A DNA stretch of 55,635 bases from Gammaproteobacteria bacterium (GTDB lineage: Bacteria; Pseudomonadota; Gammaproteobacteria; Steroidobacterales; Steroidobacteraceae). How positions within the stretch are numbered: the stretch's first letter is position 1; each line of letters starts with the position of its first letter. Below, piece by piece: positions 1 through 55,635 of the stretch. The DNA lies in contig VBMV01000066.1 in assembly GCA_005878835.1 (NCBI GenBank), forward strand, positions 1-55,635. The letters run 5' to 3'. The notes under the pieces are model-generated. The model saw nothing but the letters and a program-made list of their open reading frames with translations, ran no database searches and was not told the origin of the DNA. A program made the position numbers and the translations under genes.

Positions 1-1488
1 CGCATCGCCTGCATCGGCGCCGGCTGCGCTTCCCTCACCGTGGCCAACGACCTCATGCCGCTCGGCTACCAGGTGACGATCTTCGAGCAGTATGGCGAGC
101 CCGGCGGGCTGATGCGCACCAACATCCCCTCGTTCCGCCTGCCGCAAACGGTGCTCAACGAGGAGATCGCGATGATCACCGGGATGGGAGTGGAGCTGAA
201 GCTCAATTCCCCGGTGGGGAGTCTGCGCCGGCTCCTCACCGACGGCGGCTTCGATGCGGTGTTCGTGGGCTCCGGCGCGCCCAAGGGCAAGGAGCTGAAG
301 CTCCCGGGGCGCGAGGCGGCCGCCGCCAATACCCACATCGGCATCGCCTGGCTGGAATCGGTGGCCTTCGGTCACATCGACCGGATCGGCAAGCGCGTGC
401 TCATCATCGGCGTGGGCAACACGGCGATGGATTGCTGCCGCACCAGCCTGCGGCTCGGGGCCGAGAGCGTGAAAGTCATGGCGCGCAAGCCGCGCGGTTT
501 CTTCAAGGCCTCGGAATGGGAGCTGGAGGACGCCGAAGAGGAGAGCGTCGAGATCATCATCAACCGCGCCCCGCGCTCGTTCGTGATCGAGGACGGCAAA
601 TTGACCGGGATGCGGTTCGACAAGATGGAGTACGAGCTCGACGCGCACGGCCGCATCACCGCCGAGCGGTGCGCCGGCGAGGAGTTCCTGCCCGCGGACG
701 ATGTGATCCTCGCCATCGGCCAGGAGAACGCCTTCCCGTGGATCGAGCGCGATCTGGGCATCGAGTTCGACAAATGGGACGTGCCGGTCATCGACCGGAC
801 GACGTTTCAATCGACGCGCCCCGGGGTGTTCTTCGGCGGCGATGCCGCCTTTGGACCGAAGAACATCATCTGGGCGGTCGAGCACGGCCACCAGGCCGCG
901 ATCTCCATTCATCGTCACTGCCAGGGCGAGGCGGTGAGCGAGCGTCTGGCCCCCGGCATGAACCTGCAGAGCCGCAAGATGGGCATGCACGAGTGGAGTT
1001 ACGCGAACGACTACTCGCCGGTCGAGCGGCGGCTGATGCCGCACGTGTCGCTCAAGGAGCGCTTCAAGAAGCTCAACATCGAAGTCGAGCTCGGCTTCAC
1101 GGCGGAGCAGGTGGAGCAGGAAGTGCAGCGCTGCCTCAACTGCGACGTGCAGACCGTGTTCACCGCCAAACTGTGCATCGAGTGCGACGCCTGCCTGGAC
1201 ATCTGCCCGGTGGACTGCCTCACCATCACCCACAACGGTCCCGAAGGGGAGCTGCGCACGCGCCTCAAGGCGCCGGCGAAGAACCTCGAGCAGCCGCTGT
1301 ACGTGTCCGCGGGCCTGCCGCAGACCGGCCGCGTCATGGTGAAGGACGAGGACCTGTGCGTGCACTGCGGCCTGTGCGCCGAGCGCTGCCCGACCGCAGC
1401 CTGGGACATGCAGAAGTCCGAGCTGCACTGGCCGCTGGCCGGGGACGAAGCCCGGATGCTCGAGGCGCGCAAGCCCAAGATTGCCTAG
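1..1488 (+). CDS. FAD-dependent oxidoreductase with two [4Fe-4S] clusters, KorAB partner (5' partial)
   Basis: The reading frame is already open at base 1, so the start lies outside the window; 495 residues are visible. A dinucleotide-binding GAGCAS motif lies at visible residues 7-12 and a second Rossmann motif, IIGVGNTAMD, at about 135-144, as in the glutamate synthase small-subunit/NfnB family. Two ferredoxin-like cluster motifs follow: CIECDACLDICP near residue 390 and CVHCGLCAERCP near 453. The family moves electrons between NAD(P)H, FAD and Fe-S centres. It ends 8 bases before the KorA-like gene, so it is probably the electron-accepting subunit of the 2-oxoacid oxidoreductase encoded next. 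The direction of electron flow cannot be read from sequence. Confidence 0.85.
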   Translation, partial: RIACIGAGCASLTVANDLMPLGYQVTIFEQYGEPGGLMRTNIPSFRLPQTVLNEEIAMITGMGVELKLNSPVGSLRRLLTDGGFDAVFVGSGAPKGKELKLPGREAAAANTHIGIAWLESVAFGHIDRIGKRVLIIGVGNTAMDCCRTSLRLGAESVKVMARKPRGFFKASEWELEDAEEESVEIIINRAPRSFVIEDGKLTGMRFDKMEYELDAHGRITAERCAGEEFLPADDVILAIGQENAFPWIERDLGIEFDKWDVPVIDRTTFQSTRPGVFFGGDAAFGPKNIIWAVEHGHQAAISIHRHCQGEAVSERLAPGMNLQSRKMGMHEWSYANDYSPVERRLMPHVSLKERFKKLNIEVELGFTAEQVEQEVQRCLNCDVQTVFTAKLCIECDACLDICPVDCLTITHNGPEGELRTRLKAPAKNLEQPLYVSAGLPQTGRVMVKDEDLCVHCGLCAERCPTAAWDMQKSELHWPLAGDEARMLEARKPKIA

Positions 1489-1496
1489 AGAGCACG

Positions 1497-3338
1497 ATGT
1501 CCGCAGCCAACAGCACGCGCGTCAACGACTTCACCATCAAGATCGCCACGGTGAACGGCACCGGTTCGGCGAGCGCCAACACGCTGCTGATGAAGTCGAT
1601 CTTCCGCAGCGGCATTCCGGTGATGGGCAAGAACTACTTCCCGTCCAACATCCAGGGGCTGCCCACCTGGTACGAGATCCGCATCACCCGCGACGGCCAC
1701 GTCGCCCGCTCCGGCCAGGTCGACATCATGGTCGCCATGAACGCCGAGACCTACGCGCGCGACGCGAAAGAAGTCGCGCCCGGGGGCTACCTGCTGTACG
1801 ACTCCACCTGGCCGCGCCCCGCGCTGCTCAAGCGCGAGGACATCACGGTGATCGGGGTGCCGCTGGCGCGGCTGTGCAACGAGAACTTCAACGGCGTGCG
1901 CACCCGCATCCTGATGAAGAACATCTGCTACGCCGGGGTGCTGGCGGCGCTGCTCGATCTGGACGTGGCGCGCATCCGCGAGCTGCTGGCCGAGACCTAC
2001 GCCAAGAAGCCGCAGCTGGTCGACAGCAACATGAAGGCCATTCAGCTCGGCTACGACTACGCGCGCGCCAGCTTCTCCTGTCCTCTGCCGCTGCGCGTCG
2101 AGCCGATGAGCGGGACCGCCGGCCACATCATGATCGACGGCAACACCGCCGCGGCGCTGGGGTGCGTGTTCGCCGGGGCCACCGTGGCCGCGTGGTATCC
2201 GATCACCCCGTCCACTTCCCTGATGGATGCGTTCAAGATGTTCGGCGACCGCATGCGCGTCGACCGCGACAGCGGGCGCAGGAATTTCGCCTTCATCCAG
2301 GCCGAGGACGAGCTGGCCGCCATCGGCATGGTGATCGGCGCGATGTGGAACGGCGCGCGCGCTTTCACCGCGACCTCGGGCCCCGGCGTCTCGCTCATGA
2401 ACGAGTTCCTGGGACTGGCGTACTACGCGGAAGTGCCGGCGGTGATTTTCGACATTCAGCGCGTCGGTCCTTCCACCGGCATGCCGACCCGCACCCAGCA
2501 GGGCGACCTGATGGAATGCGCCTACGCCTCCCACGGCGATACCCGCCACGTGTGCCTGTATCCGGCCAACCCGGAGGAATGCTTCTACATGGCGGTGCAG
2601 GCCTTCGATCTCGCCGAGCGCCTGCAGACCCCGGTGCTGGTGCTGTCGGATCTGGACATCGGCATGAACGACTGGATGTGCCGCGACCTGAAGTGGGACG
2701 ACAGCTACCGTCCCGATCGCGGCAAGGTGCTGGGCAAGGAAGAGATTCTGAAGCTCGAGAAGTTCTATCGCTTCATCGACAAGGATGGCGACGGCATCAC
2801 CGCCCGCACCCTGCCCGGCGTGCATCCGAAGGCCGCGTACTTCGCGCGCGGCTCGGGGCATACGCAGTACGGCGCCTACACCGAGGACGCGGCCGACTAC
2901 CAGCTGGTGCTCGATCGGCTGCTGAAGAAGTGGGCGACGGCGAAGAAGCTGGTGCCGCGGGCGGTGATCGACGCCACCGCCGGCGCGCCGGTAGGGCTCG
3001 TGTCCCTGGGCAGCTGCGACGGCGCGGTTCGCGAGGCCATCGAGGTGCTGAAGAGCCGCGGCGTGGGCGTGGACTACATGCGGGTGCGCTCCTTCCCGTT
3101 CAGCGATGACGTCGAGCGCTTCCTGGCGGCGCACGAGCTGCTGTTCGTCGTGGAGCAGAACCGTGACGCGCAGTTCCGCGCGCTGCTGACGCTCGAGACC
3201 GCCGTGGATAAATCCAGGCTGCGCTCGCTCCTGCACTACAACGGGCTGCCGATCTCCTCGTCGTTCATCGTCGAGGGGGTGCTGGCGGAACTGCGGCCGC
3301 GCCAGCGGCTGCAACCGCAAGGCGCGCTGCGTGGCTAG
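1497..3338 (+). CDS. korA: 2-oxoacid:acceptor oxidoreductase, fused gamma-alpha subunit
   Basis: 613 residues. The first ~195 match the gamma domain of pyruvate/2-oxoglutarate ferredoxin oxidoreductases; the alpha (pyrimidine-binding) domain follows, with the YPITPST motif near residue 232 and the TSGPGVSLM segment near 300. With the beta subunit it would catalyse CoA-dependent oxidative decarboxylation of a 2-oxoacid, using thiamine diphosphate and passing electrons to ferredoxin. The substrate (2-oxoglutarate, pyruvate or branched-chain) is not determined. The ATG at 1497 is chosen because it lies 8 bases after the upstream stop and begins the conserved gamma domain; the frame is open upstream but only as an antisense-like extension over the previous gene. 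Confidence 0.88.
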   Translation: MSAANSTRVNDFTIKIATVNGTGSASANTLLMKSIFRSGIPVMGKNYFPSNIQGLPTWYEIRITRDGHVARSGQVDIMVAMNAETYARDAKEVAPGGYLLYDSTWPRPALLKREDITVIGVPLARLCNENFNGVRTRILMKNICYAGVLAALLDLDVARIRELLAETYAKKPQLVDSNMKAIQLGYDYARASFSCPLPLRVEPMSGTAGHIMIDGNTAAALGCVFAGATVAAWYPITPSTSLMDAFKMFGDRMRVDRDSGRRNFAFIQAEDELAAIGMVIGAMWNGARAFTATSGPGVSLMNEFLGLAYYAEVPAVIFDIQRVGPSTGMPTRTQQGDLMECAYASHGDTRHVCLYPANPEECFYMAVQAFDLAERLQTPVLVLSDLDIGMNDWMCRDLKWDDSYRPDRGKVLGKEEILKLEKFYRFIDKDGDGITARTLPGVHPKAAYFARGSGHTQYGAYTEDAADYQLVLDRLLKKWATAKKLVPRAVIDATAGAPVGLVSLGSCDGAVREAIEVLKSRGVGVDYMRVRSFPFSDDVERFLAAHELLFVVEQNRDAQFRALLTLETAVDKSRLRSLLHYNGLPISSSFIVEGVLAELRPRQRLQPQGALRG

Positions 3339-3383
3339 GCTTGCGAACTCTCTGACCTGGCGCAGCTCGCGCCGGAGGCCGAC

Positions 3384-4445
3384 ATGACCTTCATTGCCAA
3401 ACCCAAGGTCGCGCACCCCTCGCTGCCGAAGAACGCGCTCGGCTTCACGCGGCGCGACTACGAGGGCGCGCTGTCGACGCTGTGCGCGGGCTGCGGGCAT
3501 GACTCGATCACCGCGGCGATCGTCGAGGCGAGCTGGGGCCTGGCGCTCGAGCCGCAGAACGTGGTGAAGCTGTCAGGGATAGGCTGCTCCTCCAAGACCA
3601 CCGCCTACTTCGTGAGCGGCGGCCACGGCTTCAATTCCGTGCACGGCCGCATGCCCTCGATCGCCATGGGCGCGAACGCCGCCAACCGCAGCCTGCACTA
3701 CATCGGGGTTTCCGGCGACGGCGATACCCTCTCCATAGGTCTCGGGCAGTTCTGCCACGCGATCCGCCGCAACCTCAACATGCTGTACATCATCGAGAAC
3801 AACGGCGTCTATGGGCTCACCAAGGGGCAGTTTTCCGCATCCGCCGACGTCGGCAGCCGGGCCAAGAAGGGCGAGACCAACTTCCAGCCGCCGATCGACC
3901 CGGTGCTGCTGGCGATGACGCTCGGCGCCTCCTTCGTGGCGCGCAGCTTCTCGGGCGACAAGCAGCAGCTGGTGCCGCTCATCCAGGCGGGCCTCAAGCA
4001 CCAGGGCTTCGCCCTCATCGACGTGCTCTCGCCGTGCGTGACTTTCAATGACCACGAGGGCTCCACCAAGAGCTACGCTTACACGCGCGAGCACTACGAG
4101 CCCGCGGTGCACGCGGATTTCGTGCCGCTGGAGCGCGAGATCACCGCCGACTACAAGGAAGGCGAGACGCTGCCGCTCATCATGCACGACGGCAGCCGCA
4201 TCGTGCTGCGCAAGCTCGATGCCGCCTACGACCCGACCAACCGCACCCTGGCCGCCGTGCAGATCCAGGAGCGCATGAAGGCCGGCGAGTACCTCACGGG
4301 CCTGCTGTTCGTGGACCTGGAGCCGGCGAAGGGCGCTTTCCACGTCGTCAACCAGACCCCGGATGCACCGCTCAACAGCATTCCCTTCGAGGTGCTGTCA
4401 CCCGGATCGCAGGGCCTCGAGAAAGCTCTGGCCCGCTACCGTTAG
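3384..4445 (+). CDS. korB: 2-oxoacid:acceptor oxidoreductase, thiamine diphosphate beta subunit
   Basis: 353 residues. A thiamine diphosphate-binding segment starts with GDGDTLSIG near residue 110 and runs to the NNGVYGLTKGQ segment near 140, as in KorB/PorB. An early CAGCGHD motif (Cys34, Cys37) is a usual cluster ligand pair in this family. It lies 45 bases behind the alpha subunit and completes the enzyme. The long C-terminal tail (about residue 250 on) is typical of beta subunits linked to fused gamma-alpha proteins. The ATG at 3384 follows a GGAGGCC ribosome-binding site. Confidence 0.9.
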   Translation: MTFIAKPKVAHPSLPKNALGFTRRDYEGALSTLCAGCGHDSITAAIVEASWGLALEPQNVVKLSGIGCSSKTTAYFVSGGHGFNSVHGRMPSIAMGANAANRSLHYIGVSGDGDTLSIGLGQFCHAIRRNLNMLYIIENNGVYGLTKGQFSASADVGSRAKKGETNFQPPIDPVLLAMTLGASFVARSFSGDKQQLVPLIQAGLKHQGFALIDVLSPCVTFNDHEGSTKSYAYTREHYEPAVHADFVPLEREITADYKEGETLPLIMHDGSRIVLRKLDAAYDPTNRTLAAVQIQERMKAGEYLTGLLFVDLEPAKGAFHVVNQTPDAPLNSIPFEVLSPGSQGLEKALARYR

Positions 4446-4470
4446 CGACTGCCGCCGGCTGACGGCCCGC

Positions 4471-5718
4471 TCAGCGCACCCCTGAACCGAACGCGTAGCG
4501 CACGCCGAGCTGCAGCTGCGTCTCGGTCGCGAGCGGCGGGCCGGCCACTTCTGTGCGGTAGTAGGAGTAGCTCCGCACCCGCAGCCACTCGAGCGCCACA
4601 CGCCAGTGCGCATCGGCGTCGAACAGCCAGGCCGCGGTGAAGGCGTGCCCGATCTGCCAGCCATCGCCATCGGGGACGTTGGTTTCGACCTCGAACCGGT
4701 CGTAGCGCGCGCTCAGCGTCTGGCGGCCGAAGCGCTTTGACAGCAGCGCGAACTGCGCCCGGAACGGCCACTGCAGTTGCATCCCCGGCGGGGCGATGAG
4801 GGTCTCGCCATCGAGCCATTGCAGGATCGCGGTCCAGCCGGTGCCGCTCTCGATCCGCAGCCCCGCGCTGTTGAAGCGCGTGTTCCAGGCGATGGCGCCG
4901 GAAACGAAGTCCATCGCGGTCGGGTCGGCGCGGTTGTCGTAGCGCAGCACGCGCAGCACCACGCGATCGAGCCAGCGCCCTTCAACGCCCGCATACCCGC
5001 CGGCACGCCCGTCGAATTGCTGGAACGGTTCGACGGCGCCCAGGGGCGCCGCGCCCGGCTGTCCCACCCGTCCGAACACCGGCGTCTGCCGGTCGTGCAG
5101 CATGAAGCCATCGCTGGCGAGCACGACGCCCGCCCCCTCGTTCCAGCCGAATGCGCCGGCGGTCAGGCCGAGGTCGAAATCGTGGCCGGTGCGCGTGCCG
5201 AGCCAGTCGAGCTGCCCCTCGAGACCGATGGTGCGCACCTCGACTGCGAGCCAGGTGTTGATGGCCGAGTAGGACAGGGTATAGGGCGACTCCCAGCCGG
5301 CGGCGCGGTTCTCGAGCGAGATAGGCGGATAGAAGGCGCCGGCCTTGAGGCGAAATCGATAGCCTGCGCGGGGGTAAGGACGGAACTGCAGGTACGCCTC
5401 CGTCACTCCCACGGGGCTGCGGTCCTTGTCGTCCCAGGCGTAGGCGTCGAGGTGCGCGCTCCACAGCTCGCCGAGCGATGCCGTGAGTGCGAACCGCGCC
5501 CGCCCGAGCTGAGCTCCGGAGTCGTTGCGGTCGTAGCGGGTGGCGCCGAGACCTCCGTCCATGAAGGAGCGTCCGGCATCCGAGCTCACCAGGCGCGTGT
5601 CGAGGCTCATCTCCCAGTCGGCGGCCCGGCTGGTCGCGGCCAGGGCGAGCAGTGTGAGCAGCGCCGCGCTCGGGCACCGGGCGCGCAGCGGGACTTGCAG
5701 GTGCGGCGGGTTCGGCAT
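4471..5718 (-). CDS. Outer-membrane beta-barrel (porin-like) protein
   Basis: 415 residues with a signal-like N-terminus (hydrophobic LLTLLALAATSRA, cleavage likely before ADWEMS). The remainder alternates polar and hydrophobic residues with many aromatic strand ends, for example GYRFRLKAGAFYPP, and ends in a barrel-like strand (LQLGVRYAFG). No pore-loop motif assigns a substrate. It begins 5 bases after the stop of the cupredoxin gene, so the two form one minus-strand operon divergent from the GGDEF/EAL gene. The frame is open far upstream, but the ATG at 5718 is chosen because it directly precedes the signal peptide. Confidence 0.75.
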   Translation of the reverse strand: MPNPPHLQVPLRARCPSAALLTLLALAATSRAADWEMSLDTRLVSSDAGRSFMDGGLGATRYDRNDSGAQLGRARFALTASLGELWSAHLDAYAWDDKDRSPVGVTEAYLQFRPYPRAGYRFRLKAGAFYPPISLENRAAGWESPYTLSYSAINTWLAVEVRTIGLEGQLDWLGTRTGHDFDLGLTAGAFGWNEGAGVVLASDGFMLHDRQTPVFGRVGQPGAAPLGAVEPFQQFDGRAGGYAGVEGRWLDRVVLRVLRYDNRADPTAMDFVSGAIAWNTRFNSAGLRIESGTGWTAILQWLDGETLIAPPGMQLQWPFRAQFALLSKRFGRQTLSARYDRFEVETNVPDGDGWQIGHAFTAAWLFDADAHWRVALEWLRVRSYSYYRTEVAGPPLATETQLQLGVRYAFGSGVR

Positions 5719-5723
5719 GCGCT

Positions 5724-6413
5724 TCAGTAGTCCCACGAATGCGGACGGTCGGTGATCGGCGCGGGCTGCAGCGATTTCAGCAGGCGAAGCTGGAGGTCGG
5801 CGCGGTCGGCGTCGCCGACGGTGAGCTCGCGCTCCAGGTCCGCTTCGCTCTCGCGCAGTCGCGGATGCCAGACAGAGACTCGGTAGCGGCCGCGCGGGAC
5901 GTCCGTCGACCAGGCGCCCTGGGCATCGGTGCGGCCGAAGTACGGCGCGTCGGTGACCAGCAGATACGCGAGCATATCGTCGTGAATGTTGCAGCCGAGA
6001 GTGATCACTCCACTCTGATCGAACTGCACCGGCGGGTACGGCTTGCCGCGGTACAGCGGCAGCTGGAAGCGCTTCGCCGCGGAGAACGAGTAGATCTGGT
6101 GACTCACGGAATCGCTGTTCGGGAACGCCACCGTGGAGCCGACCGGGATGACCAGCAGATCCGGCGCGAAGGCGCGATTCACCTGGTCCATGAGGGCGTG
6201 CGCCGGCGCCGGCCGTCGCGGCGGCGCATCCAGGGGTCGCACGGTGACCACGGCGCCGGCGAGCGCATGGCCGTCGGGTGTCTGAACGTGGATGACGAGT
6301 GTCGCGGGCAGGACGGCCCCCGCACGGCCGCCGAGCGCCGCCAGCAGCGCCAGGACCCTGGCCGCCCGCCGTGCCGTGCACCCGCTACGACGCACTCGTG
6401 CCGGAGGTCTCAT
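5724..6413 (-). CDS. Secreted cupredoxin-like (methylamine utilisation protein-like) copper protein
   Basis: 229 residues. A signal peptide covers about residues 15-33 (ARVLALLAALGGRAGA). The C-terminal half of the cupredoxin domain contains an SVSHQIYSFS segment near residue 105 and GCNIHDDM near 140. These give the His, Cys, His and Met expected of a mononuclear copper site. A carboxypeptidase-regulatory-like segment (GAWSTDVPRGRYRVSVWHP) follows. Related proteins are often labelled methylamine utilisation proteins from weak similarity; no methylamine genes are present, so that name should not be taken literally. GGAG sits 7 bases before the ATG. Probable role: periplasmic electron carrier or copper sensor working with the neighbouring barrel protein. 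Confidence 0.78.
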   Translation of the reverse strand: MRPPARVRRSGCTARRAARVLALLAALGGRAGAVLPATLVIHVQTPDGHALAGAVVTVRPLDAPPRRPAPAHALMDQVNRAFAPDLLVIPVGSTVAFPNSDSVSHQIYSFSAAKRFQLPLYRGKPYPPVQFDQSGVITLGCNIHDDMLAYLLVTDAPYFGRTDAQGAWSTDVPRGRYRVSVWHPRLRESEADLERELTVGDADRADLQLRLLKSLQPAPITDRPHSWDY

Positions 6414-6483
6414 TCCCGCACTCCAATCCTCGCGGCAGGTACCGCATAGCTCTTAGGATGCACAACATATTCGAGTCGAATTC

Positions 6484-8874
6484 ATGGGCAGTTTCCGCAA
6501 ACGGCTTCTCGTGTTGATCATCGGTCTGGTGATCGTCACCCAAACTGTGACGCTCGCCGCAGTGCTCATCAGCACCCGCCGGACCGTGGAGGCCCGCGCC
6601 GCCGAGCAGCTGCGTTCCGGAGGCTCGCTGGCCGAGCAGCTCATCGGCTTTCGCGCCGGCCAGCTCGCCAACGGCGTGGCCGTGCTGGCGGCGGACTTCG
6701 GCTTTCGCGAGGCCGTCGCCACTGGCGATGCGCCCACCATCCTGTCAGCGGCCCGCAACAACGCCCAGCGCATCGGCGCCGATATGGTGCTGCTGCTCGA
6801 TACGCACGGCCGCGTGCTCACCTCGACGGCGCCGGCGGCCGCCGAGGCCGCCGGATCGCTCGCGAGTCTGATCGGGGATATGTCCAGCGTGCGCGACCGG
6901 CCCAACTTCCGGGTGTTTGGCGCGCATGCGTATCAGTTCTTCCTCGCGCCGGTGCGCACCCCGGAGACGATCGCCTGGGTCGCGATGGGGTTCGTGGCCG
7001 ATGAGGCGCTGGCGCAGAAGATCCGCGATCTGGTCGGATCGCAGGTCGCAATCGTCACCCACGGGTCCGACGGGGTCGTGCGCGTCGCCGCGACACTGCC
7101 CGGCGGCGAGCCAAGCTCCGCGGCGGGCCCCGCGGGCGCGTTCCCGGAGCCGAGCGACCTGCCGCACATCACGCGCCTGCGGGATACGGACTACCTGAGT
7201 TTCGCGCGGCGCCTCGAAGCCCGCGGCGACGCGGTCGACCTCATCCTGCTGAAGCCGTTACCGGACGTGCTCGCTCCTTATCGCGACCTGCGCGACGCCA
7301 TGCTGCTGATCGACGGCATCGCGCTCATCCTCGCCGCGCTGATCGGCGCGGTGCTCGGGCGCAGCGCCACCCGTCCGATCGGGGAGCTGGTGCGCGCCGC
7401 GCGACGCATCGAGCAGGGGCAATACGCAACCGCCGTGAGCGTCTCCGGGGGCGAGGAGTTTCGCCGGCTCGCCGCCACCTTCAATGCCATGCAGAGCAAC
7501 ATCGCGGCGCGCGAAGCGGACATCACCTACCACGCCTACCACGACCCGCTGACGCAACTGCCAAACCGGGCGCTGGTCACACGCGGGCTCGAGAGCCTGG
7601 TGGGCGGCACCGAGGGCCCCTCGAGCGCGGCGCTGGTTCTCATCGAGCTGCGCAACCTGCGCGACATCAACGCCTCACTCGGGCACCAGGTCGGAGACGA
7701 GGTGCTGCGCGAAGCGTCGCGGCGGCTGAAGCACAACGTCGCCGCCGCCGACACGGTCGCACGTCTCGGTGAGACTCAGCTGCTGGTGATCGCGCCCGGA
7801 TGCTCCGCCGAGCGCTCGCTGCTGTACGCCGAGCAGCTGGTCGCCGTGATGCGCAGCGGCTTTCACCTCTCGGGCGTAGCCCTGGATCTGCGCCTGGCGT
7901 GCGGTGTGTGCCTGTTCCCGGCTCATGGCCGCAGTGCGGATGAGCTGCTGCAGCGCGTGCAGGTGGCTCTGGAGGACGCCGACGAGGCGCGCGCGCGGGT
8001 GGCGATGTACCGTCCCGGACAGGACGAGCAGCATCGTCGCCGTCTCACGCTGATCACCGATCTCACCAGCGCCATCGATCAGGACCATCTCACGCTGGTG
8101 TATCAGCCGAAGGTCGCGATGGCGACCCGCTCGGTCAAGAGTCTCGAGGCCCTGGTGCGCTGGACTCACCCGCAACTCGGGCCGGTGTCGCCGGCGGAAT
8201 TCGTGCCGCTGGCGGAGAGCACCGGCGGGTCGCGCCGGCTCACCAACTGGGTACTCGCCGCGGCGGTGCGGCAGATGGGCGAGTGGCGCCGCGCGGGTCT
8301 GGAGCTGGACCTGGCGGTGAACCTGTCGGCTCCCGACATTCTCGACCCGGATCTGTGCGATGCGATCCTGCAGTTGCTGCGCCAGCATCGGGTGGACCCC
8401 ACGACCCTGCTACTGGAGATCACCGAAAGCGCGGTGATGCGCGATCCACAGGTCGCGGTGCGCAACATGCAACTGCTGCGCATCGCCGGAGTACGTTTCT
8501 CGATTGACGATTTCGGTACCGGGCACTCCTCGCTGTCGCAGCTGAGCGTGCTGCCGGTCGATGAGCTGAAAATCGACCGCTCGTTCATTTCCCAGGCCGA
8601 CGGCGGCGCGGTCACCATCGTCACTTCGACCATCGAGCTCGGCCACAGCATGGGGCTGAAGGTCGTCGCCGAGGGAGTGGAGGAGCCGGCCGCCTGGAAC
8701 CTGCTGCGCCGGCTGGGTTGCGACTTCGCGCAAGGCTATCTGATCAGTCCGCCGCTCCCCGCGGCGCAGGTCGCGGCGTTCATCTCCAGGGCCAACCAGC
8801 TGCTGCCGGCCTCGGACTCCACCGTGCTGCAGCTGCGGGCACTCGAGCAGCTGACGGAGCGCTCCGGGCGCTGA
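6484..8874 (+). CDS. Membrane sensor with HAMP, degenerate GGDEF and intact EAL domains (c-di-GMP phosphodiesterase)
   Basis: 796 residues. The first membrane helix spans about residues 7-30, followed by a periplasmic sensor to ~270, a second helix (GIALILAALIGAVLG) and a HAMP linker. The GGDEF domain starts at HDPLTQLPNR (~352), but its signature is replaced by RLGETQ (~426), so cyclase activity is unlikely. The EAL domain (~520-785) keeps SLEALVRW, VNLSAPD, LLEITES, SIDDFGTG, LKIDRSF, VAEGVEE and FAQGYL, the full catalytic set. Cyclic-di-GMP hydrolysis is therefore the predicted output. It is divergent from the cupredoxin/porin pair, which suggests its periplasmic domain senses something linked to them. 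Confidence 0.92.
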   Translation: MGSFRKRLLVLIIGLVIVTQTVTLAAVLISTRRTVEARAAEQLRSGGSLAEQLIGFRAGQLANGVAVLAADFGFREAVATGDAPTILSAARNNAQRIGADMVLLLDTHGRVLTSTAPAAAEAAGSLASLIGDMSSVRDRPNFRVFGAHAYQFFLAPVRTPETIAWVAMGFVADEALAQKIRDLVGSQVAIVTHGSDGVVRVAATLPGGEPSSAAGPAGAFPEPSDLPHITRLRDTDYLSFARRLEARGDAVDLILLKPLPDVLAPYRDLRDAMLLIDGIALILAALIGAVLGRSATRPIGELVRAARRIEQGQYATAVSVSGGEEFRRLAATFNAMQSNIAAREADITYHAYHDPLTQLPNRALVTRGLESLVGGTEGPSSAALVLIELRNLRDINASLGHQVGDEVLREASRRLKHNVAAADTVARLGETQLLVIAPGCSAERSLLYAEQLVAVMRSGFHLSGVALDLRLACGVCLFPAHGRSADELLQRVQVALEDADEARARVAMYRPGQDEQHRRRLTLITDLTSAIDQDHLTLVYQPKVAMATRSVKSLEALVRWTHPQLGPVSPAEFVPLAESTGGSRRLTNWVLAAAVRQMGEWRRAGLELDLAVNLSAPDILDPDLCDAILQLLRQHRVDPTTLLLEITESAVMRDPQVAVRNMQLLRIAGVRFSIDDFGTGHSSLSQLSVLPVDELKIDRSFISQADGGAVTIVTSTIELGHSMGLKVVAEGVEEPAAWNLLRRLGCDFAQGYLISPPLPAAQVAAFISRANQLLPASDSTVLQLRALEQLTERSGR

Positions 8875-9160
8875 GGCTTCCGGGCGGTTGCCGCCGGGCC
8901 CGGCGTGGCGCTGCTCATCATGGGCCTGGATCGCATGCGCGAGCCCCAGCGACGCCCCCGGACAGTGCGCGTGTGGCAAATACGACACGGTCACTTGTGC
9001 CGCTCCCGGCGCATAAGGTATCGTCCGCGCCGGTTCGTGACCGTTCCCTTTCCTGCCGCCTGCCGCCCGCCTCGTTTGCGAGTTGGCTTCCGAGTCTGAA
9101 AAGCCGAATCGTTCTCGACCAGGTGGCAGTGCGCGCGCCGACGAGTCAAGTAGGTCAGCG
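8875..9160. other. Non-coding stretch upstream of the RRM gene
   Basis: No credible gene is seen between the EAL protein and the RNA-binding protein. A possible sigma-70 promoter reads TTGTGC (8995-9000), an 18-base spacer, then TATCGT (9019-9024). That would give a 5' leader of about 165 bases for the RRM gene, which ends in the hairpin listed separately. The promoter match is modest. Confidence 0.35.
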
Positions 9161-9187
9161 CTCCTGCTAGTACTTTTCTTTCAGGAG
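9161..9187 (+). promoter_or_regulatory. Hairpin that pairs with the Shine-Dalgarno of the RRM gene
   Basis: CTCCTG at 9161-9166 is the exact complement of CAGGAG at 9182-9187, which contains the ribosome-binding site 9 bases before the ATG at 9197. The 15-base A/T-rich loop could allow temperature- or factor-dependent opening. The pairing is seen directly; a regulatory role is inferred. Confidence 0.4.
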
Positions 9188-9196
9188 TTTGATTGC

Positions 9197-9484
9197 ATGA
9201 CGAAGATCTATGTTGGCAACCTGCCATTTTCCGCTACTGACGCCGAGATCCGCGAGCTGTTCGCGGCGCACGGCACCGTCGAGTCGGTGAGCATCATCAC
9301 CGATCGCGACACCGGCCGGCCGCGCGGCTTCGGGTTCGTTGAGATGTCACGCGCCGATGCGTCGCGCGCCATCCAGAATCTCAACGGCAAGGAGCTGGGC
9401 GGGCGTCCGCTGCGGGTGAATGAGGCCCAGGAGCGCACCAGCGGCGGCGGCGGCAACCGCGGCGGCGCACCGAAGCGCTGGTAA
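9197..9484 (+). CDS. RRM-type RNA-binding protein
   Basis: 95 residues consisting of a single RNA recognition motif plus a short glycine-rich tail. RNP-2 is IYVGNL (residues 4-9) and RNP-1 is RGFGFVEM (~42-49). The tail (GGGGNRGGAPKRW) resembles the small bacterial Rbp/RRM proteins that bind single-stranded RNA and are often cold-induced. The start is the ATG at 9197, which follows CAGGAG; an upstream in-frame ATG has no family support. A strong terminator follows. Confidence 0.92.
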   Translation: MTKIYVGNLPFSATDAEIRELFAAHGTVESVSIITDRDTGRPRGFGFVEMSRADASRAIQNLNGKELGGRPLRVNEAQERTSGGGGNRGGAPKRW

Positions 9485-9498
9485 GCGTCAAGGCTGCC

Positions 9499-9547
9499 AA
9501 GGGCCGGTCGTGCGTGCCCGCGAGGGCGTCGGCGACCGGCCTTTCTC
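9499..9547 (+). terminator. Rho-independent terminator after the RRM gene
   Basis: GGCCGGTCG (9502-9510) pairs with CGACCGGCC (9533-9541), extended by AA/TT pairs and followed by TTTCTC. Inside is a nested GCCC-GCGA-GGGC hairpin with a GNRA loop. Confidence 0.8.
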
Positions 9548-9579
9548 ATTATGTGAAGAGCGAATCGGAGCAGTTTCTC

Positions 9580-9699
9580 ATGGGAAAAGGCGATCCAAGA
9601 ACCCGCCGCGGCAAGCTCTACCAGGGCTCGTTCGGCAAGTCGCGCCCCAAGGACCCGGCGAAGAGAAAGAAGAAAGCGGCCCAGGCCGCGAAACGCTGA
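9580..9699 (+). CDS. 30S ribosomal protein bTHX
   Basis: 39 residues, highly basic. The MGKGDPRTRRGKLYQGSFGK segment closely matches Thermus THX and the bacterial bTHX family, which binds in the head of the 30S subunit and stabilises 16S rRNA. GGAG lies 9 bases upstream of the ATG. The lysine-rich tail is longer than in Thermus (26 residues), as is usual in proteobacteria. It sits just behind the RRM gene's terminator, so it probably has its own promoter. Confidence 0.9.
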   Translation: MGKGDPRTRRGKLYQGSFGKSRPKDPAKRKKKAAQAAKR

Positions 9700-9770
9700 G
9701 CGCACAGCCGCGCGCGCGCCTGCGGCAGGCGCGGGCCGGCGCGGGCTCACTCCTGCCTACACGCGCTAGC

Positions 9771-10880
9771 CTAGGCGAACGGCGTGGTGGACGGGGCCGC
9801 CGACGGCCGCGTCTTGCGCTCCAGGCACTCACGGACGATCTCGAGCGCCGGGCGCTCGTTGGGCGGCAACTCCGCGGTGCTTGATTTCAAGGGCGTCGTG
9901 CGGCTGCCCCAGCGCACCAGGTGCGCGCAATAGCTCAGGCCGCCGCCGAACCCGGGCATCAGCAGCAGCGCTCCCGGGCGCACCCGCCGCTCCTCGAGCG
10001 CCTCGCACAGCGCGACCGGGACGGTGGCCGCCGACATGTTGCCGTAGCGCTGGATGTTCACGTACACCCGCTCCATCGGCACGTGCGCGCGCTTGGCGAC
10101 CGCCTCGATGATGCGCAGGTTCGCCTGGTGCGGCACCACCAGGTCCACGTCCTGGGGCCTGAAGCTCAGCCGCGCGAGCGTGTCCTCACAGGCACTGCTC
10201 ATGCCCTGCACGGCGCGCTTGAAGATCTCCTGCCCCTCGAATTGCCAGCGGGTGATGCCGTAGAGCACGCCGCGGTTGGCATAGCGCCCGCCCATGCCGT
10301 GCACGCGCAGGATCTCGCGCGCATCCCCGTAGCAGCCGAGCTTCTCGGCGAGCACGCCTTCCTCGCGCTCGCTGGCCTCCAGCACCACCGCCGCCGCGCC
10401 ATCGCCGAACAGCACCGCGACATCGCGGTCGCTCCAGTCCATGAAAGGTGAGATGAGCTCCGCGCCGATCACCAGGGCGTTGCGCACCACCTGGGTGCGG
10501 ATGAGCGCGGTGGCGGCCGACAGCCCGTAGAGAAAGCTGGTGCAGGCGGTGTTGATGTCGAAGGCCGCCGCGGCCGGCGCGCCGATGCGCACCTGGATGC
10601 CTGAGGCCATGTTCGGCACCTGGTCCTCGTGACTGCAGGTGCCGAACACGACGAGCTCGATGCTGCTGCCGGAGATTGCGGCGGCGGCGAGCGCGCGCGC
10701 CGCCGCGACGTACGCGAGCTCCTCCAGGCCGACGTGGGAAATGCGCCGCTCGCGGATGCCGGTGCGGCTGACGATCCAATCGTCGCTGGTGTCGAGCAGG
10801 CCCGAGAGATCGTGGTTGCTGAGCACCGCCGGCGGCAAGCACTTGCCCCAGCCGGTGATGGCCGCGTGGATCACAGTCAC
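9771..10880 (-). CDS. Beta-ketoacyl-ACP synthase III family protein
   Basis: 369 residues from a GTG start. The catalytic triad of the FabH family is present: Cys113 in NTACTSFLYG, His251 in PHQAN and Asn281 in GNMSAATVP. The family condenses acyl-CoA with malonyl-ACP. The C-terminus carries an extra ~35 residues beyond the usual GGGLSYCAHLVRW end, so it is longer than housekeeping FabH (about 320 residues). It is alone, not in a fab cluster, and follows a 2Fe-2S reductase by 71 bases. It may be a FabH paralogue with another acyl donor. The GTG at 10880 has GAGG 5 bases upstream; a second GTG at 10874 is possible. Confidence 0.85.
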   Translation of the reverse strand: MTVIHAAITGWGKCLPPAVLSNHDLSGLLDTSDDWIVSRTGIRERRISHVGLEELAYVAAARALAAAAISGSSIELVVFGTCSHEDQVPNMASGIQVRIGAPAAAAFDINTACTSFLYGLSAATALIRTQVVRNALVIGAELISPFMDWSDRDVAVLFGDGAAAVVLEASEREEGVLAEKLGCYGDAREILRVHGMGGRYANRGVLYGITRWQFEGQEIFKRAVQGMSSACEDTLARLSFRPQDVDLVVPHQANLRIIEAVAKRAHVPMERVYVNIQRYGNMSAATVPVALCEALEERRVRPGALLLMPGFGGGLSYCAHLVRWGSRTTPLKSSTAELPPNERPALEIVRECLERKTRPSAAPSTTPFA

Positions 10881-10951
10881 GCCCCCCTCATGCTTGAAAG
10901 AATAGCAGGCCGCGCGGCCATGCTGGCGTTCTACTGGATCGCCGATGAGGC

Positions 10952-12013
10952 CTACGCCGCCGCCGGCGGCGGCCTGGCGTCCGGTGCGTAGTCGAACGAG
11001 TCGAAGTACAGGCGCTGCGTGGACAATCCGTGCCGCGGGAAGTGTGTGCGCATCGCTTCGATCATCGCGGGCGGGCCGGCGGCGTACACCTCGAAGCGCG
11101 CAAGGTCCGGGTAGTCGGCGAGCAGGGCCTCGTGCACCCAGCCGGCGCGATGATGCGCGGCTTCGGCCGCGGAGGCCTCGGACAATACCGCGGTGAACTT
11201 GAGCTGCGGATGCCGCCGCACCCACTCCAGCACCAGCGCTTCCTCGTACACGTCCTGCGTGTGACGCGCGCCCCAGTAGAGGTGGAGGTCGCGCCGGATG
11301 CCCGTCTCGAGCATATGCCGCAGCATCGACTTCAGCGGCGCGAAGCCCGTACCGCCGGCCACCATGAGCACCGGGCCCAGGCCCTCGCGATAGCTGAACT
11401 GCCCGATGGGTCCCTCGATCCTCAGCAACGCGCCCGTGCCGAGGGAACCCACACCCGCGGCGGCCCCGAACAGCCGCTCGCTGAATCCTCCACCGTTGAC
11501 CCGCCGCACGTGCAGCTCCAGAGCCTCGCTGTCGTGCGGCGGGCTGGCGATGGAGAAGCTGCGGCGCCGGCCGTTCTCGAGCAGCACATCCAGGTATTGC
11601 CCGGGATGGAAGCGCAGGCGCTCCACCGCCGGCAGTCGCAGCCACAACTGCATCACGTCGGGCGCGAGCGGGGTCAGGCGCGCAATCCGGCACGGCAGCG
11701 TCTTGATCTCCACATCCGCGACGCTGGCGATGAGGCGCGCCCGCACGGTGAGGTCCGAGTCCGCGCGCGCCTGGCACAGGAGAATGTCGCCGCGGCCCAC
11801 TTCTTCGGCCGTGATGCCGAGCGGGGGGCCGTCAGGGTAGTGAATCGCGCCGGCCAGCAGTCGTGCCCGGCACGAGCCGCAGTGGCCGGACTTGCAACTG
11901 TGCGGCAGGTTGAGCCCGGCGCTGAGCGCGGCTTGCAGGATCGGCTGTCCCGGCGTGACGCGCAGCGTGCGCCCGTGCGGCTCGATGCGTACGCTGTGTT
12001 CTTCCGGGCTCAA
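10952..12013 (-). CDS. 2Fe-2S ferredoxin / FAD / NAD(P) reductase (CDP-6-deoxy-glucoseen reductase-like)
   Basis: 353 residues in three parts. An N-terminal plant-type ferredoxin has ligands in CKSGHCGSC (~40-48) and the last Cys in ILLCQA (~80). An FAD-binding barrel follows with RRSFSIASPP (~150). An NAD-binding domain contains GGTGFAPLKSM (~222) and ends with YAAGPPAMIEAM (~312). The family includes AscD/RfbI and oxygenase reductases (phenol hydroxylase type) and passes electrons from NAD(P)H through FAD to the 2Fe-2S centre. No oxygenase or sugar dehydratase is nearby, so the partner is unknown. It is upstream of the FabH-like gene on the same strand. Confidence 0.85.
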   Translation of the reverse strand: MSPEEHSVRIEPHGRTLRVTPGQPILQAALSAGLNLPHSCKSGHCGSCRARLLAGAIHYPDGPPLGITAEEVGRGDILLCQARADSDLTVRARLIASVADVEIKTLPCRIARLTPLAPDVMQLWLRLPAVERLRFHPGQYLDVLLENGRRRSFSIASPPHDSEALELHVRRVNGGGFSERLFGAAAGVGSLGTGALLRIEGPIGQFSYREGLGPVLMVAGGTGFAPLKSMLRHMLETGIRRDLHLYWGARHTQDVYEEALVLEWVRRHPQLKFTAVLSEASAAEAAHHRAGWVHEALLADYPDLARFEVYAAGPPAMIEAMRTHFPRHGLSTQRLYFDSFDYAPDARPPPAAA

Positions 12014-12106
12014 GTGTCGCGCTCCTCCTCATCCGATCGCACGGCCGCGCCGTCACGAGGAGGGACTAGACTAGACGCTTGAGGACGCGCAGGCCAAGGA
12101 GATGCC

Positions 12107-12541
12107 ATGTTCGTGAACCCCCCGGCGCAGGAGATCGCCCGGCTGCTGCGCGCCGCGCACACCATCGCGGTCGTGGGGCTCTCGGCCGATCGCGCCCGCC
12201 CGAGCCACGGCGTCGCGCATGCCCTGCAGCGCTTCGGCTACCGCATCATTCCCGTGACGCCCTCCGCGCAGATCATCCTGGGCGAGCCGGCGGTGCCCTC
12301 GCTGGATCAACTGCCGCAAGTACTGGGTGGCAGCGAGCGGGTCGACATCGTCGACGTGTTCCGCCGTCCCGAGCACGTCGCGCGAATCGTCAGCGACTGC
12401 ATTCGCCTCGAGCTCCCGGCGCTGTGGCTGCAGGAAGGTGTGGTCGACCAGGCAGCCGCCGAGCGGGCGGTGCAGGCCGGGATCTTCACGGTGATGGACC
12501 TGTGCATCTTCAAGGAGCGCGCGGCGCTGCGTGAGTGGTAA
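12107..12541 (+). CDS. CoA-binding protein, YccU family
   Basis: 144 residues forming a single CoA-binding Rossmann domain: TIAVVGLSADRARPS at ~19 carries the nucleotide loop, IIPVTPS follows at ~51, and DIVDVFRRPEH near 79 is a family hallmark. The fold matches the CoA-binding domain of succinyl-CoA synthetase, but the cellular role of YccU-type proteins is unclear. The ATG at 12107 is preceded by AAGGAGATGCC. It is divergent from the reductase gene. Confidence 0.85.
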   Translation: MFVNPPAQEIARLLRAAHTIAVVGLSADRARPSHGVAHALQRFGYRIIPVTPSAQIILGEPAVPSLDQLPQVLGGSERVDIVDVFRRPEHVARIVSDCIRLELPALWLQEGVVDQAAAERAVQAGIFTVMDLCIFKERAALREW

Positions 12542-12630
12542 GCGGCGCACGCGGCGCCGCTTGCGCGCCCGGTCCCCGGGCCGATCAGCGTGGTCCGCGC
12601 ACGCGGTGTTTTGCGTTATGCTCCGGCGTA

Positions 12631-13461
12631 ATGCGCATCGATTTCACGAAGATGCACGGGGTGGGCAACGATTTTGTCGTGTTCGATGCGCCCGCCGACC
12701 AGTCTGTGCTGCGGCCCGAGCTGCTGCGCAGTCTCGCGGATCGGCGCACCGGCATCGGCTTTGACCAGGCGCTGGTGCTGGAGCGGCCGCGGCGCGCCGC
12801 GGCGGCGGTGTTCTACCGGATTTTCAACTCCGACGGCGACGAGGTCGAGCAATGCGGCAACGGCGCGCGTTGCATTGCCGCGCTCCTGCACCAGCGCGGC
12901 GCCAGCAGCAACGGCGTGCTCACCCTCGACAGTCCTGCCGGGCTCGTGCGCGCGCGCATCGAGGCCGGGCATGAGGTATCGGTCGACATGGGCGTACCTG
13001 ACTTCGACCCCCGCTCACTGCCCTTCGCAGCCCCGCGCGAGGCGGACAGCTACCCGCTGGAGGTCGCCGGGCGCACCCTGGATATCGGCGCGGTCTCGAT
13101 AGGCAATCCGCACGCGCTCATCACCGTGGCCTCGGTCGAGGCGGCGCCGGTGGCGACGCTCGGACCGCAGATCGAGCGCCATCCGCGCTTCCCCAAACGC
13201 GTGAACGCGGGCTTTCTCGAGATCGTGGCGCGCGCTGAGGTGCGCCTGCGCGTGTACGAGCGCGGCGCCGGCGAGACTCCCGGCTGCGGCACCGGAGCCT
13301 GCGCGGCGGTCGCGGTGGGGCGCCGGCGCGGTCTGCTCGACGCGCAAGTGCGGGTGAGCGTGCGCGGCGGCGAGTTGCGCGTAAACTGGGCGGGTCCGGG
13401 GGAACACATCTGGCTGACCGGTCCCACAGAAATATCATTCGCAGGTCACGTCGAGGTCTAG
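12631..13461 (+). CDS. dapF: Diaminopimelate epimerase
   Basis: 276 residues. It interconverts LL- and meso-diaminopimelate for lysine and peptidoglycan synthesis. Both catalytic cysteines are visible: Cys75 in EQCGNGARC and Cys219 in PGCGTGAC. The N-terminal FTKMHGVGNDF motif is the family signature. The ATG at 12631 is chosen over the upstream open frame because it directly begins this motif. The DUF484 gene follows after 6 bases, the usual gammaproteobacterial order. Confidence 0.96.
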   Translation: MRIDFTKMHGVGNDFVVFDAPADQSVLRPELLRSLADRRTGIGFDQALVLERPRRAAAAVFYRIFNSDGDEVEQCGNGARCIAALLHQRGASSNGVLTLDSPAGLVRARIEAGHEVSVDMGVPDFDPRSLPFAAPREADSYPLEVAGRTLDIGAVSIGNPHALITVASVEAAPVATLGPQIERHPRFPKRVNAGFLEIVARAEVRLRVYERGAGETPGCGTGACAAVAVGRRRGLLDAQVRVSVRGGELRVNWAGPGEHIWLTGPTEISFAGHVEV

Positions 13462-13467
13462 AGCGCC

Positions 13468-14175
13468 ATGACTACACGAGAGGCTCGCGGACTTACCGCG
13501 GCAGAGACCGAAGAGGAGTCCATTGCGGCCTATCTGCAGCGCAATCCTGATTTCTTCGAGCGCCACCAGGCGGTGCTGGCACGGCTGAGGTTGCCGCACG
13601 CGCGCGGCGGCACGACCATCTCGCTGGTCGAGCGCCAGATCGCGGTGTTGCGCGAGAAGCAGGCGGCTGTGGAGAACAAGCTCGCCGAACTGGTGCGGGT
13701 GGCCCGCGCGAACGACGCCATCTCGGAGCGACTGCACCGCTTCACGCGCCGGCTCCTGGGCGCCGTGCCGCGTGAGCAGGCGGTGGCGCGCATCGAAGCG
13801 GGTCTGCGCGAGGACTTCGACGCCTTCCACGCGGCTCTGGTACTGATCGGGGAACCGTCCGCTCCCGCCGCGTCACCGCGCTTCGTGCGCACCGTGCCGG
13901 CCAGCGACCCGAGCCTCAAGTCCTTTGAATCGCTGTTCAGCAGCGGCAAGCCGCGCTGCGGCCAGGCGCGCGACTCGCAGCGCGAGTTCCTGTTCGGGCC
14001 CGAGGGGCTGGAGATGGCCTCGGTGGCGCTGGTGCCGCTCGGGGACAAGGGCTCGGTGGGCCTGCTCGCGCTCGGCAGCGCCGACCGCGACCGCTTTCAC
14101 CCCGCCATGAGCACCGAATTTCTCGCCCGCATGGCGGAGTTGATCGCCGCTTCGTTGAGCCCCACGCAGCGCTGA
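13468..14175 (+). CDS. DUF484 family protein
   Basis: 235 residues. The N-terminal segment AAYLQRNPDFFERH (~24-37) and SLVERQIAVLREKQ (~52-65) with a short coiled coil are the DUF484 hallmarks. The C-terminal half (~110-235) is a GAF-like domain (GLEMASVALVPLG, GSVGLLALGS). The function is unknown; it is nearly always found between dapF and xerC, as here. It probably belongs to the same transcript. Confidence 0.9.
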   Translation: MTTREARGLTAAETEEESIAAYLQRNPDFFERHQAVLARLRLPHARGGTTISLVERQIAVLREKQAAVENKLAELVRVARANDAISERLHRFTRRLLGAVPREQAVARIEAGLREDFDAFHAALVLIGEPSAPAASPRFVRTVPASDPSLKSFESLFSSGKPRCGQARDSQREFLFGPEGLEMASVALVPLGDKGSVGLLALGSADRDRFHPAMSTEFLARMAELIAASLSPTQR

Positions 14176-14194
14176 GGCCCCGGGCGCACGGATC

Positions 14195-15157
14195 ATGACT
14201 GCCGCGGCGCTCGAGTGGATCGCCCGATTCCGGCGTTACATGAGCTCCGAGCGGCGCCTGTCCGCGCACACCGATAGCAGCTACGCGCGCGATCTGGCGG
14301 CGCTGGTGAAGTTCTGTGATCGCTCGGGTCTTGGCGACTGGAGCGCGCTCGACACGCAGCACGTGCGCACTTTCGCCGCGCACTCTCACGCCGCGGGCCT
14401 TGCGCCGCGCAGCATCCAGCGCCGCCTGTCCGCGGTGCGCAGCTTCTACGAGTTCCTGCTGCGCGAAGCCCGCAATGGCGCAGCCGGCGCGAGCTCAGCG
14501 CCGGCCGCCGGCCGGCGGCGGCGCAGCGAGCGGGTCACGCGCAATCCCGCCCACGACGTGAGCGCTCCCAGGGCCGCGCGGCGCCTGCCGCAAACCCTCG
14601 ATGCGGACCAGATGGCGCGGCTTCTGCAGATCCCCGCCGGCGACGGGCTGAGCACGCGTGACCGGGCGATCATGGAGCTCTTGTATTCCTCGGGCCTGCG
14701 CCTGGGGGAGCTGGTGGGACTTGATGTCACGAGCCTGGATCTCAAGGATCGGATGGTGCAGGTGCTCGGCAAGGGTAGGAAGGCGCGCATCGTTCCGGTC
14801 GGGCGCGCCGCGGCGGAGGCGCTCAGGCTGTGGCTCAAGGCGCGGGCGGGTATGGCGAGGCAGCACGAGGCGGCGCTGTTCGTCGGCCGCTCGGGCGCTC
14901 GTCTGGGGCCGCGCGCCGTGCAGGCCCGCGTGGCCTACTGGGCGCGGCGCCAGGGTCTTGGGATGCACGTGCACCCGCACCTGTTCCGGCATTCGTTCGC
15001 GTCCCACCTGCTGGAATCCAGCGGCCAGTTGCGCGGCGTGCAGGAACTGCTGGGTCACGCCGATATCTCGACCACCCAGATCTACACTCATCTTGATTTC
15101 CAGCACCTCGCCCGCATCTACGACGCTACCCATCCGCGGGCGCGCCGGAAGGCCTGA
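14195..15157 (+). CDS. xerC: Tyrosine recombinase XerC
   Basis: 320 residues. It resolves chromosome dimers at dif together with XerD. The catalytic residues are Arg169 (SSGLRLGEL), Lys193 (GKGRKARIVP), His262 and Arg265 (PHLFRHSF), His288 (LGHADISTTQ) and the nucleophile Tyr297 (IYTHLDF). The N-terminal SAM-like domain covers 1-95. A low-complexity insertion of about 20 residues (Ala/Gly/Arg-rich, ~93-113) sits in the linker and is unusual. Position after DUF484 supports XerC over XerD or a phage integrase. Confidence 0.95.
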   Translation: MTAAALEWIARFRRYMSSERRLSAHTDSSYARDLAALVKFCDRSGLGDWSALDTQHVRTFAAHSHAAGLAPRSIQRRLSAVRSFYEFLLREARNGAAGASSAPAAGRRRRSERVTRNPAHDVSAPRAARRLPQTLDADQMARLLQIPAGDGLSTRDRAIMELLYSSGLRLGELVGLDVTSLDLKDRMVQVLGKGRKARIVPVGRAAAEALRLWLKARAGMARQHEAALFVGRSGARLGPRAVQARVAYWARRQGLGMHVHPHLFRHSFASHLLESSGQLRGVQELLGHADISTTQIYTHLDFQHLARIYDATHPRARRKA

Positions 15158-15228
15158 GCGGGGGCTGAAATCACGTACGCGAGATGCTGCGCTGCTCTCA
15201 CCGCCGGCGCGCAATGCTACACAAACCC

Positions 15229-15798
15229 ATGAGCGACAAGTCAGGCTTCAATCCTCACGGCACGACTATCCTCGGCGTGCGCCGTAACGGCATGCTGGCG
15301 CTGGGCGGCGATGGCCAGGTCACCCTCGGCAACACCGTCATGAAGGGCAACGCCCGCAAGGTGCGCCGGCTCGCCAACGACCGGGTGCTCGCCGGTTTTG
15401 CCGGCGGCACCGCCGATGCCTTCACGCTGTTCGAGCGCTTCGAAGGCAAGCTCGAGAAATACGGCAACCTCACGCGCGCTGCGATCGAGCTCGCCAAGGA
15501 CTGGCGCTCGGACCGCTACCTGCGGCGCCTGGAAGCGCTGCTGCTGGTGGGGGATCCGGACAAGCTGCTGGTGATCTCCGGCAACGGGGACGTGATCGAG
15601 CCCGATTACGACGTGGCCGCAATCGGCTCCGGCGGGCAGTTCGCGCTGGCCGCCGCACGCGCGCTGCTGGAGGGCTCCACTCTGGACGCGCGCAGCATCG
15701 TGGAGCGCGCGCTGAATATCGCCGCCGATATCTGCATCTACACCAACCGCAACGTGGCGATCGAGGAATTGAAACGCACCCAGGGCGCGGGGGCCTGA
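15229..15798 (+). CDS. hslV: ATP-dependent protease subunit HslV
   Basis: 189 residues from the chosen start. It is the proteolytic core of HslUV. The N-terminal nucleophile is the threonine in [12 protein letters not shown], exposed after removal of a propeptide of about 11 residues. The [14 protein letters not shown] and [16 protein letters not shown] motifs confirm the family. The exact start is uncertain: in-frame ATGs also exist at 15214 and 15184 and none has a good ribosome-binding site. The hslU gene follows after 5 bases. Confidence 0.93.
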
Positions 15799-15803
15799 GC
15801 ATC

Positions 15804-17156
15804 ATGTCATCCCTGACGCCCCGGCAGATCGTCCAGGAGCTCGATAAGCACATCGTGGGCCAGGATGCCGCCAAGCGCGCCGTGGCCATCGCGCTGCGCA
15901 ACCGCTGGCGCCGCATGCAGGTCGGCGAGCCCCTGCGGCAGGAAATCACGCCCAAGAACATTCTCATGATCGGCCCGACCGGCGTCGGCAAGACCGAGAT
16001 CGCGCGGCGTCTGGCGAAGCTCGCCAACGCGCCGTTCGTGAAGGTGGAGGCCACCAAGTTCACCGAGGTCGGTTATGTCGGCCGCGACGTCGACTCCATC
16101 GTCAAGGAGCTGGCGGACGTCGCCGTGAAAATCACCCGCGAGCAGGAGATGGCCAAGGTGCGCGAGCGGGCGCTGGACGCCGCCGAAGAGCGCGTGCTGG
16201 ACAGCCTGCTGCCCAAGGCGCGCATGATGGGCTTCTCCACCGACGAGCCCGCGCCGGCGCGCGACGGGGAGACACGCCAGAAATTCCGCAAGATGCTGCG
16301 TGAGCACGAGCTCGACGACCGCGAGATCGAGATCGAGCTGCGCGTCCTGCCGATGGGCGTGGAGATCATGGCGCCTCCGGGCATGGAGGAGATGCAGCAG
16401 CAGCTGCAGTCGATGTTCCAGAACCTGGGGGGCAACCGCACCCGCACCCGCAAGGTGAAGGTGCGCGAGGCCCTCAAACTCCTCACCGACGAGGAGGCCG
16501 GCAAGCTCATCAACGAGGACGAGCTCAAGATCCAGGCGCTCGCCAATGCCGAGCAGAACGGCATCGTGTTCATCGACGAGATCGACAAGGTGACGCGCCG
16601 CCAGGAGACCCTCGGCGCGGACGTCTCGCGCGAGGGCGTGCAGCGCGACCTGCTGCCGCTGGTCGAAGGCTCCACGGTGGCGACCAAGTACGGCCCGGTG
16701 AAGACCGACCACGTGCTGTTCATCGCCTCCGGCGCGTTCAGCCTCTCCAAACCCTCGGACCTGATCCCGGAACTGCAGGGCCGGTTGCCGATCCGCGTGG
16801 AGCTCGACTCGCTGAAGGTGGGGGACTTCGTGCGCATCCTCACCGAGCCGGATGCCTCGCTCACGACGCAGTACAAGGCGCTGATGGCGACCGAGGGCGT
16901 GCAGGTCGAGTTCAGGCCCGATGGCGTGCGGCGCATCGCCGAGATCGCGTTTCAGGTCAACGAGCGCACCGAGAACATCGGTGCGCGGCGCCTGCACACC
17001 GTCATGGAGCGCCTGCTGGAGACGGTCTCCTACGAGGCGGCGGAGCAGAACGGCAAGCCCGACGGCCGCAGCTCCGTGACCATCGACGCGAAGTACGTCG
17101 ACGATCACTTAGGCAAGCTGGTGCAGGACGAGGACCTGAGCCGCTACATCCTCTGA
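15804..17156 (+). CDS. hslU: ATP-dependent protease ATPase subunit HslU
   Basis: 450 residues. This AAA+ unfoldase feeds substrates to HslV. Walker A is GPTGVGKT (~56-63), the pore loop is GYVGRD (~90), Walker B is VFIDEIDK (~257), and the C-terminus ends EDLSRYIL, the tail that inserts into HslV. The intermediate (I) domain occupies ~110-235. The length is as expected. Starts at the ATG at 15804 behind hslV. Confidence 0.97.
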
Positions 17157-17186
17157 CCCAAGCCACGGATTGGGTCGAAGTCCCCA

Positions 17187-17214
17187 TTGACCTGCCACCG
17201 TGCGCGGGGATACT
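17187..17214 (+). promoter_or_regulatory. Predicted sigma-70 promoter for the beta-propeller gene
   Basis: TTGACC at 17187-17192, a 16-base spacer, then GATACT at 17209-17214. Just upstream is the small inverted repeat ACCCAA (17156-17161) / TTGGGT (17170-17175), which may end the hslVU transcript but lacks a T run. This makes the downstream gene a separate transcription unit. Confidence 0.45.
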
Positions 17215-17270
17215 GCGCGGGTCTGACAAAGGGAGCCTGTTAGAGCATCCGAACCCCCAAGGGAGGAAAC

Positions 17271-19094
17271 ATGAGGCGGTTCACTTCTTGTTCGAACCGA
17301 CGACGGGAAGCTCCGTTCGCACGGGGCGATTGTGGTGTCGGAATTCGGCTGGTCCTCGCATTCGCGTGTATGCTTCCGCTGACGGTCAACGCGGCGGTCG
17401 TCGCCAATCCACTGTGCCCGGCTGAAACAGCCTTGTACGACCCGGGCCATGGTCAGGACATCAGCGTCCCGTCCGGCTATGTAGTCAGTGTCTTTGCCTC
17501 GGGGCTCAATTTCCCGACCGGCATCGCCTTCCGTGCAACGAACGGAGTCAACTTCGAGGTCTATGTCCTGGAGTCCGGGCACGGTCTGCCGGCCGGGAAC
17601 AACTGCAATGACGAAGCAGTCTTCCAGCAGAGGTTTCCGGGGCAGGCCAACCCGTTCACACCGGACATCAGGGTCTTCAGCAGGAACGGACGGCTGCTGC
17701 GCACGCTCGGCAAGCCGACCGACGCGACGACCCCGACTGGCGGGAACAATGTGCTCCAGCCGCACGGTCCGGCGGTCGACATCGCCTTCGAGAACGGCCT
17801 GCAAGGGGGGCGGCTGTTCGGCTCCGATTCGAACCAGGCGACTCATGCGCACAACGGACAGAACAACAGCTCGCGCATCGTGATCATCGATCCGCAAAGC
17901 GGCGCGGTCACGCCCTTCATCTCGAACCTGCCGACGGGCGATCACCCGACCGAGGAGTTCGCGTTCAACGGCGGATGGATCTACTGGTCACAGGGGTCCA
18001 CGACCAACAGCGGCGTGGTCGGACTGGACAACGGCGGCGGTCAGAATCAGCCCGACATCCCCTGCCAGGACATCGTGCTGAGCCAGAACGTGTTCGACTC
18101 GGGCAACGGTGTGAAGAGCAGCGGTTACTCCCCCTTCGGTGTCACGCAGCCTGGAGCCACGGTGAAGGCCTTCACCGGGGCCGCGTATAAGGGCGTCTGC
18201 GACGGAGCGATCCTGCGCGCGCGCCTGGACGCGAGCGATCCGTCCGGCACCATCCAGCCGTACTCGTGGGGCTACCGCAACGGATTCGCGCTGCGCTTCG
18301 CCCCGCAGAATCATGTGCTCAAGGGCGCTCTGGTGGTCGGAGAGAACGGTCCTGACGAGCGCGGTGCGCGGCCTTCGAACGGAGCTCCGGACGCGATGCA
18401 TATCGCCCGTCAGAACGACGACGGCACGCCGGACTATCACGGCTGGCCCGATCGGTACGGCTTCCTCGCGAGCGCCCAGCACGTGTTCGACCCGGTCGGC
18501 GGGCCGAGCGACGATTTGTGCGTCTTCGACGCCACCAATCCGCCGAGTCACTGCACGCCGGCGAGCCTGGCAAAGATCCTGAGCGAAGACGTTCCGCTCC
18601 GCAACGTCCTGGATCATCCCCCACAGCCGATCACGGCGCCGCTTTTCCTCGAGGCGGCGGACTCTTCGTTTACAGCCATCGACTTCGTGCCCGACTCCTT
18701 CGTCTCGGGCTCGGTTCACAGCGGCGCGCTGCTGTACATACTGGAGGGCGATCTCGGGTTCTCGGCTGCCAACAGCGGTTCGGACGAGGTTGGTCACGAA
18801 ATCAAGGTGGTCAACTTCCTCGACTCGGAAGATGGACTGGTGTCGCTCAACATCTCGCGCTTCGCCAAGAACAACACCGCTGATCAGGCCTTCATCACCG
18901 GTGCGCACGGCTTGAATCGCCCGACCGATTTACGGTTCGGGCCGGACGGTTGCGCCTGGGTCGTGGACTGGGGTGCGGTGCGCGATCCGGGCCAGAGCGG
19001 GCCGGACACCAGGGTTCAGAACCCGGCCGATGGGCCGCTGCCCCAGATTCCGGGCACTGGCACGGTTTTCCGGATCTGCCGTAGCGGTGAGTAG
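17271..19094 (+). CDS. Secreted sorbosone/glucose dehydrogenase-like beta-propeller protein
   Basis: 607 residues. A membrane-spanning signal segment (VLAFACMLPLTVNAA) ends near residue 43. The rest resembles the sorbosone/PQQ-glucose dehydrogenase-like propeller family: SGYVVSVFASGLNFPTGIAF (~66-85), YSWGYRNGFALRF (~331) and NRPTDLRFGPDGCAWVVDWG (~563). No PQQ synthesis gene is nearby and the cofactor cannot be confirmed. AGGGAGG lies 6 bases before the ATG. The gene is monocistronic and looks somewhat less GC-rich than its neighbours, which may indicate separate acquisition. Confidence 0.7.
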   Translation: MRRFTSCSNRRREAPFARGDCGVGIRLVLAFACMLPLTVNAAVVANPLCPAETALYDPGHGQDISVPSGYVVSVFASGLNFPTGIAFRATNGVNFEVYVLESGHGLPAGNNCNDEAVFQQRFPGQANPFTPDIRVFSRNGRLLRTLGKPTDATTPTGGNNVLQPHGPAVDIAFENGLQGGRLFGSDSNQATHAHNGQNNSSRIVIIDPQSGAVTPFISNLPTGDHPTEEFAFNGGWIYWSQGSTTNSGVVGLDNGGGQNQPDIPCQDIVLSQNVFDSGNGVKSSGYSPFGVTQPGATVKAFTGAAYKGVCDGAILRARLDASDPSGTIQPYSWGYRNGFALRFAPQNHVLKGALVVGENGPDERGARPSNGAPDAMHIARQNDDGTPDYHGWPDRYGFLASAQHVFDPVGGPSDDLCVFDATNPPSHCTPASLAKILSEDVPLRNVLDHPPQPITAPLFLEAADSSFTAIDFVPDSFVSGSVHSGALLYILEGDLGFSAANSGSDEVGHEIKVVNFLDSEDGLVSLNISRFAKNNTADQAFITGAHGLNRPTDLRFGPDGCAWVVDWGAVRDPGQSGPDTRVQNPADGPLPQIPGTGTVFRICRSGE

Positions 19095-19136
19095 GTGATG
19101 TGCGGCGTCGGGCGTGCCGCGGCGCGCCCGACGCGC

Positions 19137-19880
19137 TCAGATCCTGAACCGCTCCTTGAGCTCCCCCGCCATGCGCCGGCTCACCTGCAGCGGCGCCTCG
19201 CAACCACGCAGCCGCACGAAGTACTGGCCGTCGGCGTTGCGCTCGATGCGCTCGAGGTATTTCACGGCCACCAGCGCGTTGCGGTGGATGCGCACGAACG
19301 CCGCGCCAAATTCGCTCTCCAGCAGCCGCAGCGAATCCTCGATCAGATCCTCGCCGTTCACGTGTCGGACGGTGGTGTATTTCTGATCGGCGAGGAAGTA
19401 CTGCACCTCTTCGATGGGGATGAGCCTCAAACCCTCGCGGTGGCGCGCGGCGAGGTGGCTGCGCCGCTCCTCGCCGGCGGCCGCGAGTCTTTGCAGCTGC
19501 GCGCGCGTCAGGCGGCCGGCGCGGGCGAGGGAAGCGGCCAGCTGCTCCTTGCGCACCGGTTTCAGCAGGTATCCGACGGCATGCGCATCGAAAGCCTCGA
19601 CCGCGTGACTGTCATAGGCGGTGGTGAAGATCACCGCCGGCGGCTCTTCCAGCACATTGAGGTGCCGCGCCGCCTCGAGCCCGTCCATGCCCGGCATGCG
19701 CACGTCCAGCAGCACCACGTCGGGGGCGAGGTCGTGGCTTTCCTTGAGGGCCTCGTGCCCGTTCACGGCCTCGCCGACCACTTCGACGTCGGCGATCTCG
19801 GCGAGCAGGCTCCGCAGCCGCTCGCGCGCCGGCGGCTCGTCGTCGACGATGAGCACTCTGAGTTTGGCCGCGGCGCCCAT
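19137..19880 (-). CDS. algR: LytTR-family response regulator (AlgR-like)
   Basis: 247 residues. The receiver domain has the acidic pair in IVDDE (Asp13/14), phospho-acceptor Asp59 (LLDVRMPG) and Lys in LLKPVRK (~107). The LytTR DNA-binding domain spans ~140-240 with EEVQYFLADQKYTTV and FVRIHRNALV. It starts 4 bases after the kinase gene's stop, so the two are co-transcribed. The pair resembles AlgZ(FimS)/AlgR of Pseudomonas, which control pili and exopolysaccharide, but targets here are unknown. Confidence 0.9.
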   Translation of the reverse strand: MGAAAKLRVLIVDDEPPARERLRSLLAEIADVEVVGEAVNGHEALKESHDLAPDVVLLDVRMPGMDGLEAARHLNVLEEPPAVIFTTAYDSHAVEAFDAHAVGYLLKPVRKEQLAASLARAGRLTRAQLQRLAAAGEERRSHLAARHREGLRLIPIEEVQYFLADQKYTTVRHVNGEDLIEDSLRLLESEFGAAFVRIHRNALVAVKYLERIERNADGQYFVRLRGCEAPLQVSRRMAGELKERFRI

Positions 19881-19884
19881 GCGC

Positions 19885-20973
19885 TCAGGCGCTGTGCGCG
19901 GCGGCGCTGCCGGCGGGCTTCTCGATGAGCGGGAATCTCAGCGTCACGATGTACTCCGCGTCGAAGCGCCCCGATTTCATGAGCGCCCGCTCCCCGTACA
20001 CGAGGCTCAGGCGCTCGCGGATGTTGGCGAGCGCCAGGCGGTTGCCCTCGCGCTCGCCGGGACTCGGGTCGAGCGGGTTGCGCACCACGATGGTCACGAG
20101 CCCGCCGCCGACTTCGCCGGTAATGGTCACCGTGCCGCCCTCGGCGCGCGGCTCGATGCCGTGGTAGATCGCGTTCTCGAGCAGCGGCTGGATCATGAGA
20201 TGCGGCACCAGCGCATTGGCGGGCAGCGGGTCGGTCTTCCACTCCACCTGCAGCCGCCCTCCCAGGCGCAGCTGCTCCATGCGCTGATAGGTGCGCGCGA
20301 CCTCGAGCTCCTCCGCCAGCGTGATGGTGTCGCGCTTGTCGCTGAGCGTGGCGCGGAACAGGTCCGCCAGGTCCTGCACCGCACTTTCCGCGCGCGCGGG
20401 GTTGCTGCGCGTGAGCGCGGCGATGGTGTTCATGCTGTTGAAGAGGAAGTGCGGCCGGATGCGCGCCTGCAGCGCGTGCACGCGCGCCGCGGCGCGCAGC
20501 TCGACGCTGCGGCGCCACTCGTGGGCCACGTAGAAATAGCGCAGCGCCAGCCCGGTCACCACCAGCCCGATCCACACGTTGCGGACTGCGAAGTTGCCCG
20601 CGGACTGGGGGAACAATGCCGCGCCCCCGGCGTCGATGACCATCTGCGTGCGCCCGAGCAGGTACGCGCACACCGACACCGTGGCCACCACCGCGGTGAT
20701 GAGCGCCAGCACCGCCGCCGAGCCCATCGCCACCGTGGAGCGCGCCAGCGGCGCGCGCAGGGCGCACAGCAGGGCTGCGCCTGCCAGTCCGATCCACAGC
20801 AGGAACATCGAGGTGCGCACCAGGTCGGTCCAGAAGTCGACCGCCAGGCTCTGGCGCGCGAGCGTGAGCACGAACGCGGTGAGCTCGACGATGAGCACGA
20901 TGGCGAGTGTGGCGCGCGAGGTGCAGAAGTCGGGCAGGTAGAACGCGTGCTCGGGGCCGGAGTCGGTGTTCAT
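19885..20973 (-). CDS. algZ: LytS/FimS-type sensor histidine kinase (AlgZ-like)
   Basis: 362 residues. Several membrane helices fill residues ~22-165 with little extramembrane sensor. The His_kinase domain starts at LQARIRPHFLFNSMN (~190-205), where the histidine is the phosphorylation site. An HATPase region follows with LVPHLMIQPLLENAIYHG (~264). It lacks a classic DHp helix pair, as in FimS. Its ATG overlaps the dehydrogenase gene's stop by 4 bases, so all three minus-strand genes are probably one operon. Confidence 0.9.
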   Translation of the reverse strand: MNTDSGPEHAFYLPDFCTSRATLAIVLIVELTAFVLTLARQSLAVDFWTDLVRTSMFLLWIGLAGAALLCALRAPLARSTVAMGSAAVLALITAVVATVSVCAYLLGRTQMVIDAGGAALFPQSAGNFAVRNVWIGLVVTGLALRYFYVAHEWRRSVELRAAARVHALQARIRPHFLFNSMNTIAALTRSNPARAESAVQDLADLFRATLSDKRDTITLAEELEVARTYQRMEQLRLGGRLQVEWKTDPLPANALVPHLMIQPLLENAIYHGIEPRAEGGTVTITGEVGGGLVTIVVRNPLDPSPGEREGNRLALANIRERLSLVYGERALMKSGRFDAEYIVTLRFPLIEKPAGSAAAHSA

Positions 20974-21869
20974 GTGCCGCGGGCCGGCGCACCCATGATG
21001 TTGGTGCGCTCGAACAGCTCGGCCTTGAGGCGGTAGGTGGCCGAGATGTCCTCATCGCCGTAGCCGCGCGCCACGAGCTCCGCGTACTCGGCGAGCATGC
21101 GCTCCACGAGGGGCAGGGCGACGCCGAAGCGCGCCGCCATGTCCCGGCAGATGCCGAGATCCTTCTCGTGCAGACGCACCCGGAAGCCCGCCGGGTAGGA
21201 GCCGCGCACCATGTTGGGCGCGCGGTGCACGAAGTACCAGCTCGAGCCCGCGCCCTGGCCGAGGGTGTCGATCAGTTTCTCGAGCGGCAACCCCTGCGCG
21301 CGCGCGAACGCCATCGCTTCCGCGACCGCCTCGATGATGCCCGCGCACATGATCTGGTTGGTGGCCTTGGCGGCCTGGCCGCTGCCGGTGGGGCCGAAGT
21401 GCGTGATGGTGCGGCCGAGTACGCTGAGGATCGGCAGGGCCCGCGCGAAGCCCGCGGGGGTGCCGCCGGCCATGATGGCAAGCTGGGCGTCGCGCGCGCC
21501 CTCGACGCCGCCGCTCACCGGACAATCGAGGAATTCCACCCCGCGCGGGGCGAGGAGGGCCGCCGCCTGGCGGGCGCTCTCGGCGCCGATGGTGGAGCAG
21601 TCGAGCAGCAGCGCGCCGGACTTCACTCCCGGCGCCAGGCCGCGCGCCACCTCGAGCACGTCCGCATCGGCCGACACGCACGACACCACCGCATCGGTGC
21701 TGGCGGCCAGCTGCTCGAGCGTCGCGGGAGAGGCCACGTTGAGCTCGGACGCCAGCGTGCGCGCCTTCGCGGCGCTGCGGTTCCAGACTGCGGCCAGCAT
21801 GCCCGCCCGGTGCAGATTGCGCGCCATGTGCATACCCATGGCGCCGAGACCGACGAAACCTACGCGCAT
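20970..21869 (-). CDS. NAD(P)-dependent beta-hydroxyacid dehydrogenase
   Basis: 299 residues of the 3-hydroxyisobutyrate / tartronate semialdehyde reductase family. The nucleotide loop is GFVGLGAMGMHMARNL at the N-terminus, the substrate motif is DCPVSGGVEGA (~115-125) and the catalytic lysine lies in GSGQAAKATNQIM (~164-176). The precise substrate is unknown. It is the first gene of the operon with the sensor kinase and regulator, an unusual pairing. Confidence 0.85.
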   Translation of the reverse strand: MRVGFVGLGAMGMHMARNLHRAGMLAAVWNRSAAKARTLASELNVASPATLEQLAASTDAVVSCVSADADVLEVARGLAPGVKSGALLLDCSTIGAESARQAAALLAPRGVEFLDCPVSGGVEGARDAQLAIMAGGTPAGFARALPILSVLGRTITHFGPTGSGQAAKATNQIMCAGIIEAVAEAMAFARAQGLPLEKLIDTLGQGAGSSWYFVHRAPNMVRGSYPAGFRVRLHEKDLGICRDMAARFGVALPLVERMLAEYAELVARGYGDEDISATYRLKAELFERTNIMGAPARGT

Positions 21870-21945
21870 TGGCTCACCGCGCCCCGTGCGGCCGGAGCGG
21901 CCGCGGGCGTCACTATAGAGCGTAGGTGACGTGCACGGAATCGAC

Positions 21946-21968
21946 GCCTCCCGGGGGGCCCGGGAGGC
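21946..21968. repeat. Perfect 10-bp inverted repeat between two minus-strand genes
   Basis: GCCTCCCGGG (21946-21955), a GGG loop, then CCCGGGAGGC (21959-21968). It lies 6 bases beyond the DUF4124 gene's stop, so it could act as a transcription-end or mRNA-stabilising hairpin; there is no T run. Confidence 0.55.
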
Positions 21969-21974
21969 CGGGGG

Positions 21975-22523
21975 TCAGGGCGAAGTCGCCTCGGCGGGAT
22001 TGACCTTCGGCTCGGGTACGGGCTGAGGCTCGGGGCCCGGCTGGTCGGGAGTGAAGGCGGGCACACTGCCGCACAGGTCCAGTACCTCCTTGCGTGCCTC
22101 TGCGCGATAGGCGTCGGCCGCGTCGTCCGAGAGGTACTCGCGCGCGCCGTCCTTGTTCACCTTGAAGACCCGGCGCGACTGGACGGACTTCATGTAGCGG
22201 TCCTTCGCCGCCTTGCACTGTACTTCGCGTGTCTTGGCCACGTCCTGCTGCACCGCCCGGGCGTTGGCCTGCTCGTTGAGCTCCGCGGTGGCGCGGTCGC
22301 TCGAGCTCGCAAGGCTCCGATGCTCGGCGGTGTGCGCCGTGGAGGTGAAGCTCGAGGGGTGCGGCTTGACCGTCTTGACGACCACCGATCCCGGCACCCA
22401 CTCATCGCTGTAATGCGGTACGCGGTGCTCATCGATCCAGCGATAGACGTCGGCCCGGGCAACGGTGAGCGCTCCGGCCAGAATCAGGGCGGTGATGGGT
22501 AGCAGTCGCGACATAAAAGACAT
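21975..22523 (-). CDS. DUF4124 domain-containing exported protein
   Basis: 182 residues. A signal peptide (LLPITALILAGALTVARA) is followed at once by DVYRWIDEHRVPHYSDEW, the DUF4124 signature. A charged, probably helical middle (~75-125) and a proline-rich tail follow. These periplasmic proteins have no known function. The ATG at 22523 is chosen for GGGAGG 8 bases upstream; a second ATG at 22514 is also possible. Confidence 0.8.
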   Translation of the reverse strand: MSFMSRLLPITALILAGALTVARADVYRWIDEHRVPHYSDEWVPGSVVVKTVKPHPSSFTSTAHTAEHRSLASSSDRATAELNEQANARAVQQDVAKTREVQCKAAKDRYMKSVQSRRVFKVNKDGAREYLSDDAADAYRAEARKEVLDLCGSVPAFTPDQPGPEPQPVPEPKVNPAEATSP

Positions 22524-22658
22524 AAAAAGAGCCTCCCGCCGGCCAGTATGGCGCTGGCGGCCGGCGCGACCCTTGAACTCCGTCACACCCGCCGCAGGCT
22601 TTAGCCCGCCGAGGGTCACACCATAGCGACAACCCGCCCCCGACCGCCAGGGGCACGC

Positions 22659-24080
22659 TCACAGATCATAGGCCCGCTCGCCGTGGGAGGTGATGTCGAG
22701 CCCCTCGCGCTCCTCTTCCTCGGGAACCCGCAGACCGACCAGGCGCTTGACGATGTAGAAGGCGATGAAGGCCACCACCGCGGTCCACACGAACACCAGG
22801 CACACCGCCTGCAGCTGAATGATGAATTGCTTCCAGATGCCGGGGTAGCCGCTCGTGCCCTTGACCCAGTCGAGCGTGGAGCCGGGGCCGCCGAGGGAGG
22901 GGGCGTTGAAAACTCCGGTCATCAGCGCGCCGAAAATGCCGCCGATGGCGTGCACGCCGAAGACATCGAGCGAGTCGTCGGCCTTGATGAGGCGCTTCAG
23001 TCCCGTCACACCCCACAGGCACACCACCCCCACCCCCAGGCCGATCGCGAACGCGCCGGGGATGCCGACATTGCCGGCGGCCGGGGTGATCGCGACCAGG
23101 CCCGCGACCGCCCCCGAGGCCGCGCCCAGCATCGAGGGTTTGCCCTTCACGATCCATTCGCCCGTTATCCACGACAGCACCGCGCAGGCGGTGGCGAGAT
23201 AGGTGTTCATGAAGGCGAGTGCGGCGGAGCCGTTCGCCTCCAGCGCCGAGCCGGCATTGAAGCCGAACCAGCCGAACCACAGGAGCGAGGCGCCGATCAT
23301 GGTCATGGTCAGACTGTGCGGCGCCATGGGCTCCCTGCCCAGGCCGACGCGCCGGCCGAGCACGAACGCGCCCACCAGGCCGGCGACGCCGGCGTTGATG
23401 TGCACGACCGTGCCACCGGCGAAGTCGAGCGCGCCCCATTGCCAGATGAGGCCGGCGGTGGCGGTGACCGCCCCGGCCTGGTCCGCGGACGTGTAGGCAT
23501 CGGGCCCCGGCCAGTACCACACCATGTGCGCGACCGGGCAGTAACTGAAGGTGAACCAGATGACGAGGAACAGCAGCACGGCGGAGAACTTCATGCGCTC
23601 CACGACCGAGCCGAGGATCAGGCAGCAGGTGATCGCAGCGAAGGTCGCCTGGAACGCAACGTACACCAGCTCGTACAACGGCGTGTGCTTGCTGAACGTC
23701 GCCGCCATGGAGAAGCTCTGCGTGGCGGAGTCGAAGGTACCGCTGAGGAACAGGCGGCTGAATCCGCCGAAGATCGGGTTACCCTGGGTGAAGGCCAGCG
23801 AATAGCCGTAGATGCACCACAGCACGCTGATCAGCGCGAACCCCACGAACACCTGCATCAGCACCGACAGCATGTTCTTGGTGCGCACCAGACCGCCGTA
23901 GAACAGCGCCAGCGCCGGCACCGACATCAGCAGCACCAACGCGGTGGCGGTGAGCATCCAGGCGGTGTCGCCCTTGTTCGGCACGGGGGCGTCGGCTGCC
24001 CAGGTGAGCGCCGGCGCGAGTGTCGCGAGCACCCCCAGCGATCGGCTCAAGGTTGCGGCGGTCTTTGGCAGGGTGGGCAT
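22659..24080 (-). CDS. amtB: Ammonium transporter
   Basis: 473 residues. After a signal-like N-terminus (~1-29) come 11 predicted membrane helices. The twin histidines of the conduction pore are in SYCPVAHMVWYW (~160) and DVFGVHAIGGIFG (~365); WFGWFGFNAGSAL and the C-terminal EEEEREGLDITSHGERAYD tail that contacts GlnK are conserved. No glnK gene is adjacent, although the family is usually linked to it. A sigma-54 promoter and a possible NtrC site lie upstream, indicating nitrogen control. The ATG at 24080 follows GGGAGA. Confidence 0.95.
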   Translation of the reverse strand: MPTLPKTAATLSRSLGVLATLAPALTWAADAPVPNKGDTAWMLTATALVLLMSVPALALFYGGLVRTKNMLSVLMQVFVGFALISVLWCIYGYSLAFTQGNPIFGGFSRLFLSGTFDSATQSFSMAATFSKHTPLYELVYVAFQATFAAITCCLILGSVVERMKFSAVLLFLVIWFTFSYCPVAHMVWYWPGPDAYTSADQAGAVTATAGLIWQWGALDFAGGTVVHINAGVAGLVGAFVLGRRVGLGREPMAPHSLTMTMIGASLLWFGWFGFNAGSALEANGSAALAFMNTYLATACAVLSWITGEWIVKGKPSMLGAASGAVAGLVAITPAAGNVGIPGAFAIGLGVGVVCLWGVTGLKRLIKADDSLDVFGVHAIGGIFGALMTGVFNAPSLGGPGSTLDWVKGTSGYPGIWKQFIIQLQAVCLVFVWTAVVAFIAFYIVKRLVGLRVPEEEEREGLDITSHGERAYDL

Positions 24081-24185
24081 GGTCTCTCCCGCTTTCACTC
24101 GAGGCCGTATCAGGTCGATCGCGTGACAAACAGCCGCTGCGCCCGCGACCGGTGGCGCGTAAGCTAATGACGCGTGCAGACAGAG

Positions 24186-24201
24186 TGCAGATTCCGTGCC
24201 A
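24186..24201 (-). promoter_or_regulatory. Sigma-54 promoter of amtB
   Basis: On the minus strand it reads TGGCACGGAATCTGCA, matching the sigma-54 pattern TGGCACRN4TTGCW with one mismatch; the invariant GG and GC are correctly spaced. The transcription start would be near 24175, about 95 bases before amtB. Confidence 0.75.
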
Positions 24202-24251
24202 TCACGCATTTCGGCGCGTTCCGCAGGTGCGCAGCGCGGATCGCAGCGCGC

Positions 24252-24268
24252 TGCACCGTTTTGGACCT
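24252..24268. promoter_or_regulatory. Possible NtrC enhancer site
   Basis: TGCACCGTTTTGGACCT matches the left half and centre of the NtrC site TGCACCN4TGGTGCA but not the last four bases. It sits about 80-90 bases upstream of the predicted amtB start, a usual enhancer position. Confidence 0.4.
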
Positions 24269-24313
24269 GCCGCACGAGCCCCTGCCTCAATTCGGGGCAG
24301 GATGAGGAGACCC

Positions 24314-24589
24314 ATGGATTCATTCCGTATCGATGAGATCGCCCGCCGTCTGCTCGAGCGCGTGCCGCCGGCGCTGCGCAGCATGCAGCAGGATCTCGAG
24401 AGCAACTTCCGCGCCGTGCTGCGCGAGCGCCTGAGCAAGCTCGACCTGGTGAGCCGGGACGAGTTCGACGCCCAGACGCGCGTGCTCGAGCGCACGCGGG
24501 CACGGCTCGAAGCGCTCGAGGCGCGGCTCGCGGCCCTGGAGGGCGGCGGGTCCGCCGCCGCCGGCAACGCGCCGGGGCCGCCGGCCTAG
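24314..24589 (+). CDS. ubiK: Ubiquinone biosynthesis accessory factor UbiK (BMFP)
   Basis: 91 residues. It is a small helical, coiled-coil protein: residues 1-50 are amphipathic (IDEIARRLLERVPPAL) and ~50-77 form a heptad-rich coil (TRARLEALEARLAALE). These features match the YqiC/BMFP family, which forms trimers and assists the ubiquinone-synthesis complex. GAGGAGA precedes the ATG. It is followed by comM, the usual gammaproteobacterial neighbour. Confidence 0.88.
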   Translation: MDSFRIDEIARRLLERVPPALRSMQQDLESNFRAVLRERLSKLDLVSRDEFDAQTRVLERTRARLEALEARLAALEGGGSAAAGNAPGPPA

Positions 24590-24625
24590 CGGCGCGCGCC
24601 TGAGGCGCACCGCGCTCGGGCTTTC

Positions 24626-26206
24626 ATGGCCGTGGCTCGGGTGGCCTGCCGTGCGCAGGTGGGACTGCACGCGCCGCTGGTGCACGTCGAAGTGAGCCTC
24701 GCGAGCGGCCTGCCGGTGTTCTGCATCGTGGGCCTCCCCGCCATGGTGGTGAAGGAGAGCAAGGAGCGGGTGCGCGCGGCGCTGCTCAACTCGCACTTCG
24801 AATTCCCCGCCGGCCGCATCACGGTGAGTCTCGCGCCCGCGGATCTGCCCAAGGAGGGCGGTCGCTTCGATCTGCCGATCGCGCTCGGAATTCTGCTGGC
24901 CTCCGGTCAGATCCGCGCGCCGGCTGACACCTGCGGGACTCGCGTGGCGCGCGAGTTCTACGGCGAGCTGGGTCTCACCGGAGAGCTCAAGCCCGTGCGC
25001 GGCCTGTTGCTCGCGGCGGCGCACGCCGCGCGGCACGGGCACGAGCTCGTGGTGCCGAGCGCCAATGCGGCGGAGGCCTGCGTGGTGGCGCCGGCGCAGG
25101 TGCGCGCTGCGGGTCATCTCCTCGAGGTGTGTGCGCATCTCACCGGCGCTGCGCCGCTCTCGCCCTGCCCGCCGCCGCAGCGCGCCGTGGGGCGCGGGGA
25201 TGCAGGGCCGGGGCGCGGTGTGCCGCTGGATCTGGCCGATGTACGCGGGCAGCTGCAGGCCAAGCGTGCGCTCATCATCGCGGCGGCCGGGGGGCACAGC
25301 CTGCTCATGATCGGTCCGCCCGGCTCGGGCAAGAGCATGCTGGCGCAGCGCTTGCCGGGACTGCTGCCGCCCCTGACGCATGGCGAGGCGCTGGAAGTGG
25401 CCGCGGTCGCCGCGGTGAGCACCGCGGGCTTCACGCCGCAGTGCCTCGGGCAACGGCCGTTCCGCGCCCCGCATCACACCGCCTCGGTGGCGGCGTTGGT
25501 GGGTGGCGGTGCCCGCGCGCGTCCCGGCGAGATCAGTCTCGCGCATCACGGCGTGCTGTTTCTGGACGAGCTGCCGGAGTTCGAGCGCGGGGTGCTGGAA
25601 GCGCTGCGCGAGCCGCTCGAGACCGGTGTCGTGGCCGTGTCACGGGCCGCGGTGCAGACCCAGTACCCGGCGGCGTTTCAGCTGATTGCCGCGATGAACC
25701 CCTGTCCGTGCGGGCGGCTCGGGGATCCATCGGGCGGGTGCCGCTGCACACCGGCCGAGGTGCACCGCTATCGCGGCCGCGTTTCCGCTCCCCTGCTCGA
25801 CCGGCTGGACATGCACGTGGAGGTGCCGCGGGTGAGGGCATCCGAATTCGATGCCGTCGGTGGCGGGCAAAGCACGCTGACCGCCGCCGCGCGCGTCGCC
25901 GGCGCGCGCACGGTGCAGCTCGAGCGCCAGCAGCGCTGCAATGCGCGCCTCACGGACGCCGGCGTGCAACGCTGGTGCGTAGTGGACGAGGCCGGCAAGC
26001 GCCTGCTCGAGGCGACGATGCAGGGGCGGGGACTCTCGGGCCGGGCGCGCCAGCGGGTGCTGAGGCTCGCGCGCACCATTGCCGATCTCGACGGCGCCGC
26101 GCGCATCAGCGCCGCGCATCTGGGCGAGGCGGTGATGTTGCGCTGTCTGGATCGCGACGGCGGCGCTACTGCGCCATCTGCACCAGGTGATCGACCGCCT
26201 GCTTGA
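24626..26206 (+). CDS. comM: YifB/ComM family AAA+ ATPase
   Basis: 526 residues with an N-terminal ChlI-like domain (GLPAMVVKESKERVRAAL, FDLPIALGIL) and an Mg-chelatase-like AAA+ core: Walker A IGPPGSGKSM (~229), Walker B LFLDELPEF (~312) and the zinc-like MNPCPCGRLGDPSGGCRC segment (~355). ComM is a helicase that promotes branch migration during natural transformation. The last ~13 codons overlap the 3' end of the convergent cytochrome gene by 41 bases. Confidence 0.92.
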   Translation: MAVARVACRAQVGLHAPLVHVEVSLASGLPVFCIVGLPAMVVKESKERVRAALLNSHFEFPAGRITVSLAPADLPKEGGRFDLPIALGILLASGQIRAPADTCGTRVAREFYGELGLTGELKPVRGLLLAAAHAARHGHELVVPSANAAEACVVAPAQVRAAGHLLEVCAHLTGAAPLSPCPPPQRAVGRGDAGPGRGVPLDLADVRGQLQAKRALIIAAAGGHSLLMIGPPGSGKSMLAQRLPGLLPPLTHGEALEVAAVAAVSTAGFTPQCLGQRPFRAPHHTASVAALVGGGARARPGEISLAHHGVLFLDELPEFERGVLEALREPLETGVVAVSRAAVQTQYPAAFQLIAAMNPCPCGRLGDPSGGCRCTPAEVHRYRGRVSAPLLDRLDMHVEVPRVRASEFDAVGGGQSTLTAAARVAGARTVQLERQQRCNARLTDAGVQRWCVVDEAGKRLLEATMQGRGLSGRARQRVLRLARTIADLDGAARISAAHLGEAVMLRCLDRDGGATAPSAPGDRPPA

Positions 26207-26690
26207 CGAGCTCGTCGGGCGCATCCATGCGGCCGCCCTTCGGGGGCATCACCCCGGCCTTGCCCTGATAGCCCTTGAGCGCGTGCTCGTAGAGCATGGG
26301 CTTGCCCTCGGCGATGCGCGCAGCCCAGGCGGCCTTGTCCCCGGCCCTGGGCGCCCCGGCGATGCCCTGTCCGTGGCAGGCGCTGCAGGTCTGCTCGAAC
26401 AGCTCGGTCCCGTTCTTCGGCATGGCGGCGGCGACTGCCGTGCCCGCCGCCGCGCCCTGCGCCGTCTGGATGGCGAGGGCCGAATTGTCCCGTCCGGCGA
26501 TGGCCTCCCGCGCGAGCGGGTGGATGCGCGCATCCACGTTCCTGCTGTAGTCGGCTTCGGTGAGCACCTGCAGATCCTGCGTGCGGCTGGCGACGATGCG
26601 CGCCAGCGCGAACAGCCCGACCGCGACCGCCACCAGCAGGCCGATCACCAGGCTGAAAACGTTGAAGAAGTGGGTATCCTGCTTGCTCAT
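26166..26690 (-). CDS. Membrane-anchored cytochrome c5 family protein
   Basis: 174 residues. An uncleaved N-terminal helix (NVFSLVIGLLVAVAVGLFAL, ~9-28) anchors a periplasmic monohaem domain with CSACH (~106) as haem attachment and Met in GVMPPKGG (~150) as the probable sixth ligand. It would carry electrons in respiration. A spacer of about 60 Ala-rich residues separates anchor and haem domain. The true start is the ATG at 26690, just before the anchor. Confidence 0.88.
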   Translation of the reverse strand: MSKQDTHFFNVFSLVIGLLVAVAVGLFALARIVASRTQDLQVLTEADYSRNVDARIHPLAREAIAGRDNSALAIQTAQGAAAGTAVAAAMPKNGTELFEQTCSACHGQGIAGAPRAGDKAAWAARIAEGKPMLYEHALKGYQGKAGVMPPKGGRMDAPDELVKQAVDHLVQMAQ

Positions 26691-26798
26691 GTCATCCGCT
26701 TTTCGGACGCGCCGATCGGGCCGCGAAGTATAGCCGTACGGCTGCCCGCCCCGTAAATAGACGCTCCCGGCGCCGACGCGTATGATCGCCCGCCCCAC

Positions 26799-26875
26799 GC
26801 GCCCGTAGCTCAGTTGGATAGAGTGGCAGCCTCCGAAGCTGCAGGTCGCTGGTTCGAATCCAGTCGGGCGCGCCA
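26799..26875 (+). tRNA. tRNA-Arg (anticodon CCG)
   Basis: A complete cloverleaf: acceptor stem GCGCCCG (26799-26805) with CGGGCGC (26865-26871), anticodon stem GCAGC/GCTGC around the loop CTCCGAA with anticodon CCG at 26833-26835, and the T-arm GGTTCGAATCC. The 3' CCA is encoded (26873-26875). It reads CGG codons. The restriction-modification genes start just downstream. Confidence 0.97.
26860..26869 (+). repeat. Left copy of a 10-bp direct repeat (tRNA 3' end), possible attachment site
   Basis: CCAGTCGGGC lies in the T-arm/acceptor part of tRNA-Arg and recurs exactly at 28357-28366, on the other side of the restriction-modification pair. Confidence 0.4.
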
Positions 26876-26921
26876 CTAAAAACAGCGACTTGTACTGAAG
26901 ATCGATCACGGCAGAGCAGTC

Positions 26922-26940
26922 GGTACGCACGTGGTACGCA
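26922..26940 (+). promoter_or_regulatory. Tandem GGTACGCA repeat upstream of the methyltransferase
   Basis: GGTACGCA occurs at 26922-26929 and 26933-26940, 11 bases apart, so both copies face the same side of the helix. It lies 60 bases before the methyltransferase ATG and upstream of a TTATAT tract (26954-26959). It could be an operator or a recombinase arm site. Confidence 0.35.
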
Positions 26941-26999
26941 GCTAACGCGGCACTTATATCGATTGCCTGCCGCGCAGCTTTTTGCCACAGTCGCCGCCC

Positions 27000-27668
27000 A
27001 TGTTTGAGAGCACGCCTATCGCTACCGATCTCCTCGAAGCAGTCGGTAAGCGAGCCTTCGGAACGATCCTGGCAGACCCACCTTGGCGCTTCGTGAACCG
27101 CACCGGGAAGATGGCACCCGAGCATCGGCGACTGTCCCGTTACGGTACCCTGACCACCGCCGCGATCATGGCTCTGCCGGTCGCAAAGCTTGCCGCCAGC
27201 GCCTCGCACCTGTACCTGTGGGTGCCGAATGCCCTGCTGCCGGACGGCCTGCGCGTCATGGAAGCGTGGGGCTTTCAGTACAAGTCCAATATCGTCTGGC
27301 ACAAGTTGCGCAAGGACGGCGGCAGTGACGGGCGCGGCGTCGGGTTCTACTTCCGCAACGTCACTGAACTGGTGCTGTTCGGCGTGCGCGGCAAGAACGC
27401 TCGCACATTGGCGCCGGGGCGCCGGCAGGTGAACTACATCGGCACTCGCAAGCGTGAGCACTCGCGCAAACCGGACGAGCTCTACCGCATCATCGAAACT
27501 TGTAGCTTTGCGCCGCGCCTCGAACTGTTTGCACGCGGCGCCCGGCGCGGGTGGCTTGTGTGGGGCAATCAGGCCGACGACGCATACGAGCCGACCTGGG
27601 CCACGTACAGCCACAACTCCGCTGCCGAGCGGCGACAGCTTGACCAGCTCGCGTCGGACTCCGACTAG
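27000..27668 (+). CDS. MT-A70 family adenine DNA methyltransferase
   Basis: 222 residues. The catalytic motif DPPW appears as LADPPWRF (~24-31), as in MT-A70 enzymes, most of which methylate adenine N6. The SAM-binding region near the C-terminus reads SFAPRLELFARGARRGWLVWGN. A central segment (ASHLYLWVPNALLPDGL) is typical of the family. It converges on the endonuclease gene and would protect host DNA from it. No good ribosome-binding site precedes the ATG at 27000; a TTG at 26982 is in frame but less likely. The gene is clearly less GC-rich than the flanking chromosome. Confidence 0.85.
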   Translation: MFESTPIATDLLEAVGKRAFGTILADPPWRFVNRTGKMAPEHRRLSRYGTLTTAAIMALPVAKLAASASHLYLWVPNALLPDGLRVMEAWGFQYKSNIVWHKLRKDGGSDGRGVGFYFRNVTELVLFGVRGKNARTLAPGRRQVNYIGTRKREHSRKPDELYRIIETCSFAPRLELFARGARRGWLVWGNQADDAYEPTWATYSHNSAAERRQLDQLASDSD

Positions 27669-28354
27669 CTGTCGCCGTTGTCTTCCCCGGAACCGGCGCC
27701 GAGCGGCACACGGGTCTTGCGCTTCTTGAGCGCTTGCTTGTCGTGGCGCGACTGCTCGAGCGCTTCCTGTCCGTCATCGACGTAGACCTTGCGCGTGATC
27801 GCGAACGTCAGCACTGGGCAGCCGCCGCCACCGCCGCCCTCGATGCGCGGCCACAGCTTTTCGTGGTGCGTCGTGCTCGTCACATAGGTCTTGCCCAGCT
27901 CATCGAACAGCCCGTGCAGTTCCGTGGCTCGCGTGATGATCACGCCTACGTCGATGGCCCGCAGGTCGAACAGCAATCGGAAGTTGTTGAGGTCGCGATC
28001 GAAAAACGGGTCCTTGTTGTTCCACTCGAGCTCGAGCGCCACCCGCCCCTTGAAGCAATCCACGGCGTGCGTCGGGCTGATGTACTCGGTTTCGTCCACC
28101 ACGATGCGCGTCGCAAAGGACTTCTCCTTCCAGCCGCGACCATCGAAGGCAGCATTTATTTGCTGGGAAATGGGCGACAAGCCGCCGCCCGCCGTCAATA
28201 TCTCCGAGCGCAGCAGCCGGAACGCCCGCAGCACCTCAATGATGTCCGTCCACTCGTTGGGGCAGGCCGTGGCGAGCACACCCGTAGCGTTGCGCCACTC
28301 TCTGACGTGATAGAGGTTACGCAAGTCCTCGGGGACAAGGTGCTCGGTAGACAT
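27665..28354 (-). CDS. BglII-like type II restriction endonuclease
   Basis: 229 residues. The core KGRVALELEWNNKDPFFDRD (~106-125) matches the active-site region of the BglII/BstYI endonuclease family, with a Glu-rich strand in place of a plain PD-ExK. RDLNNFRLLFDL and IDVGVIITR follow, as in that family. The tail is basic and low in complexity. BglII relatives cut sites with a GATC core; that specificity here is only inferred. Its stop codon shares the sequence CTAG (27665-27668) with the methyltransferase stop. Confidence 0.75.
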   Translation of the reverse strand: MSTEHLVPEDLRNLYHVREWRNATGVLATACPNEWTDIIEVLRAFRLLRSEILTAGGGLSPISQQINAAFDGRGWKEKSFATRIVVDETEYISPTHAVDCFKGRVALELEWNNKDPFFDRDLNNFRLLFDLRAIDVGVIITRATELHGLFDELGKTYVTSTTHHEKLWPRIEGGGGGGCPVLTFAITRKVYVDDGQEALEQSRHDKQALKKRKTRVPLGAGSGEDNGDS

Positions 28355-28356
28355 GG

Positions 28357-28366
28357 CCAGTCGGGC
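28357..28366 (+). repeat. Right copy of the 10-bp direct repeat
   Basis: CCAGTCGGGC, identical to 26860-26869 in tRNA-Arg. It lies 2 bases upstream of the endonuclease start codon and in the short gap before the dsbA-like gene. Confidence 0.4.
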
Positions 28367-28416
28367 AGCGGGGACACATGCGAGGCGAGCGCGGTCTCCA
28401 GCTCAGCGCGGGCGAC

Positions 28417-29286
28417 TCAGCGGCGATGCTCGGCGGCGACCAGGTCGCTGAGCAGCTCCATCAGCTTGGCTTCGCCGCCGGCCTTGGCCACATCGGTGGT
28501 GTACTTGCCGTTCACGACCAGCAACGGTACGCCCTCGACGTGGTAGCGCTGTGTGAGCTGCTCCGCGCGCTGCACGTTGGAGTTGACGCTGAAGGAGTTG
28601 TAAGCCTTGGCGAAGTCATCGGCGTTGACGCCGTTGCGGGCGGCGAAATTCTGCTCGACCCGCAAAGACTCCTCCTCGGTGTTCCCGGCGAGCAGGGTGT
28701 GCTGCGTCGAGATCGCGTCCATGGCCTTGGTGACCAGATCGTCGCGTCCGAGGGCCGCGAGTGTGTAGTAGAAGCGCGCGTGCGCGCGGTGCACCGGGCC
28801 CCACATCACCGGCACGCGCACGAACTCGACATATGCGGGCTTGGTCTTGAGCCAGTTCCTGATGAACGGTTCGAGCGCGTAGCAGTGCGGGCAGGCGAGC
28901 CAGAACACCTCGATCACTTCCACCTTGCCGGCAGCGACGCTGGTGGGTTGTGCGGGAACGAGCGGCTGGTAGTTCACGCCCGGCTGCCATTTGCCGTCCG
29001 GCAGCTGCGCCGCGGCGGGCAGCTCCGCAATCCGCTCGAGCGAGGTGTCGCTGCGCGCCGGTCGCTCGCCTTCCGTTTCGACCGACTCCTGGGAGGCGGT
29101 GGCCTGCTGGGACTCGCTCTGAGCGGCGTCGGCGGGCGCGGGCAGCGCACCGGTCTGGGGCGGCGCCGGGGATCGCGTGTTGGCCGCTGCAGCGGGCGCA
29201 GGCGCGACGGGCGGCGGCGGCGTGGGCTCGTGCCGTGCGCAGGCGCACAACGCAAGCAGGGCCGCCAGGGCGAGCGTACGGATCAT
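28417..29286 (-). CDS. dsbA: DsbA-like thiol:disulfide interchange protein
   Basis: 289 residues. A signal peptide or lipobox (LALLALCAC) precedes a ~90-residue Pro/Ala/Ser-rich linker, then a thioredoxin-fold domain with the active site CPHC in FWLACPHCYALEPF (~132). The cis-Pro loop is GVPLLVVNGKY (~248). It oxidises cysteines of secreted proteins. The linker is much longer than in ordinary DsbA (about 210 residues). The ATG at 29286 is preferred because GAGG lies 6 bases upstream; the ATG at 29292 abuts that site. Confidence 0.88.
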   Translation of the reverse strand: MIRTLALAALLALCACARHEPTPPPPVAPAPAAAANTRSPAPPQTGALPAPADAAQSESQQATASQESVETEGERPARSDTSLERIAELPAAAQLPDGKWQPGVNYQPLVPAQPTSVAAGKVEVIEVFWLACPHCYALEPFIRNWLKTKPAYVEFVRVPVMWGPVHRAHARFYYTLAALGRDDLVTKAMDAISTQHTLLAGNTEEESLRVEQNFAARNGVNADDFAKAYNSFSVNSNVQRAEQLTQRYHVEGVPLLVVNGKYTTDVAKAGGEAKLMELLSDLVAAEHRR

Positions 29287-29299
29287 GTGCATCCTCGAA

Positions 29300-30037
29300 T
29301 CAGCGCATACCCTGCACGTAGGAGGCCACGTCGCGGATCTGCTCGGGGGTGAGGCGCTTTGCGAGCGTGAACATCATCGTACCGTTGCGGCTCGCCTGCA
29401 GCGGGTTGGGCCCGACGTAGCGCGCGCCGCTCGCGTAGTCGTTCAGCTGCTTCACCACGTAGACGGACTGCTGCGCGCGCAGGGCGGGGTATCCGGCGGC
29501 GAGATTGCCGCGTCCCACCGGCCCGTGACAGGCGATGCACGCCGGGACCTCCCGGGTGCGGTCGCCGCGCACATAAACGGCCTGCCCATCCCGCCAGTAC
29601 GAAGGGTCGGCCTCCAGCCCCGCGGGTGTCTGGGCCTCGTAGTAGACCGCGAGATCGTCGATGTCCTGATCGCTCAGCGTGGTGGCGAGCGGCTGCATCA
29701 CCGGGTTGCCGCGTACCCCGGAGCGGAACAGCCGCAACTGCTCGGCGATGTAGACGGCACTCTGGCCGGCAAGTCGCGGCCACTCGGGATTGACGCTGTT
29801 GCCATTCGGGCCGTGACAGGCGGAGCACACCGCGGACTTGGCGGCGCCGTCGGCGAGTTTGCCATGGGTGAAGGGCAAGTCGGGTGTTGTCGCGGGCGCG
29901 GCGGCGGGGGTTGCGGCGGCAGGACTGCTCGAGGACGCCTCGGGCGCTTGCGCCGCGCTCAAGCGTGGCGCCGAGCACAGCAGCGTCCCCGCCATGGCGG
30001 CGAGCCCCATCCAAGCGACTCTCAGGCTCTGCGGCAT
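29300..30037 (-). CDS. Dihaem cytochrome c4
   Basis: 245 residues. A signal peptide (~1-29) and Ala/Pro/Ser linker precede two c-type domains with CSACH (~71) and CIACH (~167). The matching Met ligands are likely in GNPVMQPL and GTMMFTLA. The tandem arrangement is cytochrome c4, a periplasmic carrier to terminal oxidases. It lies between engB and dsbA, the order also seen in Pseudomonas, and is probably co-transcribed with the dsbA gene 13 bases downstream. Confidence 0.9.
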   Translation of the reverse strand: MPQSLRVAWMGLAAMAGTLLCSAPRLSAAQAPEASSSSPAAATPAAAPATTPDLPFTHGKLADGAAKSAVCSACHGPNGNSVNPEWPRLAGQSAVYIAEQLRLFRSGVRGNPVMQPLATTLSDQDIDDLAVYYEAQTPAGLEADPSYWRDGQAVYVRGDRTREVPACIACHGPVGRGNLAAGYPALRAQQSVYVVKQLNDYASGARYVGPNPLQASRNGTMMFTLAKRLTPEQIRDVASYVQGMR

Positions 30038-30122
30038 GTCTTCTTTCCGGCTCAGGTCCGCGATGCGAGGGCGCCGAATTGTACACTACAGACGTGCCAG
30101 CGCTTTGTTACCCCTTGAAAGC

Positions 30123-30719
30123 ATGAGCCGGTTTGACGAGGCGCGGTTTCTGATCAGCGCGGCCGCACCGGCACAGTTTCCACCGGATGCCGGCGCCGAG
30201 ATCGCCTTCGCGGGGCGCTCCAATGCGGGCAAGTCGAGCGCCATCAATGCCATCGCTCAGCGCCGCGCGCTGGCGCGCACCAGCAAGGCGCCGGGCCGCA
30301 CGCGCCTGCTGAATTTTTTCGAGCTGGCGCCGCTCAAGCGTCTGGTCGACTTGCCGGGCTACGGCTACGCGAACGTCCCGCAAGTCGAGCGGCGCGCGTG
30401 GCCGCCGCTCATCGATGCCCTGCGCGCGCGCGCATCGCTTCGCGGGCTGTTCGTGATCGTCGACTCGCGGCGCGGCCTCACCCCGGCAGACCTCGGTCTG
30501 CTCGCCTGGGCCTTGCCGGGGCACCGCGTGCACGTGCTGCTCTCCAAGGCCGACAAGCTCAATCACGGCGAGGCGGCGGCCGTGCTGCGCGCCGCGGCGG
30601 CCACCCTGGGCGGCCGGGCGACGGCGCAATTGTTCTCGGCGCTCGAGGGGACCGGCGTGACACAGGCCCAGGACACGCTTGCGGCGTGGCTGGCGTCTCC
30701 CATCGGCAAGGGGCAATAA
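30123..30719 (+). CDS. engB: Ribosome biogenesis GTPase EngB (YihA/YsxC)
   Basis: 198 residues. G1 is GRSNAGKSS (~35), G3 is DLPGYG (~77) and G4 is LSKADK (~140), defining a circularly ordinary TrmE-Era class GTPase required for 50S assembly. The ATG at 30123 begins MSRFDEARFL. It is divergent from cytochrome c4 and converges on the small RNA candidate and polA side, as in other gammaproteobacteria. Confidence 0.94.
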   Translation: MSRFDEARFLISAAAPAQFPPDAGAEIAFAGRSNAGKSSAINAIAQRRALARTSKAPGRTRLLNFFELAPLKRLVDLPGYGYANVPQVERRAWPPLIDALRARASLRGLFVIVDSRRGLTPADLGLLAWALPGHRVHVLLSKADKLNHGEAAAVLRAAAATLGGRATAQLFSALEGTGVTQAQDTLAAWLASPIGKGQ

Positions 30720-30737
30720 CAAGGGGCAATGGGCGAT

Positions 30738-30771
30738 AAAAAAGCCCCGGCGGTTGTGAAACCACCGGGGC
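30738..30771 (-). terminator. Strong minus-strand rho-independent terminator
   Basis: On the minus strand GCCCCGGTGGTT pairs over 12 positions (one wobble) with AACCGCCGGGGC around a TCAC loop, followed by TTTTTT (30743-30738). It ends the small RNA candidate and faces the engB end. Confidence 0.88.
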
Positions 30772-30890
30772 CAGACTAACCCGGTACAGGTCTCGTGAAC
30801 CGGGCTCTTACCCGCTCAGGGAGGGAAGCGGGGAGTGCGATGCACTCGTTAGGTTGGACGCGCGGCCTGGGTGCGAGTTCCGCGCCGGAT
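30738..30890 (-). ncRNA. Candidate small RNA at the engB-polA locus (Spot 42/ErsA position)
   Basis: On the minus strand a series of hairpins leads to the terminator: GAGTGC-ATC-GCACTC (30847-30833), CCCGC-loop-GCGGG (30832-30811) with a C-rich loop UUCCCUCCCUGA, and CCCGGT-loop-ACCGGG (30804-30780). The C-rich loop is complementary to Shine-Dalgarno sequences, as in many base-pairing regulatory RNAs. An A+T-rich block (30893-30940) upstream could hold the promoter, with TATGAT or GATATT as -10 candidates; the 5' end is approximate. In enteric bacteria Spot 42 and in Pseudomonas ErsA lie between polA and engB in this orientation. Identity by sequence was not established. Confidence 0.6.
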
Positions 30891-30962
30891 CGGAAAAAAT
30901 ATCTTTTCAAATCATAAGTTTGATGAAGAACTTGTATCATCCTCGCCACAGATGCGGCTCAG

Positions 30963-31532
30963 CTAGAACAGGCTCAGAACCACCGAGAGCGAGAAAATCC
31001 GCGCGTCATCGGTGTTGGGGATGCGGAAGCGCTCGTACTCGAGGCGCCCGCCGATGTTGCCGACGTGCGCCTGGGCCCCTGCGCCCCAGGCGAATTCCGT
31101 GCCCTGGTCCGAGAACGCGAAGAAACTGCTCGGTGGCAGGGTTGCGGCGCCCGAGCTTCCGTTCAGCTTCCAGTGCGACAGGCCCGCCTTGGCAAACACG
31201 TCCAGGAAGGGCACCGGAAGGGGCAGGAAGCCGACCGCGTAGCCCGCGTAGGCCTTCGCGTCCGAGTGCGCGCTGGCACCGCTGATGAACGTGTTGGTCT
31301 GGTTGCCCAGGTTCAGGTAGTCCGCCTCCACGGCAAACAGCTTGATCGGCCGAAAGCCAGCCAGCACTTTCCACGAGGTCTCGTAGATTTCGGCAAAGGG
31401 CACCCCGGTGTGAGTAATGCCTTGGACTTTGTCCTTCGAGATACCGGCGCCCACGTACAGCAGTCCGCTGTCGTCGGCCCGGGTGGCGCCGGCTGCGAGC
31501 GCCAGAAGCGTTGTGAGCAGTATCCTTCGCAT
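30963..31532 (-). CDS. Outer-membrane beta-barrel protein, copy 1
   Basis: 189 residues. A signal peptide (LLTTLLALAAGATRA) precedes a small barrel: YVGAGISKDK, SWKVLAGFRPIKLFAVEADYLNLG, YAGYAVGFLPLPVPFLDVFAKAGL and a C-terminal FSLSVVLSLF ending in the Phe typical of outer-membrane proteins. It resembles 8-strand barrels of the OmpA-N/OmpW kind. It is a clear paralogue of the gene at 31857. GGAGG lies 7 bases before the ATG, a plausible pairing target for the nearby small RNA. Confidence 0.8.
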   Translation of the reverse strand: MRRILLTTLLALAAGATRADDSGLLYVGAGISKDKVQGITHTGVPFAEIYETSWKVLAGFRPIKLFAVEADYLNLGNQTNTFISGASAHSDAKAYAGYAVGFLPLPVPFLDVFAKAGLSHWKLNGSSGAATLPPSSFFAFSDQGTEFAWGAGAQAHVGNIGGRLEYERFRIPNTDDARIFSLSVVLSLF

Positions 31533-31669
31533 GGCTGCACCTCCAACATCATCCATAACAGGTGCCGGCGGGTGTTGCCTGCTGTTGCCGCGCGGCGACA
31601 GCGCACTTGCGTGGCCGGAGTTGAAATGACTCACCGGGGAGCGGAAAGTTCGGCGCCGCCACGCTGCGG

Positions 31670-31850
31670 CTAGCCGGGCGGAGCCCATACGCGCAGTGCG
31701 CAATGCCGCGCGGCGTGCACAAAGTCGTTGTCGGTACTGAGCAATACCAGCCGATGGCGCACGCCACGCTGCGCGAGCAGCGCGTCGATGGTTCCAAGCT
31801 GTATGCCCGCGCGTCGGCAGCGATTGCTGATACCTGCTGCGTCGATCGAA
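31670..31850 (-). pseudogene. Remnant of a VapC-type PIN-domain toxin (C-terminal part)
   Basis: In one minus-strand frame, with no start codon, the residues run ISNRCRRAGIQLGTIDALLA then, after a short stretch, LVLLSTDNDFVHAARHCALR and VWAPPG before TAG at 31672-31670. This is the C-terminal half of a PIN domain; the Asp of IDAL and the Asp pair of STDNDF are typical active-site positions. The N-terminal half and any VapB antitoxin are missing, the fragment starting near the end of the downstream-neighbour barrel gene. Seen directly as a frame; the family call is from motif recognition. Confidence 0.65.
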
Positions 31851-31856
31851 CGGCGC

Positions 31857-32414
31857 TTACAGACGCAGGATCACGTCGAGCGAGATGATGCGCGCGCCGT
31901 TGGTGTTGGCAACGCTGAAACTCTCGTACTCGAGCCGGGCACCGACGTTACCGATGTGTGCCCCCGCCCCCACGCCCCAGGCAAACTCAGTGCCGCGGTC
32001 GGAGAAGGAGATCAGGTTGGCCGGGCCCGCGATCCCGACGGTGCTGCCGTCGGACTGCCAGCGCGCCAGGCCGGCCTTGCCGAACACGTCGAGGAAGGGC
32101 ACCGGAATCGGCAGGAAGCCGACCGCGTAGCCCGCGAACGCCTTGTAGTGGGCGTGGGTTTCGGCGTCGACGAAGTTATTGGTCTGACCGCCCAGATCGA
32201 TGTAGTTGGCCTCCACGGCCAGCAGGCTGATGGGGCGCAAGCCGACGAGCACTTTCCACGACGTCCGGTCGATGTCGGACAGGGTGAAGCCGTCGGCGGT
32301 AGTGATGTCGCTCAGTTTGTCCCGGACCACGCCGGCGCCGACATAGACGAGGTTGCCGGCGTGCGCGCCGCACACCCCGCAGGCCAGCAGCATCGCAGAC
32401 AGTGGTCTACGCAT
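31857..32414 (-). CDS. Outer-membrane beta-barrel protein, copy 2
   Basis: 185 residues with a signal peptide (~1-19, ending CGAHAG) and the same blocks as copy 1: YVGAGVVRDK, SWKVLVGLRPISLLAVEANYIDLG and AVGFLPIPVPFLDVFGKAGL; over these blocks the two proteins are nearly identical. The last strand is IISLDVILRL, lacking the terminal Phe of copy 1. CAGGGAGACC lies upstream of the ATG. A tandem duplication within the polA-engB interval is the simplest explanation. Confidence 0.8.
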   Translation of the reverse strand: MRRPLSAMLLACGVCGAHAGNLVYVGAGVVRDKLSDITTADGFTLSDIDRTSWKVLVGLRPISLLAVEANYIDLGGQTNNFVDAETHAHYKAFAGYAVGFLPIPVPFLDVFGKAGLARWQSDGSTVGIAGPANLISFSDRGTEFAWGVGAGAHIGNVGARLEYESFSVANTNGARIISLDVILRL

Positions 32415-32476
32415 AGACGGTCTCCCTGAAATTTGATTTTACGGTAACGCAGCCTGCCGCGCGCTTTGACCGTGCC

Positions 32477-35278
32477 TCAGTGCGCCTCGTCCCAGTTGGC
32501 GCCCACACCCACGTCCACGCGCAGGGGAACGCTCAAGGAGGCCGCATTCACCATGCGCTCGCGCACCGCCGCGCTCGCCTGCTGCACGGCGTCCTCGCGC
32601 ACCTCGAGCACCAGCTCGTCGTGCACCTGCATGATGAGCCGCGCCGGGGCGTCCTCCGCGGTGCACCAGGCATCGATGGTGATCATGGCGCGCTTGATGA
32701 TGTCGGCCGCCGTGCCCTGCATCGGCGCGTTGATGGCGCTGCGCTCGGCGTACTGGCGCAGCTGCGTGTTGCCCGAGCGGATGTCGGGCAGGTACAGCCG
32801 CCGGCCGAACACCGTCTCGACGTAACCGATCTGCCGCGCCTGCGCGCGCGTCTCGTCCATGAAGCGCTTCACGCCGGGATAGCGCTGGAAGTAGCGCTCC
32901 ACGTACTGCTGCGCGGCGCCGCGCTCGATCCCTAAGTTGCGTGCCAGGCCGAACGCGGACATGCCATAGATGAGACCGAAGTTGATGACCTTGGCGGTGC
33001 GGCGCTGGTCGGGCGTGACCGCATCGAGGCCGACACCGAACACCTCGGCGGCCGTGGCCTGGTGCACGTCGCGATCCGCGGCGAAAGCCGCGCGCAGACT
33101 CTCATCTCCCGACAGATGCGCCATGATGCGCAGCTCGATCTGCGAGTAGTCGGCGGCGAGCAGCAGGTAGCCCGGCGGGGCGATGAACGCCTGGCGGATG
33201 CGGCGTCCCTCTGGACGGCGCACCGGGATGTTCTGCAGGTTGGGATCGACCGAGGACAGCCGGCCGGTGGCGGCGACCGCCTGGGCGTAGTTGGTGTGAA
33301 TGCGCCCGGTGCGCTCATTCACCTGCTCCGGGAGCGTATCGGTGTAAGTGGACTTGAGCTTGGCGAGCGCGCGGTACTCGAGCACGATCCGCGGCAGCGT
33401 GTAACTGCCGGCCAGCTCTTCCAGCACGTCCTCGGCGGTCGAGGGCTGCCCGGTCGGGGTCTTGCGCCGCACCGGGAGCTGCAGCCGCTCGAACAGGATC
33501 TGCTGCAGCTGCTTCGGGGACTCGATGTTGAATTCATGGCCGGCCTCGCGGTGCGCCTGCAGCAGCAGCTCCTGCAACTGGCGCGCGAACTCGCGGCTCT
33601 GGGTGCGCAGCCGCTCGCGATCCACCAGCACGCCACGATGTTCCATGGCGAAGAGCACCGGCACCAGCGGCTGCTCGCATTCCAGGTACAGGCGCGCCAG
33701 CGCCGGCACCGCCTCGAGCTGTGGCCACAGCGCCCCGTGCAGCCGCAGCGTCACGTCGGCATCCTCGGCCGCATAGTCCCCGGCGCGCTCCAGCGGCACC
33801 TGGTCGAAACTGAGCTGCTTCGCGCCTTTGCCGGCGACGTCCTCGTAGGTGATGGTGCGCAGTCCGAGATACCGCTGGGCGTCCGCGTCCATGTCGTGAT
33901 TGGTGGCGACGCTGTTCCAGACGTAGGACTCGAGCATGCTGTCGAAACGCATGCCGGCGAGCCTGATGCCGGCGTTCGCCAGCACGTGGGCGTCGTACTT
34001 GAGGTTGTGCCCGACCTTGCCGCGCGCGGGATCCTCGAGAATGGGCTTCAAGGCCGCGAGCACGCGCTCGCGATCGAGCTGCTCGGGCGCGCCCGGATAC
34101 ACGTGGCGCAGGGGGACGTAGGCGGCCACGCCCGGCTCGATGCACAAGGAAACGCCGACGATCTCCGCGCGCATGTAGTCGAGGCTGGTCGTCTCGGTGT
34201 CGAAGGCGAACAGCTCGGCCGTGCGCACGGCCGCGAGCCAGCGCTCGAGATCCTCCCAGCGGGTCACGGTCTCGTAGCGGCGGGCGATGTCGGCAGGCGC
34301 AGGACTCGCGCCGGATGGCGCCGCGGCCGGCGGCGCTGCGGCTGCTGTGCCGGCGCCCGGCACTGCGGGCAGCGGCTGCGGACTGTGCGCCACGGGGGTT
34401 GCGGCGCCGCCCGCCATCGCATCGGCCCCTTCCAGCTGCCGCAGCAGCGCGCGCAGCTCGTAGCGCGTGTACAGCTCGCGCAGGCGCGCACTGTCCGGCG
34501 GGCCCGGCACCAGCTCCTCCACCGACAGCGGCAGCGTGAGGTCGGTCCTGATGGTCGCGAGCCGGCGCGACAGCTCGAGAGTCGTCAGACCGGTGCGCAG
34601 GTTCTCGCCCACCTTGCCGGGAACTTCCGCGACGTGCCCGATCAGCTCATCGAGGCCGCCGTACTGCTGCAGGAGCCTCGCGCCGGTTTTCGGCCCCACC
34701 TTGTCGATGCCCGGGATGTTGTCGGAGCTGTCGCCGACCAGTGCCAGGTAATCGACGATCTGCTCGGGGTAGACGTCGAACTTCGCCTTGACGGCGTCGC
34801 GGTCGAGCACCGTGTTGTTCATGGTGTTGACGAGCGTGATCGAGCCGTCGACCAGCTGTGCCATGTCCTTGTCGCCGGTGGAAATGAGCACCGTCTGGCC
34901 GGCTTGCGCGGCGCGCCGGGCGAGGGTACCGATCACATCGTCCGCCTCCACACCCGGCACGCGCAGCAGCGGCAGCCCCTGTGCCTCGATGATCTCGAGC
35001 AGCGGCCCGATCTGGGCGCGCAGGTCATCGGGCATCGAGGGCCGGTGTGCCTTGTACTCGGTGAACAGCTCGTCGCGGAAGGTCTTGCCCGGCGCATCGA
35101 ACACCACGGCAATGCGGCGCGGCTGATAGTCCTTGAGAAACTTCAGCAGCATGTTCAGCACCCCGAGCACCGCTCCGGTCGGCTCGCCGCGCGAGTTGGA
35201 CAGCGGCGGCAGGGCGTGAAACGCCCGGTAGACATAAGAGGAGCCGTCGACGAGAACCAGGTCGGGGGAGCGCGTCAT
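32477..35278 (-). CDS. polA: DNA polymerase I
   Basis: 933 residues with all three activities. The 5'-3' exonuclease domain (1-~290) has VLVDGSSYVYRAFHAL and GDSSDNIPGI. A proofreading domain (~345-530) keeps the DTET motif (FAFDTETTSLDY). The polymerase domain has motif A DYSQIELRIMAHL, motif B RRTAKVINFGLIYGMSAFG and motif C QVHDELVLEV. An Ala/Pro-rich linker (~295-340) separates the first two. The start is the ATG at 35278; the frame is open far upstream but only antisense to the DUF1800 gene. Confidence 0.97.
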   Translation of the reverse strand: MTRSPDLVLVDGSSYVYRAFHALPPLSNSRGEPTGAVLGVLNMLLKFLKDYQPRRIAVVFDAPGKTFRDELFTEYKAHRPSMPDDLRAQIGPLLEIIEAQGLPLLRVPGVEADDVIGTLARRAAQAGQTVLISTGDKDMAQLVDGSITLVNTMNNTVLDRDAVKAKFDVYPEQIVDYLALVGDSSDNIPGIDKVGPKTGARLLQQYGGLDELIGHVAEVPGKVGENLRTGLTTLELSRRLATIRTDLTLPLSVEELVPGPPDSARLRELYTRYELRALLRQLEGADAMAGGAATPVAHSPQPLPAVPGAGTAAAAPPAAAPSGASPAPADIARRYETVTRWEDLERWLAAVRTAELFAFDTETTSLDYMRAEIVGVSLCIEPGVAAYVPLRHVYPGAPEQLDRERVLAALKPILEDPARGKVGHNLKYDAHVLANAGIRLAGMRFDSMLESYVWNSVATNHDMDADAQRYLGLRTITYEDVAGKGAKQLSFDQVPLERAGDYAAEDADVTLRLHGALWPQLEAVPALARLYLECEQPLVPVLFAMEHRGVLVDRERLRTQSREFARQLQELLLQAHREAGHEFNIESPKQLQQILFERLQLPVRRKTPTGQPSTAEDVLEELAGSYTLPRIVLEYRALAKLKSTYTDTLPEQVNERTGRIHTNYAQAVAATGRLSSVDPNLQNIPVRRPEGRRIRQAFIAPPGYLLLAADYSQIELRIMAHLSGDESLRAAFAADRDVHQATAAEVFGVGLDAVTPDQRRTAKVINFGLIYGMSAFGLARNLGIERGAAQQYVERYFQRYPGVKRFMDETRAQARQIGYVETVFGRRLYLPDIRSGNTQLRQYAERSAINAPMQGTAADIIKRAMITIDAWCTAEDAPARLIMQVHDELVLEVREDAVQQASAAVRERMVNAASLSVPLRVDVGVGANWDEAH

Positions 35279-35377
35279 GCCAGGGTCCTGAGGCGGGCCG
35301 CGAGTATAGCGGAGGGCGCCGGTCACAAGTCCCGCGCCGCGGGTCAACCGTCCGGCCCCCTGGCGCGCTATGAGCAC

Positions 35378-36802
35378 ATGCGCGAAGGGTTCTCCGCCAT
35401 TGCCGCCAACCGCTTCGGACTCGGCGCCCGCCCCGGGGAGCTCGCCGCGATCGCTGACGACGGGCGCGACTGGCTCGAGGCGCAGTTGCGGGCGGGGCCG
35501 CCGGTGCTCTCGGACCCGCAGCTGCGCTCCTCGCAGGAGACACTGGCGCAGGCGCAGAAGCTGCGGCAGGAGATTCGCGCCCAGCGCAAGTCGGCCGAGG
35601 GGGCCACGGCCCCCGGCAAGGCGGGCGCGGACGATGCCGCCGCCGCCGCGCAAGCACTGCCGCAGTTCCTGCGGCCGATCTACCTGAGCGAGGTGACGGC
35701 GCGCTTGCGCGCGGCCGTCGCCACCGAGCGGCCGTTCATCGAGCGCCTCACGCAGTTCTGGGGCAATCACTTCGCGGTGTCGGTCGACAAGCAGCTGCTC
35801 AGCGGGCTCGCGGGCAGCTTCGAGCGCGAAGCGATCCGGCCGCACGTGCTCGGAAATTTCAGCGATCTGTTGCTCGCGGTCGAGACGCATGCGGCGATGC
35901 TGCTGTATCTGGACAACCACCTGTCGGTCGGCCCGCATTCGCAGGCGGCGCTGCGCCTGGAGCGGCGCGCGCACCCGCGCAGGCTCGGCATCAACGAGAA
36001 TCTCGCGCGCGAGATTCTCGAGCTGCACACGCTCGGTGTGGGCGGGGGCTACACGCAGGCAGACGTGACCGCTTTCGCCGAAGTGATCACCGGCTGGTCG
36101 ATCGGCGGTGAGGGCGGCGGGCCTTTTGTCGGCGGGGAGCCGGGAAAATTCCTGTTTCGCCCCGAGCTGCACGAGCCGGGCGCCAAGCGGGTGCTGGGCA
36201 CAGCTTACGCGGATGGCGGCTACGGGCAGGGCGTCGCGGTGCTGCGCGACCTCGCCGGCCACCCCTCCACCGCGCGCTTCATCGCCTTGAAGCTCGCGCG
36301 TCATTTCATCGCCGACGATCCGCCGCCGCAGGCGGTCGGGCGGCTCGCGCGCGCGTTCACGGGCAGCGGCGGCGATCTGCCCACGGTCTATCGCGCGCTC
36401 ATCGACTCGCGCGAAGCCTGGGTGCAGCCGCTCGCCAAGTACAAGACACCGTCGGATTACATCATCTCGGGTTTTCGCGGACTCACCCTGCCGGTTGAGG
36501 CCGGGCAGCCGGCGCTGACGCCCTTTGGAGTGCTCGGCCAGAGAGTGTGGGAGCCGGGATCGCCCGCAGGCTGGCCGGATCGCAGCGCCGACTGGGATGG
36601 CGCCTCCGCGCTCATGAAGCGCATCGAGTGGGCGGACGCCCTCGGGCAGCGCCTGGGCAACCGCCGCGACGCTGTGCAGCTGGCCCCGCAATTACTTGGC
36701 GCGAACCTCAGCGCCGCGACGCGCAGCGCGGTGGCTCACGCGGCCAGCGCCGCGCAGGCGGTCACGCTCTTGCTCGCCGCGCCCGAATTCATGCGGCGTT
36801 GA
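35378..36802 (+). CDS. DUF1800 family protein
   Basis: 474 residues. The N-terminal AANRFGLGARPGEL (~8-21), ERLTQFWGNHFAVSVDK (~124), LGINENLAREILELHTLG (~205) and FALKLARHFIADDPP (~300) blocks define DUF1800. The family is exported or periplasmic and of unknown function, almost always paired with DUF1501, which starts 15 bases later. The frame is open upstream across polA's antisense strand, but the ATG at 35378 begins the family domain. Confidence 0.85.
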   Translation: MREGFSAIAANRFGLGARPGELAAIADDGRDWLEAQLRAGPPVLSDPQLRSSQETLAQAQKLRQEIRAQRKSAEGATAPGKAGADDAAAAAQALPQFLRPIYLSEVTARLRAAVATERPFIERLTQFWGNHFAVSVDKQLLSGLAGSFEREAIRPHVLGNFSDLLLAVETHAAMLLYLDNHLSVGPHSQAALRLERRAHPRRLGINENLAREILELHTLGVGGGYTQADVTAFAEVITGWSIGGEGGGPFVGGEPGKFLFRPELHEPGAKRVLGTAYADGGYGQGVAVLRDLAGHPSTARFIALKLARHFIADDPPPQAVGRLARAFTGSGGDLPTVYRALIDSREAWVQPLAKYKTPSDYIISGFRGLTLPVEAGQPALTPFGVLGQRVWEPGSPAGWPDRSADWDGASALMKRIEWADALGQRLGNRRDAVQLAPQLLGANLSAATRSAVAHAASAAQAVTLLLAAPEFMRR

Positions 36803-36817
36803 GCCGTTCAGGACCGT

Positions 36818-38089
36818 ATGGCCATGCAGCGACGTGAATTTCTTAACTTCGGCACACTGCTCGCCGGTGGCGCGCTGCTCACTTCGCGGGTCGCCTTCGC
36901 TCGCGCCGATGAGCGCCGCGCGCGCCTGGTGCTGATCATCATGCGCGGCGCTCTAGACGGGCTCGCCGCGGTTCCCCCCCATGGCGATCGCGACTACGCC
37001 GCTCTGCGCGGGGAGTTTGCGCTGCGTGCGCCCGGGGAGGCGGGCGGGGCGCTGCCGCTCGACGGCTTCTTCGGCCTGCATCCCTCGCTCGCCTTCCTGC
37101 AGCAGTGCTACGCCGCGCGCGAGCTGACGGTGTTGCACGCACTCGCCAGCCCCTATCGCGAGCGCTCGCATTTCGACGGCCAGGACGTGCTCGAAAACGG
37201 CTCGCCGCGCGCGCACGCGCTCGCGACCGGCTGGCTCAATCGCGCGCTCGCCCAGGCGCCGGGCCCCTCATCGCGCGAGGCCGGCGTTGCGCTCGGTCAG
37301 AACGTGCCGCTCGTCATGCGCGGCCCGGCCGAGGTGACCTCGTGGTCGGCATCGAAGCTCGGCGCGCTGGACGAGGACACGCTGGCGCGTATCACCGATC
37401 TGTACGCCGCCGATCCGCTGCTCTCGGTACGCCTCGCGGATGCGCTGGCGGCGAACGCCATCGCCTCCGCGGACGGCGCTGGCAGCCTTGCGGCCCTGGC
37501 GCCCGACACGGCGGTGCGTGATACCAGCGCTGCGGGTGTGTCGCAGCCTGCGCGCCCCGCTCAGGCAAACGGCGCGCGCTACGCGCAAGTCGTGCGTGCG
37601 GCCGCGGGCTTCCTGCGCCAGGAGGCCGGACCCAGGGTTGCCATGTTCGACACCACCGGCTGGGACACGCACGCCAACGAGGGTGCTGCGCAAGGGCAAC
37701 TCGCCGGCAGGCTCAGCGCGCTGGATTCCGGCCTCGCAACCCTGAAACAGGAGCTCGGGCCGGTGTGGAGCGACACGGCGGTGCTGCTGGTCACTGAATT
37801 CGGCCGCACCGCGGCGATCAACGGCACGCGCGGCACGGATCACGGCACCGCGACCGTGGCGCTGCTGGTCGGCGGCGCAGTCGCGGGTGGACGGGTGATC
37901 GCGGACTGGCCGGGACTGTCGGCGCGCGCCCTGTATCAGGGGCGCGATCTCCAACCCACGCTCGACCTGCGCTCGGTGCTCAAGGGAGTGCTGCAGGAGC
38001 ACCTGCTGGTGCCGCCGCGCGAGCTCGAGCACACGGTGTTTCCCGACAGCAGGACGGCGCGGCCGCTCACGGGCCTGGTGCGGACCTAG
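36818..38089 (+). CDS. DUF1501 family Tat-exported protein
   Basis: 423 residues. The N-terminus MQRREFLNFGTLLAGGALL is a twin-arginine signal. The family blocks LVLIIMRGALDGLAAVPP, RERSHFDGQDVLENG and TTGWDTHANEG, plus VTEFGRTAAINGTRGTDHGT near the C-terminus, place it in the alkaline-phosphatase-like DUF1501 superfamily. The His and Asp residues of these blocks may bind metal. It forms an operon with DUF1800 and probably acts in the periplasm. The ATG at 36824 is an alternative start. Confidence 0.85.
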   Translation: MAMQRREFLNFGTLLAGGALLTSRVAFARADERRARLVLIIMRGALDGLAAVPPHGDRDYAALRGEFALRAPGEAGGALPLDGFFGLHPSLAFLQQCYAARELTVLHALASPYRERSHFDGQDVLENGSPRAHALATGWLNRALAQAPGPSSREAGVALGQNVPLVMRGPAEVTSWSASKLGALDEDTLARITDLYAADPLLSVRLADALAANAIASADGAGSLAALAPDTAVRDTSAAGVSQPARPAQANGARYAQVVRAAAGFLRQEAGPRVAMFDTTGWDTHANEGAAQGQLAGRLSALDSGLATLKQELGPVWSDTAVLLVTEFGRTAAINGTRGTDHGTATVALLVGGAVAGGRVIADWPGLSARALYQGRDLQPTLDLRSVLKGVLQEHLLVPPRELEHTVFPDSRTARPLTGLVRT

Positions 38090-38115
38090 CAGACACGACC
38101 CCGCCCGGGCGGGCG

Positions 38116-38370
38116 CTACCTCGGCGTCTCGGAGTCGTCGCTCTTGTCGCCCGGCTTGGGCGGCGCCGGTGTAGCGGGCGGCGTCGACGCCGGGGCGGAC
38201 TGGGGTTCGGGGGCGGGCTGTGACGGAGCGGACTGCGTTGGGGTGGGCGGCGCTGCCGGAATCGTGACCACCTGCGCGTTCTTGTCCGGCAGGTACAGGG
38301 CGCCCTTCTGTCCGCAACCCGCCAGCAACAGTGCAGCGCCGCCGGCGAGCAGCCAGCCTGCTCGCTTCAA
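38116..38370 (-). CDS. lptM: LptM-type (YifL) small lipoprotein
   Basis: 84 residues from a TTG start. The lipobox LLLAGCGQKGALYLPDK is the hallmark of LptM, which helps mature the LptDE lipopolysaccharide translocon. The remainder is Pro/Ala/Ser-rich. Its TTG at 38370 overlaps the stop of the preceding membrane protein (TTGA), suggesting translational coupling. In many gammaproteobacteria the gene is next to lysA-dapF; here it is separated from dapF. Confidence 0.82.
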   Translation of the reverse strand: MKRAGWLLAGGAALLLAGCGQKGALYLPDKNAQVVTIPAAPPTPTQSAPSQPAPEPQSAPASTPPATPAPPKPGDKSDDSETPR

Positions 38371-38780
38371 ACGGGCATCGCTTTCCTGTCGCGCAGCGCC
38401 AGCCAGCCGCGCACCAGGCGGTAGACGATCCACACCGCCAGCGCGAGCAGGCCGAGCAGACCCGCCGGGATGCCGATGATGGTCAGCATGACCAAGCCCG
38501 ACACGCATGCCCACAGCACCGCGAACCAGAAGGTCCGCAGCTGCCAGCGGAAATGCGACTCGATGAAGGTACCGTGCGTCGCCGAGCGGCGCGCGTAGTT
38601 CATGACCACCGCGACGATCGATGGCAGGCTGCCGATGAAGCTGCCGACGATGGTGTGGAAGGTGGTGACGCCGATGAGCACCGCCAGCGAATGCAGCGCG
38701 TACATCACGTGGGTGTAGCTGAGGAGCGACTCGTCGATCGGCGCGACGGCGACGGTCATATCCGGATCGGGGTCTGACAT
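38367..38780 (-). CDS. DUF4870-like small membrane protein
   Basis: 137 residues with four predicted membrane helices at about 30-46, 48-62, 83-100 and 102-120 (for example TFWFAVLWACVSGLVMLTIIG). The arrangement resembles DUF4870/YtjA-type proteins of unknown function. It lies 8 bases after the thioesterase gene and overlaps lptM, so the three form a minus-strand operon. Confidence 0.72.
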   Translation of the reverse strand: MSDPDPDMTVAVAPIDESLLSYTHVMYALHSLAVLIGVTTFHTIVGSFIGSLPSIVAVVMNYARRSATHGTFIESHFRWQLRTFWFAVLWACVSGLVMLTIIGIPAGLLGLLALAVWIVYRLVRGWLALRDRKAMPV

Positions 38781-38788
38781 GACTCACC

Positions 38789-39235
38789 TCACTCTGGCCC
38801 TGCTGTCTTCGGCCGGCGCTCCACCACGGCCATGGTGAGGCGCGAGACACACACCAGGCGCTCGTTCTCATCGCGGATCTCGATGTGCCAGACGTGGCTG
38901 CGCCCGCCCAGGTGAAACGGGCGGGCGGTGGCCGTGACCGTGCCCGTGGATACGGCCCGCAGGTGATTGGCGTTGATCTCCTGCCCCAGGCACATGGACT
39001 GCTGCGTATCCACGCACATCATCGAGGCGAGGCTGCCGACCGTTTCCGCGAGCGCGACCGAGGCGCCGCCGTGCAGCACACCGAAGGGCTGGTGGGTGTG
39101 CTCGTTCACCGGCATGGTGGCGCGCACAAAGTCCGGGCCGATCTCCGTGATGCGGATGCCGAGGTAGCCGGAGAGGCTCCTGCGGCCGCGCTCGGTGAGA
39201 GCCTCGGGAGTGGTGCTGGCGCGCCAGATGCTCAT
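38789..39235 (-). CDS. PaaI/MenI-type hotdog-fold thioesterase
   Basis: 148 residues of a single hotdog domain. The active-site block FGVLHGGASVALAETVGS (~70) carries the Gly-Gly and catalytic Glu typical of PaaI/YdiI/EntH acyl-CoA thioesterases. The substrate is not defined. The ATG at 39235 begins MSIWRAS, matching the N-terminus of YdiI-like enzymes; an upstream in-frame start adds unrelated residues. Divergent from the FAH hydrolase gene. Confidence 0.85.
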   Translation of the reverse strand: MSIWRASTTPEALTERGRRSLSGYLGIRITEIGPDFVRATMPVNEHTHQPFGVLHGGASVALAETVGSLASMMCVDTQQSMCLGQEINANHLRAVSTGTVTATARPFHLGGRSHVWHIEIRDENERLVCVSRLTMAVVERRPKTAGPE

Positions 39236-39297
39236 CGGCGCTAGTCTAGCGGTTTGCACAGTGGCAATCTGCACCACCGCTCAACCGGAGCTCGCGT

Positions 39298-40002
39298 GTG
39301 AGACCCGAGTTTGCCTTCCCGCTGCCCGAGGCGCCGAGCGTGGCCGTGGCCGCCAGCCGCCAGCGCTTTCCAGTGCACCGCATCTACTGCGTCGGCCGCA
39401 ACTACGCCGACCACGTCCGCGAGATGGGCGCGGACCCGCAGCGCGAGCGGCCGGTGTTCTTCATGAAACCCGCGGACGCGGTGGTGGCCAACGGTGTCGC
39501 CGTTGCCTATCCGCCCCGCACTGCCAACTTCCACCATGAGATCGAGCTGGTGGTGGCGATCGGCCGTGGCGGCCGCGACATCCGCGAGCCGCGTGCACTG
39601 GAGCACGTGTTCGGCTACGCGGCGGGCAATGATCTGACACGCCGCGATCTGCAGGACGCCGCGAAGCAGCGCGGCCAGCCGTGGGATGCCGCCAAGGGCT
39701 TTGACTGCTCGGCGCCGGTTGCCGCGATCCGCCCGGCCGCGCTGGGCGAGGTAGCGCGGGGGCGCATCTGGCTCAGTGTCAACAGCGAGTTGCGCCAGGA
39801 GTCGGACGTGAGTCGGATGTTGTGGGACGTGCCGCACATCATCGCGGAGCTGTCGACGCTGTTCGAGCTCAGAGCCGGCGATCTCATTTTCACCGGCACT
39901 CCGGCCGGCGTGGGCCCGGTGAAACCGGGCGACCGGCTGGAGGGCGGCATCGAGGGGCTCGAAGTGCTGCGCAACGCGATCGTCCCGGCCCCGCCGCCAT
40001 GA
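39298..40002 (+). CDS. Fumarylacetoacetate hydrolase family protein (fumarylpyruvate hydrolase-like)
   Basis: 234 residues of one FAH domain: VGRNYADHVREMG (~32), FFMKPADAV (~55), NFHHEIELVVAIG with the metal-binding Glu pair (~77-85) and GDLIFTGTPAGVGPVKPGD (~200). The family cleaves C-C bonds in acylpyruvates; the pairing with a maleylpyruvate isomerase-like gene points to the gentisate pathway, although no gentisate dioxygenase is present. The GTG at 39298 has GGAG 7 bases upstream. Its stop overlaps the next ATG (ATGA). Confidence 0.85.
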   Translation: MRPEFAFPLPEAPSVAVAASRQRFPVHRIYCVGRNYADHVREMGADPQRERPVFFMKPADAVVANGVAVAYPPRTANFHHEIELVVAIGRGGRDIREPRALEHVFGYAAGNDLTRRDLQDAAKQRGQPWDAAKGFDCSAPVAAIRPAALGEVARGRIWLSVNSELRQESDVSRMLWDVPHIIAELSTLFELRAGDLIFTGTPAGVGPVKPGDRLEGGIEGLEVLRNAIVPAPPP

Positions 40003-40655
40003 AGCTCTACCACTATTATCGAAGCTCCGCGGCCTACCGCGTGCGTATCGCACTGAACTTCAAGGGCATCCCCTGGCAGACGGCGCTGGTGGATCTGCGC
40101 GCGCCGGCGAACGCCCAGCACACGCCGCAATTTCGCGCGCTCAATCCGCAGGGGCTGATACCGGTGGTGGCCGACGGCGACACCACCATCACGCAGTCGC
40201 TCGCGATCATCGAGTACCTGGAGGAAACCCACCCGCAGCCGCCACTGTTACCGGGCTCTGCCGCGGACCGCGCGCAGGTGCGCTCGCTCGCGCTCGCCGT
40301 CGCCTGCGACATTCACCCGCTCGGCAACCTGCGGGTGCTGAACTACCTGCGCTCGAGCTTGCACGCGGACGAGAACGCCGTGAATGCCTGGGTGGGTGAG
40401 TGGATCGGACTGGGCTTCCAGGCGCTGGAGCAGCGGGTGAAGCACACCAGCGGCGACGGCCGGCACATGTTCGGCAGCGAGGTCACGCTCGCCGACCTGT
40501 GCATCGTGCCGCAGATGTACAACGCGCGCCGCTACCGGGTCGACGTCGAGCCCTATCCGGCCCTGCGCGCGGTCTGCGCGCACCTGGAGGCGCTGCCGGC
40601 CTTTGCCCGCGCGGCGCCGCAGGCCCAGCCAGACGCGCCGCCACCCAGGCCATGA
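39999..40655 (+). CDS. maiA: Maleylacetoacetate/maleylpyruvate isomerase (zeta-class GST)
   Basis: 218 residues. The N-terminal thioredoxin-like domain contains YYRSSAAYRVRIALNFKG with the paired serines of zeta-class glutathione transferases and QSLAIIEYLEE (~67). The helical C-terminal domain holds LADLCIVPQMYNARRY. It would isomerise maleyl intermediates to fumaryl ones for the preceding hydrolase. Its stop overlaps the next gene's start (ATGA). Confidence 0.88.
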   Translation: MKLYHYYRSSAAYRVRIALNFKGIPWQTALVDLRAPANAQHTPQFRALNPQGLIPVVADGDTTITQSLAIIEYLEETHPQPPLLPGSAADRAQVRSLALAVACDIHPLGNLRVLNYLRSSLHADENAVNAWVGEWIGLGFQALEQRVKHTSGDGRHMFGSEVTLADLCIVPQMYNARRYRVDVEPYPALRAVCAHLEALPAFARAAPQAQPDAPPPRP

Positions 40656-43219
40656 GCGCCGTGCCTCGACGGATCGGCCTGCTCGCGCCGCTCTCCGGCA
40701 TCCTCGTGCCCCTCGAGCGCGTCCCGGACCCGGTGTTCGCGCAGCGCACGGTGGGCGACGGGGTCTCGATCGATCCGACCTCGTGCGACGTACTGGCCCC
40801 GGCTGCCGGGCTCGTCACGCTGTTGCACCGGGCCGCCCATGCGCTGGCGATCACGACCGACGAGGGGGTCGAAATCCTGGTTCACATCGGCGTCGATACG
40901 GTCAGTCTGAACGGCAAGGGCTTCACTGCGCGCGTGAGCCAGGGCGATCGGGTGGCGGCCGGCCAGCCGCTGATCTCCTTCGACGCCGATCTCATCGCGC
41001 GCTCGGCCCCGAGCCTGCTGACGCAGGTGCTGGTGACCAACCGCGAGCGCATCCGCGCGATGACCGTGGCCACCGGGCTCGTCGATGCCGGCCGCAGCGT
41101 CATCCTCGACGTCGAGCTGGCCGCGGCCCCCGCCGTGGACGGCGCACCGGCGACCGAGGCAACCGCCGTCTCGGCGGACATCCGCTTGCCTAACCGCCAG
41201 GGGTTGCATGCCAGGCCGGCGGCGGTCGTCGCGGCCGCGGCCAAGGCGTTCCGTGCGGACATCCGTCTGCTGCGTGGCGCCGACGCCGCCAATGCCAAGT
41301 CGGTCACATCCATCCTGCTGCTCGCCACCAACCCGCACGACGCGATCCGCGTGAGTGCCACCGGGCCCGATGCCGCGGCTGCGGTCAGCGCCCTGGCGGA
41401 GCTCCTCGCCTGCGGGTCGGGGGAATCGCAAGCCTCGGGCGAGAGCGCGGTGCCGGCCGCAGGCCCCGTGCCGGCCGCCGTGGCGGCGCCGGCAATTCCC
41501 GCGGCTCCGACCGATCCCCGCAAGCTTGCGGGCGTGAGCGCATCGCCCGGAGTTGCGCTGGGCAAAGTCGCGCAGGTGCGCCGCACCGCGATCAGCGTAG
41601 CGGAGCAGGGCGCGGGACTCGAGCGCGAGCGCGCGCATCTCGACGCGGCGCTCACGCGCGCCCGGCAACAGATCAGCGCACAGCAGGCGGCCAACTCGGG
41701 GGCGGCGTCCCGCATTCTGGATGCTCACCTCGAGCTGCTCGCCGATCCGGAGCTGATCGACCTCGCCGTGGCGGGGCTGGCCGGCGGACGCAGTGCCGGG
41801 TTCGCGTGGCGGGAGGCCTATTCGCGCTACGCCGCGCGCCTCGAGGCGCTCGCGAGTGCGCTGCTGCGCGAGCGCGCCGGCGATGTCCGGGACGTCGGCG
41901 GGCGGGTGCTGGGACTGCTGGCCGGCGTGACGACCGCGCCACTCGAATTTGCACCCGGCTCCATCCTGATCGCCGATGAGCTGACGCCGAGCGAGACCGC
42001 CTCCCTCGATGCGGGCAGGGTGCTGGGCCTGTGCACCACCGGCGGCGGACCCACGAGCCACGCGGCGATCCTCGCCCGCGCGTTGGGGCTACCCGCCGTC
42101 TGCGGCGTCGATCGCGCGGCGCTCGAGCTCGAGGACGGCACCGCGGTTCTGCTCGACGGCACGGGCGGCACTCTGCTCAAGAACCCCGACGAGACCGAGG
42201 TTGCCGCGGCGCGGGCCGTGATGGGGCGCCTCGCCGCGCAGCGCCACAGTGAGCGGGCCTCGGCGAGCGAGCCGGCGGCGACGACCGACGGGCATCGCAT
42301 CGAGATTGCCGCCAACATCGGCACGGCCGAGGAAGCCGTCGCCGCCGTCGCCCACGGCGCTGAGGCGGTGGGACTGCTGCGCTCGGAGCTGCTGTTCCTG
42401 GACCGCGATACCGCGCCCGAGGAGCGTGAGCAGGCCGAGGTCTACCGCGCGGTCGCGGCCGCGCTCGGCCGCGGGCGCCGGCTCGTCATCCGCACGCTCG
42501 ACGTCGGCGGCGACAAGCCCCTGGCGTATCTGCCGCTGCCCGCGGAGCAGAATCCGTTTCTCGGCCTGCGCGGTATCCGCGTGAGCCTGGAGCGGCCCGA
42601 TCTGCTGCGCAGCCAGCTGCGCGCGATTCTCGCCGCCGCCGCGCTCAGTGACGTCCATGTGATGTTTCCGATGATCGCGACGCTCGATGAGCTGCGCGCG
42701 GCGCGCCGCATCCTCGCCGAGGAGCAAGCCGGTGGCGCCTCGGTGCGCGTGGGCGTGATGATCGAGGTGCCGTCCGCGGCACTCACCGCGGAGCACCTGG
42801 CGCGCGAGGTGGATTTCTTCTCGATCGGCACGAACGATCTGACCCAGTACACGCTGGCGATGGACCGCGGCCACCCGCGGCTCGCCGCGCTCGCCGACGC
42901 GCTGCACCCGGCGGTCCTGAAGCTGATCAGTCTCACCGTGGAGGCCGCGCACCGCCACGGCAAATGGGTCGGCGTGTGCGGCGGGATGGCCGCCGAGCCG
43001 CTCGCGGTGCCGGTGCTGCTCGGAATCGGAGTCGACGAGCTGTCCGTGCCGGTGCCGGCGATCGCCGCCGTCAAGGCGCTCGTGCGCCGGCTGTCGCTGC
43101 GGCACTGCCGGGATCTGGCGCGCGAGGTGGCTGGCTTGAGCACCGCGGGCGAGGTTCGCGCCCGGCTCGCGCAGTTCGGTCGGGAGGCGCGCCCGGCGGC
43201 CGCGGGAGTTGGCGGCTGA
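40652..43219 (+). CDS. nagF: PTS multiphosphoryl transfer protein (EIIA-Glc, HPr and enzyme I fused)
   Basis: 855 residues. The EIIA-Glc-like domain has its phosphorylated His78 in VEILVHIGVD, HPr follows with His186 in NRQGLHARPA, and enzyme I begins near residue 290 with its histidine in GGGPTSHAAIL (~470) and Cys in GVCGGMAAEP (~775). One protein thus carries phosphate from PEP to EIIA. The order matches NagF of Pseudomonas, which serves the adjacent N-acetylglucosamine transporter. The start is the ATG at 40652, which overlaps the isomerase stop. Confidence 0.93.
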   Translation: MSAVPRRIGLLAPLSGILVPLERVPDPVFAQRTVGDGVSIDPTSCDVLAPAAGLVTLLHRAAHALAITTDEGVEILVHIGVDTVSLNGKGFTARVSQGDRVAAGQPLISFDADLIARSAPSLLTQVLVTNRERIRAMTVATGLVDAGRSVILDVELAAAPAVDGAPATEATAVSADIRLPNRQGLHARPAAVVAAAAKAFRADIRLLRGADAANAKSVTSILLLATNPHDAIRVSATGPDAAAAVSALAELLACGSGESQASGESAVPAAGPVPAAVAAPAIPAAPTDPRKLAGVSASPGVALGKVAQVRRTAISVAEQGAGLERERAHLDAALTRARQQISAQQAANSGAASRILDAHLELLADPELIDLAVAGLAGGRSAGFAWREAYSRYAARLEALASALLRERAGDVRDVGGRVLGLLAGVTTAPLEFAPGSILIADELTPSETASLDAGRVLGLCTTGGGPTSHAAILARALGLPAVCGVDRAALELEDGTAVLLDGTGGTLLKNPDETEVAAARAVMGRLAAQRHSERASASEPAATTDGHRIEIAANIGTAEEAVAAVAHGAEAVGLLRSELLFLDRDTAPEEREQAEVYRAVAAALGRGRRLVIRTLDVGGDKPLAYLPLPAEQNPFLGLRGIRVSLERPDLLRSQLRAILAAAALSDVHVMFPMIATLDELRAARRILAEEQAGGASVRVGVMIEVPSAALTAEHLAREVDFFSIGTNDLTQYTLAMDRGHPRLAALADALHPAVLKLISLTVEAAHRHGKWVGVCGGMAAEPLAVPVLLGIGVDELSVPVPAIAAVKALVRRLSLRHCRDLAREVAGLSTAGEVRARLAQFGREARPAAAGVGG

Positions 43220-43238
43220 GGCGGCTCGAGGGGGAGTT

Positions 43239-45041
43239 GTGTTCAAAGACGCGTTCGTAGTTCTGCAGAAGATCGGCCGGTCGCTGATGATTCCGGTGGC
43301 GGTGCTGCCGGTCGCAGGCCTCCTGCTCGGCATCGGCGCGGCGCACTTCGACTGGATCCCGCCGCTCGTGTCCTCGCTCATGAAGGCCTCCGGCGACGTG
43401 GTGTTCGGCAACCTGCCGCTGATCTTCGCGGTCGGCGTCGCGGTGGGCCTCACCGAGAATGACGGCATCGCGGCGATCTCGGCGGTGGTCGGCTATGTGG
43501 TGCTGCTGGCGATTCTCGGCGTGATGGCCGGTGTGTGGGGCATGGAGCCGGTGACCATCATGGGCATCAAGTCGATGCAGACCGGCGTCTTCGGCGGCAT
43601 CCTCGCCGGCGCCATCGCCGCGACGATGTTCAAGCGCTTCTACCGCACGACCCTGCCGCCGTACCTGGCGTTCTTCTCCGGCAAGCGCTCCGTGCCGATC
43701 GTCACGGCGCTCGCCGCGGGGCTGGCCGGCGTGGTGCTGTCGGCGATCTGGCCGCCCATACAGCACGGCATCGACACCTTCTCGCACTGGGCGGCGGTCT
43801 CCAACCCGCGCACGGCCGCGACCGTCTACGGCTTCGTCGAGCGGCTGCTGATCCCCTTCGGTCTGCACCATATCTGGAACGTGCCGTTCTTCTTCGAGAT
43901 GGGTGCTTACACGGACGCGGGCGGCACGGTGGTGCACGGCGACATCAACCGCTTCTTCGCCGGCGATCCCACGGCGGGGATCCTGGCCGGGGCCTTCCTC
44001 TTCAAGATGTTCGGCCTGCCCGCGGCCGCCATCGCCATGTGGCACGCCGCCAGCCCGCAGAACCGGGTCGCGGTCGGCGGCATCATGATCTCGGCGGCGC
44101 TGACCTCGTTCCTCACCGGGATCACCGAGCCGATCGAGTTCGCGTTCCTGTTCGTCGCGCCGGTGCTGTACGTGGTGCACGCGTTGCTTGCGGCCTCGAC
44201 GCAGTTCGTGGCCAACACCCTCGGCATGCACATGGGCTTCACCTTTTCGCAGGGTGGCATCGACTTCCTGGTCTTCAACGTATTCGGCAAATTCGCACAG
44301 CAGTGGTGGCTGGTGCTGGTTCTCGGCCCCGTCTACGCGGTCATCTATTACGTCGTCTTCCGCCTCGCCATCGGCTGGCTCGACCTGAAGACCCCCGGTC
44401 GCGAGGAAGCGGTCGCGGCCGCGCCCGGCATGGCCCCCGCGGGCGGCATGGTCCCCGCGGGGAGCGCGGCGCTGGCGGGGAGCGCGGCGCGGGCCCGTGA
44501 CCTGGTGCTCGCCTTCGGCGGAGCCGACAACATCGCCAGTCTGGATGCCTGCATCACGCGGCTGCGGGTGGCGGTGCGGGATCCGGCGCTCATCGACGAG
44601 CGCGCACTCACCGCGCTCGGTGCGAGCGGAGTGATGCGCGTCGGCAAGGGCGTGCAGGCGGTGTTCGGGCCGCTGTCCGAGCACCTGAAGACCAACATGG
44701 AGGATTACCTGCGCGCCTCGGGCGCAGCCGCCGGCGCGGTCCCCGCGCCGGCACCCGCAGTGCGCAGCCCGGCGAGCGCTGCCGCGGCCGCTCCCGACCC
44801 CGCGCTGCGCGCGACGGCGGCGCGGCTGCTGGCGGCGCTCGGTGAGCGCGCCAACGTGCGCGAGCTGGAGGCGCTCGCCCACACGCGCCTGCGCGTAAGC
44901 CTCGTCGACCCGACCCGATTTGATGAGGCAGCGGCGAAGCGGGCCGGGGTGGCCGCAGTCATGCGCGCGGCACCCGGGGTGCTGCACCTGATCGTCGGCG
45001 AGCAGGCGGGCCGGCTGGCCACCGCCATGCAGGTCGCCTGA
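43239..45041 (+). CDS. nagE: PTS N-acetylglucosamine transporter EIICB with a second degenerate EIIB
   Basis: 600 residues. The EIIC membrane domain (~1-385) includes IPFGLHHIWNVPFFFEMG and FLTGITEPIEFAFLF, typical of the glucose/GlcNAc superfamily. A first EIIB domain has the phosphorylated Cys near 437 in SLDACITRLRV. An Ala/Pro-rich linker leads to a second EIIB-like copy (~525-600) where the equivalent segment reads ELEALAHTRLRV and has no Cys. No EIIA is attached; it is supplied by nagF. The GTG at 43239 follows GAGGGGGAG. The pair takes up and phosphorylates GlcNAc. Confidence 0.93.
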   Translation: MFKDAFVVLQKIGRSLMIPVAVLPVAGLLLGIGAAHFDWIPPLVSSLMKASGDVVFGNLPLIFAVGVAVGLTENDGIAAISAVVGYVVLLAILGVMAGVWGMEPVTIMGIKSMQTGVFGGILAGAIAATMFKRFYRTTLPPYLAFFSGKRSVPIVTALAAGLAGVVLSAIWPPIQHGIDTFSHWAAVSNPRTAATVYGFVERLLIPFGLHHIWNVPFFFEMGAYTDAGGTVVHGDINRFFAGDPTAGILAGAFLFKMFGLPAAAIAMWHAASPQNRVAVGGIMISAALTSFLTGITEPIEFAFLFVAPVLYVVHALLAASTQFVANTLGMHMGFTFSQGGIDFLVFNVFGKFAQQWWLVLVLGPVYAVIYYVVFRLAIGWLDLKTPGREEAVAAAPGMAPAGGMVPAGSAALAGSAARARDLVLAFGGADNIASLDACITRLRVAVRDPALIDERALTALGASGVMRVGKGVQAVFGPLSEHLKTNMEDYLRASGAAAGAVPAPAPAVRSPASAAAAAPDPALRATAARLLAALGERANVRELEALAHTRLRVSLVDPTRFDEAAAKRAGVAAVMRAAPGVLHLIVGEQAGRLATAMQVA

Positions 45042-45080
45042 GCGTCGCCGCGCGCGGATCCCTCGCCGTGCGCGGAATGC

Positions 45081-45638
45081 CTATCCGCCCGGCCGCCGCA
45101 GGAAGCTCACGTAGCCGGCGAGAAACTGCCTCAGCTGCTCCTCGACGGTGGCGTCCTTGAGGGCGCCTGCCTCATCGAACACGCCGGCGGCGCGCGCGAC
45201 CAGCACTCGCCCGCCGAACCAAGTCTGGGTGCCGAGCGTGCGCAGCACCGGGAGCCAGGCGGCCTGGCTGAGCGTGGTGCCGAAGGCACTCGGCGAGGCA
45301 CCCATGATGGCGAACGCTCGTCCGCCGAACACCCGCTTGATGTCCGACGACGGGCGCGACAGCCAGTCGATCGCGTTCTTGAACACCCCCGGGATGCTGT
45401 TGTTGTATTCCGGGGTCACGAGCAGCACGCCGTCGGCGGCGATGATCGCCTCCTTCAGCTGGCTCACCGCGGCGGGGATGCCCTGCGCCTCGACATCGCC
45501 GTCGTAGAGCGGGATGCCGCGCAGGCTGGCGATGTCGAGCGTCGAGTCCTCGGGCATGAGACGCGCGGCGGCGCGCAGCAGCGCGCTGTTGTAGGAGCCG
45601 CGCCGCAGGCTACCGGAGATTCCCAACACCTTGGTCAT
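45081..45638 (-). CDS. NAD(P)H-dependent FMN reductase
   Basis: 185 residues of a flavodoxin-like fold: the FMN-binding loop GISGSLRRGSYNSALL lies at the N-terminus, the PEYNNSIPGVFKNAIDWLSRP block near 78 is the family hallmark, and IMGASPSAFGTT follows near 111. The family reduces quinones, chromate or azo compounds; the substrate is unknown. AGGAAG lies 5 bases before the ATG. Converges on nagE. Confidence 0.88.
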   Translation of the reverse strand: MTKVLGISGSLRRGSYNSALLRAAARLMPEDSTLDIASLRGIPLYDGDVEAQGIPAAVSQLKEAIIAADGVLLVTPEYNNSIPGVFKNAIDWLSRPSSDIKRVFGGRAFAIMGASPSAFGTTLSQAAWLPVLRTLGTQTWFGGRVLVARAAGVFDEAGALKDATVEEQLRQFLAGYVSFLRRPGG

Positions 45639-45723
45639 CGTATCTTCCTGGGCGCGAGCGTGCGCTGCGCCGCGGGCGCTTGCAACCCGCCCCGCGGGGC
45701 CGTCGCGGCAGGCGCCGGCCAAC

Positions 45724-46908
45724 CTAACGCTTCAGTTTCGCGGCCACGCGCCGGTAGGCCTCACGGAACGGGATGCCCTCCGTGACCACCAGGCGGTTGG
45801 CCTCCTCGGCGGCGTGGATCGCGGGATCGAGCCGGATGGCCTCGCGGCGGAACTGCAGCGCCCCGATGGCCGGCGGCAGGATGGCGAGGGTCGCGAGCGC
45901 CAGATCGATGCCGCGGAACAGCGGGAACTTCAGCAGCTGCAGGTCGCGGTGGTAGCCGGAGGGGAGCTTGGCGCATACGCCGAGGGCCTCGGTGAGGCAC
46001 GCCTGCGCGCTGGCGGAGCGGCCGCGGATCAGCTCGAACACGTCCGGGTTGCGCTTCTGCGGCATGATCGAGGAGCCGGTCGTGAAGGTCTCGGGGAGCG
46101 TGACGAAGCCGAACTCGAAGGTGGCGAACAGCAGCACGTCGGCGGCGAAGCGCCCGAGATCCTGCAGCAGCAGCGTGATCTCGAACAACAGCTGCGCTTC
46201 GGCCTTGCCGCGCGAGAGCTGTACCGCGGTGACGGGCTGCTGCACGGTGGCGAATCCCAGGCTGCTGCGGGTGGCATCACGGTCGATGGGGAGCCCGGGC
46301 GTGCCGTAGCCCGCCGCCGAGCCCAGCGGGCTCTTGTCGATGCGGCGGCGCACCCCGGAGAGGCCGGCCGCGTCGTCGCGCAGCTCCGCCGCAAAACCTC
46401 CGGCCCACAGCGGCACCGAGCTCGGCATGGCCTGCTGCTGGTGGGTGTAGCCCGGGAGCGCGGTGTCCTGCTCGCGCGAGGCGAGCTCATCGAGCGCCTC
46501 GGCGACCTCGAGCGCGCCGCTGGCGAGCGCCGCGACGGCTTCGCGCAGGTACAGGCGGATTGCGGTGAGCACCTGGTCGTTGCGCGAGCGCCCGAGGTGA
46601 ATGCGCGCCCCGGCGGCGCCGATGCGCTCGGTCAGGCGCCGCTCGAGCGCCGTCTGGCCGTCCTCGTCGGCGGGCTCGATGCGCCAGGCGCCGCGCGCGT
46701 GCTCCTCCGCCAGCGCGGTGAGGCCCGCGCGGATGGCGATGAAATCCTCGCTCGTGAGCAGACCCTGGGCGTGCAGCATCGCGGCGTGCGCGATCGAGGC
46801 GCGCACGTCGTACGGCACCAGGCGCTCATCGAGCGCGCAGTCCTCGCCCGCGGTGTAATGCAGCACCCGCTCATCGAGCGGCGTGCCCTTGTCCCACAGC
46901 CGCGTCAT
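45724..46908 (-). CDS. argH: Argininosuccinate lyase
   Basis: 394 residues. It splits argininosuccinate to arginine and fumarate. The signature GSSIMPQKRNPDVFEL (~265) and HLGRSRNDQV (~104) are intact, with the catalytic Ser in the first. It is shorter than the usual ~460 residues, like the Xanthomonas form, with a reduced C-terminal domain. Last gene of the arg operon; its ATG overlaps the argB stop by 4 bases. Confidence 0.93.
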   Translation of the reverse strand: MTRLWDKGTPLDERVLHYTAGEDCALDERLVPYDVRASIAHAAMLHAQGLLTSEDFIAIRAGLTALAEEHARGAWRIEPADEDGQTALERRLTERIGAAGARIHLGRSRNDQVLTAIRLYLREAVAALASGALEVAEALDELASREQDTALPGYTHQQQAMPSSVPLWAGGFAAELRDDAAGLSGVRRRIDKSPLGSAAGYGTPGLPIDRDATRSSLGFATVQQPVTAVQLSRGKAEAQLLFEITLLLQDLGRFAADVLLFATFEFGFVTLPETFTTGSSIMPQKRNPDVFELIRGRSASAQACLTEALGVCAKLPSGYHRDLQLLKFPLFRGIDLALATLAILPPAIGALQFRREAIRLDPAIHAAEEANRLVVTEGIPFREAYRRVAAKLKR

Positions 46909-47840
46909 GGCGTGCTCTGCTGCTCGGCGGGCGTGAGCGCATTCACATCGGCGACGATCAGCGTGCCGGTGCCCTCGTTGGTGAATACCTCGCCGAGGAT
47001 CCCTTCCGGAGACTGGTACGACACCACGTGCACCCGGCGTACGCCGCCACGGATGGCGTCCTCGATGGCCTTCGCCTTGGGCAGCATGCCGGCGGCGATG
47101 TGACCTTCGTCGCGCAGGCGCTTCAGTCCCTTGAGGTCGGTGTAGGAGATGAGCGAGCGCGGGTCAGCGACGCTGCCGAGGATCCCCGGCGCGCCGGTGC
47201 ACAGGATCAGCTTCTCCGCCTGCAGGGCCGCCCCGAGGGCCGCCGCCACGGTGTCGGCGTTGATGTTGAGCAGCGTCCCGGACTCATCCGCTGACAACGG
47301 GCTCACCACCGGCATGAGGCCGTTGTCGAGGAGCTTTCTGAGCACGGTGGTGTCGACCGCGTCGATGTCGCCGACGAAACCGAAGTCGATGAGCTCGCCG
47401 TCCGCGCCGACTCTCACCGGCGCTCGCTTGTGGGCCCGCACCAGCCCGGCATCCACGCCGCTGATGCCGACCGCCTCGATGCTGAGGTCGCGGCACAGGC
47501 CGAGCACGCGCGTGTTGATCAGGCCGTTGAGCACCATCGCGGTCACGTCGATCGAGCGCTGGTCGGTGACGCGCCGCCCGTCCACCATGCGCGTCGGCAC
47601 CCCGAGCGCGGCCGACAGCTCGGTGAGCTGCGGCCCGCCGCCGTGCACCAGCACGACGCGCACACCGAAGTGGTGCAGGATCGCGATCTGCTCCACCAGC
47701 ACCCGCGTCGCCGGCGGGTCGGCAAACACCCCGCCCCCCGCCTTCACCACGAAGGTCTTGCCCTTGTACATGCGGATGTAGGGCGCGGCGCTCCGGAGGG
47801 CGCGGATGGCGAGAGCCTGATCGCTTCGATGCATGATCAT
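46905..47840 (-). CDS. argB: Acetylglutamate kinase
   Basis: 311 residues. It phosphorylates N-acetylglutamate. The N-terminal FVVKAGGGVF (~29) and VVLVHGGGPQLTEL (~60) nucleotide/substrate loops are clear; the domain ends with the usual VTDQRSI... and GGVRRVHVV segments. In Xanthomonas argB is fused to acetylglutamate synthase; here it is not. The start is the ATG at 47840 (or 47834). Confidence 0.93.
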   Translation of the reverse strand: MIMHRSDQALAIRALRSAAPYIRMYKGKTFVVKAGGGVFADPPATRVLVEQIAILHHFGVRVVLVHGGGPQLTELSAALGVPTRMVDGRRVTDQRSIDVTAMVLNGLINTRVLGLCRDLSIEAVGISGVDAGLVRAHKRAPVRVGADGELIDFGFVGDIDAVDTTVLRKLLDNGLMPVVSPLSADESGTLLNINADTVAAALGAALQAEKLILCTGAPGILGSVADPRSLISYTDLKGLKRLRDEGHIAAGMLPKAKAIEDAIRGGVRRVHVVSYQSPEGILGEVFTNEGTGTLIVADVNALTPAEQQSTP

Positions 47841-47859
47841 GAGGGACTCTTCGCTTACT

Positions 47860-48858
47860 TCAGGGCTTGAGCATCCGATGGAGCACGGCCATCTGCACCG
47901 GCAGGCGGTTGTAGGCCTCGCGCTGCACCACGCTGCGCGCGGAATCGAGCACCTCATCGGCGATGGCGGTATTGCGCCGCACCGGCAGGCAGTGCATCAC
48001 GCGGCACTCGCGCGCCGTGATGCTGAACCAGTCATTGCGCACGCACCAGCCGGTGAGCGTGCTGCGCAGGCGGGCATCGGCTTCCGTATCGCCGTAGCAC
48101 CCGGTCGCGCCCCACTCCTTTACATACACGACCTCGGCGCCGGCGAGCGCGTCCGCGCGCTCGGCGCTCTCGCGCACCGAGCCGCCGGAAGAGGCCGCCG
48201 CGCGCCGCGCGCGTTCCATGATGGCACCGGGAAGCGCGAAGCCCTCGGGACGCAGCACGATGACTTCCATGCCGCGCAGCGCCGCCATGTGCAGCGCGGC
48301 GGCCGGCACCGCCAGCGGCAGGGCGCGCGGGTGGTAGGCCCACGAGAGCACGAAGCGCCCGGCGCGCGGCACCGCGAGATCATCCAGCGTCTTCCAGTCC
48401 GCGAGCGCCTGGCAGGGATGGTTGACCGCGGACTCGAGGTTGATGAGTGGCTTGTCGGTGAGGCTCGCCATGGCGTTGAAGGTGGTGTCCGCCAGATCGC
48501 TCGCCAGGTCACGGCCTGCGGCGAAGGCGCGGATGCCGAGCGCGTCGCAATAGGCGCCGAGCGCCGGGATGCCCTCGCGCACGTGCTCGGCGGCCGCGCC
48601 ATCCATCACGACCCCGGGACGGGTCTCGAGTTGCCAGCTGCCCTGCCCCGAGCTGATGACGAACGAGTTGCCGCCGAGGCGCGCCATGGCGGCCTGGAAG
48701 GATGCCAGCGTGCGCAGCGACGGATTGAAGAACAGGAGCCCCAGGATCCGCCCGGCCAGCGCGCGCGGCTCGGGCTGCTTTTCCAGGCGCCGCGCGAGCT
48801 CCAGGAGCGACAGCACCTCGTCGCGCCCGAAGTCCGCGAGATCGAGAAAGCGCTTCAT
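47860..48858 (-). CDS. argF': N-acetylornithine carbamoyltransferase
   Basis: 332 residues. The phosphate loop reads FFNPSLRTLASF, not the STRTR of ornithine carbamoyltransferase, and GSWQLETRPGVVMDG and LINLESAVNHPCQALADW match the Xanthomonas acetylornithine enzyme. The HCLPVRRN segment near 300 is the usual C-terminal loop. It makes N-acetylcitrulline, so a deacetylase acting on that product is needed; none is in the window. The ATG at 48858 overlaps the argD stop. Confidence 0.88.
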   Translation of the reverse strand: MKRFLDLADFGRDEVLSLLELARRLEKQPEPRALAGRILGLLFFNPSLRTLASFQAAMARLGGNSFVISSGQGSWQLETRPGVVMDGAAAEHVREGIPALGAYCDALGIRAFAAGRDLASDLADTTFNAMASLTDKPLINLESAVNHPCQALADWKTLDDLAVPRAGRFVLSWAYHPRALPLAVPAAALHMAALRGMEVIVLRPEGFALPGAIMERARRAAASSGGSVRESAERADALAGAEVVYVKEWGATGCYGDTEADARLRSTLTGWCVRNDWFSITARECRVMHCLPVRRNTAIADEVLDSARSVVQREAYNRLPVQMAVLHRMLKP

Positions 48859-50051
48859 GCGGGCAGCTCGCGCAGCGCGTCGCGCAGCAGGTCGACGTGC
48901 TGCTCCTCGAGGATGAGCGGCGGCAGCAGGCGCAGCACGTGCGGGTCGTTGGCCGTGCCGGTGAGGATGCAGCATTCGAGCAGCTCGGCCTGGATTTCCT
49001 TCGCCGGTCGCGTCGTGCGCAGCCCGACGAGCAGGCCCGCGCCCTGGTGCGCGGTGACCGGGCCCAGGACACAGCTCCTGCGGATATACGCGCTCACGCG
49101 TCGCACCCGCTCGAGCAGCCGCTCGTTCCTGATGGCGGCGATGACCGCCTCGATCGCCGCGCACGCCATCGGTCCGCCGCCGAAGGTGGTGCCGAGGGAT
49201 CCCGGCTTGACGGAGGCGGCCACCAGCGGCGACAGCATGAGCACGGCGCAGGGAAAGCCGTTGCCGAGCGCTTTGGCGGTGGTGAGCATGTCGGGCCGCA
49301 CGCCGTAGAGGTTGGCGGCGAAGGGCTCCCCGGTGCGGCCGACGCCGCACTGCACCTCGTCGAATATCAGCAGCGCCCCGACCTCATCACAGCGTGCGCG
49401 CAGCGCGGCGAGGAACGGCGCACCGAGGGCCACCGCCCCGGCGAGCCCCTGCACCGGCTCGACGATCACGGCCGCGGTCTGCCTCGTGACCTCGGCGCTG
49501 ATGGCGGCCATGTCGCCGCGCGGGATGAAACTCACCTCGAAGGGCGTGCGCGGAAACCCGTACCAGTTCGCCTGCGCACCCCAGGTCACCGCGCCCGCCG
49601 CGGCGGTGCGGCCGTGAAAGCCGCCTTCGATGGCCGCGACGTGCGGCCGGCCCGTCGCGCGCAGCGCCACCTTGAGCGCGTTCTCGTTCGCCTCGGCGCC
49701 GCTGTTGACCAGGAACACGCTGGCGAAGGGCAGCCGCGAGAAGCGCACCAGGCGCCGCGCGGCTCGCGCGCGCACCCGCATCGCGACCGCGTTGCTCTGG
49801 AACTGACAGGCCTCCGCCTGGCGCGCGAGCGCCGCGGTCCAGGCCGGATGCGCGTAGCCCAGGCCGGCGACGGCATGTCCGCCGTACAGATCGAGCACCC
49901 GCTCCCCGCGGCTGTTGGTGAGCCAGACGCCCTGCGCCGATGCGACTTCCAGAGGGTATTGCGAGAATACCGGGGCGAGAAAATCGCGCGCCCGGGCCGC
50001 CGCCTGGATCCCGCCGTCGGTCGTGGTGCGCGCCGGTTGCTGCTTCGGCAT
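48855..50051 (-). CDS. argD: Acetylornithine aminotransferase
   Basis: 398 residues, class III PLP aminotransferase. NSGAEANENALKVAL (~117), LIFDEVQCGVGRTG (~225) and the PLP lysine in MLTTAKALGNGFP (~250) are clear. It converts N-acetylglutamate semialdehyde to N-acetylornithine, the substrate of the next enzyme. It starts 10 bases after argC and overlaps argF'. Confidence 0.93.
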   Translation of the reverse strand: MPKQQPARTTTDGGIQAAARARDFLAPVFSQYPLEVASAQGVWLTNSRGERVLDLYGGHAVAGLGYAHPAWTAALARQAEACQFQSNAVAMRVRARAARRLVRFSRLPFASVFLVNSGAEANENALKVALRATGRPHVAAIEGGFHGRTAAAGAVTWGAQANWYGFPRTPFEVSFIPRGDMAAISAEVTRQTAAVIVEPVQGLAGAVALGAPFLAALRARCDEVGALLIFDEVQCGVGRTGEPFAANLYGVRPDMLTTAKALGNGFPCAVLMLSPLVAASVKPGSLGTTFGGGPMACAAIEAVIAAIRNERLLERVRRVSAYIRRSCVLGPVTAHQGAGLLVGLRTTRPAKEIQAELLECCILTGTANDPHVLRLLPPLILEEQHVDLLRDALRELPA

Positions 50052-50061
50052 TCCCGTGCCC

Positions 50062-51123
50062 TCAGGTCCAGCCCGGCGCGGGCGCCGTGAGACCTGTGGT
50101 CTCCGGCAGGTCGAACATGCGGTTCATCCATTGCACCGCGCCGCCGGCGGCCCCCTTGTTGAGATTGTCGATGGCGCACAGGACCGCCACCGTGCCGCCC
50201 GCGACCGCCCCCGACAGGTGCGCGTAGTTGCTGCCCGCCACGTCCTTGATGCGCGGCGCCTGGCTCTCGACCCGCACGAAGGGTGCGAGCGCGTAGAACT
50301 CGCGCAGCGCCGCCAGCAGTCCCGCACTGTCGAGCGCGCGGGCGAGCTGCGCCTGCACCGTCACGTGTATGCCGCGCGCGAACGGCCCGGAATGCGGCAC
50401 GAAGGCAAAGTGCGCCTCCACCCCGCAGGCCGCGCGCGCGCACGCCGTCACTTCCGGCACGTGCCGGTGCTTGAGCGCGCCGTAACTGTACAGGTCCGCG
50501 TGCCGCAGCGGATGGTGCGTGCCTTCCACGGGTTTGCGCCCCGAGCCGGTGCTGCCGGTGACGCCGCTCACGAACAGCGTCGGCGCAATGAGGCGCGCGG
50601 CGAGCAGCGGCACGCTCGCGAGCAGGATCGCGGTGGCGAAGCAGCCGGGATGGCCGACGTGCGCGGTCGGCAGCTCGCGCAGGTGCTCGGGCAGTGCACA
50701 GCTGAATTGCGCCAGGCGCGCGGGAGCCGCGTGCGGCTGCCGGTAGACCGCGGCGTAGGCCTGCGGCGTTGCATAGCGGAAATCCGCCGAGATGTCGACT
50801 ATGCGCGGCTGTGTTCCGGCGCGCTCCGCCGTCCTGAGCAGCGCGTCGATGAGCGCGGCGGAGGCGCCGTGCGGGGCGGCCGAGAACACGGCGGAGGCGC
50901 GCGCCGTACTCACGATCTCCTGCGCCTGGGCCTGCGACGTGAAGCGCTGGTCCGGGTAGGCGCTGCCAAGGTGCGGGAACGCCGCCGCCAGCGGCTCGCC
51001 CGGCTGGCTGTCGGACATCGCCGCCGCGAGCTCGAAGCGCGGATGCGCGGCGATCAGGCGCAGCAGCTCACCGGCCACGTAGCCGGTACCGCCGAGCACC
51101 ACGGCGGGGATACGCTCGCTCAC
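50062..51123 (-). CDS. argC: N-acetyl-gamma-glutamyl-phosphate reductase
   Basis: 353 residues. The NADP loop is VVLGGTGYVAGELLRL at the N-terminus and the catalytic cysteine lies in HVGHPGCFATAILL (~157). GVTGSTGSGRKPVEGTHH is a family hallmark. The GTG at 51123 overlaps the P-loop gene's stop (GTGA), indicating translational coupling. Confidence 0.93.
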   Translation of the reverse strand: MSERIPAVVLGGTGYVAGELLRLIAAHPRFELAAAMSDSQPGEPLAAAFPHLGSAYPDQRFTSQAQAQEIVSTARASAVFSAAPHGASAALIDALLRTAERAGTQPRIVDISADFRYATPQAYAAVYRQPHAAPARLAQFSCALPEHLRELPTAHVGHPGCFATAILLASVPLLAARLIAPTLFVSGVTGSTGSGRKPVEGTHHPLRHADLYSYGALKHRHVPEVTACARAACGVEAHFAFVPHSGPFARGIHVTVQAQLARALDSAGLLAALREFYALAPFVRVESQAPRIKDVAGSNYAHLSGAVAGGTVAVLCAIDNLNKGAAGGAVQWMNRMFDLPETTGLTAPAPGWT

Positions 51124-52196
51124 TGCACCCCCGCCGCGGCGAGTCCGAGCGCCTCGATCACGCGGTCGCCGAGCGCCGCGCCGTTGCCGATGGCGTTGCA
51201 GGCCGGCACCCCCATCTGGGTGGTGATGATGTCGACCCCCACCTGGTTGTCGGTGGCGGGGCCCGTGACCACGCACGGCTCGATGAGGAAGCGCTCGCGC
51301 AGCAGCTTCACGCCGCCCCAGGCCGCGACCGGATCGTTCGCCGACAGGATGACGGCGCTCAGTGCGGTGCGGATATCGGGACACTCGAGGATCGCATCGA
51401 CCCCATAGCCGCCGAGGATGCCGTCGCCGAGCTCGAACACCACCACGTCGGGCTTGCCGGAGGCGAGCTCGCTGAGCATGGTGCGGGTGAGCGCCGGACC
51501 GGTGGTGCGCGTGGTGGTGACGACGCCCAGATCGGTGAAGATCGCGCAGCGGCGCGCGCCCGCGTCCTCCATGGCGAGGATGTCGCGGCGCAGTGAGACG
51601 CCGGTCGCCTTGAAGGCATCCACCGTGAGGCCGCGGTGGCGCATGCGGGTGATGACCGCGCAGGCGGCGGCGGTCTTGCCGGCCTCCATGCAGGTGCCGG
51701 CGAGCGCCACCACCGGCACCCCACGCGTGTCGAGCGCGGCGTGGGCGTCGAGCCTGTTGTGGCCCACACGGGCGGGCACGCCGATGCGCTCGCCCAGATA
51801 GGGGAAGTGGAGCGCGACGCCCAGCACGCGGCACTCGAACGGCTTGCCTTTCTCCGGGTTGATGGAGTCGCACACCCCGAGCACGCCGCCGATGTTGAGC
51901 ATCTGGATGACATCCCCGGGTTGCAGCGCCGCGGGCACGTGGCCGGAGTAGCCGAACAGCGCCTGGCGATGGCCGAGCGCACCGGCGACCACGTCGCCCT
52001 TGCCGAGCTTGGCCATGCGGCCGCTGGTCAGCTCGAGGGTGTTGTAGGTCGACTTGTTGTTGAGGACCTCGACCACGATGACGACGCCTTCCTCGGCGGG
52101 AATATCGGCGGCGATGCGCACCTCGTGCGACAGGCCGCAGGCCTGGGTGACGGAGGCCAGCTTGTCGACCACCACGCTGCGCATGCCGCCGAGCAT
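51120..52196 (-). CDS. SIMIBI-type P-loop protein of unknown function in the arginine operon (DUF1611-like)
   Basis: 358 residues. An N-terminal beta-rich part (~25-130; GDVVAGALGHRQALFGYSGH, PGDVIQMLNIGGVLG) precedes a P-loop domain with GTCMEAGKT (167-175), as in BioD/CobB-like proteins. KATGVSLRRDIL and VFELGDGILGGYGVD follow; the layout recalls DUF1611, some members of which are D-glutamate N-acetyltransferases. It is 2 bases behind argG and overlaps argC, so it is surely co-expressed with arginine synthesis. No function is demonstrated; an acyltransfer, ligase or regulatory role is possible. The start at 52196 has a second ATG at 52184. Confidence 0.8.
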   Translation of the reverse strand: MLGGMRSVVVDKLASVTQACGLSHEVRIAADIPAEEGVVIVVEVLNNKSTYNTLELTSGRMAKLGKGDVVAGALGHRQALFGYSGHVPAALQPGDVIQMLNIGGVLGVCDSINPEKGKPFECRVLGVALHFPYLGERIGVPARVGHNRLDAHAALDTRGVPVVALAGTCMEAGKTAAACAVITRMRHRGLTVDAFKATGVSLRRDILAMEDAGARRCAIFTDLGVVTTTRTTGPALTRTMLSELASGKPDVVVFELGDGILGGYGVDAILECPDIRTALSAVILSANDPVAAWGGVKLLRERFLIEPCVVTGPATDNQVGVDIITTQMGVPACNAIGNGAALGDRVIEALGLAAAGVQ

Positions 52197-52198
52197 GG

Positions 52199-53443
52199 CT
52201 AGCGCTCCTCGGCGAGCGTCGCCGCGCGCTCGCCGGCGCGGGCATGGAACACCCCCGGGAGCGCTGCGATTCGCGAGAACCCGAGCGCATCGCTCGCCGA
52301 CCACTCCCCCGGGGCTTCGCCGTACACACCGCGCGAGGCCGCCATGAGCGAGAACGGCGACTCCACCCCCTCGACGAACACGCTGCCGCTGCGCAGCAGC
52401 AGGTGCACCTCGCCCGTCACCCGCTGCTGGGAGCTCGAGAGCAGCGCCTCGATGTCGCGACACACCGGATCGAGCAGCTGCCCCTCGTGCACCAGATCGC
52501 CGTAGGGCTGCGCGAGCAGCTCCTTGATGCGCTGCTGCCGGCCGGTGAGCACCAGTTTCTCGAGCTCGCGGTGCGCGCTGAGCAGCACCTCCGCCGCCGG
52601 CGCCTCGAACGCCACGCGTCCCTTGGTGCCGATGATGGTGTCGCCCAGGTGGATTCCGCGGCCGATGCCGAACGGTGCCGCGAGAGCCTCGAGCGCTTCG
52701 ATGATCCCGACCGGGGAGCCGGCCCTGCCATCGAGCGCCACCGGGCGGCCGGCCCGAAAGCCGAGCAGGTGACGCTCGGCGGGGCGCGGGCGCGTGAACG
52801 CATCGCGGGTGAGGAGCCAGGCGTCATCGGGGATGCTGCCGGCGGAGGTGAGCGTCTCGCGCCCGCCGATGGTCACGCCCCACAGGCCGCGGTTGACCGA
52901 GTAGCGGGCGGCCGTGGGCGGCACCGGCAGAGCGCGCTGCTGCAGGTACTCGAGCTCGTCCTGGCGCTTGAAGGCCTCATCGCGCACCGGCGCCAGCACC
53001 TTCAGATCCGGGGCGAGGGTGCGCAGCGCCACCTCGAAGCGCACCTGGTCGTTGCCGGCCGCGGTGCAGCCGTGGGCGACGGTGTCGGAGCCGAGCTGGC
53101 GCGCCAGGCGTGCGATGGTCTGCGCCTGCATGACGCGCTCCGCGCCGACGCACAGCGGATACAGCTGCCCGCGCCGCACGTTGCCCATGATGAGGAAGCG
53201 CAGCACCTGCTCGAAGTAGTCGGCGCGGGCCTCCACCTGATGATGCGCCACGGCCCCCAGCGCGCGGGCGCGCTCGGCCAGGGCGCGCGCGGCTTCACCG
53301 TCGATGCCGCCGGTGTCGACGGTGACCGTGATCACCGGGCGGCGCTCATGTTCGATGAGCCACGGCACCAGGAACGAGGTGTCGAGGCCTCCGGAGTAGG
53401 CGAGGACGATGGGGATGCCCGTGCGCGCAGCGGCGTTGGACAT
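52199..53443 (-). CDS. argG: Argininosuccinate synthase
   Basis: 414 residues. The ATP pyrophosphatase loop is AYSGGLDTSFLVPWL (~15-29), with HGCTAAGNDQVRFE (~127) and SVNRGLWG (~190) as substrate-binding blocks. It ligates citrulline and aspartate. It belongs to the short Xanthomonas-like group. The ATG at 53443 follows the argR stop by 2 bases. Confidence 0.94.
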   Translation of the reverse strand: MSNAAARTGIPIVLAYSGGLDTSFLVPWLIEHERRPVITVTVDTGGIDGEAARALAERARALGAVAHHQVEARADYFEQVLRFLIMGNVRRGQLYPLCVGAERVMQAQTIARLARQLGSDTVAHGCTAAGNDQVRFEVALRTLAPDLKVLAPVRDEAFKRQDELEYLQQRALPVPPTAARYSVNRGLWGVTIGGRETLTSAGSIPDDAWLLTRDAFTRPRPAERHLLGFRAGRPVALDGRAGSPVGIIEALEALAAPFGIGRGIHLGDTIIGTKGRVAFEAPAAEVLLSAHRELEKLVLTGRQQRIKELLAQPYGDLVHEGQLLDPVCRDIEALLSSSQQRVTGEVHLLLRSGSVFVEGVESPFSLMAASRGVYGEAPGEWSASDALGFSRIAALPGVFHARAGERAATLAEER

Positions 53444-53445
53444 GA

Positions 53446-53898
53446 TCAGACCCGGAACAGCGCGCGCAGGCGGCCGAGGAGCTGCTGCTGCGCCCGCGCG
53501 TTGGCGGTGGCGATGAATATGGTGTCGTCGCCCGAGAGGGTCCCGGCCACTTCCGGCCACTCGGCCTTGTCGATCGCCACGGCGACGCTCTGCGCGGCGC
53601 CGATGGTGGTGCGCAGCACGGTGATCGACGGGCCGGCGCGCCGCAGCTGGCGCACGAACTGCGTGAGAGCGCCGAAGTCGCCGTTGGCGCGCGTGAGCTC
53701 ATCGGGCGGCAGCACGTAGCGGCCGCTCGCCTTGAGCACCCCCAGGTCGCGCAGGTCGCGGCTGATGGAAGACTGGGTTGCGCCGTGACCTTCCTTCTTC
53801 AGCAGGCGCACCAGATCGGCCTGCTTGCGCACCAGGCCGTCACGCAGCAGGCGCACGATGGCGCCGCGCCGCTGCAGCTGGTGCGCGTCGCTCAGCAC
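53446..53898 (-). CDS. argR: Arginine repressor
   Basis: 150 residues. The N-terminal winged helix has the recognition helix in QSSISRDLRDLGVLK (~42-56) and the C-terminal arginine-binding domain contains TTIGAAQSVAVAID and GTLSGDDTIFIAT. It is the first gene of the operon, preceded by two ARG boxes, so it is autoregulated with the genes it controls. A GTG at 53898 is the start; no strong ribosome-binding site is seen. Confidence 0.92.
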   Translation of the reverse strand: MLSDAHQLQRRGAIVRLLRDGLVRKQADLVRLLKKEGHGATQSSISRDLRDLGVLKASGRYVLPPDELTRANGDFGALTQFVRQLRRAGPSITVLRTTIGAAQSVAVAIDKAEWPEVAGTLSGDDTIFIATANARAQQQLLGRLRALFRV

Positions 53899-53910
53899 CG
53901 GCGCGCGTGC

Positions 53911-53950
53911 AGGCGCATAAACATGCGCACATTCTGCATTTTAATGCATG
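53911..53950 (-). promoter_or_regulatory. Tandem ARG boxes and promoter of the arginine operon
   Basis: Two palindromes share the core GCAT-N4-ATGC: GCGCATAAACATGCGC (53913-53928) and TGCATTTTAATGCA (53935-53948). Their centres are 21 bases apart, the spacing of classical ARG box pairs. On the minus strand TTGACT (53958-53953) with CAGAAT 16 bases on (53936-53931) forms a likely promoter covered by the boxes. Confidence 0.75.
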
Positions 53951-54084
53951 AAAGTCAAGAAGCGCGGGCGCGGCGCGCCCCGGGCTAGAATGGCGCCGCA
54001 CTGGGCTCACGCGCCGCCGTCGCTCTCGGGGCGAGCGGATCGCAGGCTGCCGGCCGCGCAGGGCTGCCGGCGAAGGGGATGATC

Positions 54085-54552
54085 ATGCACTCACCACGTT
54101 GGCGGCGCGCCACCCGCGCCGCAGCCCTGGCCGCCAGCCTCGCGTGCGGCGCGCTGTACGCCCAGACGGTCAACCTGAAGCCGGGCAAGTACGAGCTCGT
54201 GTCGACCTCGCAGGTGACGCTGCCGCCGGCGATGGTGAAGGGGCTGCCACCCGGCTACCTGGAGAGGCTGCAGAAGCCGCGCACGCGCCAGCAATGCATC
54301 GCCGACACCGACCTCGCCAAGCTGAGCAAGCAGCTGTCGGAGGAGCGCAACGACGCGAGCTGCAGGATGACCGCTCACACCGTGACGGGCAAAGAAGTGA
54401 AGTTCGTCATGCAGTGCCAGCGCGCCACCTCGCACTTCGAGGGGACCTTCTCCTCCGACTCGTTCAAGGCGGTCATCAATTCCAAGACCGACCAGGGGCA
54501 GACGATCAGGTCGAGCATGACGGGGCGGCGCGTCGGGGACTGCGCGAAATAG
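54085..54552 (+). CDS. DUF3617 family exported protein
   Basis: 155 residues from the ATG at 54085 (an ATG at 54079 abuts the ribosome-binding site AGGGG). A signal peptide (~1-24, ending GALYAQ) is followed by NLKPGKYELVST, typical of DUF3617, and four cysteines that may form two disulfides (QQCIADTD, ASCRMTA, MQCQRAT, GDCAK). Its function is unknown. Divergent from argR. Confidence 0.82.
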   Translation: MHSPRWRRATRAAALAASLACGALYAQTVNLKPGKYELVSTSQVTLPPAMVKGLPPGYLERLQKPRTRQQCIADTDLAKLSKQLSEERNDASCRMTAHTVTGKEVKFVMQCQRATSHFEGTFSSDSFKAVINSKTDQGQTIRSSMTGRRVGDCAK

Positions 54553-54568
54553 CGCTCAGCCGGCGCCG

Positions 54569-55635
54569 CTACTTCTCTATGGAGTACACCAGGTCGGCGC
54601 CGCGCGCCTGGCCCACCTCGGTCCTGACGGTCCAATGATCACCGAGGGTGTAGCGCAGCTTGAGCGTGTTGAGCTGCTGGGTGAGGCTGATGCCGTAACT
54701 CACGTACAGGCGCGGCGACAGGTAGCGGCCGAGCACCAGTGAGGTCTCGTTGGTGATGTCGGACTCGAGACTCACGTCCTCGATGCCGACGTGCGAGCCG
54801 AGCTGCTGCGCCAGGATCGCGCCGCCCTGCGCCAGCGCCGCAGTGCCCGCGCCGCTGTTGCCGGTGGTGCGGTTCTGCGCCGACTCCAGCGACCCGCCGG
54901 CGAGGATGAGGGACACCACCTGCGACTGCGGCAGCGGCGGATCGGAGAAGAACGTCATGTGCGGCTGCAGCAGCGTGCCGCGGACGTTGACGCCGGCCTT
55001 GACGTCGGGGAATTCCTTGATGGCGCGCAGGTCGATGCCCGGGTCATCGATCGGCCCGCCGGTGAAGATCAGGCGGCCGCGCTGGATGTCGAGCTTGCGC
55101 GCATAGGCGATGTACTTGCCCTCGGCCACCGACAGCTCCCCGGTCGCGCGCGTGATGGCGTCGTAGCCGCTGCGGATGGTGATGCTGCCGGTGAGCCGGC
55201 CGGTGAGTCCCGAGGTGTCGATGTTCACGCGCTCGCCGAGGCCGAGCGTGATGGTGCTCATCGTCTCCAGGCGCTTGGTCGGATCCTCCTCCTCGCTGCC
55301 GACGATCACTTCGTCCGGCGAGGCCCGCACGGCGCCGGCGATGTCCTTGGGCTGGATCTTCGCGTACGGCACCGTGACCTTGCCGGTCACCTCGATCCTG
55401 CGCCCGGCGACGTTGAAGTCCAGATCGGGGGAGGCGTCGATCTGCGCCTCCGGAACGTCCGCGACCCGCAGGTTGGTTCCCTGCAGATGAAACTTCCCGT
55501 ACGGCAGCAGCTCGCGCCATTCGAGGTGGCCGCTGGCCGTGACGCTGCCCGCGCCGGCGTGCGCCCCGCCGTTGAAATCCAGTCCGGTCTCGCTCAGGCG
55601 CGCATCCAGCTGCAGCTGGCGCAGGGCGAGGTTCA
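54569..55635 (-). CDS. tamB: Translocation/assembly module TamB, C-terminal part (5' truncated by window)
   Basis: The frame is open from the window edge to the stop at 54571-54569; about 355 residues are visible. Repeated beta strands (GRRIEVTGKVTVPYAKI, GLTGRLTGSITIRSG, YIAYARKLDIQRGRLIFTGG) and the C-terminal DUF490 segment VVSLILAGGSLESAQN with KLRYTLGDHWTVRTEVG identify TamB, the inner-membrane partner of TamA in outer-membrane assembly and phospholipid transport. It would be followed upstream by tamA, outside this window. Confidence 0.88.
   Translation of the reverse strand, partial: NLALRQLQLDARLSETGLDFNGGAHAGAGSVTASGHLEWRELLPYGKFHLQGTNLRVADVPEAQIDASPDLDFNVAGRRIEVTGKVTVPYAKIQPKDIAGAVRASPDEVIVGSEEEDPTKRLETMSTITLGLGERVNIDTSGLTGRLTGSITIRSGYDAITRATGELSVAEGKYIAYARKLDIQRGRLIFTGGPIDDPGIDLRAIKEFPDVKAGVNVRGTLLQPHMTFFSDPPLPQSQVVSLILAGGSLESAQNRTTGNSGAGTAALAQGGAILAQQLGSHVGIEDVSLESDITNETSLVLGRYLSPRLYVSYGISLTQQLNTLKLRYTLGDHWTVRTEVGQARGADLVYSIEK

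Follow-up and report, generated by a model that had tools for sequence, protein, structure and literature searches.

A putative sigma-E-type small RNA of the anti-hemB family at the engB locus of a gammaproteobacterium

What kind of element occupies the intergenic stretch between engB and the polA side in a Steroidobacteraceae bacterium, and to which known RNAs, if any, is it related? The locus lies within a stretch of 55,635 nucleotides (GenBank assembly GCA_005878835.1, contig VBMV01000066.1), which is called the window here. Region 30738-30890 consists of a promoter (30881-30854) joined to an RNA (about 30850-30737), and the minus-strand element beside engB is, judging from its sequence, very probably a real small regulatory RNA (sRNA) gene. 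Our main reading, to which we give roughly three chances in four, is that of a trans-acting, RpoE-driven sRNA homologous to anti-hemB, encoded at a locus marked by engB, whose C-rich loop would silence ribosome-binding sites; we infer its transcription, sigma-E dependence, Hfq binding and targets.

In the window, polA, two barrel genes and the sRNA share one strand and engB converges on them. The engB gene itself (30123-30719, plus strand; a YihA/YsxC GTPase, PF01926) stands beside the RNA in many relatives as well, and past it come a gene whose cytochrome c product has two haem domains and then a DsbA-like gene. On the other side lie OMP1 (30963-31532, minus strand; PF13505) and its paralogue OMP2 (31857-32414, minus strand; PF13505, PF01389), beta-barrel outer membrane protein genes that are 55-58% identical by tblastn, followed by polA for DNA polymerase I (32477-35278, minus strand; PF00476). 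The two outer-membrane genes that a sequence-only reading had placed between the RNA and polA are thus confirmed. Such barrel genes are lineage-specific, and direct adjacency of the sRNA to polA is common. The polA end is included in 36 genus loci: 22 of them show no barrel gene, 12 have one and two are counted with two, one of the latter (L008) being a split match; the gap to polA in the 22 barrel-less loci is below 600 bp in eight and 1.4-1.7 kb in 14. In other genera, 14 of 26 loci with a polA end are without a barrel gene, with gaps of 39-176 bp. As a separate observation, four of five opened gaps of 1.4-1.7 kb (L040, L043, L045 and L052) hold an opposite-strand open reading frame of 484-499 codons that appears aldehyde dehydrogenase-like by eye.

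The minus strand of 30733-30895 folds at -72.7 kcal/mol, compared with a shuffle mean of -56.2 (sd 4.2; z -3.9), and none of 200 shuffles is equally stable; the three hairpins and the 12-bp terminator with six Us described earlier from the letters are present. Read along the minus strand, hairpin P1 (30833-30847; GAGUGC-AUC-GCACUC) is followed by P2 (30811-30832; CCCGCUU-CCCUCCCU-GAGCGGG), whose C-rich loop (30818-30825), also described earlier, is unpaired in the fold and forms the predicted seed. Within this loop lies CCUCC, which is also the core of the anti-Shine-Dalgarno sequence of the ribosome. P3 (30778-30806) carries the genus-typical loop ACGAGACCU, and the intrinsic terminator (30738-30772) has a stem of 12-13 pairs with one U.G, a UCAC loop and six Us. 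It is the sole terminator in 30500-31700, and because shuffles of this 1.2 kb yield a mean of 0.8 terminator-like patterns, the pattern alone is not rare. The gene as a whole is about 114 nt long (30850-30737, minus strand), with a start predicted from the promoter and from full-length matches of R1, a model built from 52 sequences of the genus; R1 gives the window RNA 113.8 bits over 30850-30737, the window being one of its 52 training sequences.

The sequence-only reading had recognised no named RNA in this stretch, a point that the Rfam 15 search reverses. RF02837, anti-hemB (also Burkholderia RNA 7), matches 30834-30736 with 50.3 bits against a gathering cut-off of 49.5, clearing it by 0.8 bit only, and the window RNA thus belongs by score to this named family as an ordinary member. 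With loose limits, sX13 (RF02232) matches across all 115 positions with 30.8 bits, below its cut-off of 50, and NsiR1 matches weakly at the same place (30.0 bits, cut-off 39). ErsA (RF01719, Pseudomon-1/ErsA, cut-off 50) gives no match at E <= 1 in 30600-31000, and Spot 42 (RF00021) is absent among the Rfam matches in the window. The position beside hemB is what the name anti-hemB describes and is no part of the Rfam model; in the window's genome, hemB lies on another contig (C135), and the polA side takes its place beside the sRNA. According to extracts of PMC5688073, anti-hemB corresponds to ncS04 of Burkholderia cenocepacia J2315, an RNA of 105 nt that was detected there by Northern blot, dRNA-seq and 3' RACE, is stated from an earlier paper to bind Hfq, and was unchanged in expression under the seven conditions tested.

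The RNA is conserved throughout the genus. Searched with RF02837 at E <= 1, 57 of 58 genus genomes have a match and 30 of the 58 exceed the cut-off; among 14 unrelated control genomes, nine match at E <= 1 and none exceeds it. Our genus alignment comprises the 52 genomes with a match above 40 bits (table count), the window's locus included, and holds 50 distinct sequences; G006 was excluded because its match lies at the end of a contig; G011, G016, G026, G029 and G047 lacked a strong match. In the 50 distinct rows, the cells of the 34 pairs are able to pair in 98.9% of cases, so that the stems, whose lack of conservation in relatives had been named as a refuting outcome, are kept. Both-side changes occur at eight pairs, all of them in P1 (three of six pairs) and the terminator (five of 12), compared with 3.8 in shuffles, none of 500 reaching eight. 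P2, stem and loop CCCUCCCU alike, is identical in all 52 sequences, and no both-side changes were found in helices 2 and 3 among them, helix 3 varying on one side only; because P2 never varies and P3 is one-sided, these two helices give little evidence at genus level. Class-wide, both-side changes reach 32 of 34 pairs, P2 and P3 included, in an alignment fitted to the model, and 21 of 25 predicted pairs in an unfitted MAFFT alignment of 30 sequences. The P3 loop (30788-30796, minus strand) with its GAGACCU motif is kept in the genus and in several sister genera, with small departures within the genus (e.g., L004 and L015), and is C-rich in other relatives. A pseudoknot between this loop (AGAC) and the linker (GUCU) was considered and set aside: both segments are near-invariant in the genus, and no covariation is visible by eye in L127, L128, L135 and L136.

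Upstream of P1, the window carries GGAACTC-N16-TCCAA, a promoter box of the sigma-E (RpoE/AlgU) type. Its -35 element GGAACTC (30875-30881, minus strand) and its -10 element TCCAA (30854-30858, minus strand), which starts 16 nt past GAACTC, are pattern matches conserved in the genus, with GGAACT at the same place in 52 of 52 loci. The box is predicted to set the RNA start near 30850. Since positions from 30851 upwards read as promoter and not as RNA, the transcript would measure about 114 nt instead of the roughly 150 nt first proposed, unless a sigma-70-like site further upstream is used. This site, ATGATA-N18-TATGAT (30940-30911, minus strand), agrees at nine of 12 positions (0.2 in shuffles) and recurs in nine of the 52 genus loci, window included, nearly always at the same position, so that a second, longer transcript is possible.

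Upstream of the RNA, the pattern GAACYY-N15-17-TC occurs at 51 of the 52 genus loci, with 0.8 expected from shuffles. Other genera of the family, represented by 30 hand-picked loci, have it at 25 (0.6 expected). The class loci have it at 22 of the 29 that R1 found (0.5) and at 15 of the 27 that RF02837 found (0.65; a set overlapping the R1 genomes), and the phylum loci at five of 11, L287 among them at an unusual distance. A predicted sigma-E type promoter common to most relatives read is new. Sigma-E control is not universal, because the strict box is missing at seven of the 29 R1 class loci, 12 of the 27 RF02837 class loci and six of the 11 phylum loci, and such relatives may have come under another sigma factor. 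Loci without the box at the tested spacing are seen, for example, at L096, L106, L113, L114, L173, L179, L282, L284, L288 and L290.

The window's genome encodes RpoE (294 bits; the other 16 of 17 matches stay below the cut-off), and TGAACTT-N16-TCTAC stands directly upstream of its rpoE gene, a site picked by eye that fails the strict pattern. Moreover, a strict box, one of five matches in the genome, lies directly before rpoH (L247, near position 1501; G000:C107:5245-5272, minus strand), the RpoH assignment resting on TIGR02392 (396 bits vs 323). Among the classic targets of sigma-E are rpoH and rpoE, the latter being autoregulated. Genome-wide, the strict pattern is not enriched (five matches vs seven for a reversed-pattern control), and a sigma-E regulon drawn from the pattern alone was discarded for showing no excess over that control. 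Because the strict pattern is unenriched and the rpoE site fails it, the case for sigma-E rests on conservation and on rpoE and rpoH. Membrane stress is the likely signal that switches the sRNA on.

Beyond the genus, R1 finds the RNA in 187 of 217 genomes of the family, covering 24 of 25 genera, and, at E <= 0.01, in 94 of the 369 genomes of the class, where it matches other families with E values between 1e-11 and 1e-7. At phylum level, 29 of 398 genomes match, 24 of them inside the class and five outside it (E 2e-6 to 0.003). RF02837 itself matches 142 of the 369 class genomes at E <= 1e-4, with 21 over the cut-off, and one of 14 controls (Caulobacter), below it. Genus g16 has the sRNA in none of its four listed genomes (G072, G091, G107 and G121), three of which are 96-100% complete, and has probably lost it or diverged strongly. 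Promoter position and hairpin order are common to most class loci compared, and the best reading is that the sRNA is inherited vertically, mostly under sigma-E control and linked to engB. Tandem arrays of two to four copies were also observed (L149, G386:C33:13149-13903; L150, G493:C8:6558-7493; L105/L151; L106; L153; G478:C3:217579-218301); in L149 and L150 there are four, all placed between engB and polA, and every copy has a GGAAC box of its own.

Neighbouring genes tie these loci together. Of the 94 class genomes matched, the best 29 loci that lie outside the family were compared; 25 of these have polA and/or engB within 1.5 kb, and L103, L107, L113 and L114 have neither within that distance. 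The class loci found by RF02837 have engB, polA or hemB beside the RNA in 22 of 27 cases, including L167 with the order engB-sRNA-hemB. In the phylum search (11 loci), hemB is present in eight and engB in six, and five loci (L281, L283, L287, L289 and L290) show the order hemB-sRNA-engB, with engB convergent and a score over the RF02837 cut-off; the sRNA lies between hemB and engB at six loci in all. Neighbours were identified by tblastn, with one query per gene taken from the window's genome and loci of mostly 3 kb, so that a missing neighbour counts for little. Since engB is present in the polA and hemB arrangements alike, it is the neighbour common to both, and this shared address, which ties anti-hemB to the RNAs of the polA locus, is new. 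The data point to engB as the more constant neighbour.

How far does this kinship extend to the RNAs already named? Anti-hemB resembles the window RNA in its P2 loop and in the order of P3, linker and terminator, and engB converges on both kinds of loci, but the Rfam model starts at P2 and is without the P1 that the window RNA has. The best anti-hemB fits, L287 (85.6 bits) and L290 (83.5 bits), have hemB and not polA on the other side; L290 is without a sigma-E box, and L287 matches only at 80 nt from the loop, compared with 59-62 nt elsewhere. Spot 42 (spf) has the same gene order, polA-spf-yihA, and the same orientation. The sequence-only reading had likened the locus to those of Spot 42 and ErsA, and place and orientation do agree with ErsA, but kinship with Spot 42 was rejected: there is no sequence or structure match, and R1 gives E. 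coli spf 9.8 bits, whereas unrelated sequence within these 8 kb reaches 13.8 bits. We know of no sigma-E control of Spot 42. Its repression by cAMP-CRP is given by a title in the reference list of PMC3771888. ErsA, by partial accounts in PMC8575079 and PMC5819304, is encoded in the polA-engB intergenic region, is controlled by sigma-22, the Pseudomonas counterpart of sigma-E, and regulates in an Hfq-dependent manner; it shares with the window RNA this location and the type of promoter (in the window, by sequence only), but it is 132 nt long and, in the same accounts, has a U-rich unstructured domain between two stem-loops. sX13 likewise resembles the window RNA in its 115-position model, three hairpins and C-rich loops for G-rich motifs. 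It differs in having three C-rich loops instead of one and in acting without Hfq (extracts of PMC3771888). The sX13 gene lies beside polA; the window RNA is at the same locus, with two barrel genes in between.

We lean, with some reserve, towards the view that ErsA, sX13, anti-hemB/ncS04 and the window RNA form one ancient family of Gammaproteobacteria, including the former Betaproteobacteria, with an engB address and an ancestral RpoE switch, acting as a general envelope-stress silencer of ribosome-binding sites, arranged in tandem in some lineages and placed under another promoter in others, perhaps in Burkholderia. The alternative of independent origins beside engB or polA, with C-rich loops reached by convergence and a covariance match that reflects three GC-rich hairpins and a terminator, is unlikely. 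It draws on the C-rich loops known in other RNAs and on ar14, which scores weakly on two loci, as well as on the window's lack of an ErsA match and its sub-cut-off sX13 score given above. Furthermore, a scan of 20 class loci at E <= 0.01 gave ErsA at one and sX13 at three, all below the cut-off; the sX13 matches beyond G386 are weak and lie at L095 and L110. Against it, a model from one genus reaches other families at the E values given above, 25 of the 29 best loci lie at the same place, and hairpin order and promoter position are common to most of them. Additionally, one tandem array (G386, four copies from engB to polA) scores 48.3 bits with sX13, 41.8 with anti-hemB and 37.1 with ErsA, none over the cut-off. 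Rfam lists no clan for RF02837, RF02232 or RF01719. In the literature searched (5.39 million papers, with most subscription papers outside it), no paper was found that names any two of sX13, ErsA, anti-hemB and Pseudomon-1, and two were found that mention anti-hemB together with sRNA. The sRNA family is widespread in bacteria and has until now been filed under several names; joining three separately filed RNAs would make one testable family and predict that many bacteria, cultured or not, have an envelope-stress RNA.

Under our main reading, envelope stress would lead RpoE to transcribe about 114 nt from GGAACTC-N16-TCCAA, up to the intrinsic terminator. Hfq probably binds the U-tail, as suggested by the tail itself and by the ncS04 report, and an Hfq gene is present in the window's genome. 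The invariant P2 loop CCCUCCCU would then mimic the anti-Shine-Dalgarno sequence, pair with G-rich ribosome-binding sites and block translation in the manner of sX13. The likeliest targets would be envelope proteins, with the adjoining OMP2 as a candidate: UCAGGGAG at its ribosome-binding site (32422-32429, minus strand) is a perfect complement of CUCCCUGA in P2, with a predicted duplex of -15.9 kcal/mol that 2% of 500 shuffles equal. At the OMP1 start, pairing is no better than in shuffles (67% equally good). The earlier suggestion of a loop able to pair with Shine-Dalgarno sequences therefore holds for the loop, which is anti-Shine-Dalgarno-like and strongly conserved, and fails for the GGAGG of the adjacent barrel gene, which is unremarkable. 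At the barrel-gene starts of relatives, with start codons chosen by script, pairing energies range widely, from -6 to -21 kcal/mol, and conserved cis-regulation of the adjoining barrel genes was rejected on this ground; because the pairing is not conserved in relatives, OMP2 is a candidate target and no more. Loop-2 complementarity at the starts of TonB receptors gave p = 0.42 (5 of 39 receptors kept, 30 loci, vs 78 other genes), in a comparison that relied on a home-made gene caller and in which shadow frames were chosen. The P3 and terminator loops are C-rich too in many of the more distant relatives, and the window's genus keeps C-rich loop 2 only.

Could the RNA instead be a sponge, or bind protein, its hairpins titrating a protein or another RNA with no mRNA silenced? 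Up to four tandem copies in some genomes would suit titration, and the lineage's P3 loop GAGACCU is conserved without a known partner, but we consider this quite improbable, as repression by sX13 in GFP-fusion tests requires both its C-rich loops and the G-rich motifs of the mRNAs on which they act (extracts of PMC3771888). Lastly, since the element follows a same-strand gene, converges with engB and ends in a strong terminator, it might be the 3' terminator or UTR of the polA-barrel operon, or a bidirectional engB terminator, and no regulatory RNA, but this is very improbable given its own promoter box, a P2 whose every letter is kept, which is much more than a terminator would require, and the homologue ncS04 seen by three methods in B. 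cenocepacia, as extracts of PMC5688073 report.

Elsewhere in the window, on the far side of engB, an MT-A70 family adenine methyltransferase gene (26982-27668, plus strand; PF05063) adjoins a tRNA-Arg gene (26799-26875).
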